A DNA stretch of 64,000 nucleotides, taken from Mesostigma viride (lineage: Eukaryota > Streptophyta > Mesostigmatophyceae > Mesostigmatales > Mesostigmataceae). The notes under the pieces were generated by a model, which made no database searches, had not been told where the DNA came from, and saw only the letters and a list, made by a program, of their open reading frames with translations. Every line of letters begins with the position of its first letter. Position 1 is the first letter of the stretch. The stretch spans positions 186,001 through 250,000 of the forward strand of contig RPFO01001313.1 in assembly GCA_009746045.1 (NCBI GenBank). Direction: 5' to 3'. The translations under genes and the position numbers were made by a program. Positions 1 through 64,000 of the stretch are shown piece by piece.

Positions 1-61
1 CCTCGTGTTCATGGCTAAATGATGTGTCCTGTTCGATAATGTGGCCATTTCGGTAGTGCAG

Positions 62-3000
62 GCGGTTCTGACTGCGTTTGGCAAGTTTGTGCCCAAAGTT
101 GTCGTCCAGCGCATCATGGAGGGCGAGGAGCAGGCGATGCAGCTCTACGTGTTCCCTGTGGTGGTCACCATCATGTTCACCGGTGGGTGGCTGCCACGTA
201 GACTATTCATCACGGTCCTAGTGGCCCCTATCATATCACTGTCCTGTTGGCTTCATCACGCGGTCCTATTGGCTTCATCACGGTCCTATTGGCTTGTTCC
301 TGATGCACACGGCATAATATCTTGATGAATAATCTGCGATAGAAACTGGTTGACTGCCCGCAGCCATTTGTTTTGCTCATCCTAAATATCAAGACGGAAA
401 GGTCGGCTGTTGTGTGGAACTTCACTTTAATAACCACAAGTTTAGATCAGGATGTTTCATCCCTATGTTAGGTGTTTGGAGTCCCTGCATCTTCAGCTTT
501 TTCTATATATTTGCCCCGTGCCCATAGTACAGCGATGGGAATGTCCAAACACAAGAAAATATCTATAAATTTGGACGCGCAAAGTCATTAGTTCAGTTGC
601 TTTATGCCTGTGAGTGTGCATCTCGCATTGTCGCGTTCGATACAGAGGGACATTCATACGGCGCCCGTGCCAGCGCCCAACTTGGTTACCACCGCATTGG
701 TTGCTACCTCTCCATGTCGTCAACCACGGTCCATGTATCTTCAAGCTGCCAGATCACTTGCAAGTGCATGACGGTGGCCAATGCAGAAGGGAAGGGAACG
801 GATGTTGACGCTGTCTTGCGTTGCCCTGATCGGCCCCCAACTCATCTCCCCCCGCCGCCTCATCCCCCCCTTCATCCCGGATTTATTCTCCCCCCCCGCC
901 CCCGCATCACTCCCACACAATTTATAAACGCCTGATCACACGTCCCTAAATGTGCAGACATCGCCAACTTTACAACCATCTCCGAAAAGGTCCCCCTGCA
1001 CAAGCTCATGCGCGTGATGGAGGAGTATTTGTCGGAGATGTCCGCGGCCATCGAGGCATCCGGTATGTGCGCAGCATGGCATGCCATGACGTACTCCCCG
1101 TTAAGCTGACCCCGTTTGATGGGGGATAAACCTCACGAAAGTTACATCTTAAGTCAACACTGGTTGCTGCAACATGCTGGTGTTTGACCGTTTGAAAGGT
1201 TCAACTGGGCTTTGAAAGTTTGCTCGTCCAAAGAAACCCGGTGGTCAGCCCTGGTACGGTCCTCCTTCAGCTTTGTGATACAGGCTTCTGGCAAGGCTCA
1301 TAAACACCTGTGGCTAGCCTAGTTAAAGACCTGAGCTCCACCCTGCTGGCTAGCCTGTTCATGGTGGCACTAGTAGTACCTTCTACAGCCGCCTTGCCCA
1401 GCTTTACACACTAGGTTGTCAATGCCTTTTAATATATGGCATCATAACATGCTTTCATCGTCGCCACTTCGACTTTGATCATTCCCCTTGCCGCTGCCGT
1501 GACCGCCTGCCCATGTGCGGCTTTCCATGTTAACAACTTGGCTATAGGATCCCCTAAGTGTTCTTAATTAATAGGATCCCATCTACTATAATCTACTATC
1601 CCATCTACTAAGGCTATAGGATCCCCTAAGGAAATAGGATCCCATGTACTATAATATACTATCCCATCTGCTATAAGGCTGTTGGATCCCTACTAAAGTG
1701 TTCTCAATTAATAGGATCCCAGCGGCACACCCAGGGTACATCTGCATCCCTCGCTTTGTAAGACCGGAAGTAGCGAACACTCCTGCCTGTTGCGCTGCCT
1801 GTTTGTAATAACGGAAGCTCACACTCCTGCCTGGTGCGCCTGCCTGTTGGCTATTCGGCACACGCATGTACTTGTCGGCTTTCTTATGCATCACCAACTT
1901 AGCTCCCCAACTTCACCTCTTAATTAATTAATTAATTAATAGTCACGTGACTGCGTCTACTTCACCTCTTACTCCATATTATACCCGATGGCTCATTCCA
2001 TCGTTGACTGCCGATATGACTGGATGCATGCATGTGGCATGGGATGCGTTGGTTCGACACAAAATGTCGCAGGCGGCGTCATCGGGGACTTTATTGGTGA
2101 CGGCATCATGGCGTTCTGGTACGCATCAAGTTTTGTTTTAGGCCTAGCTCATGCAAGGCCTTCGGCTTATCACCTTATGGTCATCCTGTTACTAATGCCC
2201 TTATTAGTGCATGTGGCATGCATTGGTATGCCGTGACTCATTGCCTGTATGAAACATAGCCTCTTTCTTCCCCGGCCATGAGGCTTTCCTCCTATTCTGC
2301 ATGGCATGTCGCCCAACCATGCAGAGCAGCCTTTAGCGTGGGCACTGCATTCATTCTTCTTTCGATCACCAATCATGTAGGTCCTTCTTTTACCAACAAA
2401 CCTGTAGGGAGGGTAGTTCCTGGAAGGGGTAGTTGTTCCTGGAAGGGGTAGTTGTTTCTGGAAGGGGGGGTTGTTCCTGGAAGGGGGGTTGTTCCTGGAA
2501 GGGGGGTTGTTCCTGGAAGGGGTAGTTGTTCCTGGAAGGGGGGGTTGTTCCTGGAAGGGGTAGTTGTTCCTGGAAGGGGTAGTTGTTCCTGGAAGGGGGG
2601 GTTGTTCCTGGAAGGGGTAGTTGTTCCTGGAAGGGGTAGTCGTTCCTGGAAGGGGGGTTGTTCCTGGAAGGGGGGTTGTTCCTGGAAGGGGGGGTTGTTC
2701 CTGGAAGGGGTAGTTGTTCCTGGAAGGGGGGTTGTTCCTGGAAGGGGGGTTGTTCCTGGAAGGGGGGGTTGTTCCTGGAAGGGGTAGTTGTTCCTGGAAG
2801 GGGTAGTTGTTCCTGGAAGGGGGGTTGTTCCTGGAAGGGGGGGTTGTTCCTGGAAGGGGTAGTTGTTCCTGGAAGGGGGGTTGTTCCTGGAAGGGGGGTT
2901 GTTCCTGGAAGGGGGGTTGTTCCTGGAAGGGGTAGTTGTTCCTGGAAGGGGTAGTTGTTCCTGGAAGGGGGGGTTGTTCCTGGAAGGGGGGGTTGTTCCT

Positions 3001-6000
3001 GGAAGGGGGGGTTGTTCCTGGAAGGGGTAGTTGTTCCTGGAAGGGGGGGTTGTTCCTGGAAGGGGGGGTTGTTCCTGGAAGGGGTAGTTGTTCCTGGAAG
3101 GGGTAGTTGTTCCTGGAAGGGGTAGCTGTTCCTCAGTGATAGGGGAAGTGTTCCTGGAAAACCATGACATTGTTCCTCAAGCGGATCTGTAGATCAGACG
3201 TGGGCGGTTGAATTCTTCCTTATCGTCAGAAGCTAGGACGAACAGTTCAAGTAAAAAGGTTCTCGCCAGGCATGGGCACTTGGTTTGGATCATGGCGGAA
3301 ATGGCTCCTGGTTATATTTGGGAGGGATTAGAAATATCTTGGCGACATCCTGCTAGTAGTCTGGCAATGTCCTTGTGTGGCTGAGATCCACTTGCCCCTG
3401 CCCTTCACAATAGCTAGCAGTGGTTGCTGCATCTTGCTCAATTTCGCCCACATCTTACTACAACGCTCGCATCGATGGTTTAAACAAGCATCCATGAGTT
3501 TTGAGGGTTTTGCACTGACTGAGGTACGCTCGAAAAACAAAGAAGAGTTGTGTTCATAATCACGGGTCTTTGGGATCCGGGGATCGATCGTCCAACTGTG
3601 CCAAACAAACGATGAAACGATACTGCAAAAAATCATATTTAAAAATTGTAGTTAAACAAGGCGTCCGTCGCCCAAGTGTTTTGACTGGATGGGGCAACAA
3701 AATATCAAGCCGATCCAACGTGTAAAAACGAAATGTGTTTAAATCCCAGACTGACTTTGATGGCTGTACGTCTACCAAAAAAACAAAATCAAACTAATTA
3801 CATAAGTCAAACCCTGGTGGGTTTCTGGTTAGCAGTTTGTAGTAAGTTGTTAACAGTTTTCGGGCCAGACTTTGTTGGCCCCCCGCTCAAGTTTATAAAA
3901 GTGAGCGATTGCTGTACCCTGTACCGCACGTTATCTAATACATCATATGTTATCTAATACATCGATCATATGTCATCTAATACATCATATGTTATCTAAT
4001 GCATCGATCATATGTCATCTAATACATCATATGCTATATCTAATGCATCGATCATATGTTATCTAGTACATCATATGTTATCTAATGCATCGATCATATG
4101 TTATCTAATGCATCGATCATATGTTATCTAATACATCATACGTAATATTCTCTCTTTTACCCTTCATAGACCCCATACATAGCTGAACCTTAGCTCACCT
4201 CTTAGCTCCACTCTCGTACCTCTCGTTCCTTGGCATTGCAACCCACGGTGCAGTTGTGTTGCTGGACTATGATATCCGCCCACAAGGCTGCCATCTGTTA
4301 CCATGGCTTAAGCCTCATTGATTGCAGCCCACTAGTTGTTCCTACAATAATTGCTTCTGGTGTTGATGGCCACATATACGCCACCTGTCCCCTATTATAA
4401 GTCATGACACATACAGATCGAATTCCCTGCGGAGGCCCATGACTGCAGCTACTCAATCGTTGTTTCATTGCTTCATTCATGCCACTAAGCAGCCAACGTA
4501 TACAACAGGCCGCTACAATGCATCAGTACCACTGCCTTCATTGGCACAGCTGCTGCATGGTGTTGCCTGGCTGATGCTCGAATTCTGTTGACCATGCATA
4601 CACGCATTCAAACTCACAAACTAGGTGTTCTTTCGATTTGCATCGGTCGCAGGAACTCCCCCATGCCGGTGGCGGAGCACGAGCGCAAGGTGCGCCTCAG
4701 GCAGGGTTGTTTGCATTCTTCATTTGTATTCCATTCTTTAATAGTTGTATTGCATCCAATTTCATCCACCCACCTTGAACCAGCCACCTAGACACTGTTT
4801 CAGTTGTGGTTGGATCTTCTTCAGTTAAACGGCAACAGCCCGTCATTTGACTTTGCAGGCAATGTGGGCTGTTTGCCTGGAAAGAATCGTTCATTCAAAT
4901 AATAACATTATTTGAAACACACTTGCCGGTATAATGGGACATTGTCTCACAGACAACCATGGCCTGCGCCGAGTTTTCAAAGCCATGCAGCCTCCCCAAC
5001 GAGGCACTTAAATTAAGAGCATGTATGCCGATGTGAAGCCTTCTTAAACGGGAGGAATATGCGAAAGCTGGCCTTGAGACCATCATGGGCTTTGCTGTGT
5101 TATACTTTTGTGGGCCCAGATCGATCCCTGCATGGCTCGAAAGGCTCGCTTACTATTACTAGTCTAAGGCAAGCTATCGGTCGCTTGCTGGCTTGATCCT
5201 TACGCAAAAAGTGCTTCAGACTTGTGGTCACCATGGGTGCGCTTGCAGTTTTTACCTGTATCTCATGAACCGGCCTTTTGTCCTTTCTCAAATAATATCC
5301 CTCGCAGGCAGTGGAGGCAATGGAGAAACAAAGGGAGCGCCTCATCACCCTGAACGAGCAGTGGTCGGCCGACGGTTTCCCCTCTGTGTGGCCCCGCTAC
5401 GGCATCCACGTTGGCAAGGTCTACTCGGGCAACATCGGGTCGCAGGAGAAGATGAAGTTTGGCATCGTGGGCGACCCCGTCAACCTGGCGGCGCGTCTCG
5501 AGTCGCTCTGCAAGCACTTTGGTAAGTACTTGCATAACCTTGTCGCTGCTCAAGCACTTTAATTTGTCTACTTCGATGTATGCTAACGCCGTTGCTCTGC
5601 AAGCACTTTGAGTGAGTACCAGCATCACCTTGTCATTAGAGCTGCAGTTTGGTATGTTCGATCATTTTAACTTTGCTTGCTCATATGGGCTCTGTAGCTT
5701 GTTATAGCATCGGCGTTAAGGCAAGCATCAGAAGCGTGCTCCGTGTGAGCCACAGACCTGCAGTACATGTTGGTGTAACATAGCATGAAAATTTGTTATA
5801 CTCATGTTCTTTGCAATCATGAACTGAAGCGTTTGGAATTTCTCAAAGCATGCGAGAGAATTCCTCAAAGCAAGAACCTCAAATCCACCAGCCGTGCATC
5901 TTTTGCAGATCAACTGAACTTGGTGACATTGTGGCTAGCTCGTAGTATACAAGGCGCTATAGCCAGGCCGGCCCCTGGACCTGATTTTTTTTTTCCTGCT

Positions 6001-8544
6001 CGGACCCCCCGCCCACATCCCGATTTCCCCCCCTTCCACCGAGCCACCCGTGCACCCACCTACCCTCTGCCTGGCCCCTGCATGTGTTCACCCATGCACC
6101 AAACCAGCGATAGCTACCTGTTCACCAGCCAATTCATGCTCATGTGTTCATGCTCATGTTCATGCTCATGCTCATGCTCATGCTCATGCTCATGCTCATG
6201 CTATGCCATATTTGCTCTTACATATAGTTCACGCTCATGCTCATGCTATGCCATATTCGCTCTTACATCTGCCTGGGATCTGCCTGGGATCGCCCGGCTG
6301 GCAGCATAATAATGTGGTGCCTATGCGTTTAATAGTTCCATGCCATGCCACTCGCAGATAACATATGCAGAGGCTTGCCTAAGTTGCCCTCACATCCATC
6401 ACATGCATGGGTTACCCATGCAGCACATCGCTGGTGCCTATACATGTGAAACTGCGCATGATCGAACTGCATGCATGGTTCCTCTACCTCTAAACCGCTC
6501 TCCTCCGGGTGGGTTGCGCCTTGGTTCGGTCGCACATCATGTTTGGTCGGTCTACGATGATGGTTCGGTCGCTCCCCCACTGACCACTCCGTAATTTATC
6601 TCATCTCCATAATTGATCATTCTCAATAAATATGTACTAGTATGAAACATGCCGTTTGTACACACCTTATCACATGCAGAGCCGGTGTGCCTAATGCCCA
6701 ATAATTCACCTGTTGAGCGACCGATTGTTGGTCTAATAATACTGCAATGCGGGTATTTATGGACCGCATGTGAAGTATGGTCCACCATGGTTGAGCAACT
6801 ACTACTAGGTGATATTTCACACAGAAACCGATTTGTGGTCGTCTCTCTTGACTACTGCCCTTGCTGTGGAGTGTTGGGTACATCCGCACACATGCCTATG
6901 CAGAGGCCAAGAGCCTGGTCAGTAAACGAATAGATGCACAAACCATGTCGCCTGTGGGAGCCTGTCTTCTTTCTTTAATTAATTACCAGCAAGTACCCTC
7001 GGTACTTGCTCATCGGTGCACTCAATAATGCAGACGCCTGGTTATTATATAAACAGAGCCTGGTTGCATACAGGGCCTGGTTACATATAGAAAAGTGTGG
7101 ATAGTAAAGTGTATATAGTAATTAGAGTGGATAGTAAAGTGTATAGTAAAGAGAGGATACTAGTAAAGTGTATAGTAAAGAGAGGATAGTAAGGACTGTG
7201 TATAGATAGTAAAGAGAGGATAGTGAGCAGATGCATGCATGTACGAACCATGTACCATTTGCTCATCGGTGTACACATGCGTGCAGAGGCCAAGAACCTG
7301 GTGAGCAAGGAGATCTACGAGCCGGTAGCCCCCATGTTCCTGGGCCTGCCCCACGGCAAGGTGGCGGTCAAGGGGAAGCTGACGCCCGTCACCGTGTACG
7401 AGATCCTGTGCCGGTGAGTGGCTACACCCACACAGCAGAAGTGGGAAGATTTCTTTTAATGACTTCAGTGTGCATGGTGTTGCCTGCCAGTGTTTATGCA
7501 TGGGGCCCTGTGCCGGGGAGTTGTAGCTATCACATAGAAGCTAGCTAGAAATTCGAGGATATACATAACTCTTTCAAAGGGTTTTGTGGTGGTGCCTGTC
7601 ACTGTGCACTGTATCTTATGCCGGTGAGTGCAATGACTTGACAGTAACCAATCGGATTGAAGTGGGCATGCAAGCACTGGCATGAGCTAGTGCAGTCGCC
7701 CAGGCTGCCTAGTCATGGCCGGTTTGCCTGCTCGGCAGCAGGGGTCTGAGCCATGGGCAGGCTGCATACTGTATGCAGTCGCACATCCCTCACCCACCCA
7801 CCGCTGCGCACAGCATGCGTTGCATGTGTTTGTAGCTATCAGGGCATGAATTTGTGATCGCAGTGCCGGACTGTCAGAAGGGAAAATGTCCAGGCTGGTA
7901 TCGATAACAGTTGCATGTGGCAGGATCGATGCAGTGCAGCCTGACTGGACCCTCCATGCAGAGTCTGGCTATACCCTCCAGAGTGCTGGGTCTGACCCTG
8001 CATGCAGCCAGTGCAGACCGTAATTGGCGCAAATGACAACATTTCTGGCCCTGCGGCGAGAAACGTTAGAAAACTGGCTCTGTCCGAGTCATTGTTTCAG
8101 GAAGTGTATACAGCTGGTTTGATGAACCCCTGCTATCAATTTATACGTAGACTGCTGCGTGCCCGCGTGTGAACCCCAGCCATAGCTTCATGACATCAGT
8201 ACGCACATTAGTGCATGCATGCTTACGCGTGGGTTATTGTTTTACCTATAGGTTCATTACGCCTGTTTCGCCAAAATTGACGAATCCTTGCACGTGCATG
8301 CAGGCGGGAGGGCGCCTCTGAGGATTGTATCCAGATGTGCGCCCAGATGCAGGCCTGCATGGACCTAATCGACGAACGGGACTTTTGGTCTGCGATGGAC
8401 GCGCTGCAGACCGTGAAGCAACTGCAGCTGCGCGTGTGGGGGGCTGTCAAGAACTGCGCGCTGAAATACGAGGCGGCCATCCAGCGCTGCTGCCTTGACA
8501 GCAATGACGAATGGGACGGGATCGAGAGGATGGACTCGAAATAG
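62..8544 (+). CDS. Receptor-type adenylyl cyclase, copy 1 (3' half, partial)
   Basis: Class III nucleotide cyclase, ATP to cAMP. Exons: 62-182, 958-1062, 2073-2118, 4653-4689, 5308-5521, 7287-7413, 8304-8544 (stop TAG). All introns are GT-AG and the phases chain without a break. The catalytic core starts at KFVPKVVV. The metal-binding Asp residues lie in FTDIANFT (split over exons 1-2) and in GVIGDFIGDGIMAFW (exon 3). Exon 5 carries MKFGIVGDPVNLAARLES; its Lys and the Asp of GDPVN are the adenine-selecting pair of adenylyl rather than guanylyl cyclases, followed by the transition-state Asn and Arg. Exon 6 closes the fold with KVAVKGKLTPVTVYEIL. Exon 7 is an 80-residue Cys- and Gln-rich, probably helical tail. 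The sensor and membrane exons lie left of the window; the paralogue at 43403 shows what they should look like. No frameshift is seen. Family assignment is secure; the signal sensed is unknown. Confidence 0.87.
1540..1735. repeat. Short imperfect tandem repeat with GGATCCC
   Basis: Within intron 2 of cyclase copy 1, a segment containing GGATCCC, ACTATAATCTACTATCCC and CTAAG recurs about three times with drift. No coding content is seen. Confidence 0.6.
2405..3130. repeat. GTTCCTGGAAGGGG minisatellite in cyclase intron 3
   Basis: About 36 copies of a 19-22 bp unit built on GTTCCTGGAAGGGG, with two spacer forms (TAGTT or GGGTT), lie in the 2.5-kb third intron of cyclase copy 1. The long open frames across it on both strands are products of the repeat, not genes. 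Confidence 0.9.
3936..4145. repeat. AT-rich tandem repeat (ATCTAATRCATC...ATATGTT)
   Basis: Units ATCTAATACATCATATGTT and ATCTAATGCATCGATCATAT alternate about nine times in intron 3 of cyclase copy 1. GCATCGATC and CATATG give the unit short palindromes. It is non-coding. Confidence 0.85.
5594..5616 (+). pseudogene. Decayed copy of cyclase exon 5 end plus splice donor
   Basis: GCTCTGCAAGCACTTTGA followed by GTGAGT repeats the end of exon 5 (GCTCTGCAAGCACTTTG, then GTAAGT, 5505-5527) some 90 bp downstream in the intron. The similarity continues into the intron (CATNACCTTGTC). It could act as an alternative donor, but a TAA after 5559 closes the read-through frame before it. Confidence 0.75.
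6138..6252. repeat. CTCATG hexamer microsatellite
   Basis: About nine tandem CATGCT/CTCATG units, an interruption containing GCCATATTTGCTCTTACAT, then a second short run and a copy of the interruption. It lies in intron 5 of cyclase copy 1. Confidence 0.85.
6901..6933 (+). pseudogene. Decayed copy of cyclase exon 6 start plus acceptor
   Basis: ATGCAG then AGGCCAAGAGCCTGGTCAGT closely matches the acceptor and first codons of exon 6 (GTGCAG then AGGCCAAGAACCTGGTGAGC at 7281-7306). Read in frame it gives EAKSLVSKRI and then a stop (TAG 6931). It sits 380 bp upstream of the real exon, so it is a dead duplicate exon edge. Confidence 0.8.
7085..7222. repeat. GGATAGTAAAGTGTATAGTAAAGAGA tandem repeat
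   Basis: Short A/G/T-rich units (GGATAGTAAAG, TGTATAGTAAAGAGA) recur about eight times directly upstream of cyclase exon 6. The run is non-coding. Confidence 0.85.
7591..7630 (+). pseudogene. Decayed copy of cyclase exon 6 end plus donor
   Basis: GGTGCCTGTCACTGTG...CTTATGCCG followed by GTGAGTG repeats the 3' end of exon 6 (ACGCCCGTCACCGTG...CTGTGCCG followed by GTGAGTG, 7382-7420) with roughly one difference in four bases inside the exon part. The splice donor itself is intact. Confidence 0.7.
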
Positions 8545-8558
8545 CCATGAAGGTTTGA

Positions 8559-8563
8559 TGTAA
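8559..8563 (+). terminator. Possible polyadenylation signal TGTAA
   Basis: TGTAA lies 15 bases after the stop codon of cyclase copy 1; another lies near 8747. TGTAA is the usual poly(A) signal of chlorophyte algae, so this hints at both the transcript end and the lineage. Confidence 0.35.
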
Positions 8564-9320
8564 CATATTTGACGTGAGGAGACATGCAAATGAACCTTCA
8601 GGGCGCATGGCTCGCATGGTGTGCATGCCAACGCCCACTACCACCTCAGTATATAATAGTTTTCCACATGCACACGAACAAGTGTCATGTGCACATTTTT
8701 GGGAGCATGCATATGGCATGGTAGGCACTACACAATTTTTTTACTATATTGTAAATTTTTATGGATTTTCATTGTGAGCATCGATTAATTAATTAGTCAA
8801 GCTGGTTATTGTATAGCACCATGCTGAGCCGGGCCCAGCATACTCGAACACAAGGTGTTGCCCCCACACCTCCTACCTGGCCTCCAAGGCTGACACAGTC
8901 GCCAGCCTAGGTGCCGAGTTTCTTTCCGCCATGGCCCCCCTCCAAGTTCTGCACGCTGCTGCAGCTAGCTCTACTGCCGCCCCTGTGTACATGTGGCCGC
9001 TACGGTTTCCCGGCGGACGCAGCTAGGGCGGCACCGCATGTCGTTCCCCCCACTACGGGGGCAGTTTCCAGCGGCTGCTTATTAGGCCTTTCACCCCCGG
9101 ACCGTCGTTCACAAGCCCAGGATCCATCGCCAGCCCCACCCCTGACTCCTGAGGCTGGGAGTTTCCCGGAGTTGAAGCCATTGTGGCGATAGGCCCTCTA
9201 CCCTACCGAGGAGTTGGTTTGGACGGAAACTGCTTCTAGCCAAACACCCGACCAGGGCTTGACATTTGGTAGGAAAAATTAAGGCATAGATATTCCCGCC
9301 TTGCAGAATTACTGAACTCC
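8564..9320. other. Intergenic, nothing recognised
   Basis: Mixed-composition sequence downstream of cyclase copy 1. The short open frames here show no motif I recognise. The stretch ends at TTAATTAATTAAG (9326-9342), the tail of a LINE 3' end. Confidence 0.5.
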
Positions 9321-9514
9321 TCATTGATTAATTAATTAAGAACATAACTCCGTCCAGGAGGAAGGGGCGCTTTGCTGAGTAGAGTAGTTAGGGTTATCTA
9401 GATTAGCTTAGAGTTAGCTTAGTAACTTCGGTTTCGCGGCTTCGCCCACCTCCATCCATCCAGCCAGGGAATATGTGCTACATGATCTCCCAACGGAGTC
9501 ATATTATAATTGAA

Positions 9515-10520
9515 TTTAACTCCGTTGGGATTATACGTAGCGCATGGCCCTGAGAAGGGGGCCTATGGTTTTTAATACATTCTGGGCTACAACCTCAGTG
9601 CAGGTGGGGAGGTATACAGCCACCTGTTCTGGGTGCACAAGGCGCACGTGCACCTCCATGTATTCCAGCTATAACTAAGGTGCGGACACGGCCATGGGGT
9701 GGAAGCTAGACGGATTGTGGCTAGGCAATAGTAGCTAGGGCATGACATTTGTAAAGCTATAAATGCGATATGTGGTACGTGTGCAGGGTCCCATCATAGG
9801 CATACATGCATGCACATGGGCGTAGTAAGCCACGTCGGCTAATTAATGAAGCCTTACTAAGATTCTACACTACTGTTATTATAGATTCCCCTAGGCTGGG
9901 GCGCTATCCCCCTACTAGTAGGCTAGGTGCTGGGGTCCCTGGGGCAGGGGTCGCCTACCAGGGCTTGTGCATGGTCGATCATGAACGTAGATGACCGCCC
10001 CCTTCCAGTTTACCGGCGTCTTCCCCGCCGTCTGCCGGAGCTGCATGGAGGTAGGTCGGCCATAGCTCCCGTCGCCGTTGTTGATGGGCCAGGGTCAAGT
10101 CGTCGTCCAGCTCGTGTAGGAGGTCCCCCAAAGCCGCTTGCGACGCTTGAGGAACTCCAGCTAGCTTATTCGCCATGCATGGTGTCAAAGGTGAGGATCG
10201 AGAAGCGTTGGCGGCCAGCCTTACCCCGCGAGCGGGAAAGGCGGATCACCGGGGCCCCCGGCTTGACCTTACCGTTGAGAGACATGGGGGCACTATATAT
10301 AGGATGGTGTTCTCAAACGCCTTGGCAAGGGACTCGCTCGCCCGGTCCTCACCTTCTTGAAGTAGGTCGAAACTCGAAAGTGCTTGACGATGACGTTGCG
10401 GCTGCGCTTGTCGCTAGCTCGATCGGCCTCCTCGCGGAGGTCGAGCGTCTGCTGCTTGAGCAGTGCAGTGATGGCGGTCAGGTGGTGGTGGTGGTGTGGT
10501 TCGATTCAGCAGCATGGCGG
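9515..10520 (-). pseudogene. ORF1-only LINE remnant (ORF1 C-terminal half + 3' UTR)
   Basis: On the minus strand, 10520-9979 encodes a broken version of the C-terminal half of the ORF1 protein found intact at 30228-31574. The last part is clear: LDDDLTLAHQQRRRELWP. A stretch of about 460 bp follows that matches the 3' UTR of the intact element, including TCCCAACGGAGTT at its end. No reverse transcriptase frame lies between ORF1 and the UTR. Frameshifts and a 5' truncation make it a dead copy. Confidence 0.7.
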
Positions 10521-10536
10521 CCCCGCGGGGAACTCC

Positions 10537-10843
10537 TTAATTAATTAATTAATTAATTAAACTCGTGCTCCCGTTGGGGAGTCACGGAGCACCGAAGTGC
10601 TTTTAATCCCTGTGTGTGCACTACAGGAGAAAGGGCAGAGACCCCCAGTCTCCTTCATGCCAAAGGCATGCCACAGCTGCAATCGGGCGCGGCTAGCTAA
10701 AAGGACAGGCTAACGATCCGGCAAACTGTGGGTGCAATAAGACCCATGTGAGCATGTCATAGCAAGGAGCGTGGGCAAGTAATCTGAACATAGCCAGGGC
10801 GTAGCATGGCTGTACTAGAACTAGGCTAAGGCTATGGCTGGAA
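10537..10843 (-). repeat. LINE 3' terminal region with TTAA tail
   Basis: Near-identical to 34924-35223 in the same orientation. Read on the minus strand it ends with a hairpin (GTGCTCCG...GGGAGCAC, 10563-10592) and a (TTAA)n tail at 10537-10560. Only the 3' region is present; the next 500 bp (10844-11340) holds nothing I recognise. Confidence 0.75.
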
Positions 10844-11349
10844 CTCCTTAAGTACTACCTATTGTCTCCTTACTACGTATGTCGTATTGTCTTTACCATA
10901 ACGCATAACATACATAGGATAAAAACAAAGGCGACAAAACAGCCAGAATTTCAGCCCCACCAGGCGACCATTCATTCTTCTTTGCTGAAAAACCGGGCAA
11001 TGATGAAGAGGCCGCGCTCGATCCTGATCGAGGAGTCCCACCAAGATTTGCTGGCCAGCCTAAAGCCTTGCATCCTCCCCGAAATTCTCGTCTGGCCACA
11101 CCCCAGGCCAAAAGATCGGCCGGGTCTGCGCTGTCAGTCAGGCTCTTGGCAGTTATGGGCTACCCAGGCTGGGTCCCAGGCACCCCGCGCTATAGCCCGT
11201 GATCTCCTTATAAGGCAGATTCGCCTCGATTGACCTGTGATTCTTTTCGTACCGTAGTAGCTGCTGGCCCTGGCCTCAGGGCCTAGCTGTATGCATGCAT
11301 GGCAAGTCCTTCCCGGCCGGCATTGTCCGACTAAAAAAACGCAGCTCCA

Positions 11350-11640
11350 CTATATATTATAATAATATAATTACTTACAGCAGAGTGAAATCACTCAAAC
11401 CAAAGCAAACGCCCAGCTATAAACCTATATACAGAGCCATGTCAAATCTCTATACTACGATAAGACCAATGGAAACTCCTAACGGGAGGAACCTAATAGC
11501 CCTGCTGCACCGCAAAATCAGCCCGCGTACGGCGGAGCATGATGTCAGCCATGGCCCGAGTCAGCGCCACCGACAAGCGCTGACGCCAATATGACGTCCA
11601 GGTCCGCGCCGACCATGAGGCCCGCTGGCCCTCCACTATA
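11350..11640 (-). pseudogene. Fragment of RLE-type retrotransposon C-terminus + 3' UTR
   Basis: The minus strand encodes the last residues of the restriction-like-endonuclease protein seen at 15296-15883 (ending LRRTRADFAV), followed by the same 3' UTR. It is truncated on both sides and joined to TATATA-rich sequence. The next 250 bp (11641-11889) is non-coding. Confidence 0.75.
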
Positions 11641-11889
11641 TATACTACAAACTAAGTTACATCCCGTAAACCGGTAAACGGATACTACGGATTTTCATAC
11701 GCGCCGTAAGTTATACACTGAACGTATATTGAATACATATACTTGCCACCCGTAAGTAAGTAAGTAAGTACTTGCGTGTCATGCGCAAAGGCATGCCACG
11801 GAGTACTATGCTAATCTCATTAGAAAAAATAATTACACAAAAGTTAAAACAAATATCGTCTGCATCATTCCCCAACCATTAAGTGCTCA

Positions 11890-14306
11890 CTAGATGGGGA
11901 TGTAATCCTCATCGGAGCTGTCCTCTACTGTAATGGCAGACGAGGCGGTAGTGTAGCGGCTATCCTCAGGGCCAATAACCTCCACCTGCGGACTTCTACC
12001 CTGGCTAGCAACGGGCCGCGGGGCCCGTGGGGAGAAAACAGGAGCATACCCCTCAGGAAGGTGCTTATCGCAGGTGGCAGCCCATTTCTCCTTGTCAATC
12101 ATGCGGGCGCGGAGTACGGATAGTCCCAGAAGCCCTGCATCTTCAAGCAGTTGTGTCAGTGACATAGGTCCGGGTCGCGCCGCGCCGGTGCTGGGCGCGC
12201 GCAAGTTTGCCAGTGGGTTGCGATGGGACAAGGGGACCCTGCCATAGTAGGAGGAGGTGTCTACCTGGCCTGGCCCGTCTTAAGCCCCCCGGCAGGGCCC
12301 ACATCGGTATTCACCTGGTCTGTGCGGGCAAGATGGCCGGCAAAGCGGAGCTAGGCGGCGGTGTCGGATGGTATGGGTGACAAGAGGGAGCTCGCAGACT
12401 GTAGAGCTCGGCCCGGGTGCGGCGTTCTTAAGGTAGCGGACGCCGAGGATATGACAGAGCATTCGTGTGACGGTGCCGTCAAGCTGCTGGCTCAGCGCCT
12501 GGTCCAGGGTCCACGCCTCGCAGCCGTAAAGGAGGATGCTGAGGACAAGGGCCTTGAACGGAATGCGCTTGCGTCGCTCACTCAGGTAGCGGCAGGTCCA
12601 GAAACTGTCGAGGCGGCGGAGGGCCGCCCAGGCCTGGCCAATGCGGGGGTTGATGTCGTCGGCCGTGGAGGGAAGCCATGCAGCTGCCAAGGAGCAGTTG
12701 AAGCGAGTCGCCGGGGGGACGGGGCTGCCGTCCAGCAAGAGGATCAAGGGTGGGTGGGGCTATCCCAGCAGGGAAGCCGATGGCCATGACCTCCGTTTTC
12801 TTGCTGATCATAAGCCCCACCGCCCGCGCTTCCAGTGATAACCTGTCTAGCCAGAGTTGCCGGGCTGACTCCGGGGTTTCCACGAGCGTCGTGTCATCAG
12901 CGTAGATCAGATCGCTCAGGCGGTAGGGTGGATCAACCCCGCCATAGCTGGCGTACTCCATGACCTCAATCCCCGGCCCGGGGCGCCCCTCCATCTGGGC
13001 GAAGCGGGCTTGTGCACGCCGCATAATATAGTCCGCCATAATGATGAATAGATATGGGGAGAGCACACAGCCCCGCTGCCACACCCTGGTGTGCAGGGGG
13101 AACGCCGGAGTGACGCCGTCGGCGGTACGGACCTGGGCTTGGGACCCTTCATAGAACTGGCGGATGATCTCAACGATGTACGATGGGACACGGAACAGGT
13201 GAAGGACCACCCACAGGGCGTCCCATATATAACCGTATCGAATGCCTTGGTGTAATCCACGAAGATCAATAGCAATGGCAAGAGGCCGGGGGCCAGGCGG
13301 CCCACTTCCTCGATCAGGCGGCGTGCGGTAATGGTGACCATAACACAATTGCGACCAACAAGGAAGCCCATCTGGGACTCGCCTAGGTGGGGATCGAGGC
13401 TGGCGCGCATGCGGTTCAGCAGGAGATGCATGAAGACTTTCAGCACGCAGCTTTGGAGGCATATACGCCGCGGTAGTTGCCAGTAATAATCCGCGGCGGA
13501 CCCCTTGCCCTTGTAGAGCATGACCCGAACAGCGGTCTTCCAATACGTCGCGGTGGGGGGAGGCCATCTCGTAGAATCCGGTTGCAAACACCCCGGAGGA
13601 AAGGCTCAAGCTCAGGCATCCTAACCACCTCCGGTGAAAAATTGTCCACTCCCATGCATGGCAGCATCATTGCGAAGGGTGGAGATGGCAGCAGCCCATT
13701 CCTGGGGAGTCCACTCGTCATGTGGGGGCCGCGCGTCCACCAGGGGGCCGGAGAGCGGTGGGACCAGGTAGTCCGTCTCACTGGTGGGCGCCTGCGGGGG
13801 CTCAATGGGGCCGCCTCGGCTGGCCGCAGGGCGTGCAGCTGCAGCGGGGTCAAGCGGGGGGGGCATGCCAGGGGCCCCCGATAGTTTGGCCTGGGAGCTG
13901 AACCAAATCTCAAGCTAGGCGTTCACTGGGGGTGCCCGGGATGTCAGCCCGTTGCGTTTCCCACCGTCCGGTGAGACGGTCGAGAGAGCGCCAGGCCGCC
14001 TTGTGCTGGTTGGCGGCCGTGTGGCGATTGATTTCTGCGGCAATTGTCTCCACCTCCTCCGCATGAGCGGCAGTATATATATGCTTGAGTAAGCCGTTCC
14101 TGGTACGGGTACAGGTCCTCCCTGCGGCGGCGGGCCTGCGCTAGCGCCAGCCGGGCGGCGACCACCCAGGCGTCGCGCAGGTAGAGCGGGGCTGGTCGGG
14201 CGCGGGATTGCTCGGGGAGAAGCTTAGAGCCAAGCTCCACCGATCGCATGAACAGTTCGTAGGGTGGCGTTAGATCTACACCGCGATCTGCATCCAGGTA
14301 CATCAA
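11890..14306 (-). pseudogene. Degenerate LINE ORF2 (reverse transcriptase)
   Basis: The minus strand carries a reverse transcriptase split over at least four frames. In order: a pre-RT helical region with AQARRRREDL (14150); fingers MLYKGKGSA and GESQMGFLVGRN (13520-13340); motif A FVDYTKAFDT (about 13260); motif B RGCVLSPYLF (about 13070); catalytic motif C IYADDTTLVE (about 12895); thumb SILLYGCEAWTL (about 12520); and a C-terminal tail ending at 11890. No N-terminal endonuclease is seen, so it is 5' truncated. Several frame breaks are at inserted TA steps (CATATATAAC at 13225). It resembles LINEs with YGxEAWTL-type thumbs found in algae and dinoflagellates. Confidence 0.85.
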
Positions 14307-14344
14307 AGGTTACGCGTCCACGAAGGCAGACCACGAAGGCAGAC

Positions 14345-14625
14345 CACGCCCGTATACATGCTTTACGGCACGTGTACGGGCCGTAAATTTTACGGCCCGT
14401 TTATACGGCAAAAGTATACGGACCGTAAGCTTACCAGTGTCGCAGGCTTACACTCTTATACGGAGAAGTATATTTTGCGGCCCGTTTCGTACGGCAAAAG
14501 TAAACGGGCCGTAAGCTTATTATATATACTGTCGCAGGCTTACGCCCGTATATATGGGAAAAGTATACGGGCCGTAGATTTTACGGCCGTTTACGGAAAA
14601 AGTATACGAGCCGTAAGCTGCACGA
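14345..14625. repeat. Tandem GTATAC hairpin repeat
   Basis: Three to four copies of a roughly 100-bp unit containing the imperfect palindrome CGTATACGGCAAAAGTATAC and the word GGGCCGTAAGCTTA. Lone copies occur near 11650-11700 and at 19359-19392. No coding content. Confidence 0.75.
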
Positions 14626-14689
14626 AAGTTACAAACAACGTCTGCATCATGCCCCATGCAACCATATAGTCACGTGGATGTATAAAACT

Positions 14690-14785
14690 CTTAATTTCTT
14701 CAGGGTTCTTCTTCTTTTCGGGTTTTTTCCTTATGTTGCATGCCAATCTCACCTCCGTTATTTATCATTCTCAATGAGTATATAA
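14690..14785 (+). repeat. Retrotransposon 3' UTR fragment
   Basis: TTCTTCAGGGTT...CCTTATGTTGCATGCC...CATTCTCAATGA matches the 3' end of the RLE-type element seen at 17460-17540 (+) and 16021-16110 (-). It has no attached coding part. Confidence 0.7.
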
Positions 14786-14803
14786 AACTCAACTGAGCTT
14801 TCC

Positions 14804-15290
14804 TCAGACTAGACTCGGTAATGGCAGACGAGGCGGTAGTGTAGCGGCTATCCTCAGCCGGGCCCTTAACCTCCAGGCCTGAGGACTTCTACACTGCATT
14901 CTACCAATGGGCCGCGGGGCCCGCCCGCGTGCATGTGGAGAAAACAGGAGCATGCCCCACAGGAAGGCATCGCAGACGGCAGCCCATTTTTCCTTGTCTA
15001 TCATCATGCGGGCGCGGAGTACAGATAATTCCAGAAGCCCTGCATCCTCTTGAGCAATTGTGTCACATAGGTCCGGGTTGCGCCGCGTCGGTGCGCAAGC
15101 CGGGCGTGCGCAAACTTGCCAGTGGGTTGCGACGGGACAAAGGGACCCTGCCATAGGAGGAGGTGTCTTAGACTAGTACCTGGTTGGCCAGTCCTTAGCC
15201 CGCCCGCAGGGCCCACATCGGTATTTACCTGGCCTGTGCGGGCAAGATGCCCGGCAAAGTGAGAGGAGACGGCCGGTGTCGGATGGTATA
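14804..15290 (-). pseudogene. LINE ORF2 C-terminal fragment
   Basis: Minus-strand match to the C-terminal region of the RT element at 11890-12330 (HRPGKYRCGPC, EDAGLLELSVLRARM, DKEKWAAVCD). Frames are broken. It joins at a TATATATA stretch (15287-15297) to a plus-strand endonuclease fragment, so the two neighbours face each other. Confidence 0.75.
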
Positions 15291-15295
15291 TATAT

Positions 15296-16020
15296 ATGGG
15301 TGGCCTTTCCTGCATGGGGGGCCAACAGAATCAGAATTGGTATTTGTATTTGCACACTGTCCTCCTGACGGTGGTGCTCGCCATGATTCGGTCGGTTTTC
15401 CCCCACGCGAACATCCGGTCCGAGGATGCGGATGGCGCTGCCTTCTATTCCCCCAACCACCGGCCTGACATCGTGGTGCTGGACTTTGAGGGGGGTGGCC
15501 GGCATCTGCTTATCGACGTTTCGGTGGCGCGGCCCTTGGCTCTTAGCCACGTGGCTGGGGCCTCCCTCACGGCAGGTTACACGGCGGACCGGGCGGAGCG
15601 GGCCAAGCTCCTGGCCTACGGCGACGTCGGGCACCATCGTGTGGTGCCCTTTGTCCTGGAGGAGTTTGGGGCCATGGGGCCCCTGACCTCCGCCTTCTTC
15701 AAGGAGTGTTGCCGGCGGCTCCGGGAGGACCGGCTGGACCTGGAGGGCCAGCGGGCCCCATGGTCGGCGCGGACCTGGACGTCATATTGGCGTCAGCGCT
15801 TGTCGGTGGCGTTGACTCGGGCCATGGCTGACATCATGCTCCGCCGTACGCGGGCTGATTTTGCGGTGCAGCAGGGCTATTAGGTTCCTCCCGTTAGGAG
15901 TTTCCATTGGTCTTATCGTAGTATAGAGATTTGACATGGCTCTGTATAGAGGTTTATAGCTGGGCGTTTGCTTTGGTTTGAGTGATTTCACTCTGCTGTA
16001 AGTAATTATATTATTAATAT
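15296..16020 (+). pseudogene. RLE-type retrotransposon C-terminus + 3' UTR (copy a)
   Basis: Open frame to 15883, starting right at the last Cys of a CCHC motif (CMGGQQNQNW). It continues with HRPDIVVLDFEGGGRHLLID, a PD...D pattern like the restriction-like endonuclease of R2-type non-LTR retrotransposons, and ends LRRTRADFAVQQGY. This domain would nick the target DNA during retrotransposition. The upstream RT is missing. The 3' UTR at 15884-16020 recurs at 11350, 17543 and 18061. It meets copy b tail-to-tail at about 16020. Confidence 0.7.
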
Positions 16021-18060
16021 ATATTCATTGAGAATGATAGATTACGGAGGTGAGATAGGCATGCAACATAAGGAAAAACCCGAGAACTGGGAGAATAACC
16101 CTGAAGAAATTAATAGTAATCTGACACAGACATCCAAGGATCACGCCAGCGGCACAAGGTACAACTAACTTATACATCACAAAACTACACGCAGCAACAG
16201 CGCTGCCGGCCACCATGCAGGCCTGGAAGGAATCTAGACCGCATGGGTCGCGACAAAGTCGGCCCGGGTGCGGCGGAATAACACATCAGCCACGGTGCGA
16301 GTGAGGGCGAGTGACAGACGCTGCCGCCAATACGAGGACCACGTGCGGGCCGACCACGGGGCGGTCTGACCCTCGAGGTCGAGGCGGTCTTCACGGCGCT
16401 GGCAGCACTCGTGGAAAAACTCCGCTGTCTTGGGGCCCATGGCCCCGAACTCCTCAAGGACAAAGGGGATGACCCGGTGGGGCCCACATTGCCGTAGGAG
16501 GCAAACTTGTCGCGCTCAGCCACAGCGGCAGCAGCGCCGGCATCCACAGCCGCCCGGAGGATGTGGCGACCGGAAAGCGGCCGAGCCACGGAGACATCGA
16601 TGAGCAGGTGGCAACCCTGCCCGTCGTAGTCAAGCACGGTAATGTCGGGGCGGTGGTTGGGTGAGTAGAGGGCGGCCCATCCGCGTCCTCGCACTTAATG
16701 GTGGAGTGGGGAAAGACCGACCGAACCATGGCACACACACCCGGAGGAGAGCGGTATGGAGATAGAGGAACCAGTTCTGGTTCTGCTGGCCACCCATGCA
16801 CGCGATGTAGTGCGTCCCAGTAGTATCCAGAGCAAGCCCGCAGCTGCCGCAGGACGCACCCGCCGTGATGAGAGGTTGCGGGGCAAAGAGCTGGTGGCGG
16901 AGAGCGATGGCGTAAAGGGCCGGAACCAGTGTGAACAAAGGGCTCATGGGGAGGGCGCGCAGGAATGCGGACCCCACGCTCCCCTAAGGGAAACGGAGTG
17001 AAGCCAGCTCTCCCTGATCGTTCAAGCTCGCATGCAGACCCATCCAGTCGGCACAGTGTAGTATACCCGCGTAGGTCTTTTGTTGTTTTTCATGAACGCA
17101 GGCAGGGAAGATATTAAAAGAGCTTAATATATATATTAATAGAGCGGAGTTTTTCCACGAGTGCTGCCAGCGCCGTGAAGACCGCCTCGACCTCGAGGGT
17201 CAGACCGCCCCGTGGTCGGCCCGCACGTGGTCCTCGTATTGGCGGCAGCGTCTGTCACTCGCCCTCACTCGCACCGTGGCTGATGTGTTTATTCCGCCGC
17301 ACCCGGGCCGACTTGTCGCGCACCACGCGGTCTAGATTCCTTCCAGGCCTGCATGGTGGGCCGGCAGCGCTGTTGCTGCGTGTAGTTTGTGATGTATAGT
17401 TAGTTGTACCTTGTGCCGCTGGCGTGATCCTTGGATGTCTGTGTCAGATTACTATTAATTTCTTCAGGGTTATTCTCCCAGTCATCGGTTTTTCCTTATG
17501 TTGCATGCCTATCTCACCTCCGTAATCTATCATTCTCAATGAATATATATTAAAAATATAATTACTTACAGCAGAGTGAAATCACTCAAACCAAAGCAAA
17601 CGCCCAGCTATAAACCTATATACAGAGCCATGTCAAAGCTCTATACTACGATAAGACCAATGGAAACGCCTAACGGGAGGAACCTAATAGCCCTGCGCAC
17701 CGCAAAATCAGCCCGCGTACGGCGGAGCATGATGTCAGCCATGGCCCGAGTCAGCGCCACCGACAAGCGCTGACGCCAATATGACGTCCAGGTCCGCGCC
17801 GACCATGGGGCCCGCTGGCCCTCCAGGTCCAGCCGGTCCTCCCGGAGCCGGCAACACTCCTTGAAGAAGGCGGAGGTCAGGGGCCCCATGGCCCCAAACT
17901 CCTCCAGGACAAAGGGCACCACACGATGGTGCCCGACGTCGCCGTAGGCCAGGAGCTTGGCCCGCTCCGCCCGGTCCGCCGTGTAACCTGCCGTGAGGGA
18001 GGCCCCAGCCACGTGGCTAAGAGCCAAGGGCCGCGCCACCGAAACGTCAATAAGCAGATG
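15508..18060. repeat. 0.9-kb inverted repeat with 0.72-kb spacer
   Basis: The left arm, about 15508-16424, reappears in reverse complement at about 17147-18060. It carries the end of RLE copy a, both 3' UTRs and the end of copy b. The spacer (16425-17146) holds the rest of copy b. A few indels separate the arms. It looks like a foldback duplication of an already joined pair of elements. Confidence 0.8.
16021..17060 (-). pseudogene. RLE-type retrotransposon C-terminus + 3' UTR (copy b)
   Basis: The minus strand encodes, with frame changes, ALYAIALRHQLFAPQPL, then the CCHC motif CGSCGLALDTTGTHYIAC (16850-16800), the same MGGQQNQNW follow-on and PD...D endonuclease core as copy a, and an end at RTRADFVATHAV (16234). 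Its 3' UTR (16021-16230) differs from that of copy a, so this is a second subfamily. It is tail-to-tail with copy a and forms part of a large inverted repeat. Confidence 0.7.
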
Positions 18061-18235
18061 AATATATATTAAAAATATAATTACTTACAGCAGAGTGAAA
18101 TCACTCAAACCAAAGCAAACGCCCAGCTATAAACCTATATACAGAGCCATGTCAAAGCTCTATACTACGATAAGACCAATGGAAACGCCTAACGGGAGGA
18201 ACCTAATAGCCCTGCTGCACCGCAAAATCAGATGA
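18061..18235 (-). repeat. Extra copy of the RLE 3' UTR
   Basis: Repeats 17539-17705 directly after the inverted-repeat arm. The joints at both ends share GATGAATATATAT, followed on the right by a (TA)n run (18236-18257). Confidence 0.8.
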
Positions 18236-18258
18236 ATATATATATATATATATATATG

Positions 18259-19315
18259 GGTGACAAGAGGGAGCTCGCAGTAGAGCTCGGCCCGGGTGCG
18301 GCGCTCTTGGTAGCGGACGCCGATGAGGATGTGACGGAGCATTCGAGTGACTGTGCCGTCATGAAGCTGCTCGCTCATCGCCTGGTCCAGGGTCCATGCC
18401 TCGCAGCCGTAAAGGAGGATGCTGAGTGAGGACAAGGGCCTTGAACAGCATGCGCTTGCGCCGCTCATTCAGGTAGCGACATGTCCAGAACCTGTCGAGG
18501 CGGCGGATCGAGGGCTGCCCAGGCCTGGCCAATGCGGGGGTTGATGTCGTCGGCCGTGGAAAGTCTCAGGGGAGCCAGCTGCATGCCAAGGAGCTTGAAG
18601 CGAGTCGCCGGGGGGACGATAGGGTTGCCGTCCAGCAGCATTGGCCATGGCCCATGGGGGGGAGGAGGGTGGGTGGGGTCGGGTCCCAGCGGGGAAGCCG
18701 CATTAATCATGGCCATGACCTCCGTTTTCTTGCTTATCATAAGCTCCACCGCCCGCGCTTCCAGTGACAAGCTATCTAGCCAGAGTTGGGAGGACTCCGA
18801 GGTCGCCATGAGCGTCGTGTCATCATCGTAGATCAGAGCGCTGTCAGTTGGTAGGGCGGATCAACCCCGCCCTAGCTGGCGTACTCGATCCGTGATCTCG
18901 ATCCCCGGCCCGGGGCGCCGCCCGGCCCCTCCACCCGGGCAAAGCGGGCTTACTTGTGCACGGCTCATAATGTCCACCATAATGATGAATAGATATATGG
19001 GGAGAGCACGTACACAGCCCTGCCACACCCCGGTGTGCAGGGGGAATGCCGGAGTGACGCCGTCAGCGGTACGGACCTGGGCTTGGGACCCTTCATAAAA
19101 CTGGCGGATGATCTTAACAATGTACGATGGGACATGGAAGAGGTGGAGGACTACCCATGTACAGGGCGTCCCATATAACCGTATCGAATGTCATGGTGCA
19201 ATCCACGAAGATCATGCAATAGCAATGGCAAGAGGCTGGGGGCCCGGCCAGGCGGCCCACTAATTCCTCAATCAGGCGGCGCGCAGTCACGGTGACCATA
19301 GCACAATTAATTGGT
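18259..19315 (-). pseudogene. Degenerate LINE reverse transcriptase, second copy
   Basis: Minus-strand paralogue of 12373-13345. It retains MVTVTARRLIEE, a damaged motif A (FVDCTMTFDT), the ISKKTEVMAM block and the thumb LSILLYGCEAWTLDQA. Many 2-4 bp insertions relative to the first copy (GTAC near 19010, TA, ATG, GTGA) destroy the frame. Confidence 0.8.
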
Positions 19316-19439
19316 TTTTATAACAGTCATGGTGACCATAACACAGTTAATATTGGCTTACGCTCGTATACGGGAAAAGTATACGAGCCACTGATCCACT
19401 TGTACCTCGGCATGCCACATATCACCGGCCAGCACCATT

Positions 19440-19720
19440 AAGCAGCGGCGCCTGCAGCTAGCTTAGGGCACTTAGTAGGCCGCACCGGACCAGGTAGACA
19501 CCTCACGTGGCCCCTCTGCAGGTTTGCGACCAGCTCAGCCCGGCCGGCACCTCCTCATGCGTGGGCCGGGCCCAGCGATGCTATCTAGACGCTGGGCCGC
19601 AAGGCCCGCACTTTCAAAGAACAGCTAGTAGAGGACATGGGGGGGCTAGGCCTCTCCGTGATCTGAAACAAGATGATGGACAAGGCCAAGTGGGCTCAGG
19701 TCATAGAGGAATTAAAATCA
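19440..19720 (+). pseudogene. LINE ORF2 C-terminal fragment
   Basis: Plus-strand frames give GPAMLSRRWAARPALSKNS and EDMGGLGLSV...MMDKAKWAQVIEEL, matching the C-terminal tail of the RT elements (compare GLSVLRARM...DKEKWAA at 12080). It directly precedes the ORF1 5' leader at 19725. Confidence 0.55.
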
Positions 19721-19836
19721 ATTAATAGAGGACAACGAACCCCCCCCCCCCCCAGTGGGGAAGTGCCCGCGTGTCTGCAAACGCGGGAAGCATGCTAGAC
19801 CAACTGAAGACGCACACGCTGATATCACGCAATATT

Positions 19837-19991
19837 ATGGCGAGCAAACGCTCCTCCGCGCAACGCAGCCTGGCGGCTGCGCTCAGCCCTGAAAATACGT
19901 CTGCAGCTCCGGCTGCAGCTTCGCCTTCCAGCCCCGAAGGCAGCGGCGCCACTAGCCAAGCCGGCCTAGTGCTCGCCCAGCCCCCGGCCCC
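19837..19991 (+). pseudogene. Half-LINE ORF1, N-terminal piece (interrupted)
   Basis: ATG 19837 starts MASKRSSAQRSLAAALSPEN, homologous to MTSKRPLTQRSLADALAHEN of the intact ORF1 at 31574. The leader (ACGCACACGCTGATATCACG) also matches. After QPPAP the frame is cut by the terminal repeat at 19992. The next residues of this protein (PGLASPAASPEPKRSRP) resume at 34662 on the far side of the 14.7-kb block. Confidence 0.8.
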
Positions 19992-20018
19992 CCCTAAGCA
20001 CACCTGGAATTGTACTAC
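19992..20018 (+). repeat. Left terminal inverted repeat
   Basis: Begins CCCTAAGCACACC and ends TTGTACTAC. It matches the reverse complement of 34637-34663 except for one A/G difference at its sixth base. Confidence 0.8.
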
Positions 20019-20103
20019 ATTTTTCAAATTGTACTTCAGTTTTGAAAGTTGCATTTTCATGCATTTAAAGTTTCAACTAAAGTCTTTGAGGAAAAAAAAG
20101 TTC

Positions 20104-20842
20104 GTCGGCGGCCGGCACACCGGCACACCGGCACACCGGCACACCGGCACACCTCAAATTGCATGTATGCACACACCTTTGCACATGCAATTGTTATCCA
20201 TGGGATTTATGTAGGTGGATGGGTCATGCAAGGGTTACCTAGATGCTCATGACACCGTGGCACCGTGGCATCGTGCCACCGTGCCACCGTGCCACCGTGC
20301 CACCTCAAAAGTTGCATATAAACACACATATTTGCACATACAATGGTTATCCATTGGGATTTATCAAGGGTAATGGGTCATGCAAGGGTTACCTAGACAT
20401 GCTCATGACACCGTTGCATCGTGGCATCGTGCCACCGTGCCACCGGCACACCGGCACACCGGCACACCGGCACACCGGCACACCGTTGCACCTCAAATTG
20501 CATATAAACACACACCTTTGCACATGCAATTGTTATCCATGGGTTTTATGTAGGTGGATGGGTCATGCAAGGGTTACCTAGATGCTCATGACGTACACCA
20601 TGGCACCGTGGCATCGTGCCACCGTGCCACCGTGCCACTGTGCCACCTCAAAAGTTGCATATAAACACACATATTTGCACATACAATGGTTATCCATTGG
20701 GATTTATCAAGGGTAATGGGTCATGCAAGGGTTACCTAGACATGCTCATGACACCGTGCCACCGTGCCACCGTGCCACCGTGCCACCGTGCCACCGTGCC
20801 ACCGTGCCACCGTGCCACCGTGCCACCGTGCCACCGTGCCAC
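20104..20842. repeat. Composite satellite: 8-mer arrays between 105-bp spacers
   Basis: Runs of GGCACACC (20113-20152, 20440-20480) or GTGCCACC (20265-20303, 20600-20645, 20752-20842) alternate with four copies of a roughly 105-bp spacer (GTTGCATATAAACACAC...GGGTTACCTAGATGCTCATG). The spacer is the same whichever 8-mer it borders. It lies just inside the left end of the TIR block. Confidence 0.9.
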
Positions 20843-22955
20843 CTCCACAACGGTATGAAAGTGCCAAAAAATGCCCTTATAAGCCCTACATGGAGCAAAT
20901 TGAGTCCAAACATGCTAGATATTGGTAGGCAGCATGTCCAGGACACCAGTAGAAGGAATTTGACTTTCCAGAATTTTCCGACATCGGTTGGTCTATTTTT
21001 GGCATGTCTATTTTTAGCAACTTTCCAGATTTTAAGGGGAGGGTCCCATGGAATTGTATCAAAACTGAAGCCCCCTAATAACTACAGAAATGCAACTGAC
21101 AACCACTGAATGATGTTTGGGGACCATAAACATGATGTTTGGGCATGCATACCACCACTTGTTGGGGGTACTACCCGCAGCCATACACCGGCTATGAGCT
21201 AAAAATAGAAAAAAACGCTGTCCGGGGCACATCTTGCCCAGACCAGTGGGAGAACCAGTTGCATGAAAAAAGTAATACCCATATAAAAATGTCATGGGAC
21301 ATGGTTTCTACCTAATTGGATCAACAAAATCAGCACATCCCTTTGAGTTATTAATTTTTGGGCCAAAAATACGCTTTTTTAGGCGGGGCGCCCCCATACA
21401 CACTCATAACACATCAATTAGGCCTAAAAAGTAATAGTCGAATTCTGTCATGACCATAGAAGGCACTACCAAAGTTTGGTGGCATTCTGAGCTCAGCTGT
21501 AGCAGTTATTAATTTTGGCAGTTGGCCACCTGTGCAGACGCTAAGGAAGGCATTAGTGAGTATTAAGGCACACTAACACTTCCTATGCCATCCAAAAGGC
21601 TCCTGACCATGCCCAATTCGACCACAATGTACAAGGAGGTGGCTGGGCACGTCATGTGCCCTTGCCTTACCTTGACACGGGCAACCTGTTGCGTGTGTGC
21701 ACAACAATGAGGCAGGTAGCTCTACATGCCTAGCCGACACTTCTAAAGCATATTCCAGGTTTATGGTGTGGGCATCATCCCAAAACCAAGCTCAAACACA
21801 CCCTAGAAAGCCATATCCACTAATTGCCCAACAAGGGTAACAACAGACAGTCCACAGAGAAAGCAGAATTGTCATACATGCTGATTGCCAAGGCTTCTCA
21901 CCATGGTTACCTTGCCTTGCCAGCATATGAATTAGGGCTCTCCCATTTTAGTGGGAGAAAGGCCGACAAGACAACCATAACCCCTACCTACGTGCAGTTC
22001 CACCCATGCAGTATGCCCCTCAGAAAAACCACTGCCACCTTTCTTTCCAGCGCAATTGTTTGGCAAGAAAGAAACTCAAGCTTGTGAGCCTCTAACCACA
22101 ATGAAGCCTCTGCTAAGAAAGGCCGCGTCAATATTCACACAAAACTGAGTGCTGTTAGCAATCTCCTTCCAAGAAACCACTCAGCAAATCCCTGACAACT
22201 TGACGATATGCCACGGTCGCGCTTTGACACGTCCCAGCCATGCAACGTACATAAAAACCACTGAAAGGTGCCAGGAATCTGGCGATGCGCAGCACGGAAT
22301 GGCATTATACCTGGCGCTAACTGCACGGAAAAAAGCCGAAAACTTGCGTTGATAACCCATCAAGGAAGCGAAACATTCATAGGGTCACGTTGATCACACG
22401 ATCGTACCATTACCGGCATTGTCCTTCGCCCAGCGGCGCAAGAAAGAACAACCTTCCATGGAATAATAAGACGCGCATCCCGCGAGCCTGGAGAGTGTCT
22501 TACCGATCATGACGGAAATCTTGCCGAAACCCAGCAAATTTTTTAAATCTTTACCAATAACAATTTAAACGCATCCTTGACGCTAGGTAAAGCCCATAAA
22601 ACCTGACAATCACCGCCGCCAGCGTGCATTCTAATTTATTCCTCTCGACGAAAACATCAGATTGGACCCCCGTGGCGATGGTCATCAATAAAATCATCGA
22701 CACTGCAAAAAACGCGAACTCCGCTACGAAGTAGTATCATTTACTCATCGTCTTTAAGATTCGCTCAGTTTCTCTGCATTCCGCGAGCTATCTTTTTCTA
22801 CTCTGCCTGAAAGCACGTCGCCATGGCCAGCTCCGGTAGGGGTGCGCGCACCGTGCACCACTTTTTCACGGTACGGACGGGTACCGCGAATTTTTCGGCG
22901 CCAAAAATATTCGCGCCGGGACCGTCCCCTTAATATAAACAAATCCTCATAATCG
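20843..22955. other. Single-copy stretch inside the TIR block, no gene recognised
   Basis: About 2.1 kb with no repeats and only short open frames on both strands; the longest is about 87 codons at 21824 and matches nothing I know. Composition is more balanced than the satellites around it. It could be decayed cargo or host sequence. Confidence 0.5.
22892..22920. promoter_or_regulatory. Possible E2F-type sites
   Basis: TTCGGCGCCAAAAA and, just after it, TTCGCGCC resemble E2F/DP binding sites (TTTSGCGC). They lie about 500 bp upstream of the open exon at 23414. Sequence match only. Confidence 0.3.
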
Positions 22956-23420
22956 CTTCCATCGCTGGTGCTTCCATCGCTGGTTCATTATCCCCTACAT
23001 GTAAAGACCATCGGGCATTCTGGAGTACAATTTGGTGGTGTGCCGGTGTGCCGGTGTGCCGGTGTGCCGGTGTGCCGGCCAGTGATTGGCCCGTTGCTGA
23101 TTTGCTGACATGCAGCCTAATAAAAATTGGCCGCAAATTCGTCCGGTCGCACGTGGGCACAAGATTTGCGGCCAATTTTTACTAGGCTGCATATCAGAAA
23201 ATCAGCAACGGGCCAATCACTGGCCGGCACACCGGCACACCGGCACACCGGCACACCGGCACACCGTGCCACCACCAAATTGTACTCCACCGGTGTGCGG
23301 CGTGGGACACAACAACAACAACAACAATGGCGGCGTGCCACCACCATTAATTTTGTACTCCGTGCCACCACCATTTGGTCTTTACATGTAGGGGATATCG
23401 GAAAGCACCAGCGATGGAAA
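22956..23420. repeat. Foldback element with TIR-like arms and palindromic core
   Basis: Outer arms pair CCATCGCTGGTG (left) with CACCAGCGATGG (right) and CCCCTACATGTAAAGACC with its complement. Next inward, both arms carry AGTACAATTTGGTGG plus GGTGTGCC arrays, which resemble the block's terminal repeat. The core (23082-23225) is a long palindrome, with GCCAGTGATTGGCCCGTTGC pairing with its complement and TTGGCCGCAAAT with ATTTGCGGCCAA. The right arm has an extra duplication of about 100 bp with an (ACA)n run. Confidence 0.8.
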
Positions 23421-23647
23421 AGGACGCAGTAGCCCCACCAGACACAATGGATCCCGGCCATGAACCACCGGGGCAAGAGAACCAGACAAAGGATACAGGC
23501 CCTGTATCCGTGACAGGTGTAGATGATGAAGAAAGGAAGAAAATGCAAGCGGCCGTGTATCACAGGGGCGCAGTGAATGAACTTGAGAGAATACTTGCCT
23601 CTGGTGCTTCGGATGATGAAGCCGACCGTGTCACTGGGAAATCTGAG
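23414..23647 (+). CDS. Candidate first coding exon, function unknown
   Basis: ATG 23414 opens 78 codons ending at GAG followed by GTAAAT, a plausible donor in phase 0. The product is acidic and soluble: MEKDAVAPPDTMDPG..., then DDEERKKMQAAVYHRGAVNE and ERILASGASDDEADRV, likely helical in its second half. Composition and codon pattern look like protein rather than repeat. The ATG itself overlaps the right arm of the foldback. The next exon was not found; the zinc-ribbon exon at 26093 needs a different phase. It may be a captured gene fragment. Confidence 0.35.
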
Positions 23648-23679
23648 GTAAATTTATGACAGGGGAAATCCGGCTGTTA

Positions 23680-23838
23680 TTTTACTAAAGGTATATTACA
23701 ATAAGTGCAGTTCTTGGCGTTTGGAATCATGACATTGCTTGTGCTATTGCTCTTGAATTGCATTTTACCAAAGGAATATTACAATAAGTGCAGTTCTTGG
23801 CGTTTGGAATCATGACATTGCTTGTGCTATTGCTCCTG
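23680..23838. repeat. Tandem duplication, two units of about 74 bp
   Basis: The segment ATTACAATAAGTGCAG...CATGACATTGCTTGTGCT occurs twice in direct order with one or two changes, just downstream of the candidate exon at 23414. Non-coding. Confidence 0.85.
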
Positions 23839-24055
23839 AATTTAAGTGCCCGCACCCCGCCGGCGCACCCCGGCGAACAAGACAAAGCGCACCGTTACCC
23901 CCCTAGGCCCATCGCTGCCGTCGCCGGGCGGCACGTTGGGGAGGCGGCTCCTTCTCCCTTTTCTGGTGTCTGTTGCATCATTTTGAACCCCTGACCAACG
24001 GAGGCATGTTAATGAACGAGTGGATGCATGCATGAATGAACGGATGCATGAATGA

Positions 24056-24546
<491 letters not shown>

Positions 24547-24682
24547 AGGTGTGCTTTTTATTATGATGATTAGCTAAGTTACGTGTGTGTTGTTGATGTA
24601 CATGTTGACGTTGTATCATGGGCGTGTGCCCCTAAGTCTGCCTTCCTGCAATATCACATAATATATCATCTAGATGTGTTGT

Positions 24683-25570
24683 TGGGAACCTGACTATATA
24701 TCCCAAACTGGAAGGGTTGACATTCAACTATGGGATGAAACCCACGAAAAACAATTACTAGGAACTGCCATTTTTGTGCTATGTTTGCTAGCATCTGTCA
24801 CCTATTTGTCATGCAAACAGTCTGAATTTCTTGTGGGCAGTTAACATAGATGTTTTTATGAGCTGTGCAATTTTCTAGGCTTAACTGAGTTCATTGATAT
24901 AGGCACCCATGTGTTGGAACCCTTGGAAAACCAAGAAAAACTGCATTTGGGGGGTATTTATGCTAGCATTTGTCACCTATTTGTCATCCAACCAGCCTGA
25001 AACTTTGTGGGCATGCTGCTTGGGATGTGTTTACAACATGTGCAAAGTCCCAGGCCCAACTGAGTTCATTTGGAGTCATTATGTATGCATATGTGTGATA
25101 AAACCCTTGAAAAACCAAGAAAAACTGCATTTGGGGGGTATTTATGCTAGCATTTGTCACCTATTTGTCATCCAACCAGCCTGAAACTTTGTGGGCATGC
25201 TGCTTGGGATGTGTTTACAACATTGCAAAGTCCAGCCCAACTGAGTTCATTTGGAGTCATTATGTATGCATATGTGTGATAAAACCCTTGAAAAACCAAG
25301 AAAAACTGCATTTGGGGGGTATTTATGCTAGCATTTGTCACCTATTTGTCATCCAACCAGCCTGAAACTTTGTGGGCATGCTGCTTGGGATGTGTTTACA
25401 ACATGTGCAAAGTCCCAGGCCCAACTGAGTTCATTTTGAGTCATTATGTATGCATATGTGTGATAAAACCCTTGGAAAACCAAGAAAAACTGCATTTGGG
25501 GGGTATTTATGCTAGCATTTGTCACCTATTTGTCATCCAACCAGCCTGAAACTTTGTGGGCATGCTGCAT
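24683..25570. repeat. 181-bp satellite, block 1
   Basis: About four and a half tandem units with period 181 bp. Each holds TGCTAGCATTTGTCACC, CAACCAGCCTGAAACTTTG and GGGATGTGTTTA. Units are about 95% alike. Short Met-initiated frames recur every 181 bp and are not genes. Confidence 0.92.
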
Positions 25571-26361
25571 GCACATCAATCCGACGCCGCGCCAAAGTGT
25601 CCGCGGCAAATCCGGGGTGAAATTGACGAAATTCGGTGCGCGCGGGAGATGTTGAGTGCAAATTTCATTGCGAAGGCTATGGTGGCGTGAAAATTTACTG
25701 TGCACGGATTACGAAGCCATTTTGTACCGGATTTCGCTTGTTCGATCGGCATTGACGTAAGGAAATTTATTCTGCAAAAAAAAGGTCGGTAAACAGTTTT
25801 TGTGTGTGTGTGTGCGAGGGCAAACACGCAGCAGTGGCCAGTTTCGCGCGCCGAGCGCAGCCACCCCTGCGTGTTCAAGGTAATGGCTAGCACAGATTAG
25901 ACGCTACTGGTGGGAGGGCACACTTTCGAACGATTCCTTATATCATTTCGAAGAAATCCAGCACAGCGATTCCCTTAATTTTGCGTTTCCATGTTGCACG
26001 CAATTTTCCCGTAAAAGTCAGATTTATAGGAGCGCTGACAGGGGCAAAAATGCATGTCGTGGATTTAATCGCTTTTACCCCTTTTTTTGCAGCTTTATGA
26101 CTTCCCTTGGGCAGAGCAACATCGTCAGCTGCATAACCTGCGGGCGGGGCTCGCTGCCGACGTCGCTGGTGTGCCCGGGGTGCGGGAGAACCACCATCTA
26201 CTGGTTTCTATCGTCGTAACCCGCTTTCTTGTCGTAATTAACCGGCGTAGTCTAGTGGTTTAAGCGTCCGGCGACGGGCGAAACGAACTCTTAACCTGAC
26301 GCCATGGCCTGAGAAGGCACTCCGAGAAGGACTGGGGCGGGCGGGCTAAATAAAACGCGAC
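25571..26361. other. Single-copy stretch between satellites
   Basis: About 790 bp without repeats. It ends just where the second copy of the segmental duplication begins (26362). It contains the zinc-ribbon frame at 26093-26219 and a tRNA A-box-like GTAGTCTAGTGGTTTAAGCG (26245) with no B box. Nothing else is recognised. Confidence 0.5.
26093..26219 (+). CDS. Candidate terminal exon with a C4 zinc-ribbon motif
   Basis: A strong acceptor (CCCCTTTTTTTGCAG) is followed by a short frame to TAA 26219. It contains CITCGRGSLPTSLVCPGCGR, two CxxC knuckles 10 residues apart, as in zinc ribbons. The tail is TTIYWFLSS. The exon would need a preceding exon ending in phase 2, which I could not find. The phase-0 frame is also open for 57 codons but has no recognisable motif. 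It may be a leftover of a host gene carried in the TIR block. Confidence 0.33.
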
Positions 26362-26574
26362 AGTGCCCGCACCCCGCCGGCTCACCCCGGCGAACAAGAC
26401 AAAGCGCACTGTCCCCCCCCTGGGCCCATCGCTGCCGTCGCCGGGCGGCACGTTGGGGAGGCGGCTCCTTCTCCCTTTTTTGGTGCCTGTTGCATCATTT
26501 TGAACCCCTGGCCAACGGAGGCATGTTCATGAATGAGTGGATGCATGCATGAATGAATGGATGCATGATTGATG

Positions 26575-27851
<1,277 letters not shown>

Positions 27852-27982
27852 AAGGTGTGCTTTTTATTATGATGATTAGCTAAGTTACGTGTGTGTTGTT
27901 GATGTACATGTTGACGTTGTATCATGGGCGTGTGCCCCTAAGTCTGCCTTCCTGCAATATCACATAATATATCATCAAGATG

Positions 27983-29760
27983 TGTTGTTGGGAACCTGAC
28001 TATATATCCCAAACTGGATCAGAATATATCCCAAACTGGAATGGTTGACTTGCAACTATGGGATGAAACCCTTGAAAAACAATTACTAGGAACTGCATTT
28101 TTTGTGCAATGTTGCTAGCATCTGTCACCTATTGGTCATGCAAACAGTCTGAATTTCTTGTGGGCAGTTAACATAGATGTTTTTATGAGCTGTGCAAAGT
28201 TCTAGGCTTAACTGAGTTCATTGATATAGGCACCCATATGTTGGAACCCTTGGAAAACCATGAAAAACTGCATTTTGGGGGTATTTATGCTAGCATTTGT
28301 CACCAATTTGTCGTCCAACCAGCCTGAAACTTTGTGGGCATGCTGCATGGGATGTTTGATCAGGCACTCCCTGCTGGCATGCTGCATGGGATGTGTTTAG
28401 AACATGTGCAAAGTTCCAGCTCCAACTGAGCTCATTTGGTGTCATAATGTATGCATATGTGTGATAAAACCCTTGGAAAACCATGAAAAACTGCTTTTTT
28501 TGGGTATTTATGCTAGCATTTGTCACCAATTTGTCATCCAACCAGCCTGAAACTTTGTGGGCATGCTGCATGGGATGTGTTTAGAACATGTGCAAAGTTC
28601 CAGGCCCAACTGAGTTCATTTGGTGTCATTATGTATGCATATGTGTGATAAAACCCTTAAAAAACCATGAAAAACTGCATTTTTGGGGTATTTATGCTAG
28701 CATTTGTCACCAATTTGTCATCCAACCAGCCTGAAACTTTGTGGGCATGCTGCATGGGATGTGTTTAGAACATGTGCAAAGTTCCAGGCCCAACTGAGTT
28801 CATTTGGTGTCATTATGTATGCATATGTGTGATAAAACCCTTGGAAAACCATGAAAAACTGCATTTTTTGGGTATTTATGCTAGCATTTGTCACCAATTT
28901 GTCATCCAACCAGCCTGAAACTTTGTGGGCATGCTGCATGGGATGTGTTTAGAACATGTGCAAAGTTCCAGGCCCAACTGAGTTCATTTGATGTCATTAT
29001 ATATGCATACATGCCAGAAAGTGCTGAAAATACGGTATTTTTTGCTAGCAAATGTCACCATGTTACCATGCTGCCAACTCCCAAAATTTTTTTTGACCAC
29101 ATGGCATCATAAGATATCTGATAAGGAACCTTGGTGCCAAATTTGAGGTCAAACTGACCATTATTCCATCTCCAAATATTTTCCAGGGGAAGAAAATGGG
29201 TTTTCGGATTGATGTGTGGAATGTGTTTAGAACATGTGCAAAGTTCCAGCTCCAACTGAGTTCATTTGGAGTCATTATGTATGCATATGTGTGATAAAAC
29301 CCTTGAAAAACCAAGAAAAACTGCATTTGGGGGGTATTTATGCTAGCATTTGTCACCTATTTGTCATCCAACCAGCCTGAAACTTTGTGGGCATGCTGCT
29401 TGGGATGTGTTTACAACATGTGCAAAGTTCCAGCTCCAACTGAGTTCATTTGGAGTCATTATGTATGCATATGTGTGATGAAACCCTTGAAAAACCAAGA
29501 AAAACTGCATTTGGGGGGTATTTATGCTAGCATTTGTCACCTATTTGTCATCCAACCAGCCTGAAACTTTGTGGGCATGCTGCTTGGGATGTGTTTACAA
29601 CATGTGCAAAGTCCCAGGCCCAACTGAGTTCATTTGATGTCTTTATATTCTGATCAGGCACTCCTGATGTCTTTATATATGCATACATGCCAGAAAGTGC
29701 TGAAAATACGGTATTTTTTGCTAGCAAATGTCACCATGTTACCATGCTGCCGACGCCCAA
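27983..29760. repeat. 181-bp satellite, block 2
   Basis: About nine units of the same satellite as at 24683, with two sub-variants (CCATGAAAAACTGC versus CCAAGAAAAACTGC) and two interruptions containing ATCAGGCACTCC (28370, 29650). The right part carries GACCACATGGCATCATAAGA twice: once uninterrupted (29096-29115) and once split by the insertion at 29792. Confidence 0.9.
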
Positions 29761-29791
29761 AAATTTTTTGGACCACATGGCATCATAAGAT

Positions 29792-31759
29792 TGAATTGAA
29801 TTGAATTGTAACATAACTCCGTTGGGAGTATATGTAGCACATAGCCCAGAGAAGGGGCATATGGCCTATCATACATTCTAAGCTACTTCCTGCAAGGGTG
29901 GGAATGTAAACAACACTTGCTCTAGGTGCACTAGGGCACCTGCACCACCCAGAGTTTCAGGCAACACCCAGCGAAGGGGAGCCTGTCATAGGTGGGGAAG
30001 ATCATCATGGCTATACAAGAGCTAGGACATGGCTTCTCTACAGAGAGCATCTCTCTGCATGGCATAGAATGGCGAAATTCTTAATGCAACATCCATGGGG
30101 GTCCCGTTATAGGCAGGGCTTGGCTAAATCCTGTAGACAACATCCATGGGGGCCATTATGGGCGCACATGCGCGTGGGCCACATGCTAGGCTAAGCCTGA
30201 CTAATCTACACTACTGGTATGAATTCCCTAGTCTGGGGTGGCAGGAGGGGGCTGCCAGGGCTTGTGGTCAACGTGGATGACCGCCCCCCTCCAGTATACC
30301 GGCTTCCCCCCTGCGCTGTGCCGGAGCTGAAGGTAGGCCGGCCATAGCTCGCGTCGCCGCTGTTGCTGGGCCAGGGTCAAGTCGTCGTCCAGCGTGAAGC
30401 GAGTCCTCGAGAGCTTCTTGCGGCATTTAAGGAACGACAGCTTGTCCGCCATGTACTTAAAGGTGAGGAGCACGGGTGCCGGGCCAGCCTTCCCCCGCGC
30501 GCGGGGGAGGCGGACAGCCGACATGTCCAGCTCACCAGTGAGTAGCATGGGGGCAAGAATGTCGCGCTTAAATGCCTCAAGAAGGGTCGTGGAGGTCTCA
30601 CCTGCCGGCTGGTCGAAGTGCTTGACGATGACATTGTGGCTGCGCCGGGCGATGTCGGTTTCCTCGCGAAGGTCGAGGGCTTGTTGCTTGAGTTGTGCCG
30701 AGATGGTGGAGGTGGTGGAGGTGGTGTGCTGCTTAAGCAAGTCCGCCCAGGTGGAGGGAGCATCGCCGGCCGGGCCAGCAGACGCCGGCTGGGCGGCGAT
30801 GTCCTTCACCGCCTGGGCGGTGAGGCCGGCGGTGTCATGCAAGCTCTCAAGGGCGTTGGCGGTGGCTTGAAGGCGTTGGTCGAGGTCGAGGAGCTGGGCT
30901 TTGATGTCGGCAGTGGAGGCGGAAATGGCAGTGGAGGTGGAGGCGGCAGCGGCGGAAATGTGAGGAAGTTCAGCAGCCAGCGTGCCACCCATTGCTGCGA
31001 CGTCAGCAGCAAGGGGGGTCACGTGCTGCTGAAAGGCTTCCGTGAGGATGGAACGGAGGGTGGGGGCGGAGATGGATGGAGCCCAGATCTCGTCGTCAGA
31101 GCGCTCGAGAAGGGAGTTGAGGATGGTGTGCTGGAGCTGGGGGCGGGGGCAGCCAAGCAGGGCGCCGTGGGTTTGCCAGCGGCAGCCGTTGCTGCCGATG
31201 AGGCGACCTTGGTCGTAAAGATGGAGGCACAGGTCGTAAAGCGAGGCGTAGTCCCCGTAGAAGATGCAGTCCATAGCATCGTAAGGAGACAGGTTGTTCC
31301 AGTCGTGATCATCGACCTTGAAAGGGTGGGGCCGAAAGCGCGGTTCCGAGGGGCGGGACCATCCTGTTTTGTCGGCTGGGCGGGTGCGTTTCGGGTCAGG
31401 CGATGCCGATGGCGAGGCATTAAGCCCGGGAGGTTGCTGGGTGGCCACCAGTGCACGACTAGTGTCACCGCTGTCTACCGGACCTGATGGCGAAGCTGCA
31501 GCCGCAGCTGCCGCATTTTCATGGGCGAGCGCATCCGCCAAACTGCGTTGCGTCAAAGGACGTTTGCTCGTCATATATTGCGTGTTAGATTCGGAAAATT
31601 ATATCAGCATGTGCGTCTTAGAGAGACGAAGCGATAGTGATATTCACAGCTGAATTTGGGGCTCAAACGTGAAAGTTATGAGCTCCGCCGTCAGCCATGG
31701 CTACCTCGTGGCTCGTGGCTCCGATATTATCCATCCATCCACCGGGGTTAATGCTCCGT
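29792..31759 (-). mobile_element. ORF1-only (half-LINE) retrotransposon, full length
   Basis: A 1968-bp insertion flanked by the 10-bp duplication ATCATAAGAT (29782-29791 and 31760-31769). A paralogous empty site is present at 29106-29115. Read on the minus strand: a 5' leader of 185 bp, one ORF (30228-31574), a 3' UTR of about 436 bp, and a short tail of ATTCA repeats. There is no reverse transcriptase, so mobilisation must come from another LINE. It looks like a recent insertion, because the ORF is intact and the target duplication perfect. Confidence 0.85.
30228..31574 (-). CDS. LINE ORF1-type nucleic-acid-binding protein (448 aa)
   Basis: Intact frame starting MTSKRPLTQRSLADALAHEN. The order is: an Ala/Pro-rich N-terminus with a basic patch (DPKRTRPADK); a middle region with WNNLSPYDAMDCIFYGDYAS; a long helical, probably coiled-coil stretch (about 170-270); and a C-terminal RRM-like/CTD block (about 300-440) with APVLLTFKYMADKLSFLK and FTLDDDLTLAQQQRRRELWP, ending PVYWRGAVIHVDHKPW. 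That last block is the usual signature of LINE ORF1 proteins, which coat the RNA and act as chaperones in the RNP. Four other copies or fragments occur in this window (9979, 19837, 34664, 35331). Confidence 0.85.
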   Translation of the reverse strand: MTSKRPLTQRSLADALAHENAAAAAAASPSGPVDSGDTSRALVATQQPPGLNASPSASPDPKRTRPADKTGWSRPSEPRFRPHPFKVDDHDWNNLSPYDAMDCIFYGDYASLYDLCLHLYDQGRLIGSNGCRWQTHGALLGCPRPQLQHTILNSLLERSDDEIWAPSISAPTLRSILTEAFQQHVTPLAADVAAMGGTLAAELPHISAAAASTSTAISASTADIKAQLLDLDQRLQATANALESLHDTAGLTAQAVKDIAAQPASAGPAGDAPSTWADLLKQHTTSTTSTISAQLKQQALDLREETDIARRSHNVIVKHFDQPAGETSTTLLEAFKRDILAPMLLTGELDMSAVRLPRARGKAGPAPVLLTFKYMADKLSFLKCRKKLSRTRFTLDDDLTLAQQQRRRELWPAYLQLRHSAGGKPVYWRGAVIHVDHKPWQPPPATPD

Positions 31760-31856
31760 ATCATAAGATATTAGAGGTCAAACTGACCATTAATTATTCC
31801 TTCTCCAAATAATTTCCAGGGGAAGAAAATGGGTTTTCGGAGTGATGCGTGTGTCA

Positions 31857-32456
31857 AGAAATGTCACGGTGGCACGGTGGCACGGTGGCACGGTGGCACG
31901 GTGGCACGGTGGCACGGTGGCACGGTGGCACGGTGGCACGGTGGCACAGTGGCACCCCACGTTGGGCAGTGCTTGTGGGCAATATAACATTAATATTGGA
32001 CGTTATGTTACCTCGTGACACCATACAAAATCATAAAATGGTAGTTTTATGGTGGCATGGTGGCACGGTGGCACGGTGGCACGGTGGCACAGTGGCACCC
32101 CACGTTAGGCAGTGCTTGTGGACATTATAACATTAGTATTGGACGTTAGGTTACCTTGTGACACCATACAAAATCATAAAGTGGTAGTTTTATGGTGGCA
32201 TGGTGTGCCGGTGTGCCGGTGTGCCGGTGTGCCGGTGTCACAGTGGCACCCCACGTTAGGCAGTGCTTGTGGACATTATAACATTAGTATTGGACGTTAG
32301 GTTACCTTGTGACACCATACAAAATCATAAAATGGTAGTTTTATTGTGGCATGGTGTGCCGGTGTGCCGGTGTGCCGGTGTGCCGGTGTGCCGGTGTGCC
32401 GGTGTGCCGGTGTGCCGGTGGCACAGTGGCACACCACGTTAGGCAGTGCTTCTAAA
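31857..32456. repeat. Composite satellite: GGTGGCAC / GGTGTGCC arrays with spacer
   Basis: 8-mer arrays GGTGGCAC (31863-31950, 32050-32095) or GGTGTGCC (32200-32238, 32350-32420) alternate with a spacer of about 110 bp (CCCCACGTTRGGCAGTGCTT...CATACAAAATCATAAAATGG). The orientation is opposite to the left-end arrays at 20104. The satellite continues at 34479-34545 after the insertion at 32516. Confidence 0.9.
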
Positions 32457-32515
32457 CCCTAAAGATTAGTATTGGACGTTAGGTTACCTTGTGACACCAT
32501 ACAAAATCATAAAAT

Positions 32516-34478
32516 CGGGGTTCTTTGAACGGAGTTTCTTCTATACGTGAATGCGGGAACAAGAGGCCGCTGGATGAGCGGCTTATAGGTCGTAGTGTTT
32601 ACTCGTAGCTGTTTGGCTAGAGCTTTTGTGATTAGTAGATGCAATATAGTGCATGGTTGAAAAATGAATTAAATAAAATGTGCGTTCCGCGCTTGGGTTG
32701 ATTATACCCGGGCGGAACGGGGCGTGAGGTGCAGTGCCCCTGAAAAGAACAACCTACGCATTATTTAATACTAGCCGTGCAGATTCGGGATATTCTACCC
32801 CCGGTCTGTACGGTTAGCGTCTTACTAGCATCCACTAAACATAAGGGTTTAATGACGTCAGTTAGCTAGGGATAAGGGAGGTTTTGCGACTAAAAGCCGC
32901 TCTGGCTGGTTTTGTCGGCCTCTTTCTTTGCTCGTTGTCGTTGCGGCGGCAGCCGCAGCTATGGGTGCTGCGGAGCAAAATCCCAAAAGCACTGGTTGCA
33001 CTGGCCACTTGGCCAGTGGTGAGACTTCCAGTTGTTAACCGGCCAGGCGTAGTTCCTCGCTCGGTTAACTAAAAGAAAAGAAAATGATTACCTCCGGTCC
33101 GCACCTTTTCCCCAGCTTGGGGTCTTTGGTGGGCCGGATGCCGTGACAGGTGCTCAACTGTCGCTTGGTCGGCCCAGTGCGCGAGCTGGTGCTCCGTACC
33201 TGGGGATGCTTGCACCCCGGGTTGGAGCCGGATGGCTGGCACTGGCGACCCGTGTCTCGGTCCGCGGCCTGCGGCTTTTTCTTCGGAAATTGCTGCTGGC
33301 CAGCAAACTTTGCAATTGCCTTCCGCCGAGGGGGGGTGGTTGGGGCTGGGGACGGCGATGGGAAAAGCGCCTAAGCTAGAAATTTTTTCCCCACGCATAG
33401 AAACCTCGGGGGGGAATGCGGTCTTGGCTGAACGGACTCTCGTTCAGCCAGGTGCCTGGGGCTGTGGCCTCGGGCATCCGGGCTGGCGGGGCCTGGGCTA
33501 GGTCCACGTTTTTTCTCGAAGCACCCCGGGTCTATGGGGAGACGGCCATAGCGGTACCGACTCGGGGCCCCGAGAGGGGTCATGATAGGCTGGCCGTGCG
33601 CAATCGCAGTACAAATGCGCTGGGCCTTTTTGGGCCTGGCCATGCATCCACAGCCGCCGGGCACACGCCTCCCGATGTGGGGGGGCTCCCGTTTTGCGGC
33701 AGGGCGGTCACTTGTGACAACGAGCAAGGTGGAGTGCGGCTTCAAGGGAAAGCCAGGGCGGGGGTGATTGGGCAACGTACTTCATGAAGGGCCTTGAACG
33801 GCGTGCCTCCGGGCATGTCAATTAGTGTCACATGTATGCTTCCACTTATTGTTTTAATGAAGATGCTGGTTTTTGTGGGAGCTACGTGGGACATGAATCG
33901 GGGTTCTTTGAACGGAGTTTCTTCTATACGTGAATGCGGGAACAAGAGGCCGCTGGATGAGCGGCTTATAGGTCGTAGTGTTTACTCGTAGCTGTTTGGC
34001 TAGAGCTTTTGTGATTAGTAGATGCAATATAGTGCATGGTTGAAAAATGAATTAAATAAAATGTGCGTTCCGCGCTTGGGTTGATTATACCCGGGCGGAA
34101 CGGGGCGTGAGGTGCAGTGCCCCTGAAAAGAACAACCTACGCATTATTTAATACTAGCCGTGCAGATTCGGGATATTCTACCCCCGGTCTGTACGGTTAG
34201 CGTCTTACTAGCATCCACTAAACATAAGGGTTTAATGACGTCAGTTAGCTAGGGATAAGGGAGGTTTTGCGACTAAAAGCCGCTCTGGCTGGTTTTGTCG
34301 GCCTCTTTCTTTGCTCCCCACCCACCCACCCGTGTCTTGGTTGCCTCTAGGGCAACGTACTTCATGAAGGGCCTTGAACGGCGTGCCTCCGGGCATGTCA
34401 ATTAGTGTCACATGTATGCTTCCACTTATTGTTTTAATGAAGATGCTGGTTTTTGTGGGAGCTACGTGGGACATGAAT
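32516..34478. mobile_element. Split-direct-repeat element (tyrosine-recombinase retroelement type)
   Basis: Layout A1-X-B1-A2-Y-B2: A1 32516-32933 and A2 33899-34316 (418 bp each, near identical); B1 33770-33898 and B2 34350-34478 (129 bp each). X is 836 bp and Y only 33 bp. B1 and A2 abut directly. This split-repeat order is known from PAT, Ngaro, kangaroo and TOC1-type elements. The insertion point in the satellite (CATAAAAT/GGTAG) shows no target duplication, only AAT shared with the B-A junction. X has frames of up to about 120 codons but no recombinase or RT motif, so the copy is non-autonomous. Confidence 0.75.
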
Positions 34479-34545
34479 GGTAGTTTTATGGTGTGCCGGT
34501 GTGCCGGTGTGCCGGTGTGCCGGTGTGCCGGTGTGCCGGTGTCAA
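34479..34545. repeat. GGTGTGCC array near the right TIR
   Basis: After GGTAGTTTTATG, the satellite spacer resumed from 32515, come six GGTGTGCC units. They mirror the GGCACACC array at 20113 next to the left TIR. Confidence 0.88.
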
Positions 34546-34636
34546 AACATGATGAGACACTTACCAGCTCCTAGCTTTGGACCTAAGGGAGGTACAAAAT
34601 AACAAAGTTGAAAAAAAGTCAATTTGTACTTGTGCT

Positions 34637-34663
34637 GTAGTACAATTCCAGGTGTGCCTAGGG
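34637..34663 (-). repeat. Right terminal inverted repeat
   Basis: Read on the minus strand it begins CCCTAGGCACACC and ends TTGTACTAC. It contains GGCACACC, the same 8-mer that is amplified in the subterminal arrays. Confidence 0.8.
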
Positions 34664-34912
34664 CCCGGGCTCGCCTCGCCCGCAGCGTCGCCTGAGCCCA
34701 AGCGCAGTCGCCCTGCCGGGACGAACTGGGACGAGTTCGACTTTGACACCAGCCAGCCCAGCTTTTTCGACAAGATCACTTACGACCGCATCGTGAGCTA
34801 CAGTACGTGTTCTGGGGATCGCACGCCTCGCTTATACTGAATAATTGTGCAAGCAGCTCTTCCACCAGGGTCGCCTCGTCGATTCCTACCATACTGCATG
34901 GTCAGGCGCCCG
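34664..34912 (+). pseudogene. Half-LINE ORF1, continuation after the TIR block
   Basis: Resumes the ORF1 cut at 19991: GLASPAASPEPKRSRPAG, then FFDKITYDRIVSY and, one frame over, a region matching YGDYASLYDLCLHLYDQGRL of the intact protein. It is itself cut at TACGAATACAT by the nested element at 34924. A remnant probably continues at 35656-35790. Confidence 0.7.
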
Positions 34913-34923
34913 TACGAATACAT

Positions 34924-35644
34924 TAATTAATTAATTAATTAAACTCGTGCTCCCGTTGGGGAGTCACGGAGCACCGAAGTGCTTTTAATCCCTGTGTGTG
35001 CACTACAGGAGAAAGGGCAGAGACCCCCAGTCTCCTTCATGCCAAAGGCATGCCACAGCTGCAATCGGGCGCGGCTAGCGAAAAGGACAGGCTAACGATC
35101 CGGCAAACTGTGGGTGCAATAAGACCCATGTGAGCATATCATAGCAAGGAGCGTGGGCAAGTAATCTGAACATAGCCAGGGCGTAGCATGGCTGTACTAG
35201 GACTAGGCTAAGGCTATGGCTGGTTGTGTACCGTGCGTTGGCGGCACGTGACTAGGTGTGTTGGCACAGCTAGGCATGGCTGCCTTAGCGGCAGTGACGC
35301 CAATGGTTACAAGCTAGGGCTATTGCTATTCTAGCCCGCTGGGGGCGTCCACATCTTGTGGTTGATCATCAGGTCCCCGCCCCTCCAGTACACCTTGGGC
35401 TTCTGGGGGTCCTGCTTATGGCGGAGGTATTCCGGCCACAGGTCGCGTCGCTGCTGTTGCTGAGCGGGGGTGAGGTCGTCATCCAGCGTCCAGGTGAGGT
35501 CGTGCAACCGCTTGCGACGAGAGAGGAACCGCTGCTTATCCTCAGGGGAGGGGAAGGTGAGTAGGACTGGTGGGGGGGCCGCCTTGTCCCGTGAGTGGGG
35601 AAGGCGGTGGCACCCACGCAGTTCTACCTCACCTACCAGGCCCA
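34924..35644 (-). mobile_element. 5'-truncated ORF1-only LINE, nested insertion
   Basis: A 721-bp insertion flanked by the 11-bp duplication TACGAATACAT (34913-34923 and 35645-35655). On the minus strand it holds the ORF1 C-terminus (35645-35331; APPPVLLTF..., LDDDLTPAQQQQRRDLWP), then 407 bp of 3' UTR, the terminal hairpin and a TTAA tail at 34924. ORF1 runs straight into the UTR with no ORF2. This is a second subfamily of half-LINE, distinct in tail from the one at 29792. Confidence 0.8.
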
Positions 35645-35789
35645 TACGAATACATCCTCACCGCCTCCCGCCCCAAGCTGCAGATATACGCCCTCTTCCC
35701 CCGGCCTCCTTGGACGCTCCATCGTGGTGGAGCTCTGGCCCCCCAAGCCCCTCACCTGACCACCTCGACCGACGATCAGATTACTTGCC

Positions 35790-36014
35790 CACGCTCCTTG
35801 TTATGCCATGCTCACATGGGTCTTATTGCACCCACAGATTGCCGGATCGTTAGCGTGTCCGTTTAGCTAGCGTGCCCGAATGCAGCTGTGGCATGCCTTA
35901 TAGGCATGAAGAAGACTGGGGGTCTCTGCCCTTTCTCCTGTTGTGCACACACAGGGATTAAAAGCACTTCGGTGCTCCGTGACTCCCCAACGGGAGCACG
36001 TGTTTAATTAATTA
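35790..36014 (+). repeat. LINE 3' end (hairpin + TTAA tail), plus orientation
   Basis: Reverse complement of the 3' UTR at 34924-35150: GGGTCTCTGCCCTTTCTCCT, GGATTAAAAGCACTTCGGTG, the hairpin at 35972-35999 and the tail TTTAATTAATTAAT. The CCAT/CCCA arrays begin directly after the tail. Confidence 0.8.
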
Positions 36015-37263
36015 ATCCATCCATCCATCCATAGTTCCATCCATAGTTCCATCCATCCATCCATCCATCCATCCATCCATCCACCCACCCACCCACCCAC
36101 CCACCCACCCACCCACCCACCCACCCACCCACCCACCCACCCACCCACCCACCCACCCACCCACCCACCCACCCACCCACCCACCCACCCACCCACCCAC
36201 CCACCCACCACACCCACCCACCCACCCACCCACCCACCCACCCACCCACCCACCCACCCACCCACCCACCCACCCACCCACCCACCCACCCACCCACCCA
36301 CCCACCCACCCATCCACCCACCCACCCACGTACCCACCCACCCACCCACCCACCCACCCACCCACCCACCCACCCACCCACCCACCCACCCACCCACCCA
36401 CCCACCCACCCACCCACCCACCCACCCACCCACCCACCCACCCACCCACCCACCCACCCACCCATGCACCCACCCACCCACCCACCCACCCACCCACCCA
36501 TGCCCACCCACCCACCCACCCACCCACCCACCCACCCACCCACCCACCCACCCACCCACCCACCCACCACACCCACCCACCCACCCACCCACCCACCCAC
36601 CCACCCACCCCCACCCACCCACCCACCCACCCACCCACCCACCCACCCACCCACCCACCTGACCCACCCACCCACCCACCCACCCACCCACCCACCCACA
36701 CCCACCCACCCACCCACCCACCCACCCACCCACCCACCCACCCACCCACCCACCCACCCACCCACCCACCCACCCACCCACCCACCCACCCACCCACCCA
36801 CCCACCCACCCACCACCCACCCACCACCCACCCACCCACCACCCACCCACCCACCCACCCACCCACCCACCCACCCACCCACCCACCCACCCACCCACCC
36901 ACCCCATCCATCCATCCATCCATCCATCCATCCATCCATCCATCCATCCATCCATCCATCCATCCATCCATCCATCCATCCATCCATCCATCCATCCATC
37001 CATCCATCCATCCATCCATCCATCCATCCATCCATCCATCCATCCATCCATCCATCCATCCATCCATCCATCCATCCATCCATCCATCCATCCATCCATC
37101 CATCCATCCATCCATCCATCCATCCATCCATCCATCCATCCATCCATCCATCCATCCATCCATCCATCCATCCATCCATCCATCCATCCATCCATCCATC
37201 CATCCATCCATCCATCCATCCATCCATCCATCCATCCATCCATCCATCCATCCATCCATCCAT
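36015..37263. repeat. (CCAT)n (CCCA)n (CCAT)n array, 1.25 kb
   Basis: A short CCAT run with two ATAGTT breaks, about 840 bp of CCCA (36079-36904), then about 360 bp of pure CCAT (36905-37263). All six frames stay open over long stretches (419 codons of MDGW/VGGW on the minus strand), which is a product of the 4-bp period. The purity of the CCAT part suggests recent expansion or assembly uncertainty. Confidence 0.95.
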
Positions 37264-37271
37264 CGGTGTTA

Positions 37272-37395
37272 ATTATGCTCCGTGACTCCCCAACGGGAGC
37301 ACGAGTTTAATTAATTAATTAATTAATTAATTAATTAATTAATTAATTAATTAATTAATTAATTAATTAATTAATTAATTAATTAATTAATTAAT
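37272..37395 (+). repeat. LINE 3' hairpin with long (TTAA)n tail
   Basis: TGCTCCGTGACTCCCCAACG...GAGCACGAG followed by about 22 TTAA units (37307-37395). Same orientation as the LINE end at 35790-36014, so the CCCA/CCAT arrays sit between two such ends. Confidence 0.85.
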
Positions 37396-37549
37396 ACGAG
37401 CCATAATCTTGTGATCGCCAGTCTGACTGACTGACACTGCCATTTGACTTCATGAAAGCCCACGTAGTTGTGCAAAAATTAGGAGCTTACGTTATGAACC
37501 ATGCGGCAAACATGCAAATTAATTAATTGGTTGATCGATGTTTCAAATT

Positions 37550-37990
37550 AGGAAAATGCCCAGTAGCCGGATGCTGGGCCGGTAAGGAACGGGAGCCATC
37601 AAGGAGGAAGAGGTCTGGCAGATTGTCGTGACCGACCGCCAGGGCCTCTGTCTCCTTGCTGATCTCGAGCCCCACGTACCACGTGGTTCTCAATGGCTAG
37701 TAGGCAGGCAAGCCAGGTCTGCAACTCTGCACGTGCTCTACGTACCCCCGAGGAGGGTGGTTTCGTCGGCGTAAATAATTTCCGCTAGCACCGTGTGTCA
37801 GCCCCACCGTACCAACGCCGGTTGGCTACCAGCACCCCGGGTTTCCGACTCGTCATGCGAGCAAAACGCTTGCGCGCTTGGGTCATCACGTAGTCCATCA
37901 CAAGGATGGACAACTATGGCGAGAGCACGCAGCCGCCTTGCCACACTCCCTTTGGGAGAGGGCATGGGGGTGTGGGCCCACGTCCGAAGT
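37550..37990 (-). pseudogene. Reverse transcriptase remnant
   Basis: The minus strand retains RT motif B (GVWQGGCVLSP, then LSILVMDYVM, about 37960-37880) and motif C (EIIYADETTLL, about 37785-37752), with frame breaks between. A weak LINE 3' end (CACGTGTCCCC type) lies near 38021-38060. The next 500 bp (38061-38560) holds nothing coding that I recognise. Confidence 0.7.
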
Positions 37991-38721
37991 GCGCACCGAG
38001 GTGGCTGACCCTTCTTTAATTAGTCTGGTACGTGTCCCCGTTGGGGGACCACGGAGCACTGAATTCCCCAGTTTAAGATATAGTGGACGTCTCCCCAAGA
38101 GGTCAATATGTACATGTATGTCCACATGCAGCTAGTCTAAAATATGGGCCTCAAGTGAGGCCTCGGGCTAATCTTGCCCGCAAACTATGCCTACCATGCT
38201 TTTTATATTTCCTAGGACCCACAGTTGGGGGGTCGTAGGACTTCTTTGACAATGTTCGCCCAACGCTGCTTGTCCTGCATATCCGACCATATCGGTTTTC
38301 ACCTTTGCGGCGTGCCAAATCAGAATATACGCTTGGCTGATCGCGATAGTACCGGCTACGCCCCCTTCTAATAAAGAAGGTTCCAGCCGTGTTTGAACAG
38401 CCCGTCTCACGTTGCGAGACTGAACAAGTCTCGCGTGCAGACACGTGTGTAGTACTCCTACACACACAGATCTCGAATGATTTAATTAATTAATTAATAG
38501 ACACGTGACTGCGTCACGTGAGCATAAGTCCTCAGTGGGAGGGGAACATGGGATGGAATGGATGGTATAAGCTATCTAGGTCCTAGTTACAGGGGTGTGG
38601 GCACCGCGGCCCGAATCGCTATGAATGCCATACTTGGTCACGCGCGGAGCCCCCACAGGCTTGGGGGTGGTCTCCTTCATCACTACTTGCCATCTATCCT
38701 TGCGCACCATCTGCCTCCATA

Positions 38722-39490
38722 TTACAGACAAACCAGGAGGCTGCCCGGGGGTGAGCCCGTCACGTCTAGTGTAGCACATGTCCATGCCGAGTCTATCACG
38801 AAAAGTCCACGGGTGGCGGCCCTGCCGCGCGCCGGGCCGGGGGCACGCCAGGTTAGGACATATCGCCCAGGCTGGGCGGGCTTGGTGCCAGCTAGTCTAT
38901 CTGAGGTATCTACCTGATCTGTGCGGGCCAGGTGCCCGGCTAGCGGGCCCAGGCGCCTGTGCCTAATAATGTGGGAAACATAGGGCAAATCAGCGTACAA
39001 ATCCTCATTACTAATGTGCAAACCAAAGGGGAGGTTAAGGGCCTTGCGCAGCATCTTGGTGACGGCGCCGTCGAGTCGTTGCTCCAGCTCCTGCGTCAGT
39101 GCCCACGTCTCGGCGCCGTAGGTCAGGATCGTCAGAATGACGACCTTGAAGAGGTCACGCTTGACGATCCGGGGTAGGGCGGGGTTGCTCCACCAGCGGC
39201 GGTGGTCATGGAGGTGCGCCCACGCCATGCCGATCCGTGTCGTCATGTCGTCCTCGCAGTCGGGAAGCCAACTGCCGAGCAGCTTGAAGCGGCCTGAAGG
39301 AGGGTAGTTGACCTCGGCATCGTCTCGGAGGCGGAGTGTGGGTGGGGGCCCTGCCATGCCGAGGGCCAGGGCCTCCGTTTTGGGGCTGATTTCTAGACCA
39401 ACCGCCCGAGCCTCGAGCGCCAGGCAGTCCAGCCAAAGTTGGGCAGACTCCGGCTTCTCGATGAGCGTGATGTCGTCGGCATAAATGAGG
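38722..39490 (-). pseudogene. LINE RT C-terminal fragment, long open frame
   Basis: From motif C (ADDITLIEKPESAQLWLD, about 39485) the minus strand stays open to 38722: EARAVGLEISPKTEALALG, FKLLGSWLPDCEDDMTTRIG, ILTYGAETWALTQELEQRL, then the tail GPLAGHLARTDQVDT. The N-terminal RT motifs A and B are missing, so it is a 5'-truncated copy rather than a working gene, though this part is undamaged. Confidence 0.8.
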
Positions 39491-39668
39491 TCAGCTAGTA
39501 AATTCTGCTTGTTAGTCAGCCCCCCTTCCCCAAGCTCGTTCGTGATCGCTAGGCCAGGGGCACGGCCTGCAATGATTTATCTAGTACCAAATCCGAAAGG
39601 CTTGCATCACTCCCCGGAAAGCAGAACTTTTGCGGATGACTGTAGGTGTAAGTTGGCGATGCCCTAGG

Positions 39669-39743
39669 ATCCGGAGACGTCCGTCCTATAGTCAGCGAAA
39701 GTTGGTGCGAGAGGTCCCCAGTTCGATTCCGGTCGGATTCATT
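39669..39743 (+). other. tRNA-like remnant (B-box sequence)
   Basis: CCCAGTTCGATTCCGG fits a pol III B box, and TATAGTCAGCGAAAGTTGG upstream is a poor A box. Ends GATCCGG and TCGGATT could pair as an acceptor stem, but the T stem is mismatched and no proper anticodon arm fits. More likely a decayed tRNA or tRNA-derived SINE than a working tRNA. Confidence 0.3.
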
Positions 39744-39818
39744 TGCAGATCGCGTTTTCCGCGTTTTCCGCGGACCGGCACTGAACGCAAATGGTTTTCA
39801 CCTTTGCGGCGTGCCAAA

Positions 39819-40509
39819 TCAGAATATCGGAGTAAGAGGGGTTGAGCGGATGACGCCAACAGCGTCTTTGCTCTGCATGTCAGCTAAAATCATGTCGCGG
39901 TATGTCCAATGTTGGCCACCACGTCGCCTAAGCATGGCAGGGCCTGACCATGTCAGAAGATATCTCCCGGGCTGGCCAGTCCGCAAGGAACCAGCAGGGC
40001 CCTCATCTGTATCAACCTGATTAGTACGGGCTAGATGGCCAGCAAACTGTTGTAGTCTACGCTGCCTAGCTAATAATATCGGACACACGGGGCATCCCAT
40101 CATACAACTCTGCCAAGTGGCGGTGTTCGCCGTACTTCACCCCCAAGATATACTGAAGCATCCTAGTTACTGTTCCATTCAATCTGGACTCCAGATGTTC
40201 AGTGAGTGTCCAGGCTTCCGCCCCATAGGTCAGAATAGTAAGAACAAGAACCTTGAAAAGATCCCGTTTCCAGCCAGCGCTCACGTCCTTGGCGTGCCAC
40301 ACTCTGTCTAATTTACGCAAAGCCATCCATGCAAGACCTATGCGTGTGTCGATGTCATCCTCGGTGTTAGGAAGCCAACTGCCCAAGAGTTTAAAACGCT
40401 CAGTATAGGGAACTGCTATGCCGTCCAGGTGTAAAAGCGGTGGGGGGCGACCATCAAGCCCCAAGGCCATCGTATACAGACCCTTCATACAGTTTGTGTA
40501 TGACTGCAA
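39819..40509 (-). pseudogene. LINE RT C-terminal fragment
   Basis: Minus-strand frames 40509-40066 (FKLLGSWLPNTEDDIDTRIG, VLTILTYGAEAWTLTEHLES, MLQYILGVKYGEHRHLAELY) and 40103-39819 (FAGHLARTNQVDTDEGPAGS, GQPGRYLLTWSGPAMLRRRG). One frame change near 40085 separates them. It is a divergent relative of the copies at 12280 and 38722. Confidence 0.8.
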
Positions 40510-40719
40510 CTAGGCGTGCGGGAATCCGGAACAGAGCCAGAACGTGCCATGGTTAGTTGGATGATGCAAACTGGACATTCTTAGCCATCCCATGTGCAGC
40601 GCCAACGCAGGGTAGAACGTAACCATGCATGCCTCTCTAGCCTAACCAGTAGCCAACAGACATCCGCCAGCCTAGCTGTGCGATTCGCCTAGCACTGCTG
40701 GTTTGCTCACGTCGATCTC

Positions 40720-40916
40720 CATAGCAATGTAATGCTCACACGGGTCATATTGCACCCACAGGGGATGCCGGATCGTTTCGACGGGTCCGATTGTGCACCC
40801 TGTGGCATGAGGAGAGGGAGGGGTCTCTGCCCTTTCTTCCTGTTGTGCACACTCAGGGATTAAAAGCACTGTGGTGCTCCGTGGCTCCCCGACGGGAGCA
40901 CGTGTTTAATTAATGC
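40720..40916 (+). repeat. LINE 3' end (hairpin + short TTAA tail)
   Basis: A diverged copy of the 3' UTR at 35790-36014. It holds GGGTCTCTGCCCTTTC, GGATTAAAAGCACT, the hairpin GTGCTCCGTGGCTCCCCGAC...GAGCAC and TTTAATTAAT. Confidence 0.8.
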
Positions 40917-41039
40917 CACTGTACCCTTGGGCCAGTGGGCGCGGTGGCCCACCAGCAAGTCCAGCAAAATCATGCATATGTTTATAGTACACAAGGAGAC
41001 TTTGCTAGCTGACCTCGTCTACGCGGACGACATTGACGC

Positions 41040-41460
41040 TTATTGAGACGCCTGCGTCGGCCCAGCTGGCTCTGGCTGGACTACCTGGCCCTTGACCATG
41101 ACACCGAGGTACCCTACCTCGGCCGCTGCAAGCTGCTCGGCATCTAGGGCTAGTACCCCACTTAGAGGACGACATGAAGACCCGGATGGACATGGCGTGG
41201 GGGCACCTCCAGGAGCACTGCGCCGCTGGTGGAGCAACCCCGCCTTGCCCCGGATGATCAAACGCGACCTTTTCAAGGTGGTGATTCTGACGGTCCTCAA
41301 CCTACGGCGCGGGGGCTTGGACTGTTGACATGCACAGGAGATGGAGGCTCCGCTCGACGGCGCTGTCACCAAGATGCTGCGTAGGGCGCTCAATATACCA
41401 TACAGTTTGCATGTTAGCAGTGAGATTTGTATGCGGATTTTTCCTTTTGTTTCCCACATT
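41040..41460 (+). pseudogene. Decayed LINE RT C-terminus, plus strand
   Basis: Scattered plus-strand frames match the RT thumb and tail of the 38722 copy: DDMKTRMDMAWGHLQEH, NPALPRMIKRDLFKVVILT, LDGAVTKMLRRALNIPYSLH. Stops and frameshifts lie between them. Confidence 0.7.
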
Positions 41461-42950
41461 CTTAGCTAAGCACAACAGCACATAGAAAAAAACATGGGAG
41501 GGAGAATTCCTATGCAGGAGCAGAACGTAGCATGAAAGTGAAATGTCGAAACTGGCATGAGCTGAGCCAATATCAGGCTGATGCAATTATACCTGCAGAA
41601 GTGACATATTACTCAGAGAAATATGGCTTTTACTCAGAGTTGAGTGGGCGCATTTTCTCCAAGAAAGATTGCTTCTAGCCAGAGCACGCGCCCTGCTTGG
41701 CTTCAGTTTTGTCGCTTGGTCTGAAGCCAAGCAGGCGCCAGCCTTCAATCCTGGGTTAGCATACCACTATTTATTCTGGTTCATTTATACATCACCCACA
41801 TTGATCTATCTGGAGGATGTAAGAAAGCAACCACCACCCACAGCGGTCAATTATAGCACAAAAGACAGGTTTCTGCATCCTGAAGATAGGTGTAACGGGC
41901 CTCATGGCTTTTCCTAGTAGAGATGGCTCTCATCCAAGCACCAGATTGGGAGGCGTGCAGGAAATCCCAGCCCTGCAGCCCTCGCCCTAAGCTCTTTTCT
42001 CAGCCAAGCTTGGCGGGACTTCTACAGTGGGCGACACATCAACTTACAATCAAGTTCATTGCATGGCTGGCCCACCGTGGCGAGACAAAATTAATACACA
42101 CGGAAGCAATGCGCTCATGTCGCTTTGGGAACAAGGAGGTCGCTCGAAGCCAGCGACGGCTGAGCTAGCTACCGAATCTGCCACTACCGCCAATGGAATG
42201 GCAATAAACATATGCAGGGTCCCTCTGCAGAAAATCGACTAGCTATGGCGGGGGTGGGAAGAAGGGATGAGGATGCGTCCAGAAGAAATACGTAACCCCG
42301 GCAAATTGGTGACAAACTGAATGCCAACATTTCGTGCATGCAAGTGACTTTCTAGATCAATTAATTAAGCCAAACCTCGTGTATAGCACGTCCGAATAGG
42401 AAAATGAGATGCGATTTCGGTATACGGCTTCCCAAACGACTGAAAAACATTTAAAACACTTTTAGCGGTAATAATACGCACATTACGTACCTATCGGTGG
42501 TACTGGTAGTTGTTGTAGTAGGGAAACGAGATAAAAAGGCCAGAAAATACATACATTTTGGCGCGCATCTGACTGCGTCGCACCAATGACGCACGTTAAC
42601 CTGAACATTGAACAATCATGTCAAAACTCGAGAGATCGTGCGACGCCAAGGCATACGTCACAGTCCTGTGCTTCGTCAGACACCCGGCATCTAACCGCCA
42701 TCCAAACAAAATCAGCTTGCGAGTTTAACGGCTTGAACGCCCATGTGACAACTGGGAATTGGATTGGGAAATGATGGGAACCTTGCTCTGAACAAGCCAA
42801 CAGAGATTACCGAATAGATCCTGGTTGCCCCTCATGCTAGAGATCAATTATCAGATCAATTATCGCCGCTGCGGGCCCGACCTCAGCAGTCAGCCGGGCC
42901 GCCACGAAATTCGCTATCCGGTGTCGGTGGGTTCTGTGCGCACCAACACA
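41461..42950. other. Single-copy sequence upstream of cyclase copy 2, no gene recognised
   Basis: About 1.5 kb without repeats. Open frames stay under about 85 codons and show no motif. It is taken as the upstream region of cyclase copy 2. Confidence 0.5.
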
Positions 42951-42964
42951 TCACAGTTACATTG

Positions 42965-43023
42965 CCAATCAAAGGGGCACGTGGTCTTGCCTCCTGAACA
43001 GCATAAAAGTTGGCGCCACGTGG
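42965..43023 (+). promoter_or_regulatory. Candidate core promoter of cyclase copy 2
   Basis: CCAATCA (42965-42971), a CACGTG box (42979-42984), TATA-like ATAAAAG (43003-43009), GGCGCC (43012-43017) and a second CACGTGG (43017-43023) cluster within 60 bp, about 400 bp before ATG 43403. A start near 43035 would give a leader of about 370 bases. Sequence match only. Confidence 0.35.
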
Positions 43024-43402
43024 CTTTCTACCGGCTGGAATAATACAACAAAGAGTGATCAGTCATCGGCTCTTCAGTGGCCTCGCCTGTGCCTGGACGT
43101 AAATGGCAATGAAGAACTGGCCGACGCTGAATTGGTTAAGTTGGCTACCGATGCGGCACAGCGGCAGGCGACAAATACCGCATTCCCCAGACAACTCAAT
43201 GTCCAGGAGCCAGTGGTGCACGACACGTACCTGCTTCAAGCAAGGCTGCTTCAAACAAGATCTTGCCAAGCGGGAACCAAATTGTCGTCAACTAGTATCA
43301 CCTCAGCAGTCAGCCCAGGCAATGGGGTCTTAAACATGCACGGAGCCGGCTGCTAAAAGCTCGGCTCTATTTCAACCACGAGCCATATTCACAAACGGCT
43401 CC

Positions 43403-64000
<20,598 letters not shown>

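Follow-up and report, generated by a model that had tools for sequence, protein, structure and literature searches.

A probable non-autonomous DNA transposon with foldback-like ends inside a retrotransposon ORF1 of Mesostigma viride

The ends of piggyBac transposons begin with CCCTA, and these elements target TTAA. CACTA/EnSpm transposons have short terminal inverted repeats (TIRs), target duplications of 2–3 bp and iterated motifs in subterminal position that a protein of the element recognises, according to a passage of PMC2613891; an excerpt of PMC12730594 gives duplications of 2–5 bp for the CMCT group. In Foldback-type elements (Drosophila Foldback, Tetris, Galileo), tandem repeats lie inside inverted ends and copies without ORFs are known. 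Their internal repeats can seed satellites (excerpt of PMC4079207), and have been proposed, and for one Galileo reported, as secondary transposase sites (excerpt of PMC3573991). Teratorn is a large unit with additional internal ends, and Ising carries DNA between foldback elements, as a section of PMC6431247 describes.

Here we describe a 14.7-kb block (positions 19992-34663) that is bounded by inverted ends and lies inside an old retrotransposon ORF1 of the unicellular green alga Mesostigma viride; the window, the whole stretch of DNA analysed, is 64 kb long. In our view this block is likely to represent a TIR DNA transposon, non-autonomous and foldback-like at its ends; it is known from a single locus, unusual in detail and of a broadly familiar type. 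The original prediction had noted CCCTA-type ends and called the superfamily unclear, an assessment we share: the CCCTA..TAGGG termini and the CC target duplication fit none of the families compared.

Several of these families resemble the block in part. Like Foldback-type elements, it has inverted ends holding short tandem repeats, here 8-bp arrays with a set orientation at each end. Unlike them, it shows a 2-bp duplication rather than roughly 7–10 bp (8–10 bp in Tetris, excerpt of PMC4079207; 7 bp in Galileo, excerpt of PMC3573991), only 28 bp and the 8-bp runs are clearly inverted, while the composite spacers compared look different, and no transposase was seen in the frames scanned. CACTA/EnSpm elements share its short TIR, small duplication and iterated subterminal motifs, and 2 bp falls within the CMCT range. 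The termini of that group, however, are CACTA, or CA..TG in most lineages, and no gene for a transposase or binding protein was found in the block frames scanned. The CMCT DDE transposase (C2C, H3-4H motifs) likewise gave no Pfam match in those frames; non-autonomous copies would lack it. The CCCTA start recalls piggyBac, but the block junctions lack a TTAA duplication and instead show CC at a C-rich site. Teratorn and the composite Ising TE are similar in being large units with extra internal ends or foldback-flanked DNA, whereas the block is far smaller and no viral genes or transposase were seen; composite movement is only a candidate here.

Borders and insertion point

The borders of the block and the flanking target are as follows.

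19837..19991, + strand: target retrotransposon ORF1, left part (about residues 1–50), which stops at the insertion point (tblastn, empty-site join)
19990..19991, no strand: target duplication CC, left copy (frame restored only at 2 bp, with 0–4 bp tried)
19992..20019, + strand: left TIR, 28 bp (sequence match)
34636..34663, − strand: right TIR, 28 bp, one mismatch against the left TIR (sequence match)
34664-34665: target duplication CC, right copy (same frame test)
34664..34801, + strand: continuation of the target ORF1 (PGLASPAASPEPKRSRPA...), including the right CC (tblastn, empty-site join)

The sequence CCCTARGCACACCTGGAATTGTACTACA occurs twice in the 64 kb, at 19992-20019 (+) and 34636-34663 (−), forming TIRs of 28 bp with one A/G difference. 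The pair had no match in 100 dinucleotide shuffles. It also gave the only exact inverted pair touching the block among pairs of at least 18 bp lying at least 5 kb apart, with 13 array intervals masked (satellites, simple sequence and the block's own 8-bp arrays); the remaining pairs listed all lay outside. The inverted ends that were originally predicted are thus real, although their length is 28 bp and not 27 bp.

The target was recognised on the left by tblastn with an ORF1 protein, which matched at 81.6% over residues 2–49 (19843-19986). All 46 ORF1 matches came from Mesostigma viride. We modelled the empty site by joining the flanks with the block end fixed at 19992 and 0–4 bp removed from the right flank (five lengths). 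Only the 2-bp removal gave a single open frame over the junction, reading AQPPAPGLASPAASPEPKRSRPA, and this join matched 29 of the 46 related proteins, the six matches listed scoring 107–112 bits over about 94 residues. The 0-, 1-, 3- and 4-bp joins gave 25 matches each, those listed scoring 52–59 bits, mainly over the left half. A 3-bp CCC duplication is compatible with the sequence but breaks the ORF1 frame. Because the 2-bp join alone restores the frame, the two junctions share a single target point, where CC is duplicated. Beyond about 34801 the right-flank ORF1 leaves its frame, and the old LINE shows frameshifts and rearrangement.

The block has two of the features expected of a class II TIR transposon, namely matching inverted ends (28 bp, one mismatch) and a duplication (CC) at a single insertion point. 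These results bear out three earlier proposals: an ORF1 split by the block and continuous in frame without it, a single insertion event with both junctions at one target base, and a duplication of at most 2–3 bp, here set at 2 bp by the frame test. We rejected separate small elements at each junction, since the two outer junctions share one base of one ORF1. Since the target point falls among consecutive C residues, it is less certain where precisely the end lies and how long the duplication is.

Oriented arrays and an internal palindrome

Further end-related features lie inside the TIRs.

20027..20038, + strand: second copy of the end motif AATTGTACTNCA (motif search)
20112..20843, + strand: left subterminal array of 8-bp units CCGGCACA / CACCGTGC, with a composite period of about 156 bp (TRF, word counts)
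22957..23419 (approximate), no strand: internal palindrome, or foldback (motif, array and fold comparisons)
31862..32431, − strand: right subterminal array, the left array's 8-bp words reversed, with a 143-bp composite period (TRF, word counts)
34490..34542, − strand: outermost right array, at inward positions 122–174 (TRF, word counts)

Array words are almost exclusively single-oriented at each end. The left side (19992-20850) holds 213 words on the + strand and 0 on the − strand. On the right the ratio is 241:1 on the opposite strand, with 194 − and 1 + at 31862-32512 and 47 − and 0 + in the outermost stretch (34478-34663). Outside the block, 34 words occur in 49 kb, both strands summed. Measured inward, the (CCGGCACA)n runs begin at 121 bp on the left and at about 122 bp on the right, with an inward orientation common to both, and the array unit GGCACACC lies within the right TIR. 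Between TIR and array, the left and right end sequences look unlike. When the spacers of one left 156-bp and one right 143-bp unit were aligned, 24 of 500 shuffles attained the inverted score and 114 of 500 the same-strand score. In this one pair the spacers are at best weakly alike, so the ends do not look like classical long TIRs.

Allowing up to one mismatch, AATTGTACTNCA has five matches in the 64 kb, all of them exact, all in the block and ordered +,+,−,+,− along it; with two mismatches there is no excess (19 against 13.6 expected, a count reached by 11 of 100 shuffles). The compound motif GCACACC-N(1-12)-AATTG matched seven times (two of the matches overlapping) against 0.25 expected, each time inside the block and in the orientation of the ends, while its GCCACC variant stayed at chance (1 against 1.13 expected).

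In the palindrome, the inner arms (23021-23138 and 23164-23289) carry 8-bp arrays together with the end motif, which points outward; array words number 0 + and 35 − in the left arm and 46 + and 2 − in the right, and the outer arms lie at about 22957-23010 and 23376-23419. A second, outward-facing pair of ends is contained within about 22957-23419. Through the end arrays and this internal pair the foldback is linked to the block that holds it. The foldback originally described is present, but it extends beyond its core, and the end motifs of the block are used in its construction. The oriented end arrays and the outward-facing internal pair had no place in the original prediction.

Interior of the block and protein searches

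The satellites, the foldback, an intact ORF1 (30228-31574) and the exon-like frames that had been listed from the sequence were all found again. Apart from the palindrome, the interior comprises the following.

23351..23656, + strand: exon-like open frame (MEKDAVAPP...), then a possible 5' splice site (ORF list)
23845..25571, + strand: composite unit, first copy, with (AGGG)n, (GTGC)n, (GTGG)n and a 184-bp satellite (TRF, alignment)
26097..26219, + strand: short CxxC..CxxC frame (MTSLGQSNIVSCITCGRG...) after a possible 3' splice site (ORF list, Pfam)
26362..29646, + strand: composite unit, second copy, and further 184-bp satellite (TRF, alignment)
29792..31759, − strand: nested LINE with the intact ORF1 at 30228-31574 and a CAATT-type tail (ORF list, junctions)
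32513..34478, no strand: later insertion, two head-to-tail copies cut into a right-array unit (junctions, self-comparison)

The two composite units are 93.9% alike over their first 313 columns. A perfect 10-bp duplication, ATCATAAGAT, flanks the nested LINE (29782-29791 and 31760-31769). The tandem insertion pair has AAT at all three junctions; its arms of 421 and 129 bp are 100% identical, and its middles, of 836 and 33 bp, have no visible likeness. Its ends share only a 7-bp, chance-like match with each other, and a stem (−19.5 kcal/mol, with no control run) can form in its tail. Helitron ends follow the CTRR rule. The tandem pair starts with TC after A and ends with AA before T, but shows no CTRR end, and we assign it to no family; for the whole block a Helitron was rejected because TIRs and a target duplication are present.

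No transposase was recognised in the block frames scanned with Pfam, in agreement with the original prediction. For the block, the scan covered 7 of 11 joined sets (non-array, frames of at least 36 aa; two of the seven halved) and four block ORFs, with arrays and satellites outside it. The CxxC..CxxC frame gave only a sub-threshold zinc-ribbon match (Pfam zf-ChsH2, 15.9 bits, cut-off 23.2). The one match above cut-off in a ten-protein scan was a reverse transcriptase at 12581-13666, outside the block, and Pfam on 10 ORFs outside the block gave no match. Searched as a possible transposase start, the MEKDAV... frame yielded 33 candidates, all of them with E above 1, and thus no relative. A composite of translated end pieces, used to probe the genome indirectly, yielded 1126 candidates in the protein collection, none with E up to 10; this test is weak because the ends do not code for protein. 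The exact TIR core had 0 occurrences in prokaryote genomes and viral contigs (IMG/VR), which is uninformative for an algal repeat. The 64-kb window contained no tRNA genes and no Rfam families at gathering score, and no published account of this element was found among the open-licence PMC papers listed.

Origin of the block

If the block is a non-autonomous transposon, a transposase encoded elsewhere would have bound its TIRs, with the iterated 8-bp units probably serving as extra docking sites, and the element would have entered the retrotransposon ORF1 once, by cut and paste. The arrays would then have expanded through slippage and unequal exchange, and the interior would later have gained the LINE with its 10-bp duplication, the tandem insertion pair and satellites. 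With array expansion and a collected interior, the present 14.7 kb would be mostly accretion and not the product of one 14.7-kb jump. The original prediction had allowed that the block either moved as a unit or grew from one insertion; the one insertion stands, and growth is favoured by nested insertions that have junctions of their own (the LINE duplication, and the tandem pair within a right-array unit).

A possible though less probable origin is from two adjacent, related elements, the first (A) spanning 19992 to about 23080 and the second (B) about 23224 to 34663, through neighbouring insertions followed by a composite move via the outer ends, or through aberrant transposition. The end motifs, ordered +,+,−,+,−, would form two canonical left–right pairs, and the arrays in the palindrome arms are oriented in the same order. 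Against this origin, CCCTA is missing from the inner ends, which also diverge from the outer TIR beside the motif. What separates the two inner ends is a palindrome in its own right, and the palindrome arms run outward into sequence absent from the outer ends.

It seems quite unlikely that the whole 14.7 kb moved as a giant non-autonomous transposon with all its cargo aboard. The single target point common to both ends agrees with such a move, but in the nested LINE ORF1 is still open and the 10-bp duplication perfect, and the tandem arms (421 and 129 bp) show 100% identity, whereas the target ORF1 is frameshifted and rearranged. The cargo thus looks younger than the target, which is no proof that it is younger than the insertion. 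An assembly artefact, in which end repeats joined the wrong contigs, has very little probability. The region is rich in tandem arrays, where assembly is weakest; a misjoin would nonetheless be unlikely to preserve one ORF whose frame continues from the first outer junction to the second, with 2 bp duplicated, and long reads support the block if the window belongs to the published assembly (113x PacBio and an optical map, as given in part of PMC6947507).

We tentatively raise the further and rather unlikely idea that the block represents an undescribed transposon lineage in an early-diverging streptophyte alga. Such a lineage would be marked by CCCTA..TAGGG termini, a 2-bp CC duplication, and oriented 8-bp docking arrays derived from a TIR unit; the second, outward-facing end pair in the internal palindrome would make the block a composite mobilisable from either pair. 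PMC6947507 and PMC7027972 mention the strains NIES-296 and CCAC 1140 of Mesostigma viride, and the assembly is reported to consist of 66% repeats (PMC6947507). If other copies share these ends, the known repeats of this alga would gain a TIR family that is so far unassigned. The block would also offer a clean case of tandem arrays growing from a unit inside an element's own TIR, and would link transposase binding sites to the birth of satellites outside animals.

Terminal repeats and a single insertion point

The 14.7-kb block (19992-34663) interrupts the ORF1 of a LINE, hereafter the target ORF1, and is bounded by terminal inverted repeats (TIRs) that are alike over 28 bp with one difference.

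Terminal inverted repeats of the block
19992-20019: left TIR, sequence CCCTAAGCACACCTGGAATTGTACTACA
34636-34663: right TIR, reverse complement of CCCTAGGCACACCTGGAATTGTACTACA

The original prediction had described this matching pair and its one mismatch, but put its length at 27 bp. Shuffles of the window gave 0 such matches. Among exact inverted pairs of at least 18 bp lying at least 5 kb apart, the TIRs are the only pair touching the block once 13 array intervals, comprising satellites, simple sequence and the 8-bp arrays of the block, are set aside; 20 simulated windows yielded one single 18-base pair in total.

A script joined the two flanks, keeping the end at 19992 and taking 0 to 4 bp off the right flank. 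Removing 2 bp produced a frame reading AQPPAPGLASPAASPEPKRSRPAGTNWDEFDF that matched 29 of the 46 related ORF1 proteins (six rows listed, at 107-112 bits across about 94 residues), whereas joins with 0, 1, 3 or 4 bp removed gave 25 matches each, those listed scoring 52-59 bits and covering mainly the left half. Because the frame scores best at the 2-bp join, we assign one insertion point and a 2-bp target duplication, CC. The restored ORF1 frame is thereby borne out, and the duplication agrees with the predicted 2-3 bp at most. Since the target is C-rich, the frame is known with more certainty than the last base of the block end. On the right, the flank follows the ORF1 frame no farther than about 34801; past this point the old LINE has frameshifts and is inverted in part. 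An element of roughly 300 bp with a TTAA-type tail occurs in three copies (10540-10841, 34922-35223 and 35776-36016; 93-99% alike, one inverted), two of which lie on either side of a rearranged target-LINE segment.

Oriented 8-bp arrays at the ends and in the foldback

Both block ends carry oriented arrays of 8-bp words, an anatomy absent from the first reading. Runs of (CCGGCACA)n start inward of both ends, 121 bp from the left one and about 122 bp from the right one, in one and the same orientation when read inward. Counting rotations of the two words per strand, we found 213 plus-strand and 0 minus-strand words at the left end (19992-20850), and 241 minus and 1 plus in the arrays and end on the right side (31862-32512 and 34478-34663). 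The array unit GGCACACC sits within the right TIR, the left equivalent being AGCACACC. These features recur in an internal palindrome, the foldback.

Arms of the foldback
23021-23138 and 23164-23289: core arms, with the same 8-bp runs and end motif as the block ends, facing outward
22957-23010 and 23376-23419: outer arms of about 50 bp, extending the palindrome

The first arm holds 0 plus-strand and 35 minus-strand words, the second 46 and 2. Elsewhere in the block there are 6, and in the 49 kb outside it 34, both strands together; TRF lists 12 period-8 rows for the window, every one of them inside the block. The pattern GCACACC-N(1-12)-AATTG has 7 matches (two overlapping) against 0.25 expected, every one in the block. 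The end motif AATTGTACTNCA, with at most one mismatch allowed, has 5 against 0.75 expected, each of them exact and within the block. Two controls pointed against such an excess: allowing two mismatches gave none (19 against 13.6 expected, reached by 11 of 100 shuffles), and the variant GCCACC-N(1-12)-AATTG stayed at chance level (1 match against 1.13 expected).

Along the block the end motif is ordered +,+,-,+,-, as expected for two adjacent elements, and the block could be such a pair. In the foldback, however, the inner ends are without CCCTA, and for this reason we keep that explanation as a rival. Our main reading is that the block is a non-autonomous TIR transposon, its mobility inferred at one locus.

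Nested insertions, satellites and coding content

No transposase was found in the block frames scanned with Pfam, as originally reported; the nested ORF1, the exon-like frames and the joined block pieces (7 of 11 sets, two shortened) all lacked a match passing cut-off. A zinc-ribbon match in the 25884-26216 frame fell below cut-off, and a padded search with the exon-like MEKDAV frame (23351-23656) found no relative. Beside the CxxC frame, 26243-26330 resembles by eye a degraded tRNA promoter, a possible SINE; ARAGORN and Rfam returned no match there.

Insertions within the block
29792-31759: nested LINE with an open ORF1, between 10-bp duplications ATCATAAGAT
32513-34478: tandem insertion pair, two head-to-tail copies inside a right-array unit, with AAT at 3 of 3 junctions

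Of 439 residues, 437 in the nested ORF1 are identical to those of a Mesvir1-labelled predicted protein, with both differences where the alignment begins. All 46 matches at E <= 0.001 (among 8000 candidates scored) bear that label, and together these matches point to Mesostigma viride as the host. P0001, a predicted Mesostigma protein compared with 30231-31547, consists of a first part, residues 1-269, labelled by Pfam as 2-oxoglutarate oxygenase, and the nested LINE ORF1. Because nothing credible in the window matched this first part, the gene model is probably a prediction fusion.

In the tandem pair, arms of 421 bp and 129 bp are identical between copies and the middles (836 versus 33 bp) show no likeness; one reading is that related elements with exchanged cargo inserted in tandem. 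The block has two copies of a composite unit made up of tetranucleotide runs and a 184-bp satellite, and ten array intervals sum to 5,234 of its 14,672 bp. A 5.7-kb array at 49600-55280, built of 61-bp units (93 copies, 98% matches), leaves long minus-strand open frames, one of 2,239 aa (49437-56153), although 61 does not divide by three.

Affinities and proposed origin

We place the block in no superfamily, because comparisons with piggyBac, foldback elements and the CMCT group, which includes CACTA/EnSpm transposons, each fit only partly. The ends of piggyBac are CCCTA, as in the block, and its requirement for a TTAA target is a difference. Foldback elements share array-bearing ends with the block, but their duplications are longer than 2 bp. 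For CMCT, PMC12730594 gives duplications of 2-5 bp, which the block's 2 bp fits, and termini that are mostly CA..TG, unlike its CCCTA ends. Internal ends and composite movement have precedents in Teratorn and the Ising TE (PMC6431247).

A transposase encoded elsewhere would have put the block into ORF1. In Galileo (PMC3573991; PMC4079207) and CACTA elements (PMC2613891), repeated units at or near the ends are, or are proposed to be, further binding sites; the 8-bp units may likewise be extra transposase binding sites. The block had been predicted to have moved as one unit or grown from one insertion. The single insertion point was confirmed, and growth is a reading of the nested junctions: because the nested pieces have separate junctions, we infer that the block would have reached its size through array expansion and nested insertion.
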